A DNA stretch of 64,000 nt, from NCBI GenBank assembly GCA_004379135.1, contig NBNI01000002.1, positions 124,001 to 188,000 of the forward strand, given 5' to 3'. The notes below the pieces were generated by a model. It was not told the DNA's origin and searched no databases. It saw only the letters and a program-made list of their open reading frames with translations. Below, in pieces: positions 1-64,000 of this stretch (position 1 is the first letter of the stretch; every line of letters starts with the position of its first letter). Position numbers and translations under genes: made by a program. The DNA is from Acidimicrobiales bacterium mtb01. Lineage in GTDB: Bacteria; Actinomycetota; Acidimicrobiia; Acidimicrobiales; Ilumatobacteraceae.

Positions 1-47
1 CGGAGTATCCGCTCGCAGACATCAAGAACTCAGGGAAGGTTGGCTGA
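1..47 (+). CDS. C-terminal end of an unidentified protein (partial)
   Basis: An open frame enters from the left edge and ends at TGA 45-47, giving the tail EYPLADIKNSGKVG. The stop overlaps the ATG of the next gene (TGATG), so the two are probably translationally coupled and this gene probably belongs to the oxidase operon. Too little is visible to name it. Confidence 0.5.
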   Translation, partial: EYPLADIKNSGKVG

Positions 48-646
48 TGCTCACGCTGCCCCCCGCACCTCAGCCGGCTCCGAAGCGTCAGGTCTTCGTC
101 GGCACGGCCCTGGTCTCGGCCGCCGCGACCATGCTCGTCGGCGGAATGCTCGCCATCTGGTCGCAGTTCCGCGCCGATGCGCCGTTCCGCGAATCGCCGC
201 GCCGCGGCCCCATCAAGGACTGGATGCCCAAGGACATCGTGGTTCCCGAAGTGGCCGCCAACATGATGCTCATCGCGTTCTTCGTGGTGTGCGTCATGGC
301 CCAGTGGGCGGTGTGGTCGGCCAAGCGCAACGACCGCCAGCACGCCGGAATGGCGCTCGGCATGACGTTGCTCATGGGCCTCGCCACGCTCAACGCCCAA
401 CTCTTCATCTGGTCGCAGATGGGAGTCGACGTTCGCGGCGGTGCGTTCAATTCGATGTTCTACGCGATCACCGGTGTCATGACGTTCCTCGTGATCGCCG
501 GACTCGTGTACACGGCGGTTGCCACGTTCCGCTACCTCGGTCGCGGCAACTCCGATGTGCCGACACTGTCGGCGCATGCCCTCTATTGGTACTTCCTCAC
601 GGCGGCGTTCAGTGCCGTGTGGTTCGTGGTGTACGTGCAGAAGTGA
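47..646 (+). CDS. Heme-copper oxidase subunit III-like membrane protein
   Basis: This 199-residue protein has about five hydrophobic segments and resembles the heme-copper oxidase subunit III family, which packs against subunit I in the membrane. It is a second subunit III-like gene, because a canonical ctaE lies at 5085. The start overlaps the upstream stop. It opens the cytochrome oxidase gene block, so a structural or assembly role in the same complex is inferred. The family call rests on topology and general resemblance, not on a strict motif. Confidence 0.6.
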   Translation: MLTLPPAPQPAPKRQVFVGTALVSAAATMLVGGMLAIWSQFRADAPFRESPRRGPIKDWMPKDIVVPEVAANMMLIAFFVVCVMAQWAVWSAKRNDRQHAGMALGMTLLMGLATLNAQLFIWSQMGVDVRGGAFNSMFYAITGVMTFLVIAGLVYTAVATFRYLGRGNSDVPTLSAHALYWYFLTAAFSAVWFVVYVQK

Positions 647-655
647 CGAGGCGAC

Positions 656-1804
656 ATGATGATCACCACTAGTTCCAAACTTCTCTACGGACTCGGCGCG
701 GGTTCGCTCGCGGCCGGCTTCGTCTGGTTCGTCGCCAACGAGGGTCAGCAACTCGGCTCGGTGATGTTCGCGTTCCTCGCCGTCGCCTTCATCTTCCTGG
801 GCGCCATTGCGTCGTACACCCGCGACGGACACGTTCTCTCCACCGACACGGCGGCGCACGCGTCGTCGGCGGCTTCGCAGAAGTCGGTCGGCCGCAGCCT
901 GTGGCCCTTCGGCACGGCCGTGTCGGCGGGTGTCACCGTCGTCGGCCTCATCAGCTCGCCCGGCATCTTCAAGGTCGGTGTTGCGCTCCTCATCGCCATG
1001 TTGGGCGAATGGATGATCAGCAACTGGGCCGAGCGCGCGTCGTCGAGCAATGAGTACAACACCAAGGTTCGCGACTACCTCGTCCACCCGCTCGAGCTGC
1101 CGGTCGCGGGTGCCCTGTTGCTCGCTGTCATCGTGCTGTCGTTCTCGCGCGTCTTCCTGGCGCTCAGCAAGTCGGTCGGTGCCATCGTGTTCGCCGGAAT
1201 GGGTGCTCTGATCCTGTTCTTCGGAGCTCTCATCGCCGTGAAGCGTCAGGCGAATCGCCGCGTCGTCGGTGCAATCCTCGGCGTCCTCCTCCTGGCTCTG
1301 GCCGGGACCGGTGTGGCCACCGCTCTCGACGGCGAGCGCGAACAGCTCACCGAGGCGGCCGAAGAAGATCACTTCGCCCACCGCGGCTGCACCGAGGAGA
1401 AGGAATACTCCGACAAGAAGGCCTCGCGGGCCGTGTCGATGAAGAGCAGCATCCTCGCCAACGTGATCCTCACCGAGGACGGCCAGCTGTACGCCGAGGC
1501 CACCGGATATCCGGGTCAGCAGTCGGCGATCACCATCCAGCGCTCGAACCCGTCCACCATCTTGTTCGTCAACGAGAGCAGCGAGGCTCGCCGGATGGTT
1601 CTGAGCTACGGCAAGGTCGTCGAAGATCTGGGTGACGGCGTCGAGCGGGAAAGCGCACTCGAAGCCTGCACCTCCAAAGTCGAGAAGGGCGGCCAGCAAG
1701 CCGTCACCGTCGTGGTTCCCAAGCCGTCCTCGGCCAGCGACGAACCCTTCACCATCACCGTCCCCGGAGTCGAGGGCGCCAAGATCGACGTCTTCGTCCC
1801 GTGA
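656..1804 (+). CDS. Hypothetical multi-pass membrane protein in the oxidase operon
   Basis: 382 residues. The first 220 or so carry roughly six hydrophobic helices, and the last 150 are soluble and end in a beta-rich VTVVV/FTITVPG pattern that could be a cupredoxin-like or immunoglobulin-like extracytoplasmic domain. Two adjacent ATG codons (656 and 659) follow a GAGG ribosome site. Its stop overlaps an unused GTG just before ctaC. I do not recognise the family; position suggests an accessory or assembly factor for the terminal oxidase. Confidence 0.7.
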   Translation: MMITTSSKLLYGLGAGSLAAGFVWFVANEGQQLGSVMFAFLAVAFIFLGAIASYTRDGHVLSTDTAAHASSAASQKSVGRSLWPFGTAVSAGVTVVGLISSPGIFKVGVALLIAMLGEWMISNWAERASSSNEYNTKVRDYLVHPLELPVAGALLLAVIVLSFSRVFLALSKSVGAIVFAGMGALILFFGALIAVKRQANRRVVGAILGVLLLALAGTGVATALDGEREQLTEAAEEDHFAHRGCTEEKEYSDKKASRAVSMKSSILANVILTEDGQLYAEATGYPGQQSAITIQRSNPSTILFVNESSEARRMVLSYGKVVEDLGDGVERESALEACTSKVEKGGQQAVTVVVPKPSSASDEPFTITVPGVEGAKIDVFVP

Positions 1805-1851
1805 GTGAGAACACCATGTCAACCTCGTCGCAACCATCATCCGGAGATTCG

Positions 1852-3063
1852 ATGAAGAACCCCCGTCGTCGTTTTCTGTCCCTTGCTGGCGCCGCGGCCG
1901 GCCTGGTCGCCGTGGCCGGCTGCGCGAAGGACGCACCGCAGGACACCTGGCAGCCGGCCGGCCCCAACGCTGAAATGATCGACAACCTCCAGCGGCCGGT
2001 GTTCCTGGTGGCTGGCATCGTCGGTGTGATCGTGTTCGCCGCCGTCGCATGGGTCGTCTTCCGCTATCGCGATCGCGGTCAGGCGATCCCCGAGCAGACG
2101 CACGGCAAGCCGGCCGTCGAGATCACGCTCACCGTCATCCCTGTCCTGATCCTCATCGGTGTGGCCATCCCCACGGCGAGCACCATCTTCGATCTCGCCA
2201 AGACCGATGACACCCAGATGGTCATCAACGTGACCGGTCAGCAATGGTGGTGGGAGTACGACTACCCGGCCATCGGCGACAACGCCGCCAAGTACGGACT
2301 CAGCCAGCCGATCGTGACCTCGGGCCAGCTGGTCATTCCTGAAAACACCAAGGTTCTGCTCCGTGTCACGAGCCGCGACGTGATCCACTCGTACTGGATC
2401 CCGAAGTTGAACGGGAAGAAGGACGGTGTCCCCGGTCGCGTGCATCTGCTGCGTCTCGAGGGTTCGAAGCCCGGCATCTACGCCGGACAGTGCACCGAGT
2501 TCTGCGGTCTCTCCCATTCGTACATGCGCATGGAGACGATCGTTCTGAAGCGCGCCGACTTCGATGCTTGGGTCGCCAACCAGTTGGCACCGTACGAGGC
2601 GCCCGCCGAGGGCACGTTGGCCAAGGAAGGCGAAGCGCTCTACATCCAGCAGTGCAGCCGTTGCCACCAGGTGAACGGGCTGGCCGACGCCGAGGGCAAC
2701 CTCATCGTGTCGGCCCCCGAGCAGTACGTGGTGTCGGGAGCCGCACCCAACCTCACCAACCTGATGACGCGCAACACTTTCGCGGGCGCGTCATGGGATC
2801 TGCTCACGCAGGAGTGCCGCGACGTTGTGTGGAAGGCGTCGGCCGACGAGTTCGGTGCGAAGTACCTCGCGGGCGTGAGCGCCGATTGCCTGAATCAGAA
2901 GGACCTCCGGGAGTGGCTCCGTAACGCACCGGAGAAGAAGCCCATGTATGTCGACCCCACCAAGTTGCAGGAGACCGGCGGCAAGTACCGCGGTATGCCC
3001 GCACTCGGCCTGACCGAAGATCAGATCGACGCCCTCGTGGCGTATCTGCTCGAGCGGAAGTAA
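1852..3063 (+). CDS. ctaC: Cytochrome c oxidase subunit II with fused cytochrome c domain (Tat lipoprotein)
   Basis: Subunit II takes electrons from cytochrome c through the dinuclear CuA centre and passes them to subunit I. The ATG at 1852 has a GGAGA site and gives a twin-arginine lipoprotein signal (RRRFLSLAG, lipobox ending at Cys24); the open frame reaches back to a GTG at 1801 but that start lacks these features. Two membrane helices precede a CuA domain with the Cys/Glu/Cys/His/Met pattern in GQCTEFCGLSHSYM (about residues 212-225). A cytochrome c domain follows with CSRCH at about 268-272 and a likely axial Met near the C-terminus. This is the caa3-type arrangement. ctaD starts 13 bp downstream. 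Confidence 0.93.
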   Translation: MKNPRRRFLSLAGAAAGLVAVAGCAKDAPQDTWQPAGPNAEMIDNLQRPVFLVAGIVGVIVFAAVAWVVFRYRDRGQAIPEQTHGKPAVEITLTVIPVLILIGVAIPTASTIFDLAKTDDTQMVINVTGQQWWWEYDYPAIGDNAAKYGLSQPIVTSGQLVIPENTKVLLRVTSRDVIHSYWIPKLNGKKDGVPGRVHLLRLEGSKPGIYAGQCTEFCGLSHSYMRMETIVLKRADFDAWVANQLAPYEAPAEGTLAKEGEALYIQQCSRCHQVNGLADAEGNLIVSAPEQYVVSGAAPNLTNLMTRNTFAGASWDLLTQECRDVVWKASADEFGAKYLAGVSADCLNQKDLREWLRNAPEKKPMYVDPTKLQETGGKYRGMPALGLTEDQIDALVAYLLERK

Positions 3064-3076
3064 GGAGAACACCGAG

Positions 3077-5092
3077 ATGGCCATCATCGAACGTCCCTCC
3101 ACCGAGATCGCCGTTGCCGGCGGCGCCACTGTGGGCGTGAAGCCCAGCGAGGCACTGGGTGTTTTCAAGCGCCCGGGTGCCAGCAACTCGTGGCGCGACT
3201 GGATCGTCACGGTCGACCACAAGAAGCTCGGCATCATGTACGGCGTCGCCGCCTTCGTGTTCTTCATCATCGGCGGCATCGAGGCTCTGTTGATTCGTCT
3301 TCAGCTCATGGGCCCCGACGGCAAGGTACTCAGCGCCGATCAGTACAACCAGATGTTCACGATGCACGCCACCACGATGGTGTTCCTCTTCGTGATGCCC
3401 ATGGTCTCGGCCTTCGCCAACTACTTCATCCCGTTGCAGATCGGCGCCCGCGACGTCGCGTTCCCGCGCATCAACGCGTTCGGTTTCTGGTGCTGGCTCT
3501 TTGGCGGCATCTTCCTCAACACGTCGTGGTTCCTGGGCGGCGCGGCCGACGGCGGCTGGTTCATGTACGCGCCGAACTCCAGCACGTTGTTCTCGCCCAG
3601 CCACGGCATCGACTTCTGGGTTCTCGGTCTGCAGATCACCGGTATCGCGTCGCTCACCGGTGCCATCAACCTGATCGTCACCGTGCTCAACATGCGAGCG
3701 CCGGGCATGAAGCTCATGCGCATGCCGATCTTCACCTGGATGGCTCTGGTCGTTCAGTTCCTTCTTTTGTTCGCCATGCCCGTCATCACGGTTGCGCTGT
3801 TCCTGCTCTCGTTCCAGCGCGAATTCGACGCCACGTTCTTCGACGTGGCCGCCGGCGCCGATCCGCTGTTGTGGCAGCACTTGTTCTGGATCTTCGGTCA
3901 CCCCGAGGTGTACATCCTGATCCTGCCCTCCTTCGGCATCGTGTCCGAAGTGATTCCGGTGTTCTCCAAGAAGCCGCTGTTCGGCTATCCGATCGTGGCC
4001 ATGTCGGGTGCGGCCATCGGCTTCGTCGGATGGGGAGTGTGGGCTCACCACATGTTCGCGTCCGGACTCGGGCCGGTATCGGTCGCCGTCTTCTCGATGG
4101 CCACCATGGCCATCGCCGTTCCGACCGGTGTCAAGATCGTCAACTGGATCATGACCATGTGGGGCGGCAAGCTGCAGTTCACCACGGCCATGCTCTTCGC
4201 CATCGGCCTGGTGGTGCAGTTCACCATCGGAGGCCTCTCCGGCGTCACCCACTCGGTGGCCCCGAGCGACACCCAGCAGACCGACACGTATTACATCGTC
4301 GCCCACTTCCACTATGTGCTGTTCGGTGGCGCCATCTTCGGTCTGTTCGCCGGCTTCTACTACTGGTGGCCGAAGATGTTCCGCAAGCAACTCAACGAAG
4401 GGCTCGGCAAGGTGAACTTCTGGCTCATGGTCGTCGGCATGAACATGACCTTCGGCCCCATGCACATCCTGGGTCTGCAGGGCCAGCCGCGCCGCATGGG
4501 CGTGTGGACCGAAGCCCGCGCTGGTGAAGGCTTCTTCAACATCGGCTTCTGGAACATGATCGCCTCGATCGGATCGTTCATCCTCGCGGTCGGCGTGCTC
4601 ATGTTCATCATCAACATCGTGTACACGCACAAGTCGAAGCGTGTCCCCATCGCGCCGCTCGATCCGTGGGACGCTCGCTCGCTCGAGTGGATGACCTCGA
4701 GCCCGCCGGCCGAGCACAACTTCGACGCGATCCCGACCGTCAACCATCTCGACGAGTTCTTCCATCGCAAGTACGCGGAAGACCCGAACTCGCACGAGAT
4801 CAAGCAGGTGGCTTCGGCCGAAGAGGTGCTGGCCGACCTCAATTCGCGTCCCGACGAGCACATCCACATGCCGTCGCGTTCTTACTGGCCCATCCTCGTG
4901 GCCCTGGCTCTTCCGATCATCTGCTACGGCCTCATCTACAACCGTCTGCTGATGGCTGTCGGTGCTGCGTTCCTGCTGCTCACCATGTTCGGTTGGGCCA
5001 TGGAGCCGTCCACGGCTTCCGATGATGATTTCGATCCCCCGGCACCTGGTGAAGGTGGCGGTCACACGAAGGAGTTGGCACCCCTTGGCTGA
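3077..5092 (+). CDS. ctaD: Cytochrome c oxidase subunit I, long form with C-terminal extension
   Basis: Catalytic subunit: binds heme a and the heme a3-CuB site and reduces O2 while pumping protons. The ATG follows AAGGAG. The HPEVY motif (about residues 275-279) supplies the CuB His and the cross-linked Tyr, and HFHY (about 410-413) supplies heme ligands. At 671 residues it is longer than the roughly 550-residue core. The last 60 residues add two hydrophobic stretches beginning at SYWPILVALA, resembling actinobacterial subunit IV, so this looks like a subunit I-subunit IV fusion. The stop overlaps the ctaE start by 8 bp. Confidence 0.95.
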   Translation: MAIIERPSTEIAVAGGATVGVKPSEALGVFKRPGASNSWRDWIVTVDHKKLGIMYGVAAFVFFIIGGIEALLIRLQLMGPDGKVLSADQYNQMFTMHATTMVFLFVMPMVSAFANYFIPLQIGARDVAFPRINAFGFWCWLFGGIFLNTSWFLGGAADGGWFMYAPNSSTLFSPSHGIDFWVLGLQITGIASLTGAINLIVTVLNMRAPGMKLMRMPIFTWMALVVQFLLLFAMPVITVALFLLSFQREFDATFFDVAAGADPLLWQHLFWIFGHPEVYILILPSFGIVSEVIPVFSKKPLFGYPIVAMSGAAIGFVGWGVWAHHMFASGLGPVSVAVFSMATMAIAVPTGVKIVNWIMTMWGGKLQFTTAMLFAIGLVVQFTIGGLSGVTHSVAPSDTQQTDTYYIVAHFHYVLFGGAIFGLFAGFYYWWPKMFRKQLNEGLGKVNFWLMVVGMNMTFGPMHILGLQGQPRRMGVWTEARAGEGFFNIGFWNMIASIGSFILAVGVLMFIINIVYTHKSKRVPIAPLDPWDARSLEWMTSSPPAEHNFDAIPTVNHLDEFFHRKYAEDPNSHEIKQVASAEEVLADLNSRPDEHIHMPSRSYWPILVALALPIICYGLIYNRLLMAVGAAFLLLTMFGWAMEPSTASDDDFDPPAPGEGGGHTKELAPLG

Positions 5093-5672
5093 CACCGCTG
5101 TCGCTCACCACACCACCACGGGCTTGTCCAACAACAAGCTCGGCATGTGGTTGTTCCTCGGATCCGAATGCCTCTTGTTCGGTGGGCTCATCTCCACCTA
5201 CATGCTGTATCGCGGTCGAACCAACACCGGTCCACAGCCCGATCAGATCTACGACATTCCGTTCACCTCGGTGAGCTCGTTCGTCCTGTTGATGAGTTCG
5301 CTCACCATGGTGCTCGCGGTGTCGGCCGCCAATCGCAAGGACGACCGGAACACCAATCTGTGGCTCACGGTCACCGCGATTCTCGGTGCCACGTTCGTGG
5401 GCGGACAGGTGTACGAATTCACGGCGTTCTACCGCGAGGGTCTGGGCTTCACCACCAGCCTCTTCGGGTCGAGCTTCTACACCCTCACTGGCTTCCACGG
5501 CGTGCACGTGACCGTCGGCATCATCATGCTTATGGCTCTCGTCGGCATGGTGCGTCGCAATCGCATCCCGGGCAGCAAGGCCGAGACGGTCGAGCTGGTC
5601 GGCTTGTACTGGCACTTCGTCGACATCATCTGGATCGTGATCTTCACGCTCGTCTACCTGATTCCGTCCTGA
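5085..5672 (+). CDS. ctaE: Cytochrome c oxidase subunit III
   Basis: Canonical subunit III with five membrane helices, including the FLGSECLLFGG region early on and TGFHGVHVTVG and YWHFVDIIW near the end. The frame is open far upstream inside ctaD, but a TTG at 5085 preceded by GGAG (5071-5074) gives the sensible N-terminus ADTAVAHH and 195 residues. It overlaps ctaD by 8 bp, so coupling is likely. A paralogous subunit III-like gene sits at 47. Confidence 0.92.
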   Translation: MADTAVAHHTTTGLSNNKLGMWLFLGSECLLFGGLISTYMLYRGRTNTGPQPDQIYDIPFTSVSSFVLLMSSLTMVLAVSAANRKDDRNTNLWLTVTAILGATFVGGQVYEFTAFYREGLGFTTSLFGSSFYTLTGFHGVHVTVGIIMLMALVGMVRRNRIPGSKAETVELVGLYWHFVDIIWIVIFTLVYLIPS

Positions 5673-5688
5673 CCATCGAGGAACCATC

Positions 5689-6024
5689 ATGAGCACCGCC
5701 ACCGAACAGCCCACCGGTCACGACGATCACGCGCACGAAGAGAGCCACGGCGCCTCCGACAAGCAATACGTGATCATCGCGCTCATCCTGGCCGCCCTCA
5801 CGGCCATCGAGGTCTCGACGTACTACATCGATTTCGGGCCGCTGTTCATGCCCACGCTGTTCGTCCTCATGATCGTGAAGTTCGTGATCGTGGTCTCGTA
5901 CTTCATGCACTTGAAGTTCGACAACAAGCTGTTCAGCTACCTCTTCTACACGGGGCTGATCCTCGCCGTCGCCGTGTATTCGGGTGCCTTGGCGACCTTC
6001 AAGTTCTTCCTCCAGAAGGGCTGA
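5689..6024 (+). CDS. Cytochrome oxidase subunit IV-like small protein
   Basis: 111 residues with a His/Asp-rich N-terminus followed by three hydrophobic helices, matching prokaryotic caa3-type subunit IV proteins (the VVSYFMHLKFDNKLF stretch is typical). A GAGGA site precedes the ATG. It lies 16 bp after ctaE and 2 bp before ctaG. ctaD appears to carry its own subunit IV-like tail, so this complex may contain two small-subunit elements. Confidence 0.82.
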   Translation: MSTATEQPTGHDDHAHEESHGASDKQYVIIALILAALTAIEVSTYYIDFGPLFMPTLFVLMIVKFVIVVSYFMHLKFDNKLFSYLFYTGLILAVAVYSGALATFKFFLQKG

Positions 6025-6026
6025 TC

Positions 6027-6920
6027 GTGCTCGGGGCCGCGGCGATCGATCCGTGGCGCTTCCAGTTCCACATCGAGGTGTGGCTGCTGGTGGCGTTCCT
6101 CGTGGTTTCGTACGTGTACGCCATGCGAGTCCTCGGCCCGCGGGCCGTCGGACCGAACGGAGTGGTCGTGACGGGGCGTCAGAAGGCCGCGTTCGTCGGC
6201 GGGATCGCGATGCTGTGGTTCGCGTCCGATTGGCCGATGCACGACATCGCCGAGGAGTACCTCTACTCGGTGCACATGTTCCAGCACATGGCTCTCACCT
6301 ACTTCATGCCGCCGCTGGTGGTGTTGGCCACCCCCGAGTGGTTCGTGCGCACGCTCATCGGTGACGGTCGGGTGTACAAGTTCGTGCGGTTCATGGCCCA
6401 CCCGGTTCGAGCTGCGTTCTTCTTCAACATTGCGGTGATGGTCAGCCATGTTCCCGGAGTGGTGAACGCCTCGGTCTCCAACGGCGCCCTGCACTACAGC
6501 GTGCACGTGTTCCTCGTCCTGTCGTCGATCCTCATGTGGTTGCCGGTGGTCGGGCCGTTCCCCGAGTTCCAGATCTCGCCCATGGGAAAGATGATCTACC
6601 TGTTCATGAACAGCGTGGTGGCCACGGTTCCGGCCGGTTGGCTCACGTTCGCCGAAGGCGTCGTCTACAAGCACTACAACATCCCGTGGCGCGTGTGGGG
6701 CCTGTCGGTCACCGAAGACCAGCAGATCGCCGGAGCGATCATGAAGATCGGCGGCGCCATCTTCCTGTGGACCATCATCATCGTGATGTTCATCCAAAGG
6801 TTCGCGCGAACCTTCCGTTCGGAGAACGATTCGTCGTACGTGCGCCAGCCGCTCACCACCGCTGATGTCGAGAAGGCGTTCGCCGAGTCGCCGCCGGCGC
6901 GCGAACCCGAACCGCGCTGA
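6027..6920 (+). CDS. ctaG: CtaG-family cytochrome oxidase assembly membrane protein
   Basis: 297 residues with about seven membrane helices and the paired-His pattern YSVHMFQHM typical of the caa3-type CtaG family (distinct from Cox11). These proteins are needed for maturation of the CuB centre. GTG start 2 bp after the previous stop, with AAGGG as ribosome site. Last gene of the oxidase block; it converges on the ABC permease at 6938. Confidence 0.85.
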   Translation: MLGAAAIDPWRFQFHIEVWLLVAFLVVSYVYAMRVLGPRAVGPNGVVVTGRQKAAFVGGIAMLWFASDWPMHDIAEEYLYSVHMFQHMALTYFMPPLVVLATPEWFVRTLIGDGRVYKFVRFMAHPVRAAFFFNIAVMVSHVPGVVNASVSNGALHYSVHVFLVLSSILMWLPVVGPFPEFQISPMGKMIYLFMNSVVATVPAGWLTFAEGVVYKHYNIPWRVWGLSVTEDQQIAGAIMKIGGAIFLWTIIIVMFIQRFARTFRSENDSSYVRQPLTTADVEKAFAESPPAREPEPR

Positions 6921-6937
6921 TCATTCCTACGCGCTGA

Positions 6938-7666
6938 CTACTCCCAGCGGAACGTGAGAGCGGCCGCGATGGGCGCCGCGAGTGCCCAGGCACCGAGCAC
7001 GATCCACGACGTGTGGGGTTGCGAACCAGCCCCGACCAACGCGTCGCGCAGCACATCGGCCAACGCACCCGACGGCAGATACTTGGCCACCGCCTCGAGG
7101 CCGCTCGGCAGTTCGTCGAACGGAACGACCATGCCGCCCAGAAGAAGAAGCACGATGTACAAGCCGTTCTGAGCGGCCAGGTTCACCTCGGCCCGCAGGC
7201 GTCCGGCGATGAACAGGCCGAGACCGGCGAAGGCGACCGTTCCGGTTCCGACCGCTCCGAGAGCGAGCAACCAGCGCGCCTCGTCGGCGTTCCAGTCGAG
7301 GGCCAGGGCGATCGGAACGAGCAGGGCGAGTTGGACGCCCTCGACCACCATCACGGTGAGCGTCTTCGCGGCGAGCCACCGAGGGCGACCGAGTGGAGTG
7401 ACGCCGAGACGCTTCAGCACCTTGTAGTTGCGCTCGAATCCGGTGGCGATGCCGAGGCTCACCATCGCGGTGCTCATGATCGCGAGGGCGATGACACCCG
7501 GTGTGAGGAAGTCCATGTGGTCGTCGAGGTCGGAGGGCAGCACGTCGGTGAGCCCGAAGAAGACGAGCACGAGGACCGGAATGATGATCGTGAGAAGGAG
7601 CTGTTCGCCGTTGCGCACGAGGATGCGCAGTTCGGCCCCCAGTTGGGCGCGCAAGGGGCCGCTCAC
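6938..7666 (-). CDS. ABC-2 type transporter permease
   Basis: Membrane half of a drug/lipid-type exporter. About six hydrophobic helices follow a short cytoplasmic N-terminus. The upstream ATPase ends at TGA 7663-7665 and the GTG at 7664-7666 overlaps it (GTGA), which decides the start and gives 242 residues. Works with the ATPase at 7663-8643; substrate unknown. Confidence 0.85.
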   Translation of the reverse strand: MSGPLRAQLGAELRILVRNGEQLLLTIIIPVLVLVFFGLTDVLPSDLDDHMDFLTPGVIALAIMSTAMVSLGIATGFERNYKVLKRLGVTPLGRPRWLAAKTLTVMVVEGVQLALLVPIALALDWNADEARWLLALGAVGTGTVAFAGLGLFIAGRLRAEVNLAAQNGLYIVLLLLGGMVVPFDELPSGLEAVAKYLPSGALADVLRDALVGAGSQPHTSWIVLGAWALAAPIAAALTFRWE

Positions 7667-8643
7667 GACTCGCCTCCGGTGAGTTTCTTGAAGACGTCCT
7701 CCAGGCTGGCCACTCCGGCGCGCAGCTCGATCACGTCGATGCCGTGCTCGCTGAGCCACACCGCCAGCGCGGCGACCAGACCCTGCGGGGCATCCTCGAT
7801 GGTGTAGTGGCCGGGCTCGACTTCGTGCAGCCAATCGGCGATCGAGGCCGGCATGTCGGCCAGCGGCAGCGGGCGAGCGGTCCGGAGGCGAACCGCCTGG
7901 CGCGCCTTGCGCACGTCGTCGAGAGTGCCTTCCACGAGCACCTTGCCGTGATCGAAGATCACCACGCGGTCGGCGATCCGTTCGGCCTCGTCGAGTTCGT
8001 GCGTGGCGAGGATGACGCCGCAGCCCCGTTCGGTGAGCGAGCGGATGATCGAACGAATCGTGTCGCGGCCGTTGACGTCGACTCCGCTGGTGGGTTCGTC
8101 GAGGAAGACCACGTCGGGGCGGGACGTGAGAGCGAGGGCGAGCGAGAGCCGCTGCTTCTCTCCGCCGCTCAGGCGCCGCCACGGTGTGCGACGACGATCG
8201 GTGAGTTTCACCATCTCGAGCAGTTCGTCGGGACTCGACGTGGCCGACCCCGAGTGGAGGCCGCAGTACTGGCGCACGGTGTCGATGGGTCGAGCCGAGG
8301 GGTAGATGCCGCCCTCCTGCAACATCACGCCCACCCGTCGGTGGAGTGAGGCGCGATCGGATCGCGATCCGGCCGGATCGAGACCGAGGACCCGCACGCT
8401 GCCGGCGGTGCGGCGACGCAACCCCTCGCAGACCTCGATGGTGCTCGTCTTGCCGGCACCATTCGGGCCGAGAACCGCGGTCACCTGTCCGGCGCGGGCC
8501 GCGAACGACACGCCGTCCACCGCGGTGACGGCCCGATCTCCGCGGCCGTACCGAACGACGAGGCCATCGACCTCGACCACGTTCTCGATGCCTTTCGACG
8601 CGAGACGTGTCCCGCGAAAACTCGAGGCGTCGCTGGTCGTCAT
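7663..8643 (-). CDS. ABC transporter ATP-binding protein
   Basis: 326 residues with Walker A (GPNGAGKTS), signature LSGGEKQRLS, Walker B (VVFLDEPTSG) and a switch His, then a C-terminal extension seen in DrrA-like exporters. It energises the permease encoded next on the same strand through a 4-bp overlap. The ATG at 8643 has no clear ribosome site. Diverges from serS. Confidence 0.9.
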   Translation of the reverse strand: MTTSDASSFRGTRLASKGIENVVEVDGLVVRYGRGDRAVTAVDGVSFAARAGQVTAVLGPNGAGKTSTIEVCEGLRRRTAGSVRVLGLDPAGSRSDRASLHRRVGVMLQEGGIYPSARPIDTVRQYCGLHSGSATSSPDELLEMVKLTDRRRTPWRRLSGGEKQRLSLALALTSRPDVVFLDEPTSGVDVNGRDTIRSIIRSLTERGCGVILATHELDEAERIADRVVIFDHGKVLVEGTLDDVRKARQAVRLRTARPLPLADMPASIADWLHEVEPGHYTIEDAPQGLVAALAVWLSEHGIDVIELRAGVASLEDVFKKLTGGES

Positions 8644-8711
8644 CGCTTCGACATTAGTGGCGTCGTATTGACGAAGGGTCGGCTGAAGGGGTCGGGTAAC
8701 CTCAAGTCCCT

Positions 8712-10001
8712 GTGATCGACGTCCGACTGTTCCGCAACGACGCCGACCGAGTTCGCACGGCGTTGGCCCGTCGCGGCAAGCCCGACGTCATCGAACAACT
8801 CGATCGTGCGATCGCTCTCGACGTACGAGCGCGTGAGATCTCGACCGAGCGCGACAACATCCGCGCCAAGGTCAACGAACTGTCGAAGAAAGTGGGTCAG
8901 GCGCGTCGCGACGGCGATGCGGCCGCCGCCGACGAAGCCCAGGCGGCCAGTCGGGCACTGGGTGACGACGAACAGCGCCTGGCGGCCCAGGCCGACGAGG
9001 TGCAAGAGCAACTCCGCGAGGTGTTGCTCCGCATTCCGAATCTGCCGCATCCCGACGCCCCCGACGGCAAGGGAGACCACGACAACCCGCTCGTCAAGGG
9101 CCCGTTGCAGATGCCGGCCGAATTCGCCGCGCACCAGCGGGTTCCGCACTGGGAAGCCGCGGTCGAACTGGGCATCCTCGACAACGATCGCGCCACCAAG
9201 ATCGCGGCATCCATGTTCACGATGCAGCGCGGGGCCGGCGCGGCCCTGGCTCGCGCGCTGTGCCAGCTGGCGCTCGATCGCAACGCCGATGCCTTCGAAG
9301 AGGTCCGTCCGCCCACCATGGTGAGCACGGCCACGCTCACGGCCACCGGCCACCTGCCCAAGTTCGCCGACGACGCCTACGCGATCGAGCGTGACGGCTT
9401 GTGGATGATCCCCACCGCCGAAGTTCCGCTCACGTCGATGTACGCCGGCGAGATCCTGGATGAAGCCCAACTCCCGCTGCGTCTCATGGCCTACACGCCG
9501 TGCTACCGCCGCGAGGCCGGATCGGCTGGTCGCGATACGCGCGGCATGCTGCGGTCGCACGAGTTCGACAAGGTCGAGATCCTCGCCCTCGCCACGCCCG
9601 AGCAGGCTCCGGCCTTGCTGTACGAATTGGTCGAACGGGCCGAGAAGACCATCGCGTCGCTCGAACTGCCGTATCGCATCATCGAGATCTGCACGGGTGA
9701 CATGGGGCAGAGTCACCATCGCAGTTTCGACATCGAGGTCTACGCGCCGGGCTGCGACAGTTGGCTCGAAGTGTCGTCGGTGAGTTGGTTCAGCGATTAC
9801 CAGGCGCGGCGAGCCGACATCCGCTTCCGCCGCACCGGTCAGAAGGGCACCGAGATCGCCAACACGCTCAACGGTTCGGCCCTGGCCGTGCCGCGGGTGT
9901 GGGCGGCCATCGTCGAGAACCATCGGCAGGCCGACGGCAGTGTGGTGATCCCGGCCGCGCTGCGTCCGTACATGCGCGGCCTCGAGCGAATCGTCCCCTG
10001 A
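8712..10001 (+). CDS. serS: Seryl-tRNA synthetase
   Basis: Charges tRNA-Ser with serine; in organisms making selenocysteine it also charges tRNA-Sec. The N-terminal helical arm (about residues 30-100) precedes a class II catalytic core with the motif 2-like CYRREAGSAGRDTRG and motif 3 near the C-terminus. 429 residues is normal. GTG start; TAACCT at 8697-8702 ends 9 nt upstream, consistent with a leaderless or near-leaderless message. Two tRNA-Ser genes and selA/selB are elsewhere in the window. Confidence 0.96.
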   Translation: MIDVRLFRNDADRVRTALARRGKPDVIEQLDRAIALDVRAREISTERDNIRAKVNELSKKVGQARRDGDAAAADEAQAASRALGDDEQRLAAQADEVQEQLREVLLRIPNLPHPDAPDGKGDHDNPLVKGPLQMPAEFAAHQRVPHWEAAVELGILDNDRATKIAASMFTMQRGAGAALARALCQLALDRNADAFEEVRPPTMVSTATLTATGHLPKFADDAYAIERDGLWMIPTAEVPLTSMYAGEILDEAQLPLRLMAYTPCYRREAGSAGRDTRGMLRSHEFDKVEILALATPEQAPALLYELVERAEKTIASLELPYRIIEICTGDMGQSHHRSFDIEVYAPGCDSWLEVSSVSWFSDYQARRADIRFRRTGQKGTEIANTLNGSALAVPRVWAAIVENHRQADGSVVIPAALRPYMRGLERIVP

Positions 10002-10002
10002 C

Positions 10003-10659
10003 ATGAACGGACGCCGCGACGATCACGTGCGCGAGCGACGGGTGCAGTACGAGACAGCGGGTCTCGAGCGCACCGATCTCGACGCGTCGCCGGTGCAGCA
10101 GTGGCACCTCTGGTACGACGCGGCGGTCGAGGCCGATCTGCCCGAACCCAACGCGATGGTGCTGAGCACCATGGGGACCGACGGCGTTCCCGATTCTCGG
10201 GTGGTGTTGGCCCGAGGAGTCGACGAGCACGGCATCACCTTCTTCGGCAACTACACGAGTGCGAAGGGCCGCGAACTCGACGGAGTCGGTGCCGCGAGTC
10301 TGGTGTTCCCGTGGTTGGCCCTGCATCGACAGGTGCGCGTGCGCGGACGGGTCGAGCGGTTGTCCAACGCGCAGAGCGACGAGTACTTCGCATCGCGACC
10401 GCCTGAGAGTCGGATCGGTGCGTGGGCATCGCCGCAGAGCGAGCCGATCACCGACCGGGCCGAACTCGAACGCCGCGTGGCCGAGATCGCGGCGCGTTTC
10501 ACGGGTGATGTGCCGCGGCCCGATTTCTGGGGCGGGTGGCGCCTGGTGCCCCAGTCGTGGGAGTTCTGGCAGGGTCGGCCGAGTCGACTCCACGACCGAT
10601 TCGTGTATTCGGGCGGCGCGTCGTCAGGAGAGTGGACGATCTCCCGGCTGGCTCCCTGA
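10003..10659 (+). CDS. pdxH: Pyridoxamine/pyridoxine 5'-phosphate oxidase
   Basis: FMN enzyme that makes pyridoxal 5'-phosphate. 218 residues with the family pattern: substrate/FMN region PDSRVVLARGVDEHG, then NYTSAKGREL, and a C-terminal RLHDRF. The ATG is 1 bp after the serS stop, so the two are probably co-transcribed. Its 3' end overlaps the convergent gene at 10624 by 36 bp. Several PLP enzymes occur in this window (selA, the decarboxylase at 43425). Confidence 0.94.
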   Translation: MNGRRDDHVRERRVQYETAGLERTDLDASPVQQWHLWYDAAVEADLPEPNAMVLSTMGTDGVPDSRVVLARGVDEHGITFFGNYTSAKGRELDGVGAASLVFPWLALHRQVRVRGRVERLSNAQSDEYFASRPPESRIGAWASPQSEPITDRAELERRVAEIAARFTGDVPRPDFWGGWRLVPQSWEFWQGRPSRLHDRFVYSGGASSGEWTISRLAP

Positions 10660-11274
10660 CTCGTTCCAGGTTGACGCGGCCAGGGCCAGTGCCGAGACCA
10701 ACGACTCGGTGTGCGGGGTGAGACCCGGGCCCTCCCAGTCCCACCACAGCGGACTCGATCCGCGCACTCGTGGCGGCAGTTCGATCTGGACACCGGCGCG
10801 CGGTGGCAAGTTGACCGGATTGCGCGGATGCATCCCGCGCAGATCCTTGGGGATGCGTTCGATGTCGGTGACGATGTCGTACGCGGGCAGATGATCGCGC
10901 AAGTGTTGCCCCACGTGCTCGGCCAGATCGCGGTGTCGTCCACCGACCAGAAGCGACGAGAAGTAGCCCCATCGGCCGAACCCGTGAATGGTGATCACAC
11001 AGTGCACGTGATCGAAGAACGAACGCAGTCGATCGGAGTGTTCGGGTGACACCTCGATCGACGGGATGTGACGCTCCATTCCGGTGGGTTGATGTACTCC
11101 GTAGTAGCTCACTCCGGCCCGCTCGGCCGCGGCCTGGGCGATCACCTCGGTCATCTCCTCCAGACCGCCGCCGTGGTACGCCATGAACCCGAGGCGATGT
11201 TCGCGGTCGTGTCCGCGCAGGACGCAGACCTCCTCCACCTCGGGGTGATCGAGCAGTTCGCGAAAAGCCGACAT
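10624..11274 (-). CDS. Poly-gamma-glutamate hydrolase-like zinc-binding protein
   Basis: 216 residues. The RGHDREHRLGFMAYHGGGLE block and a later CVITIHGFGR match the zinc hydrolase family first described for phage poly-gamma-glutamate depolymerase; His and Glu residues in these blocks would be metal ligands. The ATG at 11274 directly follows the ccdA stop (TGACATG). No poly-gamma-glutamate synthesis gene is visible, so the true substrate may be another gamma-linked or peptidoglycan-related polymer. Confidence 0.72.
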   Translation of the reverse strand: MSAFRELLDHPEVEEVCVLRGHDREHRLGFMAYHGGGLEEMTEVIAQAAAERAGVSYYGVHQPTGMERHIPSIEVSPEHSDRLRSFFDHVHCVITIHGFGRWGYFSSLLVGGRHRDLAEHVGQHLRDHLPAYDIVTDIERIPKDLRGMHPRNPVNLPPRAGVQIELPPRVRGSSPLWWDWEGPGLTPHTESLVSALALAASTWNESGSQPGDRPLS

Positions 11275-11275
11275 G

Positions 11276-12151
11276 TCAGGCGTCGACACTCCGACGTCGC
11301 CGTTGCTGCGCGGCCACCACGACCGCGGCCAGCACCACCGCACCGAAAACCACGGCGAGAAGGGTGCGATTGTCGTCGATCCACTGCTGGACTCGTTCCT
11401 GCCAATCGAGGACGTTGCCCGTGAGTTGATCGTCGTAACGCTCGCGAATGTCGTTGTACCAGTACCACGCGAGGTACAGACCCGACACGATCATCACGAC
11501 GGCCGAAGCCAACTCGACGTATTTCATGCCGGTGCGCAGGAATTTGAGTAGTCCGCCCTGCGCGACCGCCAGCGACACGGTGAGTGCGGTGACGAGGAGA
11601 GACATCGCGAGTCCGTAGAGCACGATGGCGACGAGGCCGGTGGCGAACCCCTCGGTGTCGATCGTTCCGAGGACGGTGGCCGAGAAGGGTCCGATGGTGC
11701 AGCCGATCGAAGCAACCGCGTACGCGATGCCGAACAAGAACATCGAGAAGACCGTACGGTCCTTGGCTCGCCCGCCCACGTCGAGTTTGGGCGTGGTGAG
11801 GGGCAAGCGGTAGCCGAACAGCATGGCGACACCGAGTCCCAACAGAGCCAAGCCGATCACGAGCGACACGTACTTCGCGTTCTGATTGATCCAGTCGGTG
11901 AAGAGACGGCTGATCGAGCCGACCAGGAGGAAAACGCTCATGAATCCGGCCGAGAGCGACAGACTCACCACCAACGCGCGGCCGACGGCCCCCTCGCGTT
12001 GCTCGGCCGACCGACCGTTGATGCCAAGGTAGTAGGTGAGATACGTGGGCAAGAGGACGAACCCGCACGGGTTGACCGCGGCCAGCAGACCGCTTCCGAA
12101 ACTGAGCCACAGCCGATCGGCGGACGACGCGAGCAGGCTCATGGTGTCCAT
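11276..12151 (-). CDS. ccdA: CcdA/DsbD-type thiol electron transporter
   Basis: Moves reducing equivalents from cytoplasmic thioredoxin across the membrane to extracytoplasmic thiol proteins. 291 residues with six main helices; the two conserved cysteines sit in NPCGFVLLPTY and GCTIGPF. It begins 12 bp after the thioredoxin-like gene at 12164, its probable partner. The pair would serve cytochrome c or oxidase maturation, fitting the oxidase block at the left edge. Confidence 0.88.
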   Translation of the reverse strand: MDTMSLLASSADRLWLSFGSGLLAAVNPCGFVLLPTYLTYYLGINGRSAEQREGAVGRALVVSLSLSAGFMSVFLLVGSISRLFTDWINQNAKYVSLVIGLALLGLGVAMLFGYRLPLTTPKLDVGGRAKDRTVFSMFLFGIAYAVASIGCTIGPFSATVLGTIDTEGFATGLVAIVLYGLAMSLLVTALTVSLAVAQGGLLKFLRTGMKYVELASAVVMIVSGLYLAWYWYNDIRERYDDQLTGNVLDWQERVQQWIDDNRTLLAVVFGAVVLAAVVVAAQQRRRRSVDA

Positions 12152-12163
12152 CTTGTCAGCCCG

Positions 12164-12763
12164 TCATCCGAGGAGGATCGAGACGGCCTCGCGAATTTCG
12201 TCGTCGGAGAGTTCGCCGGCGATCTGATCGATCACCAGGCCGTCTCGTGAGACGAGGAGCGTGGTGGGATAGGTGGCGATGCCGTTGGCCACCGTGAACG
12301 AGCCGTTGGGATCGCGGAACAACTCGTAGGTCACGCCCACGTCCTCGGCGAACGAGGTCATGGTGGCGGATGAATCCTGCGGGTTGATGCCGATGAAGTC
12401 GATGCGATCGCCGAATTCGGTGAACGCCGCCTGGAGCGCCGGCATCTCGCGCTTGCACGGTTGGCAGGTGGAGTACCAGAGGTTGATGAGCACCGGTCGT
12501 CCGCGTGACAAGAGATCGTCGATCGTGACCGGAGTGCCATCGGCGGTTTCGAGAACGGCCTGGCTCAAGCGGCTCCCGGCCAGATCTTCGTTCACCGCGA
12601 TTCCGGGTTCTTGATACACACCCGGCTGATCCAGAACCACCGAGTCGACGTCGTCGTCATGGCCGCGGGCGATCACGGTGACCGCGATGAAGAGGGCCAC
12701 GGCGCCGGTGGCGACGATCGTGAGGACTCGACGCAGATTCGTTCGCGAGGACGGCGAAGTCAC
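12164..12763 (-). CDS. Membrane-anchored TlpA/ResA-type thiol-disulfide oxidoreductase
   Basis: 199 residues: one N-terminal membrane anchor (about 15-35) and a thioredoxin fold from about 65 with the active site WYSTCQPC and the cis-Pro region TYPTTLLVS. It should reduce apocytochrome or copper-site thiols outside the membrane, recharged by the adjacent CcdA. GTG start; TAACCT at 12770-12775 on the minus strand lies 6 nt upstream, so the transcript is likely leaderless. Confidence 0.86.
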   Translation of the reverse strand: MTSPSSRTNLRRVLTIVATGAVALFIAVTVIARGHDDDVDSVVLDQPGVYQEPGIAVNEDLAGSRLSQAVLETADGTPVTIDDLLSRGRPVLINLWYSTCQPCKREMPALQAAFTEFGDRIDFIGINPQDSSATMTSFAEDVGVTYELFRDPNGSFTVANGIATYPTTLLVSRDGLVIDQIAGELSDDEIREAVSILLG

Positions 12764-12813
12764 TCGTTCAGGTTAGGGAGAGATGTCTCGGTGCGGAGTT
12801 TCGATGGAGGAGG

Positions 12814-12867
12814 TCCGGTCGTGACCCGCGTCTCCTGGGGGGAGGAGAGACACGGGCCCCGACCGGA
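12814..12867. repeat. Imperfect inverted repeat between whiB7 and tlpA-like gene
   Basis: The 152-bp gap between the tlpA-like start and the whiB7 stop holds TCCGGTCG...CGACCGGA arms with inner CCCG/CGGG and GTCTC/GAGAC pairs around a G-rich loop. There is no U-run on either side, so it is not a textbook terminator, but it is the only candidate transcript end for whiB7. Confidence 0.45.
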
Positions 12868-12915
12868 TGCTCCCGGCAATCACGGGCTCGTCTGAGCGTC
12901 ACCCGCGATCGAGAA

Positions 12916-13299
12916 TCAGGCGACCCGGATGACGACCTCGTAGTCGGTCTTGTCGTCGGGGTTCGCGATCGAGCGAATGGTGCGGTCCTCGTCGATCACG
13001 AGCGTGGGACGTGGCAGAACCGCGGGGCGCCCGCGCGGCCTCTTGTTCACGACGATCACGCCGTTCTCGAGAAGCTCACCACCCCACACGCCCCATGGCT
13101 CGGCGCGATCGAGCGCACCCTGGAGACACGATGCGCTCAGAGCACATCGCGAGCAGATGGCCTTGGCGCGGGCGATGTCGACCAGGTCGTCGGAGAAGAA
13201 CAGCGGCGTGAGGGTGCCGTGTCCGTCTCCGCAACGTGCGACGGGAGCAACCGCGCTGATCGCGGTCTCGTCGATCTCGTTGATCTCGATGGTCGTCAT
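12916..13299 (-). CDS. whiB7: WhiB7-type iron-sulfur transcription regulator
   Basis: WhiB7 binds the primary sigma factor and activates intrinsic antibiotic-resistance genes in actinobacteria. The ATG at 13299 has AGGAGA and gives 127 residues. Four cluster cysteines (C23, C49, C52, C58) are followed by the turn EPWGVWGGE and the AT-hook KRPRGRP (86-92); the RAEPWGVWGGE...KRPRGRP sequence is the WhiB7 hallmark. Unlike mycobacterial WhiB7, about 35 residues follow the hook. The upstream leader has a terminator, a competing arm and an open reading frame (see 13334-13590), implying attenuation control. Confidence 0.93.
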   Translation of the reverse strand: MTTIEINEIDETAISAVAPVARCGDGHGTLTPLFFSDDLVDIARAKAICSRCALSASCLQGALDRAEPWGVWGGELLENGVIVVNKRPRGRPAVLPRPTLVIDEDRTIRSIANPDDKTDYEVVIRVA

Positions 13300-13333
13300 G
13301 GTGGTCTCCTGGTTCGTGTTCATTCGTGGCCGG

Positions 13334-13372
13334 AAAAACAAAAGGGCCGCTGGGATTCGGATCCCAGCGGCC
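13334..13372 (-). terminator. Intrinsic terminator in the whiB7 leader
   Basis: On the minus strand, a 12-bp GC-rich stem (13345-13356 with 13361-13372, loop 13357-13360) is followed by TTTTGTTTTT (13343-13334). It ends 35 nt before the whiB7 ATG and no completed gene precedes it, so it would stop leader transcripts. Confidence 0.88.
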
Positions 13373-13431
13373 TCGGTGCCTTCTCAGTGCGATCTTGCGA
13401 TCTACGTGAGTGACTCCCCGAGCCGCTGGGG
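13361..13431 (-). promoter_or_regulatory. Putative antiterminator pairing of the whiB7 attenuator
   Basis: The leader copy CCCCAGCGGCT (minus strand of 13421-13431) nearly repeats the 3' arm of the terminator and can pair over 9-10 bp with the terminator's 5' arm (13361-13372). It lies inside the last codons of the leader open reading frame (stop at 13402-13404). A ribosome finishing the frame would cover it and allow termination; one stalled earlier would leave it free. The mutually exclusive pairing is seen directly; the regulatory logic is inferred. Confidence 0.7.
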
Positions 13432-13590
13432 CGGACGCTTCGTGGTGAAGTACTTGGGTGCACATCCCACGGCGGCCGCTGCGGCGTTATTCGCGAACAT
13501 GGCCGGCATGACGTACGACTGCCACGAGGACGACGACGAATGACCGGCGGAGCCGGCATGCATCGAAGCGGAGTGGGCGAACGTCGTCAT
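13402..13590 (-). CDS. whiB7 leader open reading frame (uORF)
   Basis: 62 codons beginning at an ATG with AGGAA about 7 nt upstream. It contains a five-Ser run and a five-Ala run and ends at TAG 13402-13404, about 30 nt before the terminator stem. Internal ATGs (13509, 13500) would give 35 or 32 residues but lack ribosome sites. Known whiB7 leaders carry a uORF whose translation senses ribosome-targeting drugs; the peptides themselves are poorly conserved. Position rather than sequence supports this call. Confidence 0.55.
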   Translation of the reverse strand: MTTFAHSASMHAGSAGHSSSSSWQSYVMPAMFANNAAAAAVGCAPKYFTTKRPPQRLGESLT

Positions 13591-13653
13591 AAGCGGTTCC
13601 TAGGAAACCAGTTCCGGCCCGCCTCCGCAAACGAATTAACGCAAATCGCCCTC

Positions 13654-14358
13654 TCAACTGGGCGTTCGTGGGTCGCGCGGGGGTCGCGGGCGAGCCGGCC
13701 GGCGTCGGCCCTGGGCCCACTCGTAGCGCTCGGTCCCCCCGGTCACGGTGTAGCCACGGGTCTCCAGCATGACCCGGGTGAGGGATTCGGCCTGCAAGGC
13801 GGCCTCTTCCGAGAAGAAGGGGCCCTTGGGGCCGATCTCGGGCCGCCAGGCGCGGAAGTACTTGTGGGCATCGCGGGAGTAGAGGACCCCCGAGCCTCGT
13901 CGGACGCCCTGGCGGTGCTGTTCGATCCGCTCGACCACCGTCTTGGTGGTCTGACCGACGTAGAAGAAGCCGGGGCAGCCGGGCAGATGGCTGTTGTCGA
14001 GTTCGATCACGTAGACGCGCCAGGTGGTGGTGTCGCCGTTGACGGTGAAGCCGCGGGCCATGAGTCGTCGCACCGTCTCGCGGCAGCGCCGATCGGCCTT
14101 GGCCTTGTCGATGGTCGAACGTGGACTCATCAGGTCGTAGCGAATCTCCCCGAACTGTGCGGGGTTCTTCGTCCGCTTGCGATTCCATCGACGCTCGAGA
14201 TCGGGCCCGGGTTCGACGATGGTGATTCCCACGAAGAGTCGTGGGATATTGCCGTGGCGACGCCGAATGGCGGAACGGTCGGTGTCGAGCATCTCGATCA
14301 CCTCGATCCAGTACCGAGTCGGAGCCTTCTTCTCGTGTGCATGTGTGTATGTACGCAT
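13654..14358 (-). CDS. GIY-YIG-like domain protein
   Basis: 234 residues. The C-terminal half has WRVYVIEL...GFFYVGQT followed by Arg, a His-containing ERIEQHRQG and a Glu-bearing EEAALQAES helix, resembling a GIY-YIG nuclease fold. The N-terminal half is basic and unassigned, and the tail is RRRPARPRPPRDPR. It lies upstream of the whiB7 leader on the same strand; without a terminator between them, read-through into the leader is possible. Nuclease activity is inferred. Confidence 0.65.
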   Translation of the reverse strand: MRTYTHAHEKKAPTRYWIEVIEMLDTDRSAIRRRHGNIPRLFVGITIVEPGPDLERRWNRKRTKNPAQFGEIRYDLMSPRSTIDKAKADRRCRETVRRLMARGFTVNGDTTTWRVYVIELDNSHLPGCPGFFYVGQTTKTVVERIEQHRQGVRRGSGVLYSRDAHKYFRAWRPEIGPKGPFFSEEAALQAESLTRVMLETRGYTVTGGTERYEWAQGRRRPARPRPPRDPRTPS

Positions 14359-14402
14359 GCGTTAATTCTCCCGGCCGTCGAAACGACAACTGTCGGAAGA
14401 CG

Positions 14403-16388
14403 TCAGGCGGCGGTGCGGAGGAAGCGTCGTCCCGACAGCAACGCCGCTGTGTAGAGCAGCAAAGCGACAAGAAGAAGATTGCGGTAGCCGAGCACGAGAG
14501 CCGTGTACTCGAGCACACCACCGACCATCGCTCCGATGAGGTTGGCGGCGAAGGCGGTGGTGGAGCTGCTCGTCGCGCGGAAGCGCTGAGCGAAGATCAC
14601 GTTGGCGATGAAGATGGGGGCGAACGCGATCGCGCACGCCGCGACGAGACGTGGGATCATCGGCAGACCGAGCAGGCTCGACTGGGGGATGAGCCAGCCG
14701 ACGACGATGGCCAATCCGAGGAGCGCGTACGGAACGACGAGGTTTTTGACGGTGAACCTCTGCGAGACGATCACGGCCAGGATGACCGACACAAGGACGC
14801 CGGCGAACACGAGCGCATTCACGAACCACGTGGTGCCGAACAGCAGCGCGAACTGAACGACGTTCTTGGTTTCGAGCAAGAGGAACGCCACGCCCATGAA
14901 GAAGAGGTCGAGATAGTTGCGCATTCCGCGCAACGGTCCGCCGACGGCGCGCACGAGCAGGAGCGAGACCAGCAGGATGAGGCCCAGGGCCACCAGGTAG
15001 AACGTCGGAATCGAGGGATTCTTCAAGTAGGGGAAGGGACGATCGTCGCTGACCGGATCGGGCGTGGCCGATGTGCGCGTCCATTCGTCGTTGGGTGGGC
15101 AGTCGACGTTGGTCGGCACCTTGCCGACGGTGAGGACGGCCAGTGAGGTTCCGTCGAGTTTGGTGACGCACGGTGCGTGTCCGAAGGCCTCGGCGAGAGT
15201 GGCGGCGTAGCGGTCGACGAGCCATCCCTCCCGGTACAGGTTGTACATCGCGAAGACGCCGTCGTCGGTGAGGTGATCGCGGTACGCCTCGGCGGCTTCC
15301 TTCGTGAAGAGGTAGCTCTCGAGACGGATCGACGAGGCGCCCTGGACGAGGGTGAGCGAGTCGGGCAGGGCGAGAAGGATCAGGTTCCAGTTCTTGTCGG
15401 CCCGCTCGAGGTAGGCGCGTCCGTCGTCGACGTGTGTATCGACGCGCGGGTCGTCATACGGACGGTTGGGGTGGTTCTTCTTGGCCAGATCGAGGAGGCG
15501 GTGGTCGATCTCGACGGCGTCGACGTGCTGCGCTCCGTTCTCGAGTGCGACCGCGATGTCGTTGCCGCTGCCGGCACCGATCACGAGGAGATCTTCCACG
15601 GGCGCATCGGAGGCGAGGTGGTCGTACACCGTCTCGTACACCGGCCAGTCGGTGGAGCGGGTCTGGAACCAGTGAGGTACGCCGTTGACGAGGACCTGGG
15701 CGCCGTCGTCGTTCACGCCGTAGGTGGCCTTGTAGTACGGGGTCCAGAGCACGTTGTCCTCGCGGGATTCGATTCCGAGGGTGCCGAGGAGTACGAGGAG
15801 TGGAATGCCGACGAGTGCGACGTCGCGCACGTTTCGGGGTCGGATCGACCAGGCCAGGATCGCGGCCGCGATGAGAGACCACACGATCGGAGGTGTGCCA
15901 ATGAACGACAACGCGGTGAAGCCGATGATGCCGAGGAGCGAGCCGATGAGGTCGAACTTGTACGCGTCGAGGTTCTGCAACTGACGGAACGTGACGGCGA
16001 TTCCGTTGCCGATGCAGGCGAGCACCAGCGCGACGGCGAGGAACACCGCCGGGAGCGCGAGTTCGCGCGGCGGGCCCGAGGGCTTGAGTTCGGCGCCGAA
16101 GAAGATGAGATCGCCACCGGCCGACTTCACCGTGACCGGGACGTTGTGGACGAAGACGATGAGCGCGCCGAGAGCCAATGGCGTGAACTTCAGGAGTTCG
16201 ATTCGGCTGCGGTCGGCCCACAGGAAACCGAGGCCGATGCCGAGGAAGCTGCCCAACAGGACGATGTTGGAGAAGTAGGCGAGGTACAGAACGTTGCCCC
16301 CGAGCCAGCGAATGAGCGCCAACTCGACGAACAGCATCAGGAAGCAGAGCGCGACCAGTCGGGTGCGCAACTGACGGGGCGAAGTCAC
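14403..16388 (-). CDS. Polytopic membrane protein with spermidine synthase-like domain
   Basis: 661 residues: about six N-terminal helices, a cytoplasmic Rossmann methyltransferase/aminopropyltransferase-like domain (about 250-430) with the nucleotide-binding loop LLVIGAGSGNDIAVAL and acidic turn DAVEIDHRLL, then six to eight more helices. Such proteins are often labelled spermine/spermidine synthase-like transporters, but substrates are unknown. GTG start; TACCTT at 16396-16401 lies 7 nt upstream, so probably leaderless. Confidence 0.75.
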   Translation of the reverse strand: MTSPRQLRTRLVALCFLMLFVELALIRWLGGNVLYLAYFSNIVLLGSFLGIGLGFLWADRSRIELLKFTPLALGALIVFVHNVPVTVKSAGGDLIFFGAELKPSGPPRELALPAVFLAVALVLACIGNGIAVTFRQLQNLDAYKFDLIGSLLGIIGFTALSFIGTPPIVWSLIAAAILAWSIRPRNVRDVALVGIPLLVLLGTLGIESREDNVLWTPYYKATYGVNDDGAQVLVNGVPHWFQTRSTDWPVYETVYDHLASDAPVEDLLVIGAGSGNDIAVALENGAQHVDAVEIDHRLLDLAKKNHPNRPYDDPRVDTHVDDGRAYLERADKNWNLILLALPDSLTLVQGASSIRLESYLFTKEAAEAYRDHLTDDGVFAMYNLYREGWLVDRYAATLAEAFGHAPCVTKLDGTSLAVLTVGKVPTNVDCPPNDEWTRTSATPDPVSDDRPFPYLKNPSIPTFYLVALGLILLVSLLLVRAVGGPLRGMRNYLDLFFMGVAFLLLETKNVVQFALLFGTTWFVNALVFAGVLVSVILAVIVSQRFTVKNLVVPYALLGLAIVVGWLIPQSSLLGLPMIPRLVAACAIAFAPIFIANVIFAQRFRATSSSTTAFAANLIGAMVGGVLEYTALVLGYRNLLLVALLLYTAALLSGRRFLRTAA

Positions 16389-16427
16389 GGGGACGAAGGT
16401 ACCTGATTTCGCCCCGCTAGCAGGGGT

Positions 16428-17225
16428 TCAGTTGGTGATGTCGCGCGTCGCGAAGAGGCGGGCGGCGAGTCCGAAGAGGACGCTCGACAGCACGAGGGCT
16501 ACGGCGGACTTTCCGAGGTCGAGGCCCGACGTGATTGGTTGCGTTCCGAGTGTCCATTCCCATGGGTTGACGGCACCGAAGCGATCGAACAGCGACACCA
16601 ACGGAGCCAGGCTGTAGACGACGAAAGCACCGATGAGGACCGAAAGCGACACGCCGAGTGCCACGGCACGCCTCCCCGTGGCGGCTCCGATCGCCGCCGC
16701 CAGCCCGGCGCCCATGAGGCCGAGGAGAAGAACGACGCAACTGGCCGAGACGAGTTTGAGGATCGAGATGTTCATGTCGAGGAGGCTCGATCCGACCACG
16801 AGAGAGATGGCGAAGAGAAACGCGGCGGTCGTGAGTACACCGAACAACGATGCGAGCCGCGCAACGAAGTACTCGTAGCGACTGATCGGCAGACCGAGGA
16901 TGATGTCGGCGGCTCGACTTTCTTCGTCCTCCGTGGTGAGCCGCGCCCCCCAGCCGGCACCGAGGCCGATGAAGATGAGCGGGATCACGAAGGTCATGAG
17001 TTCGGTCGACAAGTAACCGGCCGGTGTCGTGTAGTCCTCCATGCGGAAGATCTCGCGGAAGGTTTCGGGGAACGATTCGGTGGCTTGCTCCCAATCCGCC
17101 GTGGAGTCGCGCACCGTCGGATACACCGACATCTGAACAGTGACGATCGCGATGATGCCGCCGATCCAGCCGATGACTCCGCGAATCCGTTCGAGGATCG
17201 ATCGCTGGATGAGTGCTTCAAACAA
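16428..17225 (-). CDS. ABC-2 type transporter permease
   Basis: About six membrane helices with a large extracytoplasmic loop after helix 1, containing SFPETFREIFRMEDY, as in the ABC-2 permeases paired with CcmA-like ATPases. The frame is open back to 17297, but a TTG at 17223-17225 overlapping the ATPase stop gives FEALIQRSILERIRG and 265 residues. This start is my choice, not proven. Confidence 0.8.
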   Translation of the reverse strand: MFEALIQRSILERIRGVIGWIGGIIAIVTVQMSVYPTVRDSTADWEQATESFPETFREIFRMEDYTTPAGYLSTELMTFVIPLIFIGLGAGWGARLTTEDEESRAADIILGLPISRYEYFVARLASLFGVLTTAAFLFAISLVVGSSLLDMNISILKLVSASCVVLLLGLMGAGLAAAIGAATGRRAVALGVSLSVLIGAFVVYSLAPLVSLFDRFGAVNPWEWTLGTQPITSGLDLGKSAVALVLSSVLFGLAARLFATRDITN

Positions 17226-18120
17226 CGCGATCTCCGCGAGTGACGGAGATGAAGATCTCCTCCAGAGTTGGCTCCTGAGAGGTGACCGTGCGGACACCGA
17301 GTTGTACCGCCTTCGCCAGTACCGGCGATTCCGACCCGGTCACGGAACACACCACGTGGTTGTCCTCGGTTCTCACCGACACGACTCCCGGCACCGTGGA
17401 GAACTCGGATGCTTGGACGGGAAGACCGAATTCGAAGTCGAGCGATCGTTCGATGCGGCTCCGCATCTCGGGCATCGACGAAACGAGGGCCAGGTGCCCG
17501 TGGTCGAGAATCGCGATGCGATCGGCGATGGCTTCGACCTCCGACATCACGTGCGACGAGAGGAGCACCGCTGTGCCGCGACCACGCATCTCGTCGATCA
17601 ACTCCTCGAATTGCCGCTGTCCGATCGGGTCGAGCCCCGACGTCGGCTCGTCGAGGATCAAGACCTGCGGATCGTGCATGACGGCCTGGATGACTCCGAC
17701 CTTCTGCTTGTTGCCTTTCGACAGACTGGAGATGGTGGCGTCGAGATCGAGGGTGAATCGTTCGGCGAGCGAGGTGATGGCCGCCTCGAGGTTGCGTCGG
17801 CGAAGCGCGGCCAGGTGCTCCAGATAGCGGCGAACGGTCATGCGTGGGAGCAGTTCGAGACGACCCGGGACGTACCCAACTCGATCCCTCGCTCTGTGAT
17901 CGGAGGTTGCCACCCGACCGAAGAGCCTCACGTCGCCGTTCGTCGCGCGGATCAGACCCATGAGAGTGCGAATGACGGTGGTCTTGCCCGAACCGTTGGG
18001 ACCGAGGAACCCGAGAACCTCGCCCGGTGAGACGGCGAACGACACGTCCTCCACGCCACGATGGCGGCCGTAGAACTTCGTCAGTTGATCGACCGTGATG
18101 AGTGAGTCGCCCGTCGACAC
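17218..18120 (-). CDS. ABC transporter ATP-binding protein
   Basis: 300 residues with Walker A GPNGSGKTT, a signature-like LSKGNKQKVG (degenerate from LSGGQ, as is common in this CcmA-like subfamily), Walker B VLILDEPTSGLD and a C-terminal domain ending PTLEEIF. Partner of the permease at 16428. GTG start with TACGGT at 18127-18132, 6 nt upstream, so likely leaderless. Confidence 0.9.
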   Translation of the reverse strand: MSTGDSLITVDQLTKFYGRHRGVEDVSFAVSPGEVLGFLGPNGSGKTTVIRTLMGLIRATNGDVRLFGRVATSDHRARDRVGYVPGRLELLPRMTVRRYLEHLAALRRRNLEAAITSLAERFTLDLDATISSLSKGNKQKVGVIQAVMHDPQVLILDEPTSGLDPIGQRQFEELIDEMRGRGTAVLLSSHVMSEVEAIADRIAILDHGHLALVSSMPEMRSRIERSLDFEFGLPVQASEFSTVPGVVSVRTEDNHVVCSVTGSESPVLAKAVQLGVRTVTSQEPTLEEIFISVTRGDRVV

Positions 18121-18167
18121 ACCCGGACCGTAGTGAGCGACGACCTCTCGTCATCGTCAGCGCGGTG

Positions 18168-19127
18168 TCAACTCAACAAAGAGGCGATCTCCGAGTACAA
18201 AGGTATGCCCACCACGAGATTGAACGGGAACGTCACGCCGATGGCCGCACCCAGACTCACGCCCAGGTCGGCCTCGGGAAGTGCGACACGCACCGCGGCG
18301 GGTGCTGCGATGTAGGAAGCGCTTGCTGCCATCGCACCGAGGACCATGGCGCCACCTTCGGAGAGGCCAGCCGCGGTCCCGGCGGCTACTCCGAAGGTCC
18401 CGAAGACGATCGGCAGTACGAGGGCGAGAACGATGAAACGGAATCCGGCCCGTCGAACGAATTCGAATCGCTCGGCGGCGAGCGAACCGAGATCGAGAAG
18501 GAAGAGACACAGCACGCCGGGGAACAACGTGATGAAGAAGGGTTCGACGGCGGCCTGACCCGAATCGGAGGCGATCGCGCCGATGATCAAGCCGCCGATG
18601 AGCAGCAGGATGCTCTTGCCGGTGACCACTTCATGCGCGGCCGACTTGATGTCGGATGCACCGAGTTTCCGGTTGGCGATCACGAGTGCGATGACGATGC
18701 CCGGAACTTCGAGAATGGCCACGAGGGCGGGGAGGAAACCTTCGTTCAGGGTCCCGGCCGATCGTGCGAAGCCCTCGGCTGCCGTGAAGGTGACGGCCGA
18801 GACCGAACCGAAGTGGGCCGCGAGAGATGCCGAGTCGACCACCGACAACCCGACGACGCGGCGCGCCGCGGCGAAGGTGACGACCGGGGTGACGCAGCCG
18901 ATGAGGAGCGTGGCGATGATGGGCCCCCACATGTCGCCGAAGTCGGCCTCCTGCAGCCGCAGGCCACCCTTCACGCCGATGGCCAGCAACAGGTAGGTGG
19001 AGAGGAGCCCGGTGACCTGTTCGGGGAGACGCAGGTTGCCCCTCAGCGCGACGGCCAGTGCGCCGAGGGCGAAGGCCAGGACTGCCGGCGACGTGAGGTT
19101 GTTGGTGACGAGTTCGCCGACGGACAT
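18168..19127 (-). CDS. sbtA: SbtA-family sodium-dependent bicarbonate transporter
   Basis: 319 residues, about ten helices in two inverted halves, with the family's GSVSAVTF and the matching GAMAASASYIAAPAA stretch. In cyanobacteria SbtA imports bicarbonate with sodium. The frame extends to a TTG at 19151, but an ATG at 19127 has TAGTCT (19135-19140) exactly 7 nt upstream, fitting a leaderless start. No PII-like SbtB is next to it; a small winged-helix gene is immediately upstream instead. Confidence 0.85.
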   Translation of the reverse strand: MSVGELVTNNLTSPAVLAFALGALAVALRGNLRLPEQVTGLLSTYLLLAIGVKGGLRLQEADFGDMWGPIIATLLIGCVTPVVTFAAARRVVGLSVVDSASLAAHFGSVSAVTFTAAEGFARSAGTLNEGFLPALVAILEVPGIVIALVIANRKLGASDIKSAAHEVVTGKSILLLIGGLIIGAIASDSGQAAVEPFFITLFPGVLCLFLLDLGSLAAERFEFVRRAGFRFIVLALVLPIVFGTFGVAAGTAAGLSEGGAMVLGAMAASASYIAAPAAVRVALPEADLGVSLGAAIGVTFPFNLVVGIPLYSEIASLLS

Positions 19128-19179
19128 CTGGGCGAGACTACCTGTTACCAATTACAGGAAACGATTTGCGCACGAAACC

Positions 19180-19458
19180 TCAGGTTGTGCCTTTGAGCAG
19201 GTCTCCGACCGTCTTGTGTGCCTCGAGTGGGTGGCGCAATTGGGCCGACCGATCGATGGTGTACGAGTTGCGGCGACCCACCTTGGTGACGGTGATGATG
19301 CCGGCCTTTTCGAGGTCGGCGAGGATGCCGTTGACCCGCCGTTCGGTGATGCCCACCCGGTCGGCAACTTCTCGCAGCCGTGCATCGGGATCGAGGGCCA
19401 GACACACCAGCACGTGGGCGTAATTGCTGAGGAACGTCCACGGGCCCTTGCCTGGCAT
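19180..19458 (-). CDS. Small winged-helix DNA-binding protein
   Basis: 92 residues with a helix-turn-helix (LREVADRVGITERRVNGILA, about 28-47) and a wing ending TKVGRRNSYTID, typical of MarR/ArsR-like single-domain regulators. No metal-binding cysteine pair is visible. It sits 52 bp upstream of sbtA on the same strand, so control of sbtA is a reasonable inference. Confidence 0.75.
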   Translation of the reverse strand: MPGKGPWTFLSNYAHVLVCLALDPDARLREVADRVGITERRVNGILADLEKAGIITVTKVGRRNSYTIDRSAQLRHPLEAHKTVGDLLKGTT

Positions 19459-19574
19459 GTGGCCGAGAGTAACAGTCTGACGATGTGGCGATGGTGAATC
19501 GAATGTCGTCGTCGTTGCCCTTTCGATACGTGGTGTGTCTCGAATAGGGGTACGCCAACTGACACAGTGAGGAC

Positions 19575-20630
19575 GTGAAGAAATTCAGGTTCCTCGTTCC
19601 AGCTCTCGCTCTCGTCATCACGGCGTGCGGCGGCGGTTCGTCAGAGTCGATGCCTGACGACCAGGACACGGTCGTCTCCGTCGTCACTTCCGAATCATCG
19701 ACGACCGATGTACCAGCCACGACCGACGTGGCATCGCCGGTGTCTGCTCGTGATCTGATCCCGGCTCCGACCGTTTCGACGGTTGCCGATCTGCTCGCAC
19801 TGGGCCGTCCGATCGTCCTCGCCCACGCCAGTGGCGAGGAGGAGCATCCTCACAGTTCGATGTACGGGTACATCACCTCGGCGATCGCCGGAGTCGACGT
19901 GCTCGACTTCGATGTTCGTCTCACCAGTGATGGGGTCCTCGTCGTACATCACGATGATGACACCGGACGCACTGCGGACGCAGATCTGGTCGTGCACGAG
20001 TCGACTCTCGAACAGGTTCGGGCACTCGACAATGCCTATTGGTTCACGGAGACCTGCACTTGCACAGACCAGCCCGATGATGCGTATTTATGGCGGGGTG
20101 TGCGGACCGGGGCCGAACCGGCTCCGGAGGGATACACAGCCGACGACTTCGCGATCGCGACATTCGAGGAGGTGCTCCAGACCTTCCCGGGCTGGGTGCT
20201 GAACATCGAGATCAAGCGGCGCGCTCCCGAGGCGCTGGCTGCGGCCGACGAACTGGCTCGACTGCTCGATGAGTACGGCGCGCTCGACAGGGCGATCGTC
20301 ACCTCGTTCGATGACTCAGTGGTCGATTATTTCCACGAAATCGCACCCACCGTCGCGATGACACCAGGCCTCGATGTGTCGACCGCCTTCGTCCTTGGCG
20401 GTGTGGTCCCGCCGGAGTGGGCTCGGATCATGCAGGTCCCTCCGGTGTACGAGGGCTTGGAGGTCTTCACCCCCGCCTATGTGCAGGCGGCGAAGGCCGC
20501 CGGGCTCGTGACATGGGTGTGGCCCAATGGCGGTGAGAGTTACGAGCTCTACCGAGAACTGCTCGACTTGGGCGCCGATGGCATCAATGCGGCCCGGCCA
20601 TCGGAAGCACTCCGTGCTTTGAAGGGCTGA
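19575..20630 (+). CDS. Glycerophosphodiester phosphodiesterase-like lipoprotein
   Basis: 351 residues with a lipoprotein signal (lipobox ending at Cys18, ITACGG) and a Ser/Thr-rich linker, then a GDPD-type TIM barrel with the catalytic HHDDDTGR and the metal-binding NIEIK. It would act outside the membrane on glycerophosphodiesters released from lipids. The first conserved His region is HASGEEEHPHSS rather than the usual HRG, so substrate preference may differ. GTG start after GAGG. Confidence 0.82.
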   Translation: MKKFRFLVPALALVITACGGGSSESMPDDQDTVVSVVTSESSTTDVPATTDVASPVSARDLIPAPTVSTVADLLALGRPIVLAHASGEEEHPHSSMYGYITSAIAGVDVLDFDVRLTSDGVLVVHHDDDTGRTADADLVVHESTLEQVRALDNAYWFTETCTCTDQPDDAYLWRGVRTGAEPAPEGYTADDFAIATFEEVLQTFPGWVLNIEIKRRAPEALAAADELARLLDEYGALDRAIVTSFDDSVVDYFHEIAPTVAMTPGLDVSTAFVLGGVVPPEWARIMQVPPVYEGLEVFTPAYVQAAKAAGLVTWVWPNGGESYELYRELLDLGADGINAARPSEALRALKG

Positions 20631-20643
20631 TGGTCAAAGGTTG

Positions 20644-20660
20644 CTTCAGGCGACCTGAAG
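20644..20660. terminator. Hairpin between GDPD gene and tRNA-Arg
   Basis: CTTCAGG-CGA-CCTGAAG forms a 7-bp stem with a 3-nt loop in the short gap between convergent genes. No strong U-run follows on either strand, so it is a weak bidirectional terminator candidate. Confidence 0.45.
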
Positions 20661-20688
20661 ATCGGACCGTCCGACCGTCTACATCTCG

Positions 20689-20761
20689 CGCGCTCGAAGG
20701 GACTCGAACCCCTAACCTTTTGATCCGTAGTCAAATGCTCTATCCATTGAGCTACGAGCGC
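20689..20761 (-). tRNA. tRNA-Arg (ACG)
   Basis: Full cloverleaf: acceptor GCGCTCG/CGAGCGC, D arm GCTC...GAGC, anticodon stem TTTGA/TCAAA with loop CTACGGA (anticodon ACG), T arm with TTCGAGT. The 3' CCA is not encoded. The A34 would be edited to inosine to read CGN codons. Confidence 0.95.
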
Positions 20762-20837
20762 TGGTCCCTCCGAGTGTAGGGGGCCGCGGGCAGGGCCGAA
20801 ACCTGGCGCTGAGCAGGATCTCGAGTGCGGCGGGCCA

Positions 20838-22007
20838 TCAGCCGACCGGGCACCACGAGCGGGTGCACCACGGCTTCCATGACCCCGACCGCTCCCAGGT
20901 GATGAGCGCCATGCGGGCGTTGGTGACGGGATCGAACAACTGAGCCGGATCGGTGATGCCCTGATTGGCGAGCCACCTCTTGTGAGCCGACCAATTGATC
21001 TGGAACACGCCGATGCAACACGCACTGCGCGAGCCCGGGTTGAACTTGCTCTCGCGCTGCGCCACGAACAGCGCATCGTTCTCGAGGTTGTCGGGCCACA
21101 CGTCGCGAATGATCTGCGCGACTTCATCCCGCGAGTACGACTGCGTCGGGTTATACGGGACCTGACGCATGTCGTTGGACGACGTCGCGCGACTCGACGA
21201 GTTGTTCGTCGCCGGAGCACTGGCCGGCGCCGTTGTCGGTGCCGCCGTCGTCGCCGGACGCTTCGCGCCTTCGGGCAGACAGATCGTCTGGCCGATCTTC
21301 AACGGCGACTGGATCGTGCGCCCGTTCACCGCGGCGAGCGGCCCGGCTTTCACACCGGCACGCTTGGCGATGCCGAACCACGAATCTCCACGCTGCACCA
21401 CGTACGACAAACCACACGACGGAGCGGACTGCGTGGAAACCTCGGCCGGCTCGCGGGCCGGTTCGGTCGATGGCGGAACCACGGCCCCAGGCGGCAGGCA
21501 GATCTCCTGGCCGGGAGTGAGACGCGACTTCAACGTGGCGCCGTTCGAACCTGCGATCAGCCCGGGCGACACTCCGGCTCGCTCGGCGATGCGGAACCAC
21601 GAGTCGCCGGGCTGCACCATGTACTTCTGCGGGCACAGTCGACTCGGGGCAACAGTGGTGGGGGCGGGCGTCGTGGACGGGGCGTTGCCGACCACCGGGG
21701 CCGAGGGCACCGACTGCGGGGTCACCTCGGATGTGGAAGCGGCCGGATCGATCGTGTCGTCGGTCGTGTCCATCTGAACGATGGCAGCGGCACCACCCGT
21801 CTCCTGCACCGACACGGCATCGCCGTCGCCGCGCAACGCCCAGGCGATCGGAGCCACCAACCCGCCCACCAGCACGATGAGGCCGAGACGCCGCCAGAAC
21901 GGGTCACGGGGCGTGGGAGGGATGCCGTCGCCACCTTGCGGTCGACGTCGGCCCAGTGCAGGTGCCCGCTCGGGGCCCGGCAACGAGGACTGCTGGTAGG
22001 TGCTCAT
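20838..22007 (-). CDS. Lytic transglycosylase-like protein with two LysM domains
   Basis: 389 residues. One N-terminal membrane anchor (about 37-55) is followed by a Pro/Thr-rich linker, two LysM repeats with near-identical cores (VQPGDSWFRIAERAGV and VQRGDSWFGIAKRAGV), another linker and a C-terminal SLT-like domain with the catalytic Glu in AQRESKFNPGS. It should bind and cleave peptidoglycan. The frame reaches 22106; the ATG at 22007 gives the more natural short cytoplasmic N-terminus. Ends 76 bp upstream of tRNA-Arg. Confidence 0.83.
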   Translation of the reverse strand: MSTYQQSSLPGPERAPALGRRRPQGGDGIPPTPRDPFWRRLGLIVLVGGLVAPIAWALRGDGDAVSVQETGGAAAIVQMDTTDDTIDPAASTSEVTPQSVPSAPVVGNAPSTTPAPTTVAPSRLCPQKYMVQPGDSWFRIAERAGVSPGLIAGSNGATLKSRLTPGQEICLPPGAVVPPSTEPAREPAEVSTQSAPSCGLSYVVQRGDSWFGIAKRAGVKAGPLAAVNGRTIQSPLKIGQTICLPEGAKRPATTAAPTTAPASAPATNNSSSRATSSNDMRQVPYNPTQSYSRDEVAQIIRDVWPDNLENDALFVAQRESKFNPGSRSACCIGVFQINWSAHKRWLANQGITDPAQLFDPVTNARMALITWERSGSWKPWCTRSWCPVG

Positions 22008-22097
22008 GGCGCTCACCGGCACGAATGCCACCGCCAGTGTGGTCGGATCGTCATCCGATCGCAACAAAGTTCCGGGCCGAAGGCCACACGGAACTTG

Positions 22098-22120
22098 AGT
22101 ATCCACAGTCTGTGGATACT
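22098..22120. repeat. Perfect palindrome built from two DnaA-box-like sequences
   Basis: AGTATCCACA-GTC-TGTGGATACT, a 10-bp perfect inverted repeat with a 3-bp spacer. Each arm contains GTATCCACA, one mismatch from the TTATCCACA DnaA box. It lies 2 bp past the 3' end of tRNA-Ser(GCT), so it could also be a processing or termination hairpin. Confidence 0.6.
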
Positions 22121-22122
22121 GG

Positions 22123-22213
22123 CGGAGAGGGTGGGATTTGAACCCACGGACCCCTTTTAGGAGGTCAACGTCTTAGCAGGACGTCCCGTTCAACCTGGCT
22201 CCGGCACCTCTCC
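22123..22213 (-). tRNA. tRNA-Ser (GCT)
   Basis: 91-nt class II tRNA: acceptor GGAGAGG/CCTCTCC, anticodon stem ACGTC/GACGT with loop CTGCTAA (anticodon GCT), a long variable arm, and T arm GTGGG-TTCAAAT-CCCAC. The 3' CCA is not encoded. Confidence 0.95.
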
Positions 22214-22257
22214 CAGGCAGGAAAGCGAGTGTACAGGTGACTTCTTCGTCCGATGAC

Positions 22258-22345
22258 TGGCGGAACGGGAGGGATTTGAACCCCCGGGCCCTTGCGAGCC
22301 GGCCGCTTTCAAGGCGGCTGCATTTGTCCGCTCTGCCACCGTTCC
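22258..22345 (-). tRNA. tRNA-Ser (TGA)
   Basis: Class II tRNA: acceptor GGAACGG/CCGTTCC, anticodon stem GCCGC/GCGGC with loop CTTGAAA (anticodon TGA), long variable arm, T loop TTCAAAT. Here the CCA end is encoded (22258-22260). It reads UCN serine codons and is not a selenocysteine tRNA: the acceptor is 7 bp and the D arm is ordinary. Confidence 0.95.
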
Positions 22346-22393
22346 GGGATCGAGGCTAGCGACGCTCTTGGCTCCCAACCGGGCCGGGCGTCC

Positions 22394-23266
22394 TCAGGGT
22401 GCGATGCGGATTCCGAACATGCGCTCGAACTCGGCGTAATACGCGTCGTCGCTTTCGAGTGCACCGAGCGCGATCCAGTCGGTGTCGCTCATCGTCTCGC
22501 GTCGTCCGAGGATCTCGGGTCCGCCCCACGACACCGGATAACGCAGCTTCGGTTCGTCGGTTTCGATCGCATGTTGGATGATCGCGCCCACTTCGAACGG
22601 ATCGGTCGCGTTGGACATTCCGGCGGCGTAGAACTGGAACAGGCGGCGATAGTGCATGTCGTACGCCCCTGATGAATTGGGTGCATCGACGTTCTTGGCG
22701 AAGATGGCCGACTTGGTGATACCTGGCTCGACGATGGCCACGCGGATGTTCCACGGTGCGAGTTCTTGTGCGAGTCCTTCCGACATCGCTTCCAACGCCC
22801 ACTTCGATGCCACGTACGGTGCTTGCGCGAGAGCCGCGAAGCGGCCGACCACCGACGACACGTTGACGATCGTGCCGGCACGTCGTGCGCGCATCGACGG
22901 CAGCACCGCCTGGGCGCACCGCACCGGCCCGCACAGATTGATGTTCATCACTTCCTGATACAGCGATGGCGGACACTCCTCGATCACCGCGTTGCCGCCG
23001 ACTCCGGCGTTGTTCACGAGGACGTCGACATGATCGGTCGTCGAATGGATTCGATCGAATCCGGCCCGCACGCTGTCGTCGTCGGCCACGTCGAGCTCCA
23101 CCCATTCGAGCGAGACGCCCGCGTCGGTGGCCATCAAGTCGGCCTTGGTGGTCTTGCTCAGACTTCGCACCGTTCCGATGACTCGGTAGCCGTGCGAGGC
23201 GAGGTGGATGGCGGTGGCGCGTCCGATTCCGGAGTTGGCACCTGTGACGACGACGGTCCGTGACAT
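22394..23266 (-). CDS. Short-chain dehydrogenase/reductase
   Basis: 290 residues with the Rossmann motif TGANSGIG near the N-terminus, NNAGVGG at about 89-95, a catalytic Ser in NVSSVVG, and YVASK. It is a classical SDR using NAD(P)H; substrate cannot be told. ATG start with TACTGT at 23273-23278, 6 nt upstream, indicating a leaderless message. GC content is typical here, in contrast to the next two genes. Confidence 0.88.
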   Translation of the reverse strand: MSRTVVVTGANSGIGRATAIHLASHGYRVIGTVRSLSKTTKADLMATDAGVSLEWVELDVADDDSVRAGFDRIHSTTDHVDVLVNNAGVGGNAVIEECPPSLYQEVMNINLCGPVRCAQAVLPSMRARRAGTIVNVSSVVGRFAALAQAPYVASKWALEAMSEGLAQELAPWNIRVAIVEPGITKSAIFAKNVDAPNSSGAYDMHYRRLFQFYAAGMSNATDPFEVGAIIQHAIETDEPKLRYPVSWGGPEILGRRETMSDTDWIALGALESDDAYYAEFERMFGIRIAP

Positions 23267-23301
23267 GTCGTCACAGTAGTGCCGTTTGATAGTCGGGCGA
23301 C

Positions 23302-24009
23302 TCAGACAGATCCAGAGGAATCGTCCGATTCTCCGAGGGGCGACGCGACCACCACGAATTGATAAGCGAGTCCTCCCGCCCAGAGACTGGGTAGCCAGTC
23401 ATTGACCTTGAGCACGATGCGTCCGAATCTTGACTGGTTCAGTTGAGGCCAGACGTTCTCAAGGGGGACAGCTGTCGCTGTCCTTTGATCTATCTTGAAG
23501 CCAGCATCCGTCAAGAGCTCCATGAGCGTGCGCTTTGTGAAGAACTTCAGGTGCGTGCGATCAAAAATTCCGCGAGCGGAGTAGCGGAACCGCCCAAAGA
23601 GCAGCTGCACTCGAACTGATGCATGGGCAACGTTCGGAACCGAAACCACGATCGTCGCGCCGGGATTGAGCAGTCTGTGTGCACTCCGCAACACGCGCAG
23701 CGGATCTCGAAGATGTTCGAGCACGTCAGCCAGAACCACGAGGTCGAATGTTCCGCTGGCCGTCGGTAAGCCGTCGCTGATATCGAATTCGGCCACATCG
23801 AGGCCCCTTGCTATGCAATTCGCGACATCCGAAGCATCGTTGTCAATGCCCGAACTTTTCCAATCGCGTGAATTGAGTTCTTCGAGAAGGTGCCCCCGGC
23901 CGCACCCCACGTCGAGTGCTCGTCTTCCCTGGCCGAGGCCGATCAGGGAAAGCGCGATGTGATGGCTACTGCGGGCTCCCCACTTCCTCGGATATCTGTC
24001 AGGCGTCAT
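23302..24009 (-). CDS. SAM-dependent methyltransferase (class I)
   Basis: 235 residues with motif I LDVGCGRGHLLEEL (about 36-49), an acidic motif II SGIDNDA and DLVVLADVLEHL, typical of the UbiG/Methyltransf_23 group often found in surface-polysaccharide loci. The track-length start is a TTG at 24012; the adjacent ATG at 24009 is preferred. It lies downstream of the glycosyltransferase on the same strand in the low-GC islet, so a role in glycan or lipid modification is inferred. Confidence 0.8.
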   Translation of the reverse strand: MTPDRYPRKWGARSSHHIALSLIGLGQGRRALDVGCGRGHLLEELNSRDWKSSGIDNDASDVANCIARGLDVAEFDISDGLPTASGTFDLVVLADVLEHLRDPLRVLRSAHRLLNPGATIVVSVPNVAHASVRVQLLFGRFRYSARGIFDRTHLKFFTKRTLMELLTDAGFKIDQRTATAVPLENVWPQLNQSRFGRIVLKVNDWLPSLWAGGLAYQFVVVASPLGESDDSSGSV

Positions 24010-24037
24010 CAACCGGACCTAGGGAGCCGAACGAGTT

Positions 24038-24808
24038 CTAAGAACGAGCAAACCGCGGATCATGTCGGAATCCCGCCTGATGGACCTTCAGGGCGGCGAT
24101 CGCACCCAGTCCACCAAAGCCATAATCGATCGATCGCCTCCATCCGATGGATGATGCTTCTTCCATGTAGCGGACTGGAACCGGAATATCACCGATACGA
24201 AATCCGAACGAGACGGCTTGAACGATCATTTCCTGATCAAATGCGAAGTCGTTCGAGTTCCTGTGAAATGGAATCGTCAATAGAAAGTCACGGGAATAGG
24301 CACGTAGTCCACTGTGGAAATCCCCAATTGATTGTCCCAGTAAGAGGTTTTCGATGAAGGTTGACGTGCGATTCAGGAAGTACTTCCACTTCGGCATACC
24401 ACCAGATAACGCTTCTTTTCTCGTTCGAATTCGATTGCCCAGAACGAAGTCGACAGTTCCTAAGTAGATCAATTCGGCCATCAAATCGACTACCCGTGAG
24501 TCGTATTGATAGTCAGGGTGAAGCATCACTACGACGCTTGCTTGTCGCTCGAGAGCAGCTTGGTAGCACGTCTTTTGGTTTGCCCCATAGCCAAGATTGC
24601 AATCGTGCCGTATCACTTCAAGTCCTAGAGAGTGAGCAACATCGACGGTCCGATCGGTCGAGCAGTCGTCCACTAGGAGAACGTGTTTGCGTAAACCCTC
24701 GGGTAGATCGAAGAATGTCCGCTCCAGTGTGCGCTCTGCGTTGTAAGCGGGCATCACAACCAATGTCCGACGCATCGATTGATAACTGTCCAAATCGCCT
24801 CGATTCAT
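24038..24808 (-). CDS. Family 2 glycosyltransferase (dolichol-phosphate mannosyltransferase-like)
   Basis: 256 residues with a GT-A fold: [13 protein letters not shown], the DDCSTDRT nucleotide-binding motif (about 47-54), [11 protein letters not shown], and the metal-binding HPDYQYD in place of a DXD. No C-terminal membrane helices are evident. Similar enzymes transfer a sugar to polyprenyl phosphate. Codon use and GC are markedly lower than flanking genes, suggesting acquisition by transfer. Confidence 0.82.
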
Positions 24809-24841
24809 AAAGTGTAGAAGAGTTTTCGCCGACGTTTCTCG

Positions 24842-25795
24842 TTACCAATGAATCCAAGAACGAAGTCGCTCGACCCAGCCGTCGGCTTCCTGCCAACGCG
24901 AGTCGACCGACTGCCGAACCGAGTGGGCCTGGTCGCCGGCCGCCGGGTACGAACCGAGGAACTTCACGCCGGCGTGCTTGGAGTGCAGCGAACGCAGTGC
25001 ATCGGCCACCAGTTCGTCGGCGATGTGGCCGTCGAGGTACATCACGAAGCAGTAGTCGCCCAGGCCGCCGTCCTTGGTGGGGCGCGACAACAAGTTGGTG
25101 ATGTTGATGTGCCGCGCGGCGAACTCCTGAAGAATCGAGATGAGGCTCCCCGGTTCGTCGGCGCGCTGGTACACGACGATGCCGGTGCGATCGTGGCCGG
25201 TGGGAGCGGGCACGCGATCGCGGCCCACCATCACGAAACGGGTCTGGTTGCCGCTGTGGTCTTCGATGTTGGTGGCCAGGACGTCGAGGCCGTACAGGGC
25301 GGCCGCGTTGTGCGGCGCGATGGCTGCGCACGAGCGATCGCCGTTGGCCGCCACTGTCTTGGCCGCATCGGCGGTGCTGTTGGCGGCACGAACTTCGGCG
25401 TTGGGCAGGTTCTCGCGCAGGTAGCGGTGGCACTGCGCCGTCGCGACCGGGATGGAGAGCACTGTGCCGATGTCGGATGTCTTGGTGCCGGGCAGACCGA
25501 GCAGGCAGTGCTCGATGTTCATCACGATCTCGCGCTGGATGAGCAGCGAATAGTCGAACGACAGCGCATCCTGCGTGAAGTTGACGGTTCCTTCGATCGA
25601 GTTTTCGATCGGAACCACGCCCACGTCGACCGAGCCGTCGGCCACCGCGTCGAGAACGTCGGGCACCGTGCGGAAGGCCACGAGTTCGCCGGCGCCGAGG
25701 TCGGCCTGCGAGCGCACCGCCTGTTCGGTGAACGTCCCGAACGGACCGAAGAAGCCCACACGCGGGGGCCGGCCGTCGGGGGTCACCGGAGTCAT
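24842..25795 (-). CDS. pheA: Prephenate dehydratase
   Basis: Converts prephenate to phenylpyruvate in phenylalanine synthesis. 317 residues: a bilobal periplasmic-binding-like catalytic part with VPIENSIEGTVN and the signature NQTRFVMVG (about 182-190), then an ACT domain (about 205-280) with NLLSRPTKDG for feedback by phenylalanine. TAGCCT at 25803-25808 lies 7 nt before the ATG, so probably leaderless. Confidence 0.95.
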   Translation of the reverse strand: MTPVTPDGRPPRVGFFGPFGTFTEQAVRSQADLGAGELVAFRTVPDVLDAVADGSVDVGVVPIENSIEGTVNFTQDALSFDYSLLIQREIVMNIEHCLLGLPGTKTSDIGTVLSIPVATAQCHRYLRENLPNAEVRAANSTADAAKTVAANGDRSCAAIAPHNAAALYGLDVLATNIEDHSGNQTRFVMVGRDRVPAPTGHDRTGIVVYQRADEPGSLISILQEFAARHINITNLLSRPTKDGGLGDYCFVMYLDGHIADELVADALRSLHSKHAGVKFLGSYPAAGDQAHSVRQSVDSRWQEADGWVERLRSWIHW

Positions 25796-25851
25796 GGGGT
25801 CAAGGCTACGGACTGGGCCGCGCCGTGCGAGCAGGGTTATTCCGTGCGAGC

Positions 25852-26616
25852 ATGGTCCGCATGGATGCCGACTCGTTGCGTGAACTGATGGTGGCCGTTT
25901 CGGAGGGTCGCGTGGCGCCCGACGATGCCATGTCCCGCCTTGCGCGGCTGCCGTTCGGCGACGTGGGCGACGCGCTCGTCGATCATCATCGCCATCTGCG
26001 CCAGGGTGCGCCAGAAGCGGTGTATGGGCCGGGCAAGTCCCCCGAGCAATGCGTCCAGATCGTCACCGAGTTGCTGACGCACGGCACTGGGCCCGTTCTC
26101 GTGACGCGCACCACCGACGATCAGCGCAAGGCCCTCGAAGCCGCGCATGGCCCGGCACTCATGGCGCACACGTCGATGCTCTGGCGGGTTCCGTCTCCGT
26201 GGTACTCGGGTCGGATGCTGGTGGTGTCGGCCGGAACCGCCGATGTTCCGGTGGTCGACGAGTGTTTGCTCGCTCTGCGTGCGCACGGCATCGAAGCGCA
26301 GCGCATCACCGACGTGGGTGTCGCCGGATTGCATCGTCTGCTCTCGCGAGTGGACGACGTGATGGCGGCCGACCTGGTGATCGTGATCGCGGGGATGGAA
26401 GGTGCGCTGGCGAGTGTGATAGGCGGCTTGTCGGGCAAGCCGGTGATCGCCGTCCCCACGAGTGTCGGCTACGGATCGGGTCTCGACGGTGTGACGGCGT
26501 TGCTGGCCATGCACGCCACCTGTGCCAATGGCGTGACCGTGGTGGGCATCGACAACGGTTACGGCGCAGCGTGCGCGGCGGCGCGCATCGCTCGCGCCGC
26601 ACGAGGAGCGACGTGA
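25852..26616 (+). CDS. larB: LarB, nickel-pincer cofactor synthesis carboxylase/hydrolase
   Basis: LarB carboxylates nicotinic acid adenine dinucleotide and hydrolyses it to pyridinium-3,5-biscarboxylic acid mononucleotide, the first step to the nickel-pincer nucleotide. 254 residues; PurE-like C-terminal half with VVSAGTADVPVVDE, the ITDVGVAGLHRL segment and IAGMEGALASVIGGL. ATG at 25852 or 25861; the first is used here. Overlaps larC by 4 bp. Confidence 0.9.
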   Translation: MVRMDADSLRELMVAVSEGRVAPDDAMSRLARLPFGDVGDALVDHHRHLRQGAPEAVYGPGKSPEQCVQIVTELLTHGTGPVLVTRTTDDQRKALEAAHGPALMAHTSMLWRVPSPWYSGRMLVVSAGTADVPVVDECLLALRAHGIEAQRITDVGVAGLHRLLSRVDDVMAADLVIVIAGMEGALASVIGGLSGKPVIAVPTSVGYGSGLDGVTALLAMHATCANGVTVVGIDNGYGAACAAARIARAARGAT

Positions 26617-27800
26617 CTCGTCACTCCTGGTTCAACTGTTCGGCCGGAGTCGCAGGCGACATGCTGCTGGCGTCACTCGTCGATGCCGGTGCCGATCCGA
26701 TCGCGGTGGGTTCCATCCTCGCCGGACTCGGCCTCGACGATTATGCGCTCACATTCGAGCCCACCCAGCGCGCCGGCGTGAAGTCGACGCGGGCGATCGT
26801 GGCGGTTCACGAGCACGACGACCATGATCGTCATCACGGCAGTCACCATCGGGCCTGGAGCGACATCAAGTCGATGATCGAAGCGGCTGACGTGCCCGAG
26901 CGGGTACGCGTTCGTTCTCTGGCGGTTTTCGCGGTGCTGGCCGACGTGGAGGCAAAGATCCACGGAGTCGACGTCGACGACGTGGAGTTCCACGAGGTGG
27001 GTGCGGTCGACTCGATCGTCGACATCGTGGGAGTGTGCGCCGCACTCGAAGTTCTGGGTGTCGATTCGATCTCGTGCGGGCCCATTGGCACCGGCCATGG
27101 AACCGTGCGCACTCAACACGGCGAGCTGCCCAATCCGGCGCCCGCCACCGTGTCGCTCGCCGCGATGCGTCAGATTCCGCTCGTTGGGCTCGACGATCGA
27201 CGCGAGTTGGCCACGCCGACCGGTGTGGCGGTGATGGCCGCGCTGGCCGATACGTTCGGGGCGATGCCCGGGCTGAGCGTGCACGCTCGCGGTTACGGCG
27301 CCGGAGCGCTCGACGTGAACGGCCGCGCCAACGTGGTGCAGGTGGTGGTGGGTGACCGTGCGGTGAACTCAAGTGGCGCGGGCCAGGCGGTGCGGTTGCT
27401 CGAGGTCAACGTCGACGACGTGACCGGCGAGGTGATCGCGCACACGATCGGCGCACTTCTCGACGCTGGTGCGCACGACGCCTGGGCCACGCCGATCGTC
27501 ATGAAGAAGGGCCGACCCGCTCACACGGTTCACGCGTTGTGCGACCCGGCGCTCACCGACGCGATCAGCCGGGTGATGCTGAACGAGACGGGATCGTTGG
27601 GGGTTCGCGGTTCGATCATCGAGCGGTGGCCGCAGGCGCGTCGTGAGGGCGTGGTTCGCGTGGAGGGTCACGAGATTCGGGTGAAGATCGCCGGCGACCG
27701 AGTGAAGGTCGAACACGACGACGCGGCGCGCGCCGCCGAGGCTCTCGGCATCCCCCTGCGCGAGGTGCTGCGCCTGGCGGAATCAGCCGCCGCTACCTGA
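26613..27800 (+). CDS. larC: LarC, nickel insertion protein for nickel-pincer cofactor
   Basis: Final step of nickel-pincer cofactor synthesis: CTP-dependent nickel insertion. 395 residues in one uninterrupted frame, with FNCSAGVAGDMLLASL at the N-terminus, a His-rich nickel-binding stretch (HEHDDHDRHHGSHH, about 69-82), FHEVGAVDSIVDIVG and the C-terminal NVDDVTGEVI. In some lactobacilli larC needs a programmed frameshift; here none is needed. GTG start overlaps the larB stop. LarE and any target enzyme are not in the window. Confidence 0.92.
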   Translation: MTRHSWFNCSAGVAGDMLLASLVDAGADPIAVGSILAGLGLDDYALTFEPTQRAGVKSTRAIVAVHEHDDHDRHHGSHHRAWSDIKSMIEAADVPERVRVRSLAVFAVLADVEAKIHGVDVDDVEFHEVGAVDSIVDIVGVCAALEVLGVDSISCGPIGTGHGTVRTQHGELPNPAPATVSLAAMRQIPLVGLDDRRELATPTGVAVMAALADTFGAMPGLSVHARGYGAGALDVNGRANVVQVVVGDRAVNSSGAGQAVRLLEVNVDDVTGEVIAHTIGALLDAGAHDAWATPIVMKKGRPAHTVHALCDPALTDAISRVMLNETGSLGVRGSIIERWPQARREGVVRVEGHEIRVKIAGDRVKVEHDDAARAAEALGIPLREVLRLAESAAAT

Positions 27801-27822
27801 TTCGCGATACCGGCCGAAACGA

Positions 27823-27850
27823 AAAGCCCCCCGCCGAAGCAGGGGGCTTT
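27823..27850. terminator. Bidirectional intrinsic terminator
   Basis: AAAGCCCCC/GGGGGCTTT stem around a 10-nt loop, 22 bp after larC. The T-run on the right serves larC; the A-run on the left serves the minus-strand tRNA-Pro transcript. Confidence 0.88.
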
Positions 27851-27857
27851 CATGAAC

Positions 27858-27935
27858 TGGTCGGGGTGAGAGGATTTGAACCTCCGGCCTCCACGTCCCG
27901 AACGTGGCGCGCTAGCCAAGCTGCGCTACACCCCG
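27858..27935 (-). tRNA. tRNA-Pro (CGG)
   Basis: Acceptor CGGGGTG/CACCCCG with encoded CCA at 27858-27860, anticodon stem CCACG/CGTGG with loop TTCGGGA (anticodon CGG), T arm GGAGG-TTCAAAT-CCTCT. It follows the response regulator stop by 18 bp on the same strand. Confidence 0.95.
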
Positions 27936-27953
27936 ATGGTGCGAAGCGAAATG

Positions 27954-28394
27954 CTACCCGGCGTTGGCGGGTTCCCCGTCGGGGGAGTCGGCCGCCTGGG
28001 CTGGGGTCGGAATGCCTTCGGCGTAGCACCCGCCACCAGCAACGGCGCGGGCCGCACGACGCAGACGGAGCGAGTCGAGAGGCTTGATGAGCCAGCCATC
28101 CGAGCCGCTGCGCCGAGCGAGATGAATGTCGACGTCGCGGTCGAGGAGCATCAGGATCGGAACGTGCGGCAACGTACCGCCGCTCTCGTCGAGACGAAGG
28201 TCCATGGTCACGGCGACGCCGCCCATGGTTCCGATCTGCATGTCGAGGATCACCAGGTCGGGGGTGCGCGCCTTCACTGTTGGCGCCACGGCGCGTCCAT
28301 CGCGACACACGGTGAACGAGGTGTCGGGTCCACCGAGCGCAGCGGTCACTTCATCGATGAGCCAGTCGGCGTCGGTCGCGAGAATCACGTGCAC
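27954..28394 (-). CDS. Stand-alone response-regulator receiver protein
   Basis: 146 residues: a CheY-like receiver with acidic residues near ATDADW, the likely phosphoacceptor Asp in LVILDMQIG, a Thr/Ser switch region and the conserved Lys in WLIKPLDS. A short Ala/Pro-rich tail follows and there is no output domain. No histidine kinase is nearby. GTG start at 28394, with TAGCGT at 28402-28407 lying 7 nt upstream, decides the start inside a longer open frame. Confidence 0.8.
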   Translation of the reverse strand: MHVILATDADWLIDEVTAALGGPDTSFTVCRDGRAVAPTVKARTPDLVILDMQIGTMGGVAVTMDLRLDESGGTLPHVPILMLLDRDVDIHLARRSGSDGWLIKPLDSLRLRRAARAVAGGGCYAEGIPTPAQAADSPDGEPANAG

Positions 28395-28438
28395 GGCGAT
28401 GACGCTATCCCCATCGGCTGGGGCGGGACGAACCTCGC

Positions 28439-29551
28439 TCAGTGATCGCCGAAGATCTCGCGGCCGATCGACCCGATGCTGGCCAGGTCGTGCACGTCGT
28501 CGGCTCGCAGGGCCACCCGGGCGACGATCGCCGACTCGGCGAAGGCGAGAAGTGGCTCGATGCTCTTGTCCTCGGCATCGGCCACCGCCACCAGATCGGC
28601 CATGTTGCGGTGAAGGATCAATTCGTCCGATTCGGGTGACTCGGCCTCGAGCCGTTTGATCTCGCCACGCAGCTTCGTGGCCGAGTGCTTGCCGAATCGC
28701 GGTTGCAGGCGGTTGACGATGACCGCACTCGTATCGGCACCGGTTCGACCCAGCTGCGACACGAAATACAACGCCTCGTTGACGGTGTCGTGACGTGGCG
28801 ACGCCACCACCACGTAGCGGGTGTCCGACGACCGCAGCAACGTCTGTACTTCTTCCGCCCGCGCGCGGAACCCATCTTCGATGCCCTCGAAGGCCTGGAA
28901 GAAATCGATCGCATCGGCCAGCACGTCGGCCCCGATCACGCGACCGATCGTGCGCAGGATGGGCTGGGCCGCGATGTTGAGGACCTTCAATCCGCCGCGG
29001 GCTGGTGCGATCAGCCATCGGTACACCCGATGGTCGAGGAAGTTCATGATTTTTTGCGGCGCTTCGAGGAAGTCGAGTGCCTCGCGACTCGGCGGAGTGT
29101 CCACCACGATCAGGTCGAAGCGGTCGTCGTTGTGCAGTTCGAAGAGACGCTCGGCCGCCATGTATTCCTGACTGCCCGACAACCGACTGGCGACGTTCAC
29201 GTAGAACTGGTTGCCGAGGATCCGATCGACCTGCTTCTCGTCGCGGGCGTGGCGTCGGATCACACCGTCGAATGTCGCCCGCGCGTCGAGCATCGTCGCC
29301 CACATCTCGCCCTCGGGAAGGACCACGCGCGTGGTGTCGTTGCCGAGCTCACCCGCGATCCCGAGGGCATCGGCGAGGCGACGAGCCGGATCGATCGTGA
29401 TCACGCACACTCGGCGACCGCGTCGCGCGGCTTCGATCGCAACCGCGGCCGCCGTTGTCGTCTTACCGACACCGCCCGAACCGCAGCACACCACGACCTT
29501 GGCCGAATCGACCAGGGTGGCGAACGAAGCGTGAGAACGGCGTCGACTCAC
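28439..29551 (-). CDS. ArsA/GET3-like ATPase, first of a pair by position
   Basis: 370 residues with a deviant Walker A CGSGGVGKTTTAAA, an A-loop-like DPARRLADALG and Walker B LIVVDTPPS. No cysteine triad for arsenite is apparent. It is encoded directly after a shorter homologue (GTGA overlap at 29548-29551). Mycobacteria carry an equivalent adjacent pair (Rv3679/Rv3680), so a heterodimer is likely; the client is unknown. Confidence 0.85.
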   Translation of the reverse strand: MSRRRSHASFATLVDSAKVVVCCGSGGVGKTTTAAAVAIEAARRGRRVCVITIDPARRLADALGIAGELGNDTTRVVLPEGEMWATMLDARATFDGVIRRHARDEKQVDRILGNQFYVNVASRLSGSQEYMAAERLFELHNDDRFDLIVVDTPPSREALDFLEAPQKIMNFLDHRVYRWLIAPARGGLKVLNIAAQPILRTIGRVIGADVLADAIDFFQAFEGIEDGFRARAEEVQTLLRSSDTRYVVVASPRHDTVNEALYFVSQLGRTGADTSAVIVNRLQPRFGKHSATKLRGEIKRLEAESPESDELILHRNMADLVAVADAEDKSIEPLLAFAESAIVARVALRADDVHDLASIGSIGREIFGDH

Positions 29552-30507
29552 GACGACACCTGCTCGGTGAGGACGCGAGCCAGACGTTCGACATCACGAG
29601 CCGTCAAGCCCGCCGTCGCAACATGCGGCAGTTCGATCGGCGGGTCATCGGTGAGCGTCGTCAGTCGTTGCACCTCTCGTGAATGCACCGCGCAGCGTGC
29701 GGCTCGGAAGCGGGCCGCGGCACCGAAGTCGTCGTCGGGGGCTCGACCAGCCGCCACCAGTTCCTCGACGTCGCTCGCTCGGTCGACGCCGTTCACGACC
29801 ACCGGTGCGAGCGCGACCCCGACTTCCGAGGTCATGGTGGCGGCCGTTTCGGCGAGTTCATTGACCGGAGTCGTTTCGGGCAGCGTCACGAGCACGACTC
29901 GACTTCGCGAGGGATCACGAAGCATTCCGTCGATCTCGATGGCCTGAGAACGCAGCGGACCGCCGCGCACTGTTGTCGCCATGGCGGAGGGCGAGTGAAG
30001 GAAACTGATCGCGTGTCCGGCCGCTGGTCCATCGGCGATCACGAGATCGTGAGGTCCATCGGGACCGGCCAATCCGACGAGGTGCTTGATCTTGCCGAGC
30101 ACGAGCAGATCGTCGATACCGGGTGCCGCACTCGCCACCACATCCACCACGCCGGTGCTCACGAGTCGCTTGGCCAAGCGGGCCAGACCCTGGGTGGCGA
30201 GGTAGTCCTGCAGTGCTTCGCCGGCCGAAAGCGTGCGCAGGTGAATGGAGCCGCGTTTGTCCGGGCCGCGGCCGCTGGCCACGAGGTCGCCGTCGTACGT
30301 GCTGCCGGCCGACGCGTTGGCACCGAGCAGCGACGCCAGACCTGGCCGCCCGTCAAGTGTCACAACCAACACGCGAAGTCCGGCATCGGCTGCAGCGGTC
30401 GCGAGAACAGCCGTTACCGTTGTCTTGCCGACACCCCCTTTGCCGGCCACCACGAGCAGACGCGAACTGGTGAACAGTCGGCTCGGATCAGGAAGTTTCG
30501 GAGGCAC
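29548..30507 (-). CDS. ArsA/GET3-like ATPase, second of a pair
   Basis: 319 residues with Walker A GKGGVGKTTVTAVL, LDGRPGLASLLG at the switch I position and LVIADGPAAGH as Walker B. The usual catalytic aspartate pattern is changed (TLDGRP rather than TDPA), suggesting one subunit of the pair may be regulatory. GTG start with TAGTCT at 30516-30521, 8 nt upstream. It diverges from nfeD with only 2 bp between start codons, so promoters overlap the opposite genes. Confidence 0.82.
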   Translation of the reverse strand: MPPKLPDPSRLFTSSRLLVVAGKGGVGKTTVTAVLATAAADAGLRVLVVTLDGRPGLASLLGANASAGSTYDGDLVASGRGPDKRGSIHLRTLSAGEALQDYLATQGLARLAKRLVSTGVVDVVASAAPGIDDLLVLGKIKHLVGLAGPDGPHDLVIADGPAAGHAISFLHSPSAMATTVRGGPLRSQAIEIDGMLRDPSRSRVVLVTLPETTPVNELAETAATMTSEVGVALAPVVVNGVDRASDVEELVAAGRAPDDDFGAAARFRAARCAVHSREVQRLTTLTDDPPIELPHVATAGLTARDVERLARVLTEQVSS

Positions 30508-30509
30508 TC

Positions 30510-31895
30510 GTGCGCAGACTAGCGATCCTCTTCATCGCGATCGGATCGGTGCTCGGATTCGCCGACGTGTCGTCCGTCAACGCCACGGTCGCTCCCTCCG
30601 AGCAGTCGAGCGACGATGTGTCGTCGTCCGAGCAGGGCTCCAACGGCATCGGTCTCGTTCCCGTCGACGTGCTGCAGGTGTCGGGTCTCGTCGACCGCAT
30701 CGTCCTCGACGAAATCGCCAAGGCGATCGAGCGCGCCGAAACCGACGGGTCGCAGGCGCTCATTCTCCAACTCAATTCGAAGGCCTCGGTTGTCGGACGC
30801 GACGACATGAAGGATCTGTACCGGCAGATTCGCGACGCATCCGTCCCGATCGCCATCTGGGTCGGACCTTCGGGTGCGCGAGCCACCGGATTGGTCGCGC
30901 AGTTGCTCTCGGCCGCCGACGCGACCGGGATGGCTCCGGGTGCTCGCATCGGAAAGATCGGAACACCTCTGTTCGACGAGGTGTCGTTCGGCGATGCCAC
31001 CGATCAGTTGCGCACCGAGACCCTCGGTTTCCAGGAAGCACGTCGAGCCGGTGCGCTCAAACTCGAGATCACCGACGAGGGCGCTCCCACCATCCGCAAC
31101 ATGGTGTTCGCACTCGACGGGCTCGAAGTCGATGGTGTCGTGCTCGACACTGCCGTCGAGTCGGTTGCCGACGACGGCACCGCGTCGAGCGACATCACCA
31201 CCGTTCGCTTCCAAAAACTCGGCCTCATCTCGCAGATGTTCCACACGGCCGCGAGTCCTGCTGTCGCCTACCTCTTCCTCATCATCGGCCTCGCGTTGCT
31301 CGTGTTCGAGTTCTTCACCGCCGGGATCGGTGTGGCCGGCGTCGTCGGTGCCGTGTGCTTGCTGCTCGGGTTCTTCGGCCTGGGAGAGTTGCCCGATCGC
31401 ACGTGGGCCCTCGTTCTCGTGGTTCTGTCGATGTTCGCATTCGCGGTCGACGTCCAAGTGGGCATTCCGCGCTTCTGGACCGCGGTCGGCATGGTGATGT
31501 TCGTACTCGGTTCGTGGTTCATGTTCCCGACGGTCGATCAACACACGTTGCGTCCCTCATGGCTCACATTGCTGGTGGGCATCGGCGGTATCGCCTTCAC
31601 CTTCTACTCGGGCATGCCGAGCATGACGCGCACCCGATTCGCCACGCCCACGGTGGGCCGCGAGCGGATGATCGGCGCCACCGGACGCGCCGTCACCGAC
31701 ATCGCGCCCGACGGCAGTATGCAGATCGGCGAGGCCCGCTGGAAGGCCCGAACCAACCGCGCCACTCCGGTGAAGGCCGGCGAGACGGCTCGGGTGGTGG
31801 CGATCGACGGCATCATCCTCGAGGTCGAGCCCGAAGCGGGCGGTGCGCGCGACTATCGCGAGCGCAAGCCGAAGACGGCCGACGCCGCCGAGTGA
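30510..31895 (+). CDS. NfeD-family membrane protein with ClpP-like N-terminal domain
   Basis: 461 residues: signal peptide, a ClpP/SppA-like domain (about 45-220), four hydrophobic helices (about 245-370) and a C-terminal OB-fold NfeD domain. The family is linked to membrane quality control beside stomatins, but no stomatin gene is adjacent here. The catalytic Ser and Lys of true NfeD-type proteases are not obvious, so peptidase activity is doubtful. GTG start with GGAGG 6 nt upstream; overlaps the next gene by GTGA. Confidence 0.82.
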   Translation: MRRLAILFIAIGSVLGFADVSSVNATVAPSEQSSDDVSSSEQGSNGIGLVPVDVLQVSGLVDRIVLDEIAKAIERAETDGSQALILQLNSKASVVGRDDMKDLYRQIRDASVPIAIWVGPSGARATGLVAQLLSAADATGMAPGARIGKIGTPLFDEVSFGDATDQLRTETLGFQEARRAGALKLEITDEGAPTIRNMVFALDGLEVDGVVLDTAVESVADDGTASSDITTVRFQKLGLISQMFHTAASPAVAYLFLIIGLALLVFEFFTAGIGVAGVVGAVCLLLGFFGLGELPDRTWALVLVVLSMFAFAVDVQVGIPRFWTAVGMVMFVLGSWFMFPTVDQHTLRPSWLTLLVGIGGIAFTFYSGMPSMTRTRFATPTVGRERMIGATGRAVTDIAPDGSMQIGEARWKARTNRATPVKAGETARVVAIDGIILEVEPEAGGARDYRERKPKTADAAE

Positions 31896-32500
31896 GCCTG
31901 TTCGACGAACCGGTCGAACTGCTGCCGCACGACGGCAGTGCGAAGTACTGGGAGTGGGCTCTGGGTGAACGCAGTGCCACCGACGTTCTTCGCCAGCTCA
32001 TCGACGAGATCGACTGGGAGCAGCGGAGCATCATGCTGTTCGGCAAGGAAGTCGACCAACCCCGACTGAACTCGTGGTACGGCGACGTCGCATACACGTA
32101 CTCGGGCATCACTATGACGCCTCGTCCGTGGATTCCCGTCCTCGACGAATTGCGAGAGGTCTGCGAGTCGCTCAGCGGCGCGCGATTCAACTCGGTCCTC
32201 CTCAATTTCTATCGAGATGGCCGCGACAGCATGGGCTGGCATGCTGATGACGAAGTCGAACTCGGTCGCGAGCCCGTGATCGCCTCGTTGAGTCTCGGTG
32301 CGATTCGTCGCTTCCGGCTCCGTCACAACGAATCGCGGGTGGTGGTCGACCGCGATTTGGCCAGTGGATCACTGGTGGTGATGAGCGGCCCGTGCCAGCA
32401 CGCGTGGAAGCACGAGGTGCCCAAGCAGAAGAGCATCACCACGCCACGTGTGAACCTCACGTTCCGGTGGATCCACGCCGAGTTGGTCACGCGCCGGTGA
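31892..32500 (+). CDS. AlkB-like Fe(II)/2-oxoglutarate dioxygenase
   Basis: 202 residues. Iron ligands are visible as HAD in SMGWHADDEVE and the distal His in CQHAWKHEV; the 2-oxoglutarate-binding Arg lies in PRVNLTFR. NFYRDG is typical of the ALKBH2/3-like DNA repair subgroup, which removes alkyl groups from adenine and cytosine. GTG start overlapping the nfeD stop. Its 3' end overlaps selB by 14 bp on the other strand. Confidence 0.9.
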   Translation: MSLFDEPVELLPHDGSAKYWEWALGERSATDVLRQLIDEIDWEQRSIMLFGKEVDQPRLNSWYGDVAYTYSGITMTPRPWIPVLDELREVCESLSGARFNSVLLNFYRDGRDSMGWHADDEVELGREPVIASLSLGAIRRFRLRHNESRVVVDRDLASGSLVVMSGPCQHAWKHEVPKQKSITTPRVNLTFRWIHAELVTRR

Positions 32501-34217
32501 GGCGCGGCCCGGCGATGCGAACATCGCCGCGGCGACGGGTGATGCCCCGGGCATCGAGTTCGGTGGCGATGGGGACCGCGTGCTTGCGCGTCACACCGAG
32601 GGCCTCGCGGAACTGCGACATCGTGAAGCCGTTGGGGTGAGCCGCGAGCAATCCGGCGGCGGCGATCCGGGCCGTCTCGAGAGCGTCGATGTGGAACCAC
32701 TCGCCATCTCGTTCGAAGAGAACTCCCGCCTTCTGCAGACGTCGCAACTCGGGGTTGGTGAGAACGGTCGGTGCTGCCGGTGCGCAGCCACCGGCGCGGA
32801 TCGTTCCGATTTCCGGATGCGATAACAACGGGTCGTCGGCGCCTTTGGCCCGCGCGAATCCATTCGTCACCTGGATGTCGGTGAACGTGGCCAGAAGTGC
32901 GCGCTCACGTTCGTCGAGCACGCTCACATTGAGACCGTCGGTGCCCACGGCCGCGATGCGCGAACGCAACCATTCCGTGGTCGCCTTCAGGACGACCGGG
33001 TCGACGACCCACCGCGCGACGGTCGGGGTTCGCGATGATCCGGTGAGTCGGCGGAGTTCGATGGCGTCGATCCAGCCTCGCTCGGCCACGATGCGATCGA
33101 CGTTGGCGTCATCGTCGTGGAGTGGTCGGGCCCGTGACGCCGTGAGCAGCGGAGCCACGTCGCGTATCACACCACCACCCACGGTCTCATCACGTCCGCT
33201 CTCGCGGATCACGAAGCGGTCGCCCATCAGCAAGGGGCGTGGTTCGGCCAGATGCAGTCGGATGAACCCGAGCGATCCTGGTCGAATCGACTCGTCACCG
33301 AGAACGCGCAGGCGAACCGGCATCTCATCGGAGCCCACGTGCATCGTGTACGCGCCACGTCTTGTGACGTCGTGATCGAGAGAGGCCAGCGCGGTGAACG
33401 AAGTGTCGACCACGGTGGTCGAATGCCATTCGTCGGCGCGAACCACCGCATGACCTCGACGCACTTCAGCGTGTTCGATCCCGCTCAGGTTCAGGGCCAC
33501 TCGGTGGCCGGGCTCGATCGACTCGACGACGCGCCCGTGGGTCTGGATGCCGCGCACCCGAACCTCGCGTCCGAGTGGTTGCACCGTCATGGTGTCTCCC
33601 ACGCTCAACGATCCGTCGGTGAGGGTTCCGGTCACGACGGTCCCGCTGCCCTTCGGCGCGAACACGCGGTCGACGAAGAGCCGCGGCCGACCGTGATCGA
33701 TCGACCCGGGGGACGCATCCATCATGAGGTCGAGTTCGCGTCGGAGGTCGTCGAGCCCGTCGCCGCGCACGGTCGACACCTTGACGATCGAGGCCTCGGC
33801 CAGAAAAGTTCCGCTCGCGCGTTCGCGAATGTCGAGAGCGGTGAGTTCGGCTTCATCGTCGTCGACGAGATCGATTCGCGACACGACGACCACCCCGTGT
33901 CGCGTGCCCGCGAGTTCGAGGATGCGCAGGTGCTCCTCGGTCTGGGGCATCCAACCTTCATGGGCGTCGACGACGAGGATCGCGCCGTGGATTCCACCCA
34001 CTCCTGCCAGCATGTTGTTGATGAAGCGAATGTGACCGGGCACGTCGATGAGCGACACCTCACGACCCGAGGGGAGTGTGAAGTGAGCGAAGCCGAGGTC
34101 GATCGTCATCCCGCGTTCGCGCTCTTCGCGCCAGCGATCCGGGTTCGTGCCGGTGAGTGCGGTGACGAGCGACGACTTGCCGTGGTCGACATGACCCGCG
34201 GTCGCGAAGATTCTCAT
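32487..34217 (-). CDS. selB: Selenocysteine-specific elongation factor
   Basis: Delivers Sec-tRNA to UGA codons marked by a SECIS hairpin. 576 residues: GTPase G1 GHVDHGKS (about 8-15), a DVPGH switch II motif and a domain II/III pair, then winged-helix repeats at the C-terminus that bind the SECIS RNA. ATG at 34217 lies 2 bp after the selA stop, so selA-selB is one operon. The open frame continues upstream but that part is selA antisense reading. Confidence 0.94.
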
Positions 34218-34219
34218 CG

Positions 34220-35521
34220 TCAGGCGATGGCCCGCCGCATGGCTTCGACCACGACGTGATCGTCGGACGAGTCGACGGTCCGAAGGTCGAGGATCGTCAC
34301 GCCGTCGCGCACCCGTGCGATCACCGGCGGCTTGGACGACCGAAGTGCGGCGCTGTGGTCGCCGTCGAGAGCGAGGCCCACCGACGGGATCGATGCACCG
34401 GGTGTGCTGCCGGCTCCGGGCAGCGAATCGCACGGAATCACCCGCGCCTCGGAAATCTGGGCCGCGATGGCGTCGGCGCGGCGCCGCAATTGATCGGTGC
34501 TCGTCGTGGCCATGCGCCAGAACGGCACGTCGGCGGTGACCGTGCGCGCGAGGTAGGAGAGCGTCACCTCGTGCATTGCGGCCAGGACCAAGCCACCGGG
34601 TCGAAGCGCGCGTGCCAGCGGATGTTGAGCGCAGGCCGCCACCAGATCGGCTCGGCCGGCGATGATGCCGGTCTGCGGTCCGCCCATGAGTTTGTCGCCG
34701 CTGAAGGTGATGAGCGACGCTCCGGCTTGCAGAGACTGCCGCGCGGCCGGTTCGCCGTTGAGCCACGAGGGAGGACCAGAGTCGAGCCACGGGCACGCGG
34801 CATCGAGCAGACCCGATCCGATGTCGGCCACCACCGGAGCACCCAGTGTCGCCAACTCATTGACCGGTGTCTCTTCGACGAACCCGTCGATGCGGTAGTT
34901 CGACGGATGCACCTTGAGGACGAGCGCCACATCGTTTCCCTTGCGGCCGATGGCTTTGCGGTAGTCGGCGAGACGAGTGCGATTGGTCGTACCCACGTCG
35001 ACGAGTCGCGCCCCCGATTGCTCCATCACCTCGGGCACGCGGAAGCCGCCACCGATCTCCACGCTCTCACCCCGGCTCACTGCCACATCGCGACCGGATG
35101 CGAGTGCGGCCAGCACGAGCAGAACCGCGGCCGCGTTGTTGTTCACCACCATTGCATCGTCGGCGCCGACGGCGCGAGCGATGAGCCGACCGATACCGCG
35201 CTGTCGGCTGCCGCGACCCCCGGTGGCGAGATCGAATTCGAGATTCTGCGCGCGTGGCGCGAGGTGCAAAGCGATCGGTGATCGACCGAGGTTGGTGTGG
35301 GCGATCACGCCGGTGGCGTTGATGACGGGGACGAGAAGCGACGCGGCGATTCCTTCGGCGATGGAAGAAGCGCGGCTCGGGTCGCCGAGTTCGATCGCTT
35401 CGCGGGCCGCGTCGACCAGCAAGGGATGCGGAAGACCGGTCGACGCCAAAGAACGTGCCAACGCGTCCACCGACGGTGGCCGCCGCCGCGCGTCGATTCG
35501 CTCCGTGTCGCTCGTGGTCAC
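34220..35521 (-). CDS. selA: L-seryl-tRNA(Sec) selenium transferase
   Basis: PLP enzyme converting Ser-tRNA(Sec) to Sec-tRNA using selenophosphate. 433 residues; INATGVIAHTNLGRSPI and the PLP lysine in FSGDKLMGGPQTG are diagnostic. GTG start with TAGCGT at 35529-35534, 7 nt upstream, indicating a leaderless operon message. Neither selC (tRNA-Sec) nor selD is in the window. Confidence 0.95.
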   Translation of the reverse strand: MTTSDTERIDARRRPPSVDALARSLASTGLPHPLLVDAAREAIELGDPSRASSIAEGIAASLLVPVINATGVIAHTNLGRSPIALHLAPRAQNLEFDLATGGRGSRQRGIGRLIARAVGADDAMVVNNNAAAVLLVLAALASGRDVAVSRGESVEIGGGFRVPEVMEQSGARLVDVGTTNRTRLADYRKAIGRKGNDVALVLKVHPSNYRIDGFVEETPVNELATLGAPVVADIGSGLLDAACPWLDSGPPSWLNGEPAARQSLQAGASLITFSGDKLMGGPQTGIIAGRADLVAACAQHPLARALRPGGLVLAAMHEVTLSYLARTVTADVPFWRMATTSTDQLRRRADAIAAQISEARVIPCDSLPGAGSTPGASIPSVGLALDGDHSAALRSSKPPVIARVRDGVTILDLRTVDSSDDHVVVEAMRRAIA

Positions 35522-35579
35522 GAATCCGACGCTAGTGGCCGACGGGAGATGCGAGAACAGGCGTGGCTAGGGTGACGAC

Positions 35580-36035
35580 GTGATCCTCCTCCTGCTGCTT
35601 TTCGTGATCGTTCCGATTGCCGAGCTCTACACGATCATCATGGTGGGCCTGTCGATCGGTTTCCTCAACACCCTCGGCATCATCGTCGCGGTCGCCATGA
35701 TCGGCAGTTGGCTCGTCAAGCGCGAAGGGCTCCGCGTCTGGACGAAGTTCAACGAGGTGATCGCCCAGGGGCAGGTTCCCACTCGCGAGATCGTCGATGG
35801 AGTGCTGATCCTGGGGGCGGGTGCACTTCTGCTCACCCCGGGCTTTCTCACCGACGTCTTCGGCATCCTCATGCTGTTTCCGCCCACGCGGGCGATCTTC
35901 CGTTCGTATCTCCTGAGGCGGGCCAAGCGTGGCGGTGCTTTCGTGGTGCGCGGGTTCGGCAGAAGCGCGTCGACGCGGTTCGGCGGCCACGACGTGGTCG
36001 ACACCGATGCCACCGAACCCAAGGGCGAGTTGTGA
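35580..36035 (+). CDS. fxsA: FxsA-family membrane protein
   Basis: 151 residues with an N-terminal helix carrying PIAELYTIIMVG and a second hydrophobic region with LLTPGFLTDVFG, the FxsA signature. The E. coli protein is known from its effect on F-exclusion of phage T7; the cellular role is unclear. GTG start; TAGGGT at 35568-35573 ends 6 nt upstream. Overlaps the Nudix gene by GTGA. Confidence 0.88.
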   Translation: MILLLLLFVIVPIAELYTIIMVGLSIGFLNTLGIIVAVAMIGSWLVKREGLRVWTKFNEVIAQGQVPTREIVDGVLILGAGALLLTPGFLTDVFGILMLFPPTRAIFRSYLLRRAKRGGAFVVRGFGRSASTRFGGHDVVDTDATEPKGEL

Positions 36036-36784
36036 GTCGCCAGCAGGACTTCGATCCGGCCCAAGTGGCCATTCGTCCGGCCGCCACCGTCATGTTGGTG
36101 CGCGATCATCTCGGGCCGCTCGAGGTGTTCATGATGAAGCGCACCACGAAGGCCGCCTTCGCCAGCGGGATGTACGTGTTCCCCGGCGGGGCCGTCGATG
36201 AAGGCGACGGCTCGTACGAGATGACTGCCATCCGCGAATGCTTCGAGGAGGCAGGTGTGCTGCTGGCCCGTGATGGTGACGGACGCACGGTTCGATTCGA
36301 TTCCGATCCGATGAAGGAGCGTTTCGAGGTTCATCGCCGGGCGGTGCACGCGGGTGAACGCAGCATGACGAGCGTGCTCGCCGACGAAGGTCTCACGGCG
36401 CAACTCGACGAGTTGGCGTGGGTCGGTCATTGGGTCACGCCGTTCGGCGAGAATCGTCGCTTCGACACGCGGTTCTTCGTGGTCGACATGCCCGACGAAC
36501 AGGATCCGCTGCACGACGACATCGAAACGGTGGACAGCACGTGGGTACGGCCAGCCGATGCACTCGAACGGGCGCGAGCGGGTGAACTGATGATGATGCC
36601 TCCGACGGTGGCGATGCTTACCTTCCTTGACCAGCACACCTCGGCCGATTCGGCTCTGGCGGCGGCGCGGGCCGTCGGAACCCCGCCGCGGGTTCTTCCG
36701 AAAGTGGTGTGGTCGGATGACGGCCAGTTGCGCGCGTTGTTGATGCCCGGCGACCCCGGCTACGACGACATCCCCACCCGCTGA
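36032..36784 (+). CDS. Nudix hydrolase
   Basis: 250 residues. The Nudix box reads GGAVDE...RECFEEAGVLL (about 51-74) with the REx2EE metal-binding core. The long insert after the box and the length resemble the NUDT19/acyl-CoA-type group, so a CoA-derivative substrate is possible. GTG start overlapping fxsA. Ends 14 bp before the 26-bp inverted repeat at 36799. Confidence 0.85.
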   Translation: MSRQQDFDPAQVAIRPAATVMLVRDHLGPLEVFMMKRTTKAAFASGMYVFPGGAVDEGDGSYEMTAIRECFEEAGVLLARDGDGRTVRFDSDPMKERFEVHRRAVHAGERSMTSVLADEGLTAQLDELAWVGHWVTPFGENRRFDTRFFVVDMPDEQDPLHDDIETVDSTWVRPADALERARAGELMMMPPTVAMLTFLDQHTSADSALAAARAVGTPPRVLPKVVWSDDGQLRALLMPGDPGYDDIPTR

Positions 36785-36798
36785 TCCCCCTTGAGAAT

Positions 36799-36824
36799 CT
36801 GGTGACTGAAAGTCACCGTATAGG
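36799..36824. repeat. Left copy of 26-bp inverted repeat flanking the sulfide module
   Basis: Identical in reverse complement to 38589-38614. It contains the inner palindrome GGTGACTGAAAGTCACC. The stop codon of the persulfide dioxygenase gene (36813-36815) lies inside it. Similarity continues inward for about 9 bp with two mismatches and stops abruptly outward. Confidence 0.85.
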
Positions 36825-38237
36825 GGACGAAGTCGTACCAGATTCCGTGTTGCGCGACGACCACGCGTTGTAGCCGCCGAGGATGTCGCTCACATCTGCG
36901 AAGCCGAGCGAGCGGAGAGTGCTGGCCGCGATCGACGAGCGGTAGCCACCGGCGCAGAACACGACGGTGGGTTTCTTGCGATCGAGTTCTCCGATGCGAC
37001 GGGTGAGCGACGGAAGATCGATGTGCTTGGCCCCGGTGATGGTGCCGGCATCGACTTCACCTTTGTTTCGGATGTCGACGAGTTGGAGATCGGAGATGGC
37101 GGCGCGCCGGAGATCGAACTCGTTCGCGGTGAGGCGAGATGCCGATGCGACGAGCGTGGGATTTTGCAGGAATTGCCTCACCGGATCATCGAGATAGCCG
37201 AGCACCGCATCGAAACCGATGCGTGCCAATCGGGTGAACGCCTCGCGCTCGCGGCCCGACTCGGCCACGATCACGATCGGAGTTCCGGCGACGACGACTT
37301 CACCTGTGTACTCGGCGAAGCGACCGCCCAAGCCCACGTTGACGGAGCCCCGCAGATGACCGATCGCAAAATCGGCATCGTCGCGGCAGTCGACCACCGC
37401 AGCGCCATTCTTCATGGCCAACAGAACCTCTTCCATCGACAGGGCGGCCAGCGGCGAATCCTCGTGGAAGACCTCTCGAATCTGGCGGTTGGTCGTGGCG
37501 GCATGGAGGAAGTAAAGCGGCGCGGTGGTTTGCCCTTCGGTCACGACCGCCACGAAGTCGTCGACCGACATGGGCGCCAGCGCGTAGTTGAAGCGGCGTT
37601 GTTCGCCGATCGTGCTCACGGTGTTGGTGGAGAGGTTCTTCCCGCACGCGCTACCTGCGCCGTGGGCGGGATAGACGAGTGTCGAGTCGGGGAGTGCGAG
37701 CAACTTGTCGCGCAGCGACGAATACAGCATGCGCCCGAGATCATCGGCTTGATGTCCGACCGAGGCCAGCAGATCGGGGCGGCCGACGTCGCCAATGAAC
37801 AAGGTGTCGCCCGTGAACACTGCGTACGGCGCCGAGGCCTTGGTCTCGCGGGCCACGATCGAGATCGACTCGGGTGTGTGTCCCGGTGTCTCGAGGATCT
37901 CGAGATGAACGTTGTCATCGCCGTCGCCCAGCCGAATGATCGAACCGTTCCTCAACGCGTCGATCGGGAAGTCGGTACGACCAGCGGCGGCCGCACCGAA
38001 CACGATGCGAGCCCCGCAGGCCTCGGCCAGTTCGAGATGGCCCGACAGGAAGTCGGCGTGGAAGTGCGTCTCGATCACATGAGTGATGGTGAGACCATGA
38101 TCGCGCGCATCGTCGAGGTAGAGCGAGATGTCGCGCTGCGGATCGATGACGACCGCCTCACCGCTGGCGGTGTCACCCACCACGTACGACGCGTGCGACA
38201 GACAAGCGAGATAGTGCTGGTTGACGTAGAGACTCAT
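36813..38237 (-). CDS. Persulfide dioxygenase-like metallo-beta-lactamase fused to two rhodanese domains
   Basis: 474 residues. The N-terminal metallo-beta-lactamase fold has the metal motif HFHADFLSGH and a GHTPESIS loop, as in ETHE1-type persulfide dioxygenases that oxidise glutathione or similar persulfides. Two rhodanese domains follow: the first (about 270-350) lacks a catalytic Cys (VIVAESGRE), the second (about 375-460) has VVFCAGGYRSS. It should oxidise sulfane sulfur made during sulfide detoxification. The CstR-like repressor gene is 10 bp upstream in the same operon. Confidence 0.88.
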   Translation of the reverse strand: MSLYVNQHYLACLSHASYVVGDTASGEAVVIDPQRDISLYLDDARDHGLTITHVIETHFHADFLSGHLELAEACGARIVFGAAAAGRTDFPIDALRNGSIIRLGDGDDNVHLEILETPGHTPESISIVARETKASAPYAVFTGDTLFIGDVGRPDLLASVGHQADDLGRMLYSSLRDKLLALPDSTLVYPAHGAGSACGKNLSTNTVSTIGEQRRFNYALAPMSVDDFVAVVTEGQTTAPLYFLHAATTNRQIREVFHEDSPLAALSMEEVLLAMKNGAAVVDCRDDADFAIGHLRGSVNVGLGGRFAEYTGEVVVAGTPIVIVAESGREREAFTRLARIGFDAVLGYLDDPVRQFLQNPTLVASASRLTANEFDLRRAAISDLQLVDIRNKGEVDAGTITGAKHIDLPSLTRRIGELDRKKPTVVFCAGGYRSSIAASTLRSLGFADVSDILGGYNAWSSRNTESGTTSSPIR

Positions 38238-38247
38238 GACTGTGCGC

Positions 38248-38517
38248 TCACGCCAACTTCAGGAACAGCTTCTCCACCTCGGACAGATCGAAGCCGTTCT
38301 TGGCCGCTTCCTTCGGGTCGGAGATGCAATGCGTGAGTCCGGCGGCGAGCAACTTGAACCCCACCTGATCGAGAGCCGTGCTGGCGGCCGAAACCTGGGC
38401 CACCACATCGCGGCACTCGCGACCTTCGGTGAGCATCTGCTGGATGCCGCGGACCTGACCCTCGACGCGCCTCAGTCGCTTGACCAGATCGTCGATCGTC
38501 TCGTCGGGAAGTTTCAT
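38248..38517 (-). CDS. cstR: CsoR/CstR-family persulfide-sensing repressor
   Basis: 89 residues, all-helical, RRVEGQVRGIQQML at the start of the DUF156 fold. Cys35 and Cys64 have the 29-residue spacing of the two sensor cysteines of CstR; the copper-binding His of CsoR, four residues before the second Cys, is Gly60 here. That favours persulfide sensing over copper. ATG with GAGAGGAG. The longer open frame upstream would swallow the operator, so it is rejected. Operon with the persulfide dioxygenase. Confidence 0.87.
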   Translation of the reverse strand: MKLPDETIDDLVKRLRRVEGQVRGIQQMLTEGRECRDVVAQVSAASTALDQVGFKLLAAGLTHCISDPKEAAKNGFDLSEVEKLFLKLA

Positions 38518-38539
38518 GGTGGCTCCTCTCGGGGCCAAT

Positions 38540-38555
38540 ATACCCTTGGGGGTAT
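38540..38555. promoter_or_regulatory. CsoR/CstR-type operator
   Basis: ATACCC-TTGG-GGGTAT, a perfect 6-bp inverted repeat with a G-tract, 22 bp before the cstR start. This is the classical operator form of the CsoR/CstR family, so the operon is likely autorepressed. Confidence 0.82.
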
Positions 38556-38588
38556 CGGAAAGCGCCCGATTCTGGTGGGAGTTCGTCA

Positions 38589-38614
38589 CCTATACGGTGA
38601 CTTTCAGTCACCAG
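38589..38614. repeat. Right copy of 26-bp inverted repeat flanking the sulfide module
   Basis: Exact reverse complement of 36799-36824. The mrp stop codon (38604-38606) lies inside it. It sits between the cstR operator and mrp, so it could be a terminal repeat, a regulatory palindrome or both. Confidence 0.85.
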
Positions 38615-39800
38615 AACGGCGGAGGGCGACGGGGGTTTCGGGGATGGAAATGTCCTGGCGGGCCGAGCACCCGGCCATCTGGACCGGCGGCACGGTCTCG
38701 CGCACGATCTGGTCGGCAATGGCCCGGAACGCATCGGCGGCCGGACCCGAGCCGGCCAGGGCGACCGGCTCACCCGCGTCGCCGCCCGCAGCCACGGTGG
38801 GCTCGATCGGGATCTGCCCGAGCAACGGCGCGCCGATCTCGTCGGCCAGCGCCTGGCCGCCGCCGACTCCGAACAGCGGGTACTCCGATCCGTGATCGCA
38901 CACGAACGTGCTCATGTTCTCGATCACACCGGCGATGCGCAGGAACGAGCGCCGCGCCATATCGGCCGCGCGAATGGCCACCTTTTGCGCGCTCACGGCC
39001 GGAGTGGTGACGATCACCATGTCGGTGCGCGGCAGGAGACGGGCCAGTCCCATCTGCACGTCACCGGTGCCCGGCGGCATGTCGATGAGGAGATAGTCCA
39101 TCTCGCCCCACGCGACGTCGCGCAGGAACTGCTCGAGCGCCTTGGTGAGCATGAGGCCGCGCCACATGAGCGCGGTCCCTTCGTCGTCGACGAGGAATCC
39201 GGTGCTCACGACCTTGAGGAGGCCGCGCCCGACCGCGCGCGTATTGGGGAGGATCTTCGGGCGACCACTGACTTCGTCGCGCTCGGCTTCGAGGCGCTGA
39301 TCGATGCCGAGCATGCGCGGAACCGAGAATCCCCAGATGTCGGCGTCGAGGACGCCGACGGTGTAGCCCTGCGCCGCGATGGCGGCAGCGAGGTTGACCG
39401 TGACCGAACTCTTGCCCACGCCGCCCTTGCCCGACGACACCGCGATCACACGAGTGGTGGCCGACACTTCCGTTTCCGGTGCTCGCTCACGCGCGTTCCA
39501 GCGGGCCTTGGCCATGGTGGCCGAACGCTCGTCGCTGGTCATCTCGCCCCACTCGATCTTCACGCCGCGCACGCCGGGGTGGGTCGCCACCCGGGTCTCG
39601 ATGTCCTTCTTGATCTGGGCGCGCAATGGGCAGCCGCCGATGGTCAACTTGACGTCGATCACCACGAAGCCGTCGGCCGACACCGACCGGCACGAGGCCA
39701 TTCCGAGATCGACGACATCGCTTCCCAATTCGGGGTCGATGACGGCCCGAAGGAGGTTCGTGACCTCGGCGACGGACGGCGGCTCGAACGGGCGCGTCAT
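38604..39800 (-). CDS. mrp: Mrp/NBP35-type iron-sulfur carrier ATPase
   Basis: Loads Fe-S clusters onto apoproteins. 398 residues: an N-terminal MIP18/DUF59 domain (about 5-90, IDPELGSDVVDLGM) fused to a ParA-like ATPase with SSGKGGVGKSSVTVNLA and DADIWGFSVPRMLG. The eukaryotic-type CXXC is not obvious. TACGAT at 39807-39812 is 6 nt before the ATG, so probably leaderless. Transcribed divergently from erpA, another Fe-S factor. Confidence 0.92.
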   Translation of the reverse strand: MTRPFEPPSVAEVTNLLRAVIDPELGSDVVDLGMASCRSVSADGFVVIDVKLTIGGCPLRAQIKKDIETRVATHPGVRGVKIEWGEMTSDERSATMAKARWNARERAPETEVSATTRVIAVSSGKGGVGKSSVTVNLAAAIAAQGYTVGVLDADIWGFSVPRMLGIDQRLEAERDEVSGRPKILPNTRAVGRGLLKVVSTGFLVDDEGTALMWRGLMLTKALEQFLRDVAWGEMDYLLIDMPPGTGDVQMGLARLLPRTDMVIVTTPAVSAQKVAIRAADMARRSFLRIAGVIENMSTFVCDHGSEYPLFGVGGGQALADEIGAPLLGQIPIEPTVAAGGDAGEPVALAGSGPAADAFRAIADQIVRETVPPVQMAGCSARQDISIPETPVALRRSGD

Positions 39801-39882
39801 GGCCCAATCGTACCGGTGCCCCCGCCGAGACTGGTCAGCCGGGCCACCGATACAATGCGAGCAACGACGGAGGAGAACAAAC

Positions 39883-40206
39883 GTGATCACCCTCACCGAT
39901 TCAGCAGCCACCAAGGTCAAGGAACTTCTCGAAGCCGAAGGTGCAACCGATCTCGCGTTGCGTGTTGCCGTGCGTCCCGGCGGATGCAGCGGCTTCTCGT
40001 ACGAGATGTTCTTCGATGGCGACGTCGCCGACGACGACAAGCTGGCCACCTACGGTCCGGCTGTTCGCGTGGTCGTCGACCCGGCGTCTGCACAGCTGCT
40101 CGAAGGAGCGACCCTCGACTACAAGGACGGCCTCAACCAGGCCGGGTTCAACATCACGAACCCCAACGCAACGCGCACGTGCGGTTGCGGACAGTCGTTC
40201 AGCTGA
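39883..40206 (+). CDS. erpA: A-type iron-sulfur cluster insertion protein
   Basis: 107 residues with the three conserved cysteines, one in PGGCSGFSYEM and two in RTCGCGQSF at the C-terminus. Carries Fe-S clusters to target enzymes. GTG start with a strong GGAGGAG (39869-39875), and a TACAAT -10 at 39850-39855, so unlike many neighbours this gene has a conventional leader. Its end overlaps the convergent gene at 40199 by 8 bp. Confidence 0.92.
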   Translation: MITLTDSAATKVKELLEAEGATDLALRVAVRPGGCSGFSYEMFFDGDVADDDKLATYGPAVRVVVDPASAQLLEGATLDYKDGLNQAGFNITNPNATRTCGCGQSFS

Positions 40207-41098
40207 GCGCTTCGCGAATTTCGTTCGCGTCCCACACGGCGTCGAGCCGCTCGACGATCGTTCCCGTGCCGTCGGTGATCCACACGACCGGCTCGAAGGT
40301 GAGCATGGCCGCCTCCACCGCCGGCGCCACCACGGTTGCCGCGTCGTCGGCATACACGTCGGCGTGAACGAAAACGGCTGAATCACCGAGTTCGTCGGCC
40401 AACGCGATCATCTGCTCGAGGACGGGCCCGCACACGCCGGTCTGGCAATGTGCGGGTGTCCCCACCATGTACACCACGGGCTTGCCCGATGCGAGCGCCT
40501 CGGTGAGCGTGATCGAATGGAACGGACACGGCTCGGGTTCGCGCGAACAGATGGGGTCGACCCCGCGCGGATCGTCGACGGTCGGAGTGTCGAATGCCGG
40601 TAGCGACTCGCCCGCCCGTGCGACCGGCAATTCATCGGCCGCACGCACCTGGAACGCCGTGGGCTCGGACGGACCGCCGTCGACGGCGAGTCCGTACACA
40701 CCGGGACTGGTGAGCGCCGTGCGGAATACGTAGAACGGAGTCGTTCCTTCGCCCAGGGTCCGGCGATCGGCGAACAGGCCGTCCACCAACACCTCGCCCG
40801 TGTCGTAGTCGACGACCTTTCCCGTGAGGCGCGCGGGTCCTTCGGACATCAAACCGGCCGCCGTGGCGAGCGACACGGGCAGCCGTTGGGAACCGGGTGC
40901 GAGTTCGGTCGGCACCCAGCGCGTCGCCAGCACGACGTCGTCGGGCAACGCGACTGCATCGCCGCCTGAATCACCGCTCGACGAATCACCGCCTGAATCA
41001 CCGCCGCAGGCTGTGATCAGGACGGCGGTGGGCAGTGCGAACGCGGCCACTCCGGCGGTGCGCAGGAGATCGCGACGCGAGTGGGAGCGAGGTGTCAC
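40199..41098 (-). CDS. Tat-exported lipoprotein with C-terminal thioredoxin-like domain
   Basis: 299 residues. Twin-arginine signal SRRDLLRTAG with lipobox Cys31 (ITACGG), a Gly/Ser/Asp linker, a middle beta-rich domain and, from about 200, a thioredoxin-like domain with HCQTGVCGP where the Cys pair is spaced CX4C rather than CXXC. GTG start chosen because TAGCGT at 41106-41111 lies 7 nt upstream; an ATG at 41152 is the alternative. Unknown redox function outside the membrane. Confidence 0.7.
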   Translation of the reverse strand: MTPRSHSRRDLLRTAGVAAFALPTAVLITACGGDSGGDSSSGDSGGDAVALPDDVVLATRWVPTELAPGSQRLPVSLATAAGLMSEGPARLTGKVVDYDTGEVLVDGLFADRRTLGEGTTPFYVFRTALTSPGVYGLAVDGGPSEPTAFQVRAADELPVARAGESLPAFDTPTVDDPRGVDPICSREPEPCPFHSITLTEALASGKPVVYMVGTPAHCQTGVCGPVLEQMIALADELGDSAVFVHADVYADDAATVVAPAVEAAMLTFEPVVWITDGTGTIVERLDAVWDANEIREALS

Positions 41099-41166
41099 GT
41101 GTCGAACGCTATTGGAGCGAGTCGGTGTGCACCGGATCGCGGGCTGTGACATGGAAAGGTTGAGGC

Positions 41167-42678
41167 GTGGAGTTCGTGTTGAACGGTCGTTCGGTGTCGG
41201 TTCCTTCCGAGGGAACTTTGCTGTCGGCCCTCCGCGATCGACTGGGTATTCGTTCGGCCAAGGACGGCTGTGCTCCACAAGGTCAGTGCGGGTGCTGCAC
41301 GGTTCTGGTCGACGGCGAGCCGCGGGTGGCTTGTGTGACGCCGGTGGCGCGCGTCGCGGGCCGTGCCGTGACGACGTTGGAGGGTGTCGACGATGCGGTG
41401 CGCCAGAAATGGGCCGACGCGCTCTGCGCGACCGGCGGCAGCCAGTGCGGATTCTGCACGCCGGGGATCATCATGCGATTGCTCGACGTCGAGCCGACGA
41501 AGGCCGATGTCGAACGATCGTTGCTCGCCCATCTGTGTCGGTGCACCGGATGGCAGACCATCGTCGAGGCCGCCGTCGATCGGCCGCAGCGACGCGATCG
41601 CGACCTCACGGCCGCCTCCGAACGAGCGCGAATCGAAGGCGGAGGAACACAACGCGTGAGCGCCGACGTCGCACTCGGTCTCGGTGGTTTCGCCGACGAT
41701 TCGGCACCGGCTGATTCGCTCGTCGCGATCCTCGCGCCCTCGGGTGAGTGGGTGATCGCGTCGACGATTTCGGAAGCGCGCCACGTGGCCGGCGTGGTTC
41801 CCGGTCGTCGTTCGACCGTGGGCCTCACGTGGCCCATCGACGTGCCCGACGATCAACGAGGCGACTTCGTGCGAACACTCAGAACCACCTGGGTCGAACC
41901 GGCCTATCTCGAACCCGACGCCGTGTGGTGCACGCCTGGCGACGAACCCGTGGGGCCACTCGCGAACGGCGGTGCGTTCGGTGGCAAGACGACGTCGTGG
42001 TTGCGCGACGAAGCGCGCCGACTCGCCGATGAGCACGGTCGATCGATACGCATCGTGCTCTCGCGTGAAGACGTGGTTCGACACGGTGCGAAACGGCCGC
42101 CGTTGGCGGCCGGTGTGCGCGCCGACGGAAGTGGCGTCGTGTGGGTACGAGCGACTACGGGCGTGCGCAAGTTGGTGGCCGCGGTGGCTCCAGACTGGGA
42201 CGTGGTCGAGGTCGACGTTCCCGGTCCGCGAACGTCGCTCGATCCGCGCGCCGCGGTATGGGCCGAGATCGCGGCGCTCCGAGCATCGGTCACCGATCAC
42301 GATCGTGTGGTGGCTCCGAACGGTTCGTGGGCCGAGGCGTGGAGCGACGGAGACGCGGTGCGAGTTCGCGTCGGTTGCGGTGTTGCCCTCGATGACGTGA
42401 CCCTGCGTTCGTATTGCATCGGCGCGGCCCATATGGGCCTGGGCTGGGTTCGCTCCGAAGGCGTCGCGGTCGATGCGCGGGGGACGGTGCACGATCTGAC
42501 GATCCGCTCGTTCGGTGTCCTTCGTGCGGTCGACACCCCGTCCATCCACATCGAGGTCGTCGACGACGGTTCACCCGCGCGCAACGTGAGCGACGCGGTG
42601 TTCACCGCCGTGGCCGCCGCCGAGTGGCGCCGCACGGGATTCGCCCCGCGCTGGCCGTGCACTCGCGACAGTCGCTGA
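41167..42678 (+). CDS. Hybrid 2Fe-2S / truncated molybdenum hydroxylase-like protein
   Basis: 503 residues. Residues 1-150 are a complete xanthine-dehydrogenase small subunit with a plant-type cluster (C35, C41, C44, C56) and a second one (CGFC and CRC). The rest resembles a shortened molybdopterin subunit: GGAFGGK and IVLSREDV from its first half, then a C-terminal stretch ending like the family, but the middle is missing and the GEP region with the catalytic Glu reads DDGSPARN. It is about 250 residues shorter than a normal large subunit. Probably not a standard hydroxylase. GTG start; 13 bp before ridA-like gene. Confidence 0.75.
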   Translation: MEFVLNGRSVSVPSEGTLLSALRDRLGIRSAKDGCAPQGQCGCCTVLVDGEPRVACVTPVARVAGRAVTTLEGVDDAVRQKWADALCATGGSQCGFCTPGIIMRLLDVEPTKADVERSLLAHLCRCTGWQTIVEAAVDRPQRRDRDLTAASERARIEGGGTQRVSADVALGLGGFADDSAPADSLVAILAPSGEWVIASTISEARHVAGVVPGRRSTVGLTWPIDVPDDQRGDFVRTLRTTWVEPAYLEPDAVWCTPGDEPVGPLANGGAFGGKTTSWLRDEARRLADEHGRSIRIVLSREDVVRHGAKRPPLAAGVRADGSGVVWVRATTGVRKLVAAVAPDWDVVEVDVPGPRTSLDPRAAVWAEIAALRASVTDHDRVVAPNGSWAEAWSDGDAVRVRVGCGVALDDVTLRSYCIGAAHMGLGWVRSEGVAVDARGTVHDLTIRSFGVLRAVDTPSIHIEVVDDGSPARNVSDAVFTAVAAAEWRRTGFAPRWPCTRDSR

Positions 42679-42691
42679 CTAGCGTGAGGGC

Positions 42692-43219
42692 ATGGCCAAC
42701 AAACCCGCTGCTCCTATCGGTCCCTACACACCGGCGGTGCGCGCCGGCGATTGGGTGATCGTCTCCGGTCAACTCGGTATCAAGGATGGTGCGCTAGTTC
42801 CCGGTGGTGTGGCCGGCCAGACAGCGCAAGCGGTGGTCAACCTCAAGGCTCGACTGAAGGAGATGGGACTCTCCATCCACGACGTGGCCAAGACGTTGTG
42901 CTTCCTCACCGACATGGACACGTTCGCCACGTTCAACGAGGCGTACGTGGCCGGTTTCGACGGAGCGCGCCCGGCACGCTCGACCATCGGCGTGGCGGCA
43001 CTGCCGTTCGGTGGTGCGGTGGAGATCGAAGCATGGGCGTTCAAGCCGGCGGCGGCGAAGGCCACGGCGAAGAAGGCAGCCCCGAAGAAGACCGTGAAGA
43101 AGGCAGCCGCGAAGAAGAAGGCGGCACCCAAAAAGACGGTGAAGAAAGCGGCCGCGAAGAAGACGGTCAAGAAGACCGCGAAGAAGTCCGGCGCGAAGAA
43201 GTCGCGCGCGAGGAAATAG
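42692..43219 (+). CDS. RidA-family protein with lysine-rich histone H1-like tail
   Basis: 175 residues. Residues 1-118 are a RidA (enamine/imine deaminase) fold ending EIEAWAF, with the catalytic Arg in RPARST (R96). Residues 120-175 are a low-complexity Lys/Ala tail of PKKTVKKAAAKK-type repeats, as found on actinobacterial nucleoid proteins such as HupB. RidA removes reactive 2-aminoacrylate-type intermediates from PLP enzymes; a PLP decarboxylase follows. TAGCGT at 42680-42685 is 6 nt before the ATG. Confidence 0.85.
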   Translation: MANKPAAPIGPYTPAVRAGDWVIVSGQLGIKDGALVPGGVAGQTAQAVVNLKARLKEMGLSIHDVAKTLCFLTDMDTFATFNEAYVAGFDGARPARSTIGVAALPFGGAVEIEAWAFKPAAAKATAKKAAPKKTVKKAAAKKKAAPKKTVKKAAAKKTVKKTAKKSGAKKSRARK

Positions 43220-43228
43220 AGTCGAGTT

Positions 43229-43384
43229 GTGGCTGGAGCAATCGTCCTCATCGTCGTTCTGTTGCTGTTCCCTGTTCTCGTGGGCCTCGGCACGGTGGGC
43301 ATCGCTGGCCTGCTCGGTCATCTGCTCTGGAAGGACGGCGAAGCCCGTCACGAAGGCAGCGAGCTCCTCGACCTCAACACCTGA
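43229..43384 (+). CDS. Small single-span membrane protein
   Basis: 51 residues from GTG 43229: a hydrophobic helix IVLIVVLLLFPVLVGLG and a second apolar stretch, then a short charged tail. Starts 9 bp after the ridA-like stop, so likely co-transcribed. No family recognised. Confidence 0.6.
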   Translation: MAGAIVLIVVLLLFPVLVGLGTVGIAGLLGHLLWKDGEARHEGSELLDLNT

Positions 43385-43390
43385 TGTACA

Positions 43391-43409
43391 TGCCGCTCGC
43401 TGAGCGGCA
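43391..43409. terminator. Short hairpin after the small membrane protein gene
   Basis: TGCCGCTC-GCT-GAGCGGCA, 8-bp perfect stem and 3-nt loop, with no U-run. May be a weak terminator or an operator between the two transcription units. Confidence 0.4.
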
Positions 43410-43424
43410 TGGCAGGCTGAGACG

Positions 43425-44819
43425 GTGCACCGACACGATCCCCTGATCGCGCATCTCGCCGATCGCGCGTTGGAGTACTCGCTCGATCGAATCCGGATGG
43501 ATCCGGTGCCGCTCGACGCACCGAAGTCGTACTACGAACTCCTGGCTCTCGTCGGCGAGACCATCACCGCCGAGGGCATCGGTGGCGATCGCGCGTTGCA
43601 GTTGTTCATCGACGTGCTCGCACCGGCCTGCATCTCGGTCGACCATCCGAGGTTCCTCGCCTTCGTTCCGGGCGCTCCCACCGAAGCATCGGTGATCTTC
43701 GACATGGTGGTGTCGGCGAGCAGCATCTACACCGGATCGTGGCTCGAAGGTGCGGGAGCCGCCTTCGCCGAGAACCAGGCTCTGCGGTGGTTGGCCGATC
43801 TCGCCGGTTTCCCGAACTCCGCCGGCGGGGTGTTCGTGAGCGGAGGCACCGCCGGCAATCTCTCGGCCTTGATCGCGGCCCGACACCGCTGGCGGCTGCG
43901 CGCAGCGGGCCGTCTCGATCGCGTTCGTGGAATCATGATCGCGTCGGGTGGCGCCCACTCGTCGGTGGCCCAGGCCGCACACGCGATGGACGCCGACGTC
44001 GTGGCGGCTCCCACCGACGAGCGAGGACGACTCGACGCCGACTCCGTCGCCGCGGTCCTGCGCGAATTGTCGGCCGACGATCGTGAGCGCGTGTTCGCGA
44101 TCGTCGCCACCGGCGGCACCACCAACCTCGGTGTCGTCGACGACGTCGACGGAATCTCCCGTATCAGCAACGCCGCGAACATCTGGTTCCACGTCGACGG
44201 CGCATACGGTCTGGCCGCACTGTGCGCCCCGAGCGTTCGTCATCTGTTCGACGGCATCGAGCGAGCCGACAGTTTCATCGTCGACCCGCACAAATGGTTG
44301 TTCGCCCCGTACGACAGTTGTGCGCTGGTGTACCGCAACATCCACGACGGTCGACGCGCGCACACGCAGCAGGCCGAATATCTCGACGTGCTCCACGGAG
44401 GCGAGGCCGAGGAAGGACCGTGGCACGAGATGAATCCGGCCGACGTCGCTCACCATCTCTCGCGACGCGCTCGCGGCCTTCCGCTGTGGTTCAGCCTGGC
44501 CACCCACGGCACCCGCGCCTACACCGAGGCGATGGAGACGACCTTGGCCGTGTCTCGTGAATCGGCCGCTGAGATCCGGTCGCGACCGAATCTCGAACTC
44601 CTGCTCGAACCCGATCTCAGCATCCTCGTGTTCCGCCGTAGGGGTTGGACCCCCGAGCGGTACCAACGGTGGAGCGACGATCAGTTGAAGACCGGGCAGT
44701 CGTTCGTTGTGCCCACGTCGTGGAAGGGCGAGACTGTGTTGCGCTTCTGCATCGTGAATCCCCGCACGACCATGGGCGACATCACCGACATCCTCGATTC
44801 ACTGGAAGCCACACCATGA
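43425..44819 (+). CDS. PLP-dependent group II amino-acid decarboxylase
   Basis: 464 residues of the aromatic-amino-acid/glutamate decarboxylase family: FVSGGTAGNLSAL near PLP phosphate, HVDGAYGLAA with the ring-stacking region, and the Schiff-base Lys in VDPHKWLFAPYD. It would release CO2 from an aromatic or acidic amino acid. GTG start. The stop overlaps the next gene's ATG (ATGA), tying it to the deaminase. Confidence 0.88.
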   Translation: MHRHDPLIAHLADRALEYSLDRIRMDPVPLDAPKSYYELLALVGETITAEGIGGDRALQLFIDVLAPACISVDHPRFLAFVPGAPTEASVIFDMVVSASSIYTGSWLEGAGAAFAENQALRWLADLAGFPNSAGGVFVSGGTAGNLSALIAARHRWRLRAAGRLDRVRGIMIASGGAHSSVAQAAHAMDADVVAAPTDERGRLDADSVAAVLRELSADDRERVFAIVATGGTTNLGVVDDVDGISRISNAANIWFHVDGAYGLAALCAPSVRHLFDGIERADSFIVDPHKWLFAPYDSCALVYRNIHDGRRAHTQQAEYLDVLHGGEAEEGPWHEMNPADVAHHLSRRARGLPLWFSLATHGTRAYTEAMETTLAVSRESAAEIRSRPNLELLLEPDLSILVFRRRGWTPERYQRWSDDQLKTGQSFVVPTSWKGETVLRFCIVNPRTTMGDITDILDSLEATP

Positions 44820-46198
44820 CTGCTCGCGCCGACCTACTGCTGAAGAACGCTCTTCTCGTCGCGACGATGGACGCGCAGAGGCGCGAGTTGACGGGTGGCT
44901 GGGTGGCCATCACCAATGGCTTGGTATCCGGAGTCGGAAGTTCGGCCGACCCGATGCCCGAAGCGGCCGAAGTCGTCGACGCCACCGACTGTCTCGTCAC
45001 GCCCGGCCTCGTCAACACCCATCACCACATCTACCAGAACCTCACACGGGCCTTCCCGCCGATGACCGACAAGCCGTTGTTCGGCTGGCTGCAGTCGTTG
45101 TATCCGTTGTGGCGGGCCATCGACGAGGAGTCGGTTCACGTGAGCGCCTTCGTCGGGTTGGCCGAGTTGGCGATGTCGGGCTGCACGACCAGCACCGATC
45201 ACCTGTATCTCCATCCGCGCGGTGCCGGCGACCTCCTTTCGGCCGAGATCGCGGCCGCGCGCGAACTCGGAGTCCGGTTCCATCCCACTCGCGGTTCGAT
45301 GTCGCTGTCCGAGAAGGACGGTGGGCTTCCCCCCGACGATGTGGTTGCCGACGACGACGAGATCCTGGCCGCGAGCGAGGAAGCCGTTCGCCGTCATCAC
45401 GACCGTTCGCACGGTGCGATGGTTCGCGTCGCCCTCGCACCCTGCTCGCCATTCAGCGTCACCGAGCAGTTGATGGTCCGTTCGGCCGAGTTGGCCGAGA
45501 AACTCGATGTTCGACTGCACACCCACTTCGCCGAGAACGCCGAGGACGACGACTTCTCCATCGCCACGTTCGGTTGCCGCCCGATGGAATATCTCGAGCG
45601 CACCGGTTGGTGCACCGATCGAACCTGGGTCGCGCATTGCGTGATGCCCAATCCCGACGAGGTGAAGCGACTCGGCGCCGCGCGCATCGGGGTGGCCCAT
45701 TGTCCGAGCAGCAATCTCATTCTCGCGTCGGGAATCTCCCCGGTCGTGCCGTTGCGGGCCGCCGGCGTCAAGGTCGGCCTCGGTGTGGATGGTTCGTCGT
45801 CGGCCGACTCGGCTTCGTTGTGGCTCGAGGCTCGGCAGGCGATGCTGCTGGCCAAGTTGCGCGACGGTGCGAGCGCCGGCACGGCGCGCATGGCGCTCGA
45901 CGTCGCGACACGCGGCGGCGCCGGTTGTCTCGGGCGCGAAGGCGAGATCGGCGAATTGACGGTCGGAGCCGTCGGCGACGTCGCGGTGTGGAAACTCACC
46001 GGCCCGCAATTCGCGGGTGCTCTGGCCGATCCCATCGAAGGTTGGTTGCGGTGCGGACCGATCGGTGCGCACCACACAATCGTCCACGGCCGCTTCGTCG
46101 TGCGCGATGGTCGTGTGACCCACCGTGATCTCGACGACATGCTCCGTCGTCACGCTCGTGAGAGCCGACGCATCCAGCAACTCGACCCCCGTGCCTGA
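44816..46198 (+). CDS. 8-oxoguanine deaminase-like amidohydrolase
   Basis: 460 residues. Zinc/iron ligands HXH in NTHHHIYQNLTRAFP, His in LHTHFAE, His in VAHCVM and Asp in GLGVDGSSSADSA define the ATZ/TRZ amidohydrolase family. FGWLQSLYPLW and NTHHHIYQ are typical of 8-oxoguanine deaminases, which convert 8-oxoguanine to urate. Gene order after a molybdenum-hydroxylase-like gene hints at oxidised purine metabolism. ATGA overlap upstream, 8-bp overlap downstream. Confidence 0.85.
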   Translation: MTARADLLLKNALLVATMDAQRRELTGGWVAITNGLVSGVGSSADPMPEAAEVVDATDCLVTPGLVNTHHHIYQNLTRAFPPMTDKPLFGWLQSLYPLWRAIDEESVHVSAFVGLAELAMSGCTTSTDHLYLHPRGAGDLLSAEIAAARELGVRFHPTRGSMSLSEKDGGLPPDDVVADDDEILAASEEAVRRHHDRSHGAMVRVALAPCSPFSVTEQLMVRSAELAEKLDVRLHTHFAENAEDDDFSIATFGCRPMEYLERTGWCTDRTWVAHCVMPNPDEVKRLGAARIGVAHCPSSNLILASGISPVVPLRAAGVKVGLGVDGSSSADSASLWLEARQAMLLAKLRDGASAGTARMALDVATRGGAGCLGREGEIGELTVGAVGDVAVWKLTGPQFAGALADPIEGWLRCGPIGAHHTIVHGRFVVRDGRVTHRDLDDMLRRHARESRRIQQLDPRA

Positions 46199-46856
46199 CC
46201 GCTCGTTCCCGCACGCCGTCCTGTGGGACATGGATGGCACTCTCGTCGACACCGAGCCCTACTGGATCGACGCCGAGTACGACATCGTCGAAGCCCATGG
46301 CGGAACGTGGAGCCACGAGCACGCCAAAGCGTTGGTCGGATCCGATCTGCTCGATTCGGGCGAATACATCCGTCGTCACGGCGGTGTCGATCGCTCGCCC
46401 GCCGAAATCGTCGAGATGCTGCTCGATCGCGTGGTGGCCCGGGTGCGACAGGAGATTCCGTGGCGGCCCGGTGCGCGCGAGTTACTCGGGGCCGTTCGTT
46501 CAGCCGAGATCGACACCGCGCTGGTGACGATGTCGTGGAAGCGCTTCTCCGACGAAGTGGTGGCGTGTCTGCCGAAGGGGAGTTTCACGGTGTCGGTCAC
46601 CGGCGACGAGGTGACGCGCGGCAAACCTCACCCCGAGCCGTACTTGTTGGCGGCCGAGCGGCTCGGAGTTCGGCCGCAGGATTGCGTAGCCATCGAGGAT
46701 TCGCCCACGGGCACGCGCTCGGCTCTGGCCGCCGGTTGCCGAGTGCTCGGTGTTCCGCACGTGGTGGAGATCCCGACCGAGTTGGCCGACCTCGGGCCCT
46801 TGACGATCGCACCGACCCTGGTGGGTCTGACGCTGTCGGATTTGCGCTCGGTCTAG
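46191..46856 (+). CDS. HAD-superfamily phosphatase/mutase-like protein
   Basis: 221 residues with WDMDGTLVDTEPYW (motif I), TMS (motif II), RGKPHPEPY (motif III Lys) and AIEDSPTG (motif IV), a beta-phosphoglucomutase/phosphatase subfamily layout with a helical cap. GTG 46191 overlaps the amidohydrolase stop by 8 bp, so it belongs to the same operon. Substrate unknown. Confidence 0.86.
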   Translation: MPDRSFPHAVLWDMDGTLVDTEPYWIDAEYDIVEAHGGTWSHEHAKALVGSDLLDSGEYIRRHGGVDRSPAEIVEMLLDRVVARVRQEIPWRPGARELLGAVRSAEIDTALVTMSWKRFSDEVVACLPKGSFTVSVTGDEVTRGKPHPEPYLLAAERLGVRPQDCVAIEDSPTGTRSALAAGCRVLGVPHVVEIPTELADLGPLTIAPTLVGLTLSDLRSV

Positions 46857-46868
46857 GTTCGAGGGCGG

Positions 46869-47555
46869 TCAGTTGCCCCAGCGCGACTGACCGAATCGGT
46901 AGCCCACGCTGCGCACGGTCTGGATGAGGTTGGCGTGCTCCTCGCCCAACTTCGCGCGCAGACGACGGATGTGGACGTCGACCGTGCGCGCACCGCCGTA
47001 GTACTCGTAGCCCCACACACGCGACAGCAGCATCTCGCGCGAGAACACCTTGCCCGGGTTGGTCACGAGGAACTTGAGCAGTTCGTACTCCATGTACGTG
47101 AGATCGAGGGGACGCCCGTCGACCGAGGCCTGGTACGTCTCGACGTTGAGCATCAGTTGTCCGTAGTCGACCACGTCGGGCCGGGGTGCACTCTGCGTGT
47201 ACGAGAGAAGATGACGCAGTCGAGCCTCGAGTTCGCGTGGGTGGAACGGCACCAAGCAGAAGTCGTCGAACAGTTCGTCGCGCAGCGTGAGGTCGTCGAG
47301 TTGCGCACCCGACACGAGGAGGAGAAGCGGTGCGTTGGCGGCGTCGCGCTTGCGGAGGGCGCGGCAGAAGTTCCAGGCCGCGTCGATGTCGTGGTCGGCG
47401 CACACGATGGCTCCGGTCCAGCCGTCGGACGGTTCGGCTTTGGTGACGTCGTCGGCCGACGCGAACGACTTCCAGCGATAGCCGGCGAGATCGAGCGTCC
47501 GCACCAGCTCGGGCGGAGGCGACTCGGGGAAGACGGCGATCAGGTCGGAAGTCAT
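46869..47555 (-). CDS. glnR: GlnR-like orphan response regulator
   Basis: 228 residues. The receiver-like half (1-115) lacks the normal phospho-Asp and switch residues, and the C-terminal half is an OmpR/PhoB winged helix (SREMLLSRVWGYEYYGGART, TVRSVGYRFG). Atypical receivers of this kind belong to GlnR, the actinobacterial nitrogen regulator. The gene begins 1 bp after the stop of a glutamine synthetase gene, supporting a nitrogen role. Identification as GlnR is strong inference. Confidence 0.8.
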   Translation of the reverse strand: MTSDLIAVFPESPPPELVRTLDLAGYRWKSFASADDVTKAEPSDGWTGAIVCADHDIDAAWNFCRALRKRDAANAPLLLLVSGAQLDDLTLRDELFDDFCLVPFHPRELEARLRHLLSYTQSAPRPDVVDYGQLMLNVETYQASVDGRPLDLTYMEYELLKFLVTNPGKVFSREMLLSRVWGYEYYGGARTVDVHIRRLRAKLGEEHANLIQTVRSVGYRFGQSRWGN

Positions 47556-47556
47556 G

Positions 47557-48894
47557 TCAGGTGGAGCGCAGATACCTCTGCAGTTCGAATGGTGTCACCT
47601 GCGTCTTGTAACCACGCCACTCGGAGCGCTTGTTCCGCAGGAACCACTCGAAGATGTGCTCGCCGAGCGTTTCGTACACCAGCGATGAGGTTTCCATCAC
47701 GCGCAGGGCGTCGGCCAGCGACTGCGGGAGCTGCTCGATGCCGAGTTTGCCGAGGGCGTCGTCGCCCATCTCGAACAGGTTCGAGTCGGCCTCGGCCGGG
47801 AGTTCGTAACCCTGCTCGATGCCGCGCAGGCCGGCGGCGAGGATGACCGAGAAGGCGAGATACGGATTGCAGGCCGGATCGGGCGAGCGATATTCGATGC
47901 GCGTTGCCAATGGATTGGCGCGCTTGGGCACCGGCACGCGGATGAGCCCGCTGCGGTTGTTGCGAGCCCACGACACGTGAACCGGAGCCTCGAAGCCGGG
48001 AACCAGGCGCTTGTATGAGTTGACCGTCTGGTTGGTGACGGCGGTGATCTCGCTGGCGTGGAAGAGCAGACCGGCCATGAATCGCTTGGCGGTCTCGGAG
48101 AGGTTGTAGGGATCGTCGGCCGAGTAGAAGGCATTGCCTTCGGCGTTCGACAACGACATGTGGAGGTGCATACCGCTGCCCTGGACACCTTCGAGCGGCT
48201 TGGGCATGAACGTCGCGTGCACACCCTGGGCCGCCGCGACCTCCTTCACGACGAGACGGAATGTCATGACGCTGTCGGCCATCGTGAGGGCATCAGTGTG
48301 GCGAAGGTCGATCTCGTGCTGCGACGGCGCGTCCTCGTGGAACGAGTACTCGACCGGGATGCTCATGGTCTCGAGCGTGCGGATGGTCTCCTTGCGGAGG
48401 CTGCCGGTCACGTCGGTGGTGGTGAGATCGAAGAACGACGCCTCGTCGAGAACGCGCGGCGGTTGGCCGGGCTCGGGTGGTGCGAAGTAGAAGAACTCGA
48501 TGTCGGGTGCGATGAGGAAATCGAGACCCATGGCTCGGGCGCGGTGCAGATTGCGACGCAACACCTGTCGCGGATCGCCACCGAACGGCGAGCCATCGAG
48601 GTGGTGGATGTCGCAGAACACTCGGGCCTCGGGGGCCTTGGCATCGGCCCAGGGGAGCGTGACGAACGTGTTCGCATCGGGGATGGCGAGCACATCGCTC
48701 TCCTGGATGCGCGAGAAGCCGTCGATCGACGAACCGTCGAACGTCATGCCGTCCTCGAGGGCGTTCTCGAGTTCGGCCGGACTGATGGCGAAGCTCTTCA
48801 GGTTGCCGAGCACGTCGGTGAACCAGAGCCGGATGAGCCGGACTCCGCGTTCTTCCACGGTGCGCAGGACGTAATCGCGCTGCTGTTCGAGCAT
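47557..48894 (-). CDS. glnA: Glutamine synthetase type I (non-adenylylated kind)
   Basis: Makes glutamine from glutamate and ammonia. 445 residues: DGSSIDGFS near the N-terminus, IEFFYF metal site, GSGMHLHMSL ATP site, and NPYLAFSVIL near the end. The adenylylation loop reads SNLFEMGDD where regulated enzymes have a Tyr, so control by adenylylation is unlikely. ATG 48894 has GGGGG upstream; a GTG at 48900 is the alternative. Operon with glnR. Confidence 0.93.
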   Translation of the reverse strand: MLEQQRDYVLRTVEERGVRLIRLWFTDVLGNLKSFAISPAELENALEDGMTFDGSSIDGFSRIQESDVLAIPDANTFVTLPWADAKAPEARVFCDIHHLDGSPFGGDPRQVLRRNLHRARAMGLDFLIAPDIEFFYFAPPEPGQPPRVLDEASFFDLTTTDVTGSLRKETIRTLETMSIPVEYSFHEDAPSQHEIDLRHTDALTMADSVMTFRLVVKEVAAAQGVHATFMPKPLEGVQGSGMHLHMSLSNAEGNAFYSADDPYNLSETAKRFMAGLLFHASEITAVTNQTVNSYKRLVPGFEAPVHVSWARNNRSGLIRVPVPKRANPLATRIEYRSPDPACNPYLAFSVILAAGLRGIEQGYELPAEADSNLFEMGDDALGKLGIEQLPQSLADALRVMETSSLVYETLGEHIFEWFLRNKRSEWRGYKTQVTPFELQRYLRST

Positions 48895-48939
48895 GTTCAC
48901 CCCCGCAGTCTGCCGGTGGGTCCGGTCGATTCGGTCAGG

Positions 48940-48995
48940 AAAGCAAAGAGCCCGGGTTTCCCCGGACGAAAAGCAAAGAGCCCGGGTTTCCCCGG
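48940..48995. repeat. Two direct copies of a 26-bp terminator segment, 30-bp period
   Basis: AAAGCAAAGAGCCCGGGTTT plus six more bases occurs at 48940-48965 and again at 48970-48995. Only the right copy retains the full inverted repeat, so this looks like a partial tandem duplication of a terminator. Confidence 0.85.
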
Positions 48996-49000
48996 GCTCT
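48968..49000 (-). terminator. Intrinsic terminator after glnII
   Basis: Minus-strand stem GAGCCCGGG/CCCGGGCTC (48978-48986 with 48991-48999) and loop of 4, followed by TTTGCTTTT. It ends the GSII message 25 bp after its stop, separating it from glnA-glnR. Confidence 0.88.
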
Positions 49001-49024
49001 CCACATGAAGGCGACGTTGCCCCA

Positions 49025-50032
49025 TCAGCCCCCGCACACCGTCTCGATCAAGAGACGCGTGACGATGTACGGATCCATGTTGGCGTTCGGGCGGCGATCC
49101 TCGGCGTAGCCGCGACCGGTCTTCTCGACCGTCCACGGGATACGGATGGACGCGCCACGGTTGGAGACGCCGTAGCTGAACTTGTTCCAAGGAGCGGTCT
49201 CGTGATGTCCGGTGAGACGGCTCTGGATGTCGTGACCGTAGTTCTCGACGTGCTCCATGACCTTCTTGCCGATCGCATCGCAGGCGGCGGTGATGGCCTT
49301 CATGTCGGTGTCGTTGCGCATGGCCTTGGTGGAGAAGTTGGTGTGCGCACCGGCGCCGTTCCAGTCGCCCTTCTGCGGCTTGGCGGCGAGCGAGATCACC
49401 ACGTCGTAGTCCTCGGCGATGCGATGCAGCAACCAGCGCGCCACGGTGAGGTGATCGCTCACGGTGAGAGCATCGGCGGCGCCGATCTGGAACTCCCACT
49501 GACCGGGCATCACTTCGGCGTTGGTGCCTTCGATCAGCAGACCGGCATCGAGACACGCCTGGGTGTGCTCTTCGATGATGTCGCGACCCACGACGCGGCC
49601 GGTGCCGACGCCGCAGTAGTACGGACCTTGCGGAAGCGGGAATCCGTTGACGGGGAAGCCGAGCGGCGATCCGTCGGGACGAAGCATCGTGTATTCCTGC
49701 TCGATGCCGAAGATCATCTCGTCGGACGCGTACTTCTTGGCGGCCGAGGCGCAAGCGGCGCGAGTGTTGGTGGGGTGCGGTGCACCGGTCTGGGCGAGCA
49801 TGACCTCGCACAGCACGAGGATGTTCTTGCCGCCGCGAATCGGGTCGGGGCACGTGAACACCGGGTGCAGAGCACAGTCGGACTTGTCGCCGGGTGCCTG
49901 GTTGGTCGACGATCCGTCGAAGCCCCAGATCGGCGGCGTCGTCACGTCGTCGGCCAGGATCTTCGTCTTCGAGCGAAGAAGGGGCGTCGGCTCGGTGCCG
50001 TCGACCCAGATGTATTCGGCTTGGTAGGCCAT
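49025..50032 (-). CDS. glnII: Glutamine synthetase type II (eukaryotic-like)
   Basis: 335 residues, about the length of GSII. Markers are IWGFDGSSTNQA, FGIEQEYTM, GPYYCGVG, GQWEFQIG and ETAPWNKFSYGVSNRG. ATG with GGAGGA. Its presence next to a GSI and a GlnR-like gene gives the cell two unlike glutamine synthetases in one locus. A candidate GlnR half-site pair lies upstream (50131-50143). Confidence 0.95.
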   Translation of the reverse strand: MAYQAEYIWVDGTEPTPLLRSKTKILADDVTTPPIWGFDGSSTNQAPGDKSDCALHPVFTCPDPIRGGKNILVLCEVMLAQTGAPHPTNTRAACASAAKKYASDEMIFGIEQEYTMLRPDGSPLGFPVNGFPLPQGPYYCGVGTGRVVGRDIIEEHTQACLDAGLLIEGTNAEVMPGQWEFQIGAADALTVSDHLTVARWLLHRIAEDYDVVISLAAKPQKGDWNGAGAHTNFSTKAMRNDTDMKAITAACDAIGKKVMEHVENYGHDIQSRLTGHHETAPWNKFSYGVSNRGASIRIPWTVEKTGRGYAEDRRPNANMDPYIVTRLLIETVCGG

Positions 50033-50130
50033 GGGTCCTCCAGGGGGTGATGGTCCGGCACGTCGCCGGAGCTGTATGGGGCGATCACAATCTCGCAGGA
50101 ATCCGTTTCCTTGCCTTTGCCCAACTGTGA

Positions 50131-50143
50131 ACGCTGTGTGAAC
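50131..50143. promoter_or_regulatory. Candidate GlnR-type site upstream of glnII
   Basis: Within the 218-bp gap between glnII and nadE, TGTGAACGCTGTGTGAACC contains an AC-N9-AC spacing as reported for actinobacterial GlnR sites, with two direct TGTGAAC half-sites. The motif is short and could occur by chance. Nothing else stands out in this gap except the nadE -10. Confidence 0.3.
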
Positions 50144-50250
50144 CGTGCCGCGGAGCGCCGGTCGACGGCTGGTGGTCGTGGGGAATCCAGCCTGCTCAGC
50201 ACGACTTTTCTCGCCCGAGCCACGGCTGAGCCGCCGTTAGCCTCGACGAC

Positions 50251-51957
50251 GTGGCCTCTTTGCGCATCGGGCTGGCCCAGCTCGACCCCGTGGTCGGCGA
50301 CCTCGTCGGCAACCGAGCCTTGGTGCTCGATGCGTATCGCCGGGCGTCCGACGCCGGCTGCGACGTGGTCGTGTTCGGCGAACTGGTCGTGACCGGATAT
50401 CCGCCCGAGGATCTCGTTCTGAAGCCCGGCTTCGTGCGCGACACCCGAGCCGTCCTCGACGACATCGCCAAGGAGACCGGTGAGTGCATCGCGGTCGTCG
50501 GTTTCGTCGACATCGGATCGGGCGAGCACTCGGCCACGGGTCGTCCGGTTATTCACAACGCGGCCGCGGTGTGCGGCCACGGTGTCGTTCACGGCGTGTA
50601 TCGCAAGCGTCTTCTTCCGAACTACGACGTGTTCGACGAAGAGCGCACGTTCACCCCGGGCTCGGGTCCGCATCACCTCTACGAGATCGCTGGTGTTCGA
50701 GTCGCGGTGTCCATCTGCGAGGACATCTGGTACGCCGACGGACCGGTTTCCGAACAGGCGGCCGGTGGCGCACAGGTCAACCTGAGTCTCAATTCGTCGC
50801 CGTACCACCGCGGGAAGTCGGCCGATCGCGAAATCATGCTCGCTCAGCGGGCCCGCGAGAACGCCTGCGCGATCGCGTACGTCAATCAAGTGGGCGGCCA
50901 GGACGAGTTGGTCTTCGACGGCGGCTCGATGCTCTTCGACGCCAGCGGCGCTCTCGTCGGACGATTGGTGAACTTCCGCGACGGGCTGCTCGTCGCCGAT
51001 CTCGACGTTCCGGCCCCCGCGAAGGACGCGACGCTTCCCGTGACGGTTCTGTCCTCCACATCGCGAGCGACCGGGCCGCGCCGAGGCAACGAGGTCCAAC
51101 CCGTTTTCACCGATCTGGCCGAGTTGTACGAGGCGCTCGTGGTCGGTACCCGTGATTACGTGCGCAAGAACGGTTTCACCGACGTGGTGATCGGTTTGTC
51201 GGGTGGAATCGATTCGTCGATCGTGGCGTGCGTGGCCGTCGATGCGCTCGGTGCCGATCATGTCCATGGTGTGTCGATGCCGTCGCGCTATTCGTCGCAG
51301 GGTTCGAAGGACGACGCGTACGCGCTGGCCGAAGCCTTGGGCATCGACATCAGAACCATCTCCATTGAACCCGCGTTCCAGGCCTATCTCGAGATGCTCG
51401 AACCGAGTTTCAGTGGACGCCCGGCCGACCTCACCGAGGAGAACCTGCAGAGCCGCTGTCGAGGCCAGATCCTCATGGCCTTGTCGAACAAGTTCGGCTG
51501 GATGGTGCTCACCACGGGCAACAAGAGCGAGATGGCCGTCGGCTACTTCACCATCTACGGCGACTCGGTCGGTGGGTACGCGGTCATCAAGGACGTCTTC
51601 AAGACCGATGTGTTCGCACTCAGTCGATTCGTGAACGAGCGCGCGGGTTCCGAGGTGATTCCGGAAGCGGTTCTCACCAAGCCGCCCTCGGCCGAACTGA
51701 GGCCCGATCAACGCGACGATCAGAGCCTTCCTCCTTACGACGTCCTCGATGCGGTGCTCGAGATGTACGTCGAGCGCGACATGACCGCCGCTGAAATCGT
51801 CGAGATCGGACTCCCGAGCGATGTCGTGCGTCGGATCGCACGTCTGGTCGATATCAACGAATACAAGCGGCGTCAGTGTCCTCCGGGTGTTCGTGTAACA
51901 GAGAAGGCCTTCGGCAAGGACCGCCGCCTCCCCATCACCAACGGCTACCGGGGCTGA
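50251..51957 (+). CDS. nadE: Glutamine-dependent NAD+ synthetase
   Basis: 568 residues: an N-terminal nitrilase-type glutaminase (about 1-250; Glu in FGELVVTGYPPED, Lys in YRKRLLPN, Cys in SICEDIW) fused to an ATP-pyrophosphatase synthetase domain with LSGGIDSSI and TTGNKSEMAVGY. Final step of NAD biosynthesis. GTG start with TAGCCT at 50238-50243, 7 nt upstream. Requires glutamine, fitting its position beside two glutamine synthetases. Confidence 0.95.
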   Translation: MASLRIGLAQLDPVVGDLVGNRALVLDAYRRASDAGCDVVVFGELVVTGYPPEDLVLKPGFVRDTRAVLDDIAKETGECIAVVGFVDIGSGEHSATGRPVIHNAAAVCGHGVVHGVYRKRLLPNYDVFDEERTFTPGSGPHHLYEIAGVRVAVSICEDIWYADGPVSEQAAGGAQVNLSLNSSPYHRGKSADREIMLAQRARENACAIAYVNQVGGQDELVFDGGSMLFDASGALVGRLVNFRDGLLVADLDVPAPAKDATLPVTVLSSTSRATGPRRGNEVQPVFTDLAELYEALVVGTRDYVRKNGFTDVVIGLSGGIDSSIVACVAVDALGADHVHGVSMPSRYSSQGSKDDAYALAEALGIDIRTISIEPAFQAYLEMLEPSFSGRPADLTEENLQSRCRGQILMALSNKFGWMVLTTGNKSEMAVGYFTIYGDSVGGYAVIKDVFKTDVFALSRFVNERAGSEVIPEAVLTKPPSAELRPDQRDDQSLPPYDVLDAVLEMYVERDMTAAEIVEIGLPSDVVRRIARLVDINEYKRRQCPPGVRVTEKAFGKDRRLPITNGYRG

Positions 51958-53142
51958 TCAGACGGCGATGCGGGTGACTTTCGAATGCACCCGCAGACAC
52001 GCGATCACGAGGAGCGCGCAACCCGCCCCGATCGCGGCCGGAACCTCGATGCCGTGTGCGTCGTAGGTCGCCGTGGCGACGAGCGACATCACGGCACGGC
52101 CCATGGTGCCGCCGCCGATGGCGAACCCGAGACCGCGCCCGGGTGATTCGGGAATGGCGTTGGCGGCCAGCGGGAGCAGGCTCACGATCGCGAATTCGAA
52201 GCCGAGGAGGAAGAGCGCCAGCAGGATCAGCCCGCTCACTTCATTGGTGTGACCCACCCAGAAGAGCAGACCGGTGGGCACGATCAGCGCCGCACCGAGA
52301 GCCGTGCTCCGCTCCTTGCCCCAGACGTCGGTGCGTCGCGCGCTGGTGATCGACGCGAACAGTTCGAACGCTCCGAGCCCGAAGGCCACCGCGGCGATGC
52401 CCGCCTCGTCGAATCCGAACTCGTCCTCGAGCCACGAACCGAACGTGACGAACATGCACTGGCTGGCCGCCATCAAGAAGAACATCGCACCGACGACCCA
52501 CCATCCGTGGGCTGGCATGGGCACTTTCCGTTCGTCGCGCCGCGCCGTCGCGGATCGAACTCCGTCGTCGCGCAGTCGTGAGGCGACGACGAGAGTCATG
52601 ACGGCAGTGCCGGCGGCGCCGGCGACGTAACCCCAACGCCACGACGACGCCGATGCGACCAAGCCCATGATCGTCACGCCGAGCAGCAACCCGAGTGCCC
52701 ACGACGTCTCGGTGATGCCGACGACGCGTCCGCGGCGTTCGTAATCGACGTGATCGTTGATCCAGGCCGTGAGACCGACGTCGAACACCAACTTCGACGC
52801 GCCGAGAACGGCGATGGCGACGGCGAACACGACGAGATTCGGACTCGCCGCGGCGAGGGCCGCCGACCCGGTGACGCCGAGCAGGCCGGCGGCCATCGAC
52901 GTGCGCCGGGCCAGCCGATCGACGATCGATCCGAGATACGGAGCGATGATCATGATCAGTTCGGTGATGAAGAGCGCGACTCCGAGTCGTCCGAGACTCA
53001 CGTCGAAGTCGTCGGAGATGCTGGCGAGGAATGGGGGAGCGAACCGGAAGCAGGCGTTGGCGTTGAGACGCGCGACCGTCAGGGCGACGACGTGCTGGCG
53101 GGTCTCGACCGGATACGAGTCGTCGAGGATTCGGTTCAGCAT
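51958..53142 (-). CDS. Major facilitator superfamily transporter
   Basis: 394 residues with twelve predicted helices. The motif A-like segment is GSIVDRLARRTSM in loop 2-3. The first 20 residues are soluble. ATG 53142 overlaps the stop of the metallopeptidase gene (ATGCTGA). Ends 1 bp from the nadE stop. Substrate unknown; likely drug or metabolite efflux. Confidence 0.83.
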   Translation of the reverse strand: MLNRILDDSYPVETRQHVVALTVARLNANACFRFAPPFLASISDDFDVSLGRLGVALFITELIMIIAPYLGSIVDRLARRTSMAAGLLGVTGSAALAAASPNLVVFAVAIAVLGASKLVFDVGLTAWINDHVDYERRGRVVGITETSWALGLLLGVTIMGLVASASSWRWGYVAGAAGTAVMTLVVASRLRDDGVRSATARRDERKVPMPAHGWWVVGAMFFLMAASQCMFVTFGSWLEDEFGFDEAGIAAVAFGLGAFELFASITSARRTDVWGKERSTALGAALIVPTGLLFWVGHTNEVSGLILLALFLLGFEFAIVSLLPLAANAIPESPGRGLGFAIGGGTMGRAVMSLVATATYDAHGIEVPAAIGAGCALLVIACLRVHSKVTRIAV

Positions 53143-53663
53143 TGGTCGTCTTCGCTTCCGCTCTTGGCGATCAGGTAGCCGATGGCCCGCTCGGCCTTCG
53201 GATAGCGGTTGACCACCTTCCAGAACTCGGCGTCGTGGCGATCGACGACGAGGTGCGCGAGCTCGTGCACGATCACGTAGTCGAGGACCCACATCGGGAA
53301 CCCGACCAGGCGAGCCGACACGCGAACCTGCGCGGTGGACGGCGTGCACAGACCCCACACCGCGGTGAGGTCGTCGGCCCACTCGATGGTCGCGGGTTCG
53401 GGCAGTCGATACGTGGAGGCGAGCCGACGCGCCCTCTCCACCAGATCGACCGACATGGTCGCGGTCTTGCGCTCGAAACGCTTGACCATCTCGCGAACCG
53501 ATTCGTTCTCCTCGTGCTTGCTCATCCAGGCCGGGATGGTGACGGTGATCAGCCGACCGTCGAGCCGGGCCGCCACACTGCGCTTGCGGCGCTTCGATCG
53601 GATCACGCGCACGTCGAACGCGGCGTCGAACAGAGACGGCTGATAGGCCGGACCATCGGTCAC
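53136..53663 (-). CDS. YgjP/SprT-like metallopeptidase
   Basis: 175 residues. The zinc motif HELAHLVVDRHDAEFW (HEXXH plus a third ligand) and TVTIPAWMS early on match the YgjP family (DUF45). Such proteins are predicted zinc proteases, related to M48 and SprT. GTG start overlapping the upstream phosphatase stop. In a short operon: phosphatase, metallopeptidase, MFS. Confidence 0.82.
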   Translation of the reverse strand: MTDGPAYQPSLFDAAFDVRVIRSKRRKRSVAARLDGRLITVTIPAWMSKHEENESVREMVKRFERKTATMSVDLVERARRLASTYRLPEPATIEWADDLTAVWGLCTPSTAQVRVSARLVGFPMWVLDYVIVHELAHLVVDRHDAEFWKVVNRYPKAERAIGYLIAKSGSEDDQC

Positions 53664-54280
53664 TCGACGGCCCCGGTGTTCTTCAGTTCCTCGGCCACCA
53701 ACTCGAGTGGGAACAACAACGACCCGGCCCGCCAACCCTCGGTCACGTCATGCTCGAACCACGAGCCGCCCAAGTTCGGAAAACGGTGTTCCTTGCCGGC
53801 GAGATGGCGGCGCAGGATGCGGATGACTCCGCCGTGCGAGACGACGAGGACGCAGCCGGCCTGATGGAAACGAGAGATGTCGGTGAACGCGCTCAGAGCC
53901 CGCTCGCGAGTCGAGTCGGCGGTCTCGAAGTTGTCGGGCCGTCGGCCGGAGTCGAGCCAGCCCGGCCAACCGCTGTTGATCTCCTGGCGGGTGAGGCCTT
54001 GCCAGTCGCCGGCGGCGTTCTCGCGCCAGCGCGGATCGACACGTCGAGTGGAACACCCGACCGTCTCCGCGATGAGATCGGCCGTGACGCGCGCCCTTTC
54101 GAGATCGCTCGAGATCACCAAGTCGAACGGTGGGCACTCGGCGGCAAGGAGTTGCGCGGCTTGTCGCGCCTGGAGACGACCGAGTGTGGTGAGCGGCGGA
54201 TCCGCTTGTCCTTGCCAACGGCCCACCGCGTTCCATTCGCTCTGGCCGTGTCGAAGCACGAGCACCCGGGTCGTCGTCAC
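53660..54280 (-). CDS. Histidine phosphatase family protein (phosphoglycerate mutase-like)
   Basis: 206 residues with the catalytic LRHGQSEWNAVGRWQGQ, a second-half SHGGVIRIL and intervening Glu/Arg pattern of broad-specificity acid phosphatases. It could be a phosphoglycerate mutase-like phosphatase. GTG start with TACCGT at 54289-54294, 8 nt upstream. Divergent from the MoaD-like gene 34 bp away. Confidence 0.87.
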   Translation of the reverse strand: MTTTRVLVLRHGQSEWNAVGRWQGQADPPLTTLGRLQARQAAQLLAAECPPFDLVISSDLERARVTADLIAETVGCSTRRVDPRWRENAAGDWQGLTRQEINSGWPGWLDSGRRPDNFETADSTRERALSAFTDISRFHQAGCVLVVSHGGVIRILRRHLAGKEHRFPNLGGSWFEHDVTEGWRAGSLLFPLELVAEELKNTGAVE

Positions 54281-54314
54281 GGCTGATCACGGTATCCCCC
54301 GGTACGCTTCGCCC

Positions 54315-54557
54315 GTGGCCACCGTCCGGCTCTTCGCCCAGGCTCGCGAGGCGGCCGGAACCGGTCGAGATTCACTCGATGGTGCCACCGTGGCCGAGGT
54401 GATCGATGCCGCGGTCCGGAAGTACGGATCCGATTTCGAACGCATTCTGCCCACGTGCCGCGTGTGGTTGAACGGCGAGGCCGTTCCCGCCGACACTCCT
54501 GTGTCCGACCGCGACGAAGTGGCAGTATTGCCTCCGGTGTCAGGAGGATGTCGATGA
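54315..54557 (+). CDS. MoaD/ThiS-like sulfur carrier with two extra C-terminal residues
   Basis: 80 residues with the beta-grasp ubiquitin-like fold, RVWLNGEAVPADTPV and the tail AVLPPVSGGCR. Normal carriers end in Gly-Gly so that the C-terminus can be adenylated and thiocarboxylated; here Cys-Arg follows. GTG start with TACGCT at 54303-54308, 6 nt upstream. Its last codons contain the AGGAGG ribosome site and ATGA overlap for the next gene. Confidence 0.85.
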   Translation: MATVRLFAQAREAAGTGRDSLDGATVAEVIDAAVRKYGSDFERILPTCRVWLNGEAVPADTPVSDRDEVAVLPPVSGGCR

Positions 54558-55045
54558 GCGCCAACGCGAACGAAGCATCGAAGATGCCGCTCGACCAGTT
54601 GCGCGCCGAGCGCGATCGTCTGCGCCACGAAGAAGACGCGGTGTCGTTCGTTCGTCGACTCGCCCAGGGTCGCATCGATCTCGTCGAAGCGGTGCGTCAT
54701 CGCAAGTCGTCCGGCGAGTCGACCTCGGTCGCCGACATCATTCGTTCGGGTGTCGGCCCGGCCCCGAGTACAGGTTCGGCTCGTCCGCCACGCGACACCG
54801 ACGTGGCGGCCGATCATCCGCTGGTCACCGAGTTCGATCAGCTCTGCGATCGCCTCGGCTTCGATGAGATGAGCGAACTCGACGTCCCGGGCCTCGATCG
54901 ACTCCACGATGGTCTCGTGGCGTTCGAAGCCGTTCAGAGCAGTCGTCGTCGCGATCTGTTCGAGCGCATCGACGCGTTGACCGCCGAATTGGTCCGCCGT
55001 TACCGCGACGGCGACGCCTCGGTCGACTCGCTGCTCCAGGGCTGA
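54554..55045 (+). CDS. rsiG: RsiG-like c-di-GMP-binding anti-sigma factor
   Basis: 163 residues. It contains the exact RsiG motif E(X3)S(X2)R(X3)Q(X3)D at E27, S31, R34, Q38, D42, and a second copy at E125, S129, R132, F136, D140 with Q replaced by F. In Streptomyces RsiG binds a c-di-GMP dimer through two such helices and then holds the sigma factor WhiG. The region between the motifs is less conserved. ATG after AGGAGG, overlapping the MoaD-like stop. Confidence 0.82.
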   Translation: MSANANEASKMPLDQLRAERDRLRHEEDAVSFVRRLAQGRIDLVEAVRHRKSSGESTSVADIIRSGVGPAPSTGSARPPRDTDVAADHPLVTEFDQLCDRLGFDEMSELDVPGLDRLHDGLVAFEAVQSSRRRDLFERIDALTAELVRRYRDGDASVDSLLQG

Positions 55046-55103
55046 CCAGGCCCGGAGGGCCGATCAAGGCTTCTCCGTCCACCGCCGATAGGTTCACCCT
55101 TCT

Positions 55104-56312
55104 ATGACGCGGGTGGCGATGCTCTCGTACCACACCTCGCCCTTGGCCCAACCCGGCGTCGGGGATTCGGGCGGGATGAACGTGTACGTACGCGAATTGG
55201 TGGCCGCTCTCGCCCACGCCGGCGTCGAGTGCACCACGTACACCCGCGAGTGGCGTTCGGGCCTGCCGCGCGAGATCCACGTCGAACCCAACCACACCGT
55301 GGTGCACGTTCCGGCTGGTGCGTTCGATCTGCGCAAGGAAGAGCTCGAAGGAGTCGTTCCGCAATTCACCGACTTCGTCCTCGACGATCTCCGCCGCCGT
55401 CCGGCCGACGTGGTGCACGCCAATTACTGGCTGTCCGGAATCGCCGGACACTCCATCAAGCACGAGGTTGGCATTCCGCTCGTCAGCACGTTCCACACCC
55501 TCGCCCGGGTGAAGGCCGAGGGCGGCGACCCCGAACCCGAACGGCGCGAACGCGCCGAGGCATCCATCATCGGTTGCGCCGACGCGATCTGTGTCTCGTG
55601 CGACGAGGAGGAAGATCAGTTCCGACGCCTCTACGGCAATGCTCCCGGCGTCATGGAAATCGTCGCACCCGGAGTGGAGCACGCCTTCTTCACCCCGGGC
55701 GACCGCCGTGGCGCCCGTCAGGCCCTCGGGATGGGAGACGGACCCGTGTTGTTGTTCGTCGGTCGCATCCAGCCGCTCAAGGGAGTCGACGTCGCCGTGC
55801 GCGCGCTGGCGGCACTCGGTCGTTCCGACGCCTCGCTGTATGTAGTCGGCGGATCGAGTGGCGCCGATGGTGACGCCTATGTCGACTCGGTCCACGAATT
55901 GGTGAACCAATTCGGTCTGCAGGATCGCGTGCACTTCGTTCCGCCGCAGGCGCACCACATCTTGTCGAGCTACTACCGCGCCGCCGACGCGGTGTGGGTG
56001 CCGAGCCGCTCGGAGAGTTTCGGTTTGGTTGCTCTCGAGGCCGCCGCCTGCGGAATTCCGGTGGTGGCCAACGCCGTCGGAGGACTGCTCTCGCTCGTCG
56101 ATCACGATCGCACCGGATTCCTGGTGGCCGATCGCGATCCCGAGTTGTTCGCCCGCCACACGCGCGAATTGCTCGACGACGAGCGGCGCGCTCGGGAGAT
56201 GGGCAACTCCGCCGCCGAGTTGGGACGCCGCTACACCTGGAGTTTCGCAGCCGCTCGTCTGCGTCGTCTCTACACCGACGTCACCTCGCGCTCACTCGTC
56301 AACTGCTCGTGA
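55104..56312 (+). CDS. mshA: D-inositol 3-phosphate glycosyltransferase (mycothiol synthesis)
   Basis: First enzyme of mycothiol synthesis, transferring GlcNAc from UDP-GlcNAc to inositol 3-phosphate. 402 residues of family GT4: SYHTSPLAQPGVGDSGGMNV at the start is the MshA signature, followed by FVGRIQPLKGVD and the EX7E region SESFGLVALEA. TAGGTT at 55089-55094 is 9 nt before the ATG. GTGA overlap with the next gene. Confidence 0.93.
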   Translation: MTRVAMLSYHTSPLAQPGVGDSGGMNVYVRELVAALAHAGVECTTYTREWRSGLPREIHVEPNHTVVHVPAGAFDLRKEELEGVVPQFTDFVLDDLRRRPADVVHANYWLSGIAGHSIKHEVGIPLVSTFHTLARVKAEGGDPEPERRERAEASIIGCADAICVSCDEEEDQFRRLYGNAPGVMEIVAPGVEHAFFTPGDRRGARQALGMGDGPVLLFVGRIQPLKGVDVAVRALAALGRSDASLYVVGGSSGADGDAYVDSVHELVNQFGLQDRVHFVPPQAHHILSSYYRAADAVWVPSRSESFGLVALEAAACGIPVVANAVGGLLSLVDHDRTGFLVADRDPELFARHTRELLDDERRAREMGNSAAELGRRYTWSFAAARLRRLYTDVTSRSLVNCS

Positions 56313-56782
56313 GCGACCTGTTCGACGACGAGTCACTCGCCGTCCTCGAACGGCAGATCGACGAATGGCTCGGAAATCTTCGGTCGTCCAATTCGGCCAT
56401 CGTCGCCATCGATCACGCCGAACCCGAGCCGGCTTTCCGTTCGCGTTGGTACGTACGCATGGCGGGCGAATCGAAGGAATTCACCACGATCTGGATCACG
56501 CTCGGCCAGCGAACTTTGCGCTACGAGACGTACGTGATGCCCGCGCCCGAGGAGAACGCCCTCGAAGTCTTCGACAACCTGTTGCGCCGCAACGAGAAGT
56601 TGATCGGCGCGCACTTCTCGATCGGGGCCGAGGACGCGGTGTTCCTTCGCGGCGATCTGCCGCTGTCGGCGCTGTCCGAGGCCGAGCTCGACCGGATCGT
56701 CGGTTCCACCTACGCGTACGTCGAGCAGTCCTTCCGACCATTGTTGCGAATCGGCTTCGCGTCCCGCTTCCGCGACGAGTGA
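56309..56782 (+). CDS. YbjN-domain protein adjacent to mshA
   Basis: 157 residues with a single YbjN-type alpha/beta domain (FTTIWITLGQRTLRYETYVM). This gene follows mshA in mycobacteria as well (Rv0487 after mshA), so the association is old; the function is unknown, perhaps a chaperone or regulator. GTG start overlapping the mshA stop. Confidence 0.85.
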   Translation: MSDLFDDESLAVLERQIDEWLGNLRSSNSAIVAIDHAEPEPAFRSRWYVRMAGESKEFTTIWITLGQRTLRYETYVMPAPEENALEVFDNLLRRNEKLIGAHFSIGAEDAVFLRGDLPLSALSEAELDRIVGSTYAYVEQSFRPLLRIGFASRFRDE

Positions 56783-56864
56783 CCCGATCCCACCTTGTCC
56801 CGCTCCGCCGGTGCGGTCGGGAAGTCGTACCGGCGGAGCTCATCGGGCTGATTAGCGTGATCGC

Positions 56865-57665
56865 ATGAGTCAGTCGACCTTGGCCGTCATCGGAGGCGGC
56901 AACATGGGTGCCGCCCTGGTGGGTGGCCTCCTCGAGAGCGGAGCCGTCGCCGCCCGCGACGTGCTGGTCGTCGAGGTCGTGGCGGCTCGTCGCGAAACCT
57001 TGAGCACGATGTTCCCGGGCGTTCGCGTGATCGAGGCCCTGAGCGCGACCGACCACTGCGATGCGGCCATCGTCGCGGTCAAGCCCCCCGATGCGGCGGC
57101 CGCGGCGGGGGTCGCGGTGAAGGTCGGGGCCCGTCGGATCCTGTCGATCGCCGCCGGAGTCACCATCGCGACTCTCGAACGGGCGTGTGGAAGCGGCATC
57201 GCAGTCGTGCGGGCCATGCCCAACACGCCGGCTCTCGTCGGTGCCGGCGCGAGTGCCATCGCCGGTGGCACGGCCGCATCCGATTCCGATGTGGCGTGGG
57301 CCGAATCGATTCTCGGTTCGGTCGGAATCGTCGTGCGTGTCGACGAGTCCCAACTCGATGCGATCACCGGACTCACGGGAAGTGGGCCGGCGTATCTCTT
57401 CCTCGTCGCCGAATCCCTCATCGAAGCCGGAGTGAACGCGGGCTTGCCGCGCGAGATGGTCGACGATCTTGTTCGTCAGTTGTTCGTCGGCTCGTCGAAG
57501 TTGCTCGCGCAAGGTCGACCGCCGTCCGAACTGCGCGCACAAGTGACGTCTCCGAACGGAACGACAGCCGCCGGCATCGCCGTTCTCGAAGTGCGCGCAC
57601 TCCGAGCGGTGTTCGACGAGGCCGTCGCGGCGGCGACGCGACGCAGTCGCGAACTCGGTTCGTGA
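56865..57665 (+). CDS. proC: Pyrroline-5-carboxylate reductase
   Basis: Last step of proline synthesis. 266 residues: N-terminal Rossmann GGGNMGAALVGGLLESG, RAMPNTPALVGAG, TGSGPAYLFL and SPNGTTAAGI in the C-terminal dimerisation domain. TAGCGT at 56853-56858 is 6 nt before the ATG. Nothing else is seen in the 82 bp upstream. Confidence 0.95.
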   Translation: MSQSTLAVIGGGNMGAALVGGLLESGAVAARDVLVVEVVAARRETLSTMFPGVRVIEALSATDHCDAAIVAVKPPDAAAAAGVAVKVGARRILSIAAGVTIATLERACGSGIAVVRAMPNTPALVGAGASAIAGGTAASDSDVAWAESILGSVGIVVRVDESQLDAITGLTGSGPAYLFLVAESLIEAGVNAGLPREMVDDLVRQLFVGSSKLLAQGRPPSELRAQVTSPNGTTAAGIAVLEVRALRAVFDEAVAAATRRSRELGS

Positions 57666-57709
57666 AGTCGCGTGCGCGCCGGATGTCGTGTTCACCCTGC
57701 GTAGCGATT

Positions 57710-57785
57710 TAGCACGAAAAATCGATTTTTCTGCACGCAGCAAACATCGAAATATTTCTTGTTGCATCGCTTTCATTTGCAGGAC
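57710..57785. promoter_or_regulatory. AT-rich palindromic control region
   Basis: In this GC-rich genome the stretch is clearly AT-rich. It contains the perfect 16-bp palindrome GAAAAATCGATTTTTC (57716-57731), the palindrome GAAATATTTC (57749-57758), and outer CTGCGT/ACGCAG arms. It fits an operator or nucleoid-protein site plus promoter for the RNA element and gene downstream. Confidence 0.6.
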
Positions 57786-57797
57786 ATTCGTGTCTAA

Positions 57798-57905
57798 GGT
57801 GCGCCACAGGTCACAAGACCACCGGCTCTTCGTAGCCGGGAGACGCGCCCGAAAGGGCAGCGCCGACGGGGCCGGTGCCATCGGGGGGTTGGCACCGGCC
57901 CCGTC
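57798..57905 (+). ncRNA. Candidate structured RNA / leader of the SAM hydrolase gene
   Basis: A junction closed by GGTGC/GCGCC (57798-57802 with 57860-57864) encloses three hairpins: GGTC-ACAA-GACC, CCGGCT-CTTCGT-AGCCGG and GCCC-GAAA-GGGC. A perfect 15-bp hairpin (57865-57879 with 57891-57905) follows, ending 35 nt before the next ATG. No U-run follows. I cannot match it to a riboswitch class I know. Confidence 0.55.
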
Positions 57906-57940
57906 GCATTATCCGGGACTTCGCTGACACACTGAGGCCG

Positions 57941-58801
57941 ATGTCATCGCGTCGTTACGACACCGTGTCGTTCCTCTCCGATTTCGGACAAGGTTCCGAT
58001 TCGGTCGGAATCGTCAAGTCGATCCTGCGCGACCTCGCCCCCGAAGTCGTCGTGATCGACATCGCGCACGACATCGCTCCGTTCGACGTTCGCGCCGCGT
58101 CGCTCGCACTGGCCCGCGCGGTTCCGTATCTACCCGAAGGCATCATCATCACGAGCGTCGATCCGGGCGCGGGCGGGGACCGACGCATCGTCGCGGTGGA
58201 GATCGCCGGGGGTGCAGGCATCGTCATCGGTCCCGACAACGGGCTCATCGCCACCGGCGTCGCGCTCGCGGGTGGAGCCGATCGTGCGGTGGTGCTCGAC
58301 CGCGAGGAGCATCACCTCGCTTCACCCGGTGCCACCTTCGCCGCTCGCGACGTGATGGCTCCCGTCGCGGCCGCGCTTTGCGGCGGGGCCGAACTGTTCT
58401 CGGTCGGGACCGAGATCGACGCGGCGTCGCTGCTGCCGAGTGTGGTCCCCATCCCTCGTGAGGAGAACGGCGGGCTCGCATGCGAGATCATCTGGGTCGA
58501 TCGCTTCGGCAATCTTCAACTCAACGTGTCGGTCGACGATCTGAGCGACGTGTGGGGGAAGGCGCCCGATCGTGTTCGGGTGTCGTGGGCCGACAACGTG
58601 CGCAACCTTCGCATCACCACATCGTTCTCCGACCTCGGTGCCGGCGCACTCGGCCTCGTGGTCGATTCCACCGGTCTCCTGAGTCTGAGTCTCGATCGGG
58701 CCTCGGCGGCCCGCGAGCTCGGGATCGGCGAGGGCGAGGGAGTTCTCATCACACCGTCCGACGAACAGGGCGTCACCGTTCCCGTCAGCCTGCGGGCTTG
58801 A
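57941..58801 (+). CDS. SAM hydrolase / SAM hydroxide adenosyltransferase family protein
   Basis: 286 residues of the DUF62/fluorinase-like family. FLSDFGQGSDSVGIVKSIL at the N-terminus, DIAHDIAPFDVRAAS and VGPDN-type GPDNGLI are conserved. Known members split S-adenosylmethionine into adenosine and methionine. A hydroxide-specific enzyme, not a halogenase, is likely but not proven. The ATG has no strong ribosome site; the structured leader may matter. Confidence 0.88.
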   Translation: MSSRRYDTVSFLSDFGQGSDSVGIVKSILRDLAPEVVVIDIAHDIAPFDVRAASLALARAVPYLPEGIIITSVDPGAGGDRRIVAVEIAGGAGIVIGPDNGLIATGVALAGGADRAVVLDREEHHLASPGATFAARDVMAPVAAALCGGAELFSVGTEIDAASLLPSVVPIPREENGGLACEIIWVDRFGNLQLNVSVDDLSDVWGKAPDRVRVSWADNVRNLRITTSFSDLGAGALGLVVDSTGLLSLSLDRASAARELGIGEGEGVLITPSDEQGVTVPVSLRA

Positions 58802-58848
58802 TGGTGTTGACACCCTTCGCGCCACAGCCCCAGGGCTAGGGTGAAGTC

Positions 58849-58932
58849 GTGCGCCCGGCCACGACCTTGACGACGGCACTGCTGTTGGCGGCGATCTTCA
58901 TCGCGGGAATCGTGTCCCTCCTGCGCCTCTGA
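58849..58932 (+). CDS. Putative 27-residue membrane micropeptide
   Basis: GTG 58849 begins RPATTLTTALLLAAIFIAGI then five more apolar residues, one membrane helix with a basic start. TAGGGT at 58837-58842 sits exactly 6 nt upstream, the same leaderless signature as many real genes here. It precedes the acyl-CoA ligase by 10 bp and may alternatively be part of that gene's leader. Confidence 0.5.
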   Translation: MRPATTLTTALLLAAIFIAGIVSLLRL

Positions 58933-58942
58933 ACGGCCCGTC

Positions 58943-60448
58943 GTGAACCTCGCCAGCATCATCGACCACCATCCCGACACCGCTCCGGCGATCATCAGCC
59001 GGGGCATCGTCACCGATTACCGCATGCTTCGCGAGCAGGTCGAGGCCTTTCGCGGTTCGCTCGGCGATTTGGGCGTTCACAAGGGCGATCGCGTCGCCCT
59101 GTTGTGCGGCAACGGCACGGCGTTCGTCGTGGCGTATCTGGCCACGATCGGGATGGGAGCGATCGCCGTTCCGCTCAACCCGCTCAGCCCCACACCCGAA
59201 CTGCAGCGCGAACTCGAAGTGGTCGATCCAGCAGTGGCCGTCGTCGAGGCGTCGGCGGTCTTCACGTTCGGCGGCGTGTCGCGTCGCGAACTCGGGAGTC
59301 TGCGTCACATCGTCGTGACCGATGAGAAGAGCGCCGCTCAACTGAAGGGCGACGCCGAGATCCATTCGTTCGACGCATTGCTGGCCGGCCCGGCGAGTCC
59401 GAGCGTTCCCGTCGATTCCGATCACCCGGCGGTGTTGATCTTCACGAGTGGCACGGCCGGTGCGTCGCGGGCCGCCACTCTCTCGCACGGCAATCTGCTC
59501 GCCAACATCGATCAGAGCAACTCCACCAGCGACCACATCAAGACGGGTGATGTGGTGTTCGGCGTGCTGCCGATGTTCCACATCTTCGGCCTCAACGTCG
59601 TTCTCGGAGTCACCCTGCAGGCCGGTGCGTGCGTCGTCCTCGTGCAGCGTTTCGATCCGATCACCGCCGTCGAAACGATCGCCGAACGGAACATCACGAT
59701 CTTCCCCGGCGCCCCGGCGCTCTGGGTGGCGCTGTCGCTGCTCGAAGGCGTTCCCGCCGATGCCTTCGCGTCGATTCGTCTCGCCCTCACCGGAGCGGCG
59801 CGCATGCCCGACGAAGCCGCCGATCGACTGCTCGCAAAGTTCGGTGTGCGGCTCCGCGAGGGCTACGGGCTCACCGAAGCGGCGCCCGTCGTCACCAGTT
59901 CGGTGGGCGTCGAGGCGCGTCGCGGTTCCGTCGGCAAGGCCGTCGATGGAGTCGAAGTGCGCGTGGTCGACGAGGACGGGAACGACGCGTTGGTGGGCGA
60001 CAGCGGCGAAGTGTGGGTCAAGGGCGCCAACGTGTTCGTTGGCTACTGGAACGATCCCGACGCCACGGCCCGAGTTCTCGACGGCGAAGGTTGGTTGCAT
60101 ACCGGCGACGTCGGAACCGTCGATGCCGATGGTTACTTGTACCTGCTCGATCGGGCCAAGGATCTGATCATCGTCTCGGGTTTCAACGTGTTCCCGGCCG
60201 AAGTCGAAGAAGTGCTCATGAAGCACCCGGCTGTTCTCGAGGCCGGGGTCGTGGGCGTGCCGCATCCGCAGACCGGCGAGGCGGTGCGCGCGTTCGTCGT
60301 TCTGAAACCGGGCGAAGTGGCCGACGAGGACACCCTCATCGACCATTGCCACGACTACATCGCCCGGTACAAGTGCCCGAGCAAGGTGCTGATCGTGCCC
60401 GAGCTACCGCACAATCAGTTCGGCAAACTTCTGCGTCGCGCTCTCTGA
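58943..60448 (+). CDS. Acyl-CoA synthetase / AMP-dependent ligase
   Basis: 501 residues of the ANL superfamily: P-loop IFTSGTAGASRAATLSH, motif GYGLTEAAP, hinge TGDVGTVDADGYLYLLDR and the C-terminal catalytic Lys in NQFGKLLRR. Activates a fatty or aromatic acid as acyl-AMP then acyl-CoA. GTG start; no clear ribosome site. Overlaps the convergent gene by 45 bp at its 3' end. Confidence 0.9.
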   Translation: MNLASIIDHHPDTAPAIISRGIVTDYRMLREQVEAFRGSLGDLGVHKGDRVALLCGNGTAFVVAYLATIGMGAIAVPLNPLSPTPELQRELEVVDPAVAVVEASAVFTFGGVSRRELGSLRHIVVTDEKSAAQLKGDAEIHSFDALLAGPASPSVPVDSDHPAVLIFTSGTAGASRAATLSHGNLLANIDQSNSTSDHIKTGDVVFGVLPMFHIFGLNVVLGVTLQAGACVVLVQRFDPITAVETIAERNITIFPGAPALWVALSLLEGVPADAFASIRLALTGAARMPDEAADRLLAKFGVRLREGYGLTEAAPVVTSSVGVEARRGSVGKAVDGVEVRVVDEDGNDALVGDSGEVWVKGANVFVGYWNDPDATARVLDGEGWLHTGDVGTVDADGYLYLLDRAKDLIIVSGFNVFPAEVEEVLMKHPAVLEAGVVGVPHPQTGEAVRAFVVLKPGEVADEDTLIDHCHDYIARYKCPSKVLIVPELPHNQFGKLLRRAL

Positions 60449-61159
60449 GCGCCGCGGTTCGGTCACGGCTACCAAGAAGCCGGCGAACAGGATCACGACT
60501 CCGCTCACGAGGGTGACGGCGAAGGCGCGATCCTCCCCCAGTCGGCCCGCCAACGATCCGCTCGTCGACAACGTGAGTGTGCCGAGTGCGATCAAGGCGT
60601 TGGCCCAGGCGTGCCGCGCCACGCTCACGACGTGTCGAGTCGCCGATCCGACCGCGGGTGTGCGGCCACGAACGACGCGTGCGATCGACCATAGAGCGCC
60701 GATGATGATCACGAGTGCGGCCACGCCCGACCCCACGGCGGCGAAGGCCCGAGGTGCGGCATCGAAGATTTCACTGCCCTTGGGCATGTCGTCGGCGTCG
60801 ATGGCACCCTTCGTGGGAGCGGTGAACACGACACCGGCGGCGGCCCCCGAGAGACCGATGAGCCAGACGCGAACACGGTCGCCGATCGCGCGGCCGGCGA
60901 GGAGGTACACGGTGCCGAGTGCCAACCACGGAACGTTCAGGATCGCGCCGGCGAGATAGAAGACGCGGAACGACGCCAGGCTCCAGCCCCGAGCCTCGGC
61001 CCACCACAACGCACCCGAGCCGACCGCGAATAGAACCAGCGACACCGTCCAGGCGGCTTCGTGCGGACGACCACGACGACTCCAGCGATCGAACGTGGAG
61101 ATGGCGAACACCGATGCAATGAGAGTTGCGGCGGCGGCGAGGGCGACGTCGACGGTCAC
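60404..61159 (-). CDS. Seven-helix membrane protein of unknown function
   Basis: 251 residues with about seven hydrophobic helices and a short polar C-terminus. GTG 61159 is chosen because TAGCCT at 61167-61172 lies 7 nt upstream. The family is not recognised. It overlaps the acyl-CoA ligase end by 45 bp and is divergent from rex. Confidence 0.7.
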   Translation of the reverse strand: MTVDVALAAAATLIASVFAISTFDRWSRRGRPHEAAWTVSLVLFAVGSGALWWAEARGWSLASFRVFYLAGAILNVPWLALGTVYLLAGRAIGDRVRVWLIGLSGAAAGVVFTAPTKGAIDADDMPKGSEIFDAAPRAFAAVGSGVAALVIIIGALWSIARVVRGRTPAVGSATRHVVSVARHAWANALIALGTLTLSTSGSLAGRLGEDRAFAVTLVSGVVILFAGFLVAVTEPRRSESATQKFAELIVR

Positions 61160-61263
61160 CTCGCCAAGGCTACGAGCATCGTCGTCCGACGGTGACCAAA
61201 GACCCACGTGACGAACGAGCGCGAGTCATCGGCCGAAACGGCCAACCCCTAGCGTTTCGAGCG

Positions 61264-61947
61264 ATGCCCGACCGCCCCCGTCGCCGGATTCCCGAAGCAA
61301 CCGTTTCGCGACTTCCCGTGTACTTGCGCATCCTCAACGAGTTGGCGGCCGAGGGAGTCGATCACGTCTCCTCCGATCGACTCGCCGAGTTGGCCGGAGT
61401 CAACGCCGCCAAGGTTCGCAAGGACTTGTCGTATCTCGGCAGCTACGGAACGCGCGGCGTCGGGTACGAGGTCTCGTACCTCGTCTATCAAGTGCAGCGC
61501 GAACTCGGCCTCAATCACGAGTGGCCGGTGGTGATCGTCGGTGCCGGCAACTTGGGTCAGGCGTTGTCGGGTTACGGCGGCTTCGGTCAACGCGGATTTC
61601 CCGTGGCCGGCATCGTCGACGTCGACACATCGAAGATCGGTTCGGTCATCGGCGGCGTGCGTGTCCGGCACATCGACGACCTTCCGCAGATCGTCGCGTC
61701 GCGCCAGGTCTCGATCGGAGTGGTGGCGGTGCCGGGAGCATCCGCACAAGATGCCGCCGAACGTCTGGTTCGCGCCGGTGTCACGAGCATTCTCAACTTC
61801 GCCCCGGTCGTGCTGAGCGTCCCGCGCGGCATCACGGTGCGCAAGGTCGACCTGGCGCTCGAGTTGCAGATCCTCAGCTATTACGAACAACGCCGCGCCG
61901 GCACTCTGCACGCGGTCCCCGGCCAGGGCAAGAGCGCCTCGGCCTGA
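61264..61947 (+). CDS. rex: Redox-sensing transcriptional repressor Rex
   Basis: Senses NADH/NAD+ and represses respiratory and fermentative genes when NADH is low. 227 residues: N-terminal winged helix with SSDRLAELAGVNAAKVRKDL, Rossmann domain with VIVGAGNLGQAL, and a domain-swapped C-terminal helix. TAGCGT at 61250-61255 lies 8 nt before the ATG. The cytochrome oxidase block at the left edge is a plausible target. Confidence 0.94.
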   Translation: MPDRPRRRIPEATVSRLPVYLRILNELAAEGVDHVSSDRLAELAGVNAAKVRKDLSYLGSYGTRGVGYEVSYLVYQVQRELGLNHEWPVVIVGAGNLGQALSGYGGFGQRGFPVAGIVDVDTSKIGSVIGGVRVRHIDDLPQIVASRQVSIGVVAVPGASAQDAAERLVRAGVTSILNFAPVVLSVPRGITVRKVDLALELQILSYYEQRRAGTLHAVPGQGKSASA

Positions 61948-61973
61948 CGCATTCGCCGACGTACGCTTCGAGT

Positions 61974-62561
61974 GTGCGTCTTTTCGGCCGATCGATCGGA
62001 ACCCTCGCACTCGTCGCACTGTGCCTGCTCGCTCTGCGGGCTTGTGCGCGCGGCGACGACACGTCGGCCGCGCCGGTGGTCGAGTCACGGCGCATCGATC
62101 TGGCGGCATTGACATCGACCATTCGTTCGGACGGCTCATGGTCGGTGGTCGATGGTGCGATGAGCGGCAACGCGACGATCGTTCTGGCCAATGGGCGAGT
62201 TCTTCAATTGACGGATGGGACGCTCGGCGAGTCGACGTGCTTGTTCCCCGACGTGACCAACGCGTGCGCGTTGCTGGCCGACACCCTGGGCGACGGAATC
62301 ATCTGGTTCTCGCTTCTTCCCGCACCGCCGAGTGGATCGAAGGAATTGGAGTTGCCCGCCATCGACCGACTTCTGGACGGCGTGACCTACGCGCGACTCG
62401 AGAACGGAATCGAAGTGCCTCTCCTCGATCGCGTGATCAGGCGCTGCGAAGAGGAGTCACCGAACTTGTCGTCGTTCGTGCAGAAACATCGCGGCCAGCA
62501 CGTGACCCTTCTCGATCTCGATCGTGGCGAGGTGTCGGCGGTGCGCTGCACGACCGCCTGA
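61974..62561 (+). CDS. Exported or membrane-anchored hypothetical protein
   Basis: 195 residues: a hydrophobic N-terminal helix (IGTLALVALCLLALRACARG) that could be a lipoprotein signal ending at Cys, then a soluble domain with paired cysteines (CLFPDVTNAC). GTG start with TACGCT at 61962-61967, 6 nt upstream, places it as an independent leaderless gene after rex. Family not recognised. Confidence 0.75.
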   Translation: MRLFGRSIGTLALVALCLLALRACARGDDTSAAPVVESRRIDLAALTSTIRSDGSWSVVDGAMSGNATIVLANGRVLQLTDGTLGESTCLFPDVTNACALLADTLGDGIIWFSLLPAPPSGSKELELPAIDRLLDGVTYARLENGIEVPLLDRVIRRCEEESPNLSSFVQKHRGQHVTLLDLDRGEVSAVRCTTA

Positions 62562-62572
62562 AAAGCCGGAGG

Positions 62573-63817
62573 TCAGGCGTTGGGCGCGAGGCGCACGATG
62601 GCAGCGGCCGCCTTGTACGCGGCTTCCGCCGGACCGATCTCGTCGGGCCGCAGCAAGTTGGCCATGATGCGCAGCACCCACTCCATGAGCGTGCGACTGT
62701 GCATGCCGACGCGACTGAGCTCGCGCATGATGGCAGGACGACCGATGATGCGGGCGAAGAGACGAGCCACCTTGAAGTACTGGCCGTATTCGTCGTCGAG
62801 CATCGACTGGTAGCGCTGCAGCGCCGCCGGGTCGTTGGCACTGATCGCCTGGTGGAGCACTTCGGCGGCGATCCGTGCGGTTTCGTACGCGTAGTCGATG
62901 CCCTCACCGTTGAACGGATTGACGCTCCCCGCGGCGTCGCCGACCACGAGATACGTCGGACCCGATTTCGGTCCGACCGAGCCACCCATGGGAATGCGCC
63001 CCGACGTCGCCTTGCACGTGGGTGAGTTCGGATCGATCTCCCAGCGATCGGCGATCATGTGCGCGTACTCGTTGAGAAGATGCGTCGTGTTGACGGTCTT
63101 GAAGTCGCGGAACGTCGAAAGAAGACCGACACCGATGTTGACGGTGCCGTCGCCCACCGGGAAGATCCAGCCGTAACCCGGGAGAGGATTGCCGTTGCGA
63201 TCCTTCACGTCGAGCGCCGACTCGATCCAGGGGTCGGCGTGACGCGGCGTCTCCCAGTAGGTGCGGATGGCGGTGCCGTAGGGCCATTCCTTGGTGCGGA
63301 ACGTTCCGAGCGCCCGACCGAAGCGACTGTTCGCTCCGTCGGCGACCACCACGTAGCGCGCGGTGATCTCCTTGTTCGATCCGTCCTTGGCGGTGACGTG
63401 GGCACCGCGCACGAAACCGCGCTCGAGGATCGGAGCGTTGGCTTCGTGTCCTTCGAGCAACGTGGCTCCGGCCTTGACCGCGTTGTACGCGACCATCGTG
63501 TCGAGTTCGCTGCGACGCACGACGTAACCGTGCTGCGGGTAGATCGGATGGGTGGGCCACTGCAGTTCGAGTTCGCGTCCGTGCGCGGTCGCGCGCAGAC
63601 CCTCGTAGCGGTGGTACTTGGCCAGCGAATCGCCGAGACCCATGTCATGGATCTGCTTCACCGCCCGCGGTGTGAGGCCGTCGCCGCACGTCTTCTCGCG
63701 CGGAAACGCCTTCTTCTCGATCATCACCACGTCGTGACCGTGCTGAGCCAACCAATACGCGGCCGCCGAACCGGCCGGGCCGGCGCCGACGACGAGGACG
63801 TCGTGCTGAGGGGTCAT
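62573..63817 (-). CDS. Geranylgeranyl reductase-family FAD oxidoreductase
   Basis: 414 residues. FAD dinucleotide-binding VVGAGPAGSAAAYWLA at the N-terminus, CGDGLTPRAV and GDAAGSVNPFNGEGIDYA are family hallmarks. Members reduce isoprenoid chains of menaquinone or archaeal/bacterial lipids; mycobacterial MenJ (Rv0561c) is similar. A menaquinone role would fit an aerobic actinobacterium. ATG 63817. Confidence 0.88.
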   Translation of the reverse strand: MTPQHDVLVVGAGPAGSAAAYWLAQHGHDVVMIEKKAFPREKTCGDGLTPRAVKQIHDMGLGDSLAKYHRYEGLRATAHGRELELQWPTHPIYPQHGYVVRRSELDTMVAYNAVKAGATLLEGHEANAPILERGFVRGAHVTAKDGSNKEITARYVVVADGANSRFGRALGTFRTKEWPYGTAIRTYWETPRHADPWIESALDVKDRNGNPLPGYGWIFPVGDGTVNIGVGLLSTFRDFKTVNTTHLLNEYAHMIADRWEIDPNSPTCKATSGRIPMGGSVGPKSGPTYLVVGDAAGSVNPFNGEGIDYAYETARIAAEVLHQAISANDPAALQRYQSMLDDEYGQYFKVARLFARIIGRPAIMRELSRVGMHSRTLMEWVLRIMANLLRPDEIGPAEAAYKAAAAIVRLAPNA

Positions 63818-63905
63818 GGAGTCAGTGTGCCCGGCACGACGACGACGTGCTCAGGTGGGCGCGATGAGAAGGCGGTGGTGATGCGTTCCGTCGGTCACAC
63901 GGCGA

Positions 63906-64000
63906 TCACTCGCCGCCACCGACAATCCCGCCGGCAGTCGTGCCGAGGCGCGGATCGGTGCCGATGTTCAGCTCGGGGCTGTCGAACGTCAGCGAGCCGC
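63906..64000 (-). CDS. C-terminal end of an unidentified protein (partial)
   Basis: A frame entering from the right edge ends at TGA 63906-63908 with the tail GTDPRLGTTAGGIVGGGE. The 88 bp between it and the oxidoreductase start hold nothing I can name. Family unknown. Confidence 0.45.
   Translation of the reverse strand, partial: GSLTFDSPELNIGTDPRLGTTAGGIVGGGE

Follow-up and report, generated by a model that had tools for sequence, protein, structure and literature searches.

The attenuator in the leader of mycobacterial whiB7 has reportedly been described by Burian and Thompson (2018). For whiB7/wblC of mycobacteria and Streptomyces the attenuation mechanism is established, such that complete translation of an upstream open reading frame (uORF) results in termination of transcription (PMC10727445, PMC11550727, PMC13393426). 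In the summary given in PMC11550727, the work of Lee, Lee and Roe (2022) on Streptomyces coelicolor wblC/whiB7 is represented as showing that uORF translation favours the terminator and that disturbed translation leads to the antiterminator and to read-through. The mycobacterial uORF possesses a Shine-Dalgarno (SD) sequence, and its transcription starts about 350 nt upstream of whiB7 (Dinan 2014, PMC4128351). How does the whiB7 locus of a distant actinobacterial class compare with these systems? A literature search found no paper joining WhiB with Ilumatobacter or describing such a leader in Acidimicrobiia, the paper of Lee and colleagues itself lying outside this comparison.

In the 64,000-nucleotide stretch of DNA analysed here (the window), we consider a ribosome-controlled transcription attenuator of whiB7 to be the best explanation of the leader and very likely the correct one. 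The leader shares with the mycobacterial loci that we fetched a uORF, a Rho-independent terminator after the uORF and an antiterminator overlapping both. However, the arms read GTCCGTGG/CCACGGAC in mycobacteria and CCCAGC/GCTGGG here, the peptide ends differ, and the mycobacterial uORF with its SD stands against a uORF that looks near-leaderless here. Leaders of Streptomyces-related Actinomycetes resemble this one in that the stop codon lies inside a hairpin and the segments follow in the same order (A-B-C-D, as defined below); the terminator is AGGCCGCGGA..TCCGCGGCCT in the Streptomyces system and GAGGCCGYYGGG..CCCRRCGGCC here, and the uORF there often ends in PPV*, whereas here it ends in TKRxxxRxLGxxxT*. 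The ilvB1 leader of M. tuberculosis, an amino-acid leader-peptide attenuator (PMC13236596), is translated, as is predicted for the uORF here, and likewise has mutually exclusive terminator and antiterminator, but the present leader is without a conserved sensor-codon run for one amino acid, and what it would control is a stress regulator and not an operon for biosynthesis.

The host genome has a size of 2.56 Mb and a completeness of 97.7%. Its family, Ilumatobacteraceae, includes Desertimonas flava and Ilumatobacter, and the membership of Acidimicrobiia that the initial annotation had left as an "if" is thereby confirmed. The whiB7 gene occupies positions 13299-12916 of the minus strand including the stop codon (127 aa plus stop) and is preceded by an SD, AGGAGA, at 13310-13305. 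Its product scores 45 bits for the Pfam Whib domain (PF02467), whose cut-off is 23.6, and the translation contains the four cysteines of the iron-sulfur domain in the region of C23, C49, C52 and C58. The AEPWGVWGGE turn and the C-terminal AT-hook KRPRGRP (RGRP) are present in this protein and in the family orthologues, in agreement with the identification as WhiB7 first made from RAEPWGVWGGE and KRPRGRP. A WhiB7 match was found in 174 of 222 genomes of the family. Two genera of the family (g10 and g11) possess a second WhiB7-like gene, marked by EPYGVWGG, located ~900 nt upstream of whiB7 and without a leader terminator (loci L031, L033, L035, L038, L039, L046, L058, L060 and L062); it is apparently a tandem duplicate that has escaped from attenuation. 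In genus g5 (L069, L074, L075, L076) the best WhiB7 match carries EVDGVWGG or EHYGVWGG, not EPWGVWGG, and the upstream terminator is absent, such that the attenuated gene may have been lost or replaced in that lineage.

On the same strand as whiB7, and as first annotated, a frame of 62 codons (MTTFAHSASMHAGSAGHSSSSSWQSYVMPAMFANNAAAAAVGCAPKYFTTKRPPQRLGESLT) spans positions 13590-13402 from the ATG at 13590 to the stop codon TAG at 13404-13402. Ahead of it lies a putative whiB7 promoter (13638-13602, minus strand) composed of TAATTC at 13638-13633, a −35 element TTGCGG at 13630-13625 and an extended −10 element TG-G-TTTCCT whose hexamer occupies 13607-13602. The corresponding pattern, TAAtTC-NN-TTGac-17 nt-TGnTTnCCTa, is strongly conserved in 18 aligned leaders of the genus, where it sits 9-12 nt ahead of the ATG of the uORF, and its exact form occurs at a single site in the genome, that of whiB7. 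A regulon search with this pattern and at most two mismatches returned other sites at near the control rate. The AT-rich TAAtTC just upstream of the −35 element in the 18 leaders is a candidate autoregulation box. Transcription is predicted to start near 13595, about 5 nt before the uORF ATG, and the uORF is probably near-leaderless in this genus. The ribosome site originally assigned to the uORF, AGGA at 13601-13598, probably lies outside the RNA because the conserved promoter places +1 near 13595. In another genus (g10), a good SD precedes several of the uORFs.

Four RNA segments are distinguished in what follows: A, the end of the uORF; B, the stop-codon hairpin; C, the 5' arm of the terminator; and D, its 3' arm (all on the minus strand). 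Segment A, the antiterminator strand CCCCAGCGGCTCGG (13431-13418), is located within the last uORF codons and pairs with segment C, CCGAGGCCGCTGGG (13376-13363), which is common to the antiterminator (A:C) and the terminator (C:D). The initial annotation had described an 11-nt copy of the terminator 3' arm in the uORF end, and this copy, CCCCAGCGGCT, is present at 13431-13421. Its pairing with the 5' arm also stands, but the length of 9-10 bp given for it was an undercount, as CCCAGCGGCTCGG (13430-13418) pairs with CCGAGGCCGCTGGG over 13 bp with one bulged base. Hairpin B (13410-13383) joins CTCA at 13410-13407 to TGAG at 13386-13383 around an inner GATC-GCAA-GATC at 13402-13391; in the predicted fold it encloses the uORF stop codon and is nested within the antiterminator, and the complete antiterminator unit of 69 nt including B has a predicted energy of −37 kcal/mol. 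The intrinsic terminator (13372-13345) consists of 12 bp formed by GGCCGCTGGGAT (13372-13361) and ATCCCAGCGGCC (13356-13345) around the loop CCGA, and is followed by the U-tract CTTTTGTTTTT (13344-13334), which is U-rich in relatives as well. The coordinates of this terminator, reported earlier as a 12-bp stem with a U-run shortly before the whiB7 ATG, hold; the hairpin folds in silico at −24.9 kcal/mol and is conserved in the family, and 34 nt separate the end of the U-tract (13334) from the ATG. The terminator 3' arm is partly repeated once more, as CAGCGGCC at 13481-13474, which falls in the codons of an Ala5 run and can also pair with C. This stretch is missing from the two closest relatives, and the copy is probably incidental to this genome. 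A search of the whole window with Rfam covariance models at their gathering thresholds returned no match to the leader, where sub-threshold chance matches alone occurred.

A fundamental question is which of the two pairings prevails as the leader is made. Before D is made, in-silico folding gives an A:C probability of about 0.995, either without a ribosome or with one halted at any position as far as codon 45. When the ribosome is placed at the stop codon instead, the A:C probability is 0 and that of the terminator is 0.98. Folding with and without A available, as proposed in the initial annotation, thus reproduces the antiterminator before D and the terminator with A covered, but the full leader at equilibrium without a ribosome yields the terminator anyway (0.96-0.99 in the window, and likewise in 50 of 53 family leaders). 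With the terminator preferred at equilibrium, the model requires a kinetic switch, and we infer that A:C would form first and outlast the passage of the polymerase through the U-tract. In the proposed mechanism, RNA polymerase would start just upstream of the uORF and make A, B, C and D in order. Under normal translation the ribosome would follow close behind, sit on the uORF end, mask A and open B, such that C would pair with D and transcription would stop at the terminator before whiB7. Under an inhibitor or a shortage that leaves tRNA uncharged, the ribosome would lag or stall at an earlier point of the uORF; A would then be free to pair with C around B once C is made, and the polymerase would clear the U-tract before D captures C. 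The resulting read-through would allow WhiB7 to be made, probably boosting its own promoter. By analogy with the mycobacterial and Streptomyces systems, read-through would thus be the response to inhibited translation, the ribosome would serve as the sensor, and WhiB7 would regulate itself.

Which features of the uORF are under constraint? The frame and the C-terminal TKRxxxRxL...T* are retained throughout the family, and the N-terminal portion of the frame is variable in the family leaders and the end is kept; pN/pS values for the uORF in three groups of close relatives are 0.66, 0.47 and 0.16. A Lys-Arg pair, AAGCGT at 13440-13435 (codons 51-52), is positioned 12 codons before the stop, immediately 5' of segment A, and recurs in most family leaders (L009-L078). 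One hypothesis is that the TKRxxxRxL C-terminus, as a nascent peptide, makes the ribosome pause and so determines the time it spends over A and B, a reading that is compatible with the RNA switch and that we hold as tentative and rather unlikely. In its favour, 46 of 52 family uORFs have a Lys 11-13 residues from their end, where the background frequency is 2.7% per residue, and 19 of 21 leaders from other Acidimicrobiia families have one 9-16 codons ahead of the stop. Moreover, the third base of the Arg codon is free in the family uORFs (CGT 20, CGC 17, CGA 5), which indicates that the amino acid itself is conserved, and the conservation of the Lys-Arg pair is unaccounted for by A:C RNA pairing. 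However, the C-terminal conservation is partly forced by the RNA through segment A, and a Lys near the uORF end recurs far less consistently in Actinomycetes, with 18 of 55. The more specific proposal that the attenuator in this genus is read by ribosomes which initiate on a near-leaderless uORF and then meet a conserved Lys-Arg checkpoint, of nascent peptide or codon, 12 codons ahead of the stop is, in our judgement, distinctly unlikely. If it were true, the sensor would report leaderless initiation and exit-tunnel events, and the response spectrum would be unlike that of mycobacteria.

An alternative hypothesis is amino-acid-specific attenuation in which a run of five Ala or five Ser codons supplies the sensor codons. 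The initial annotation had pointed to both runs; both are present in the uORF, and mycobacterial whiB7 responds to alanine starvation according to the accounts of Poulton 2024 given in PMC13236596 and PMC10727445. Comparison bears out no importance of the Ala5 run. Its place is taken by AVMAA and AVTAA in L010 and L011, the two closest relatives, and no further uORF examined in the genus has a run of five Ala or of five Ser; the codons conserved throughout are those of Lys-Arg and of segment A near the end. For this reason, we rejected the Ala5 and Ser5 runs as sensors, and this form of attenuation is very improbable.

The terminator, the U-tract and the A-B-C order recur in 53 distinct leaders of the family, which allows the pairings to be examined by comparison. 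A different reading of the locus is that the hairpin is a mere terminator of a 62-codon small gene, with whiB7 transcribed from its own promoter and the copy of the arm incidental. The ungapped A-C match alone is indeed not rare in such GC-rich sequence, as shuffling the whole uORF equals it in 2.4-4.9% of cases and shuffling the last 60 nt in 0.1-0.6%. However, when the predicted folds are compared with 40 shuffles per leader of the part containing A and B, at least 10 A:C pairs are present in 52 of 53 family leaders, against a shuffle mean of 4.8 and with no shuffle as good. Among 43 aligned family leaders, A:C and B together are paired in 87.3% of cells (81.2% in shuffles) with 57 two-sided changes (18.6 in shuffles), and terminator and B together are paired in 93.3% of cells with 53 two-sided changes (19.0 in shuffles); none of 500 shuffles reached either count of changes, although these shuffle tests are inflated by the relatedness of the leaders. 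The terminator taken separately is paired in 97% of cells of the family alignment, the equivalent of hairpin B in relatives (ACGTaa...ACGT) shows two-sided changes in four of its seven pairs, and sliding the partner strand by one column reduces A:C pairing to 37-45%.

Individual columns separate A:C from C:D. The A:C pair changes from G-C to A-U in 9 leaders at columns 30:97 and in 14 leaders at columns 31:96, and at the latter the C-to-U change in segment C is mostly tolerated by the terminator as G-U. Changes in segment A thus track those in C regardless of D, as would be expected under selection on the antiterminator. For an A-C match beyond chance we regard the family comparison as decisive, the match in the single uORF being modest evidence. 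Besides this covariation of A with C in both family and class, the small-gene reading is opposed by the mere 34 nt between U-tract and whiB7 ATG, by a frame whose start is variable and whose end is kept, unlike that of an ordinary small protein, and by the conserved promoter that precedes the uORF, and we give it scarcely any credence. Least probable of all is translational control by a leader that hides the whiB7 ribosome-binding site, since the whiB7 SD at 13310-13305 lies outside every conserved hairpin and a U-tract directly follows the last of these, although an upstream uORF is also typical of translation attenuation. In support of ribosome-controlled attenuation of transcription, what the initial annotation's model predicts at the level of sequence is present: a frame ending in the leader, a conserved terminator, an antiterminator strand in the frame end and covariation of both pairings.

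How far does the element extend? A covariance model built from the terminator and hairpin B only has a single true site in the genome (E 2e-17); its other hit is to the overlapping reverse strand. Across 246 genomes of the class, the model matches in 92 at E 0.01 or better, and 84 of 98 hits, including all 63 best-scoring ones, precede a WhiB7 match of the same strand by 32-310 nt; short hits to these terminators on their reverse strand are not counted among the 98 places compared. The element is carried by 84 of 129 WhiB7-type protein hits in the class, and many of the 45 without a model hit are weak hits, probably to paralogous WhiB-like genes. Sampled WhiB7-like paralogues without EPWGVWGG showed no terminator upstream, and the model gave no hit on five loci of such paralogues. 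On the class-wide alignment, which was fitted to the terminator and B without the A:C helix, A:C nevertheless covaries, with 30 two-sided cells against 11.7. The comparison of whiB7 orthologue leaders in Acidimicrobiia suggested at the outset therefore finds both alternative pairings to covary, and it shows the whiB7 attenuator, as predicted from these alignments, to be conserved across the class. When the model was applied more widely, 31 of 47 genomes hit belonged to other classes; their matches were all at E 3e-6 or worse and a WhiB motif was found in none of 14 such loci that were fetched, which indicates that the RNA element as modelled is class-specific.

The Acidimicrobiia model misses the leaders of Actinomycetes, which were instead reached via the WhiB7 protein and include those of Modestobacter, Frankia and mycobacteria. 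In these leaders a hairpin holds the uORF stop, and the 5' arm of the terminator that comes next pairs with the uORF end; at least 8 A:C pairs are present in the fold of 50 of 55 and the stop is inside B in 51 of 55, counts that stand without a shuffle control of their own. The arms vary by lineage, and on comparison of these leaders it is the A-B-C-D plan that is conserved between the classes, not the letters of the arms.

The regulatory kind described here is a known one, and what is new, and well supported by the alignments, is the class-wide comparative evidence for it in Acidimicrobiia. As there is no Rfam family for the leader, the alignment and model could serve class-wide annotation, and the Lys-Arg pair kept close to the end of the uORF presents a testable oddity. 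whiB7 attenuation, known from Mycobacterium and Streptomyces, is now predicted in a deep-branching, mostly uncultured class. It is possible that the arms were re-invented independently rather than inherited from a shared origin. That the two classes have one A-B-C-D plan in common suggests, however, that translation-stress control of intrinsic antibiotic resistance predates the split of the major actinobacterial classes.
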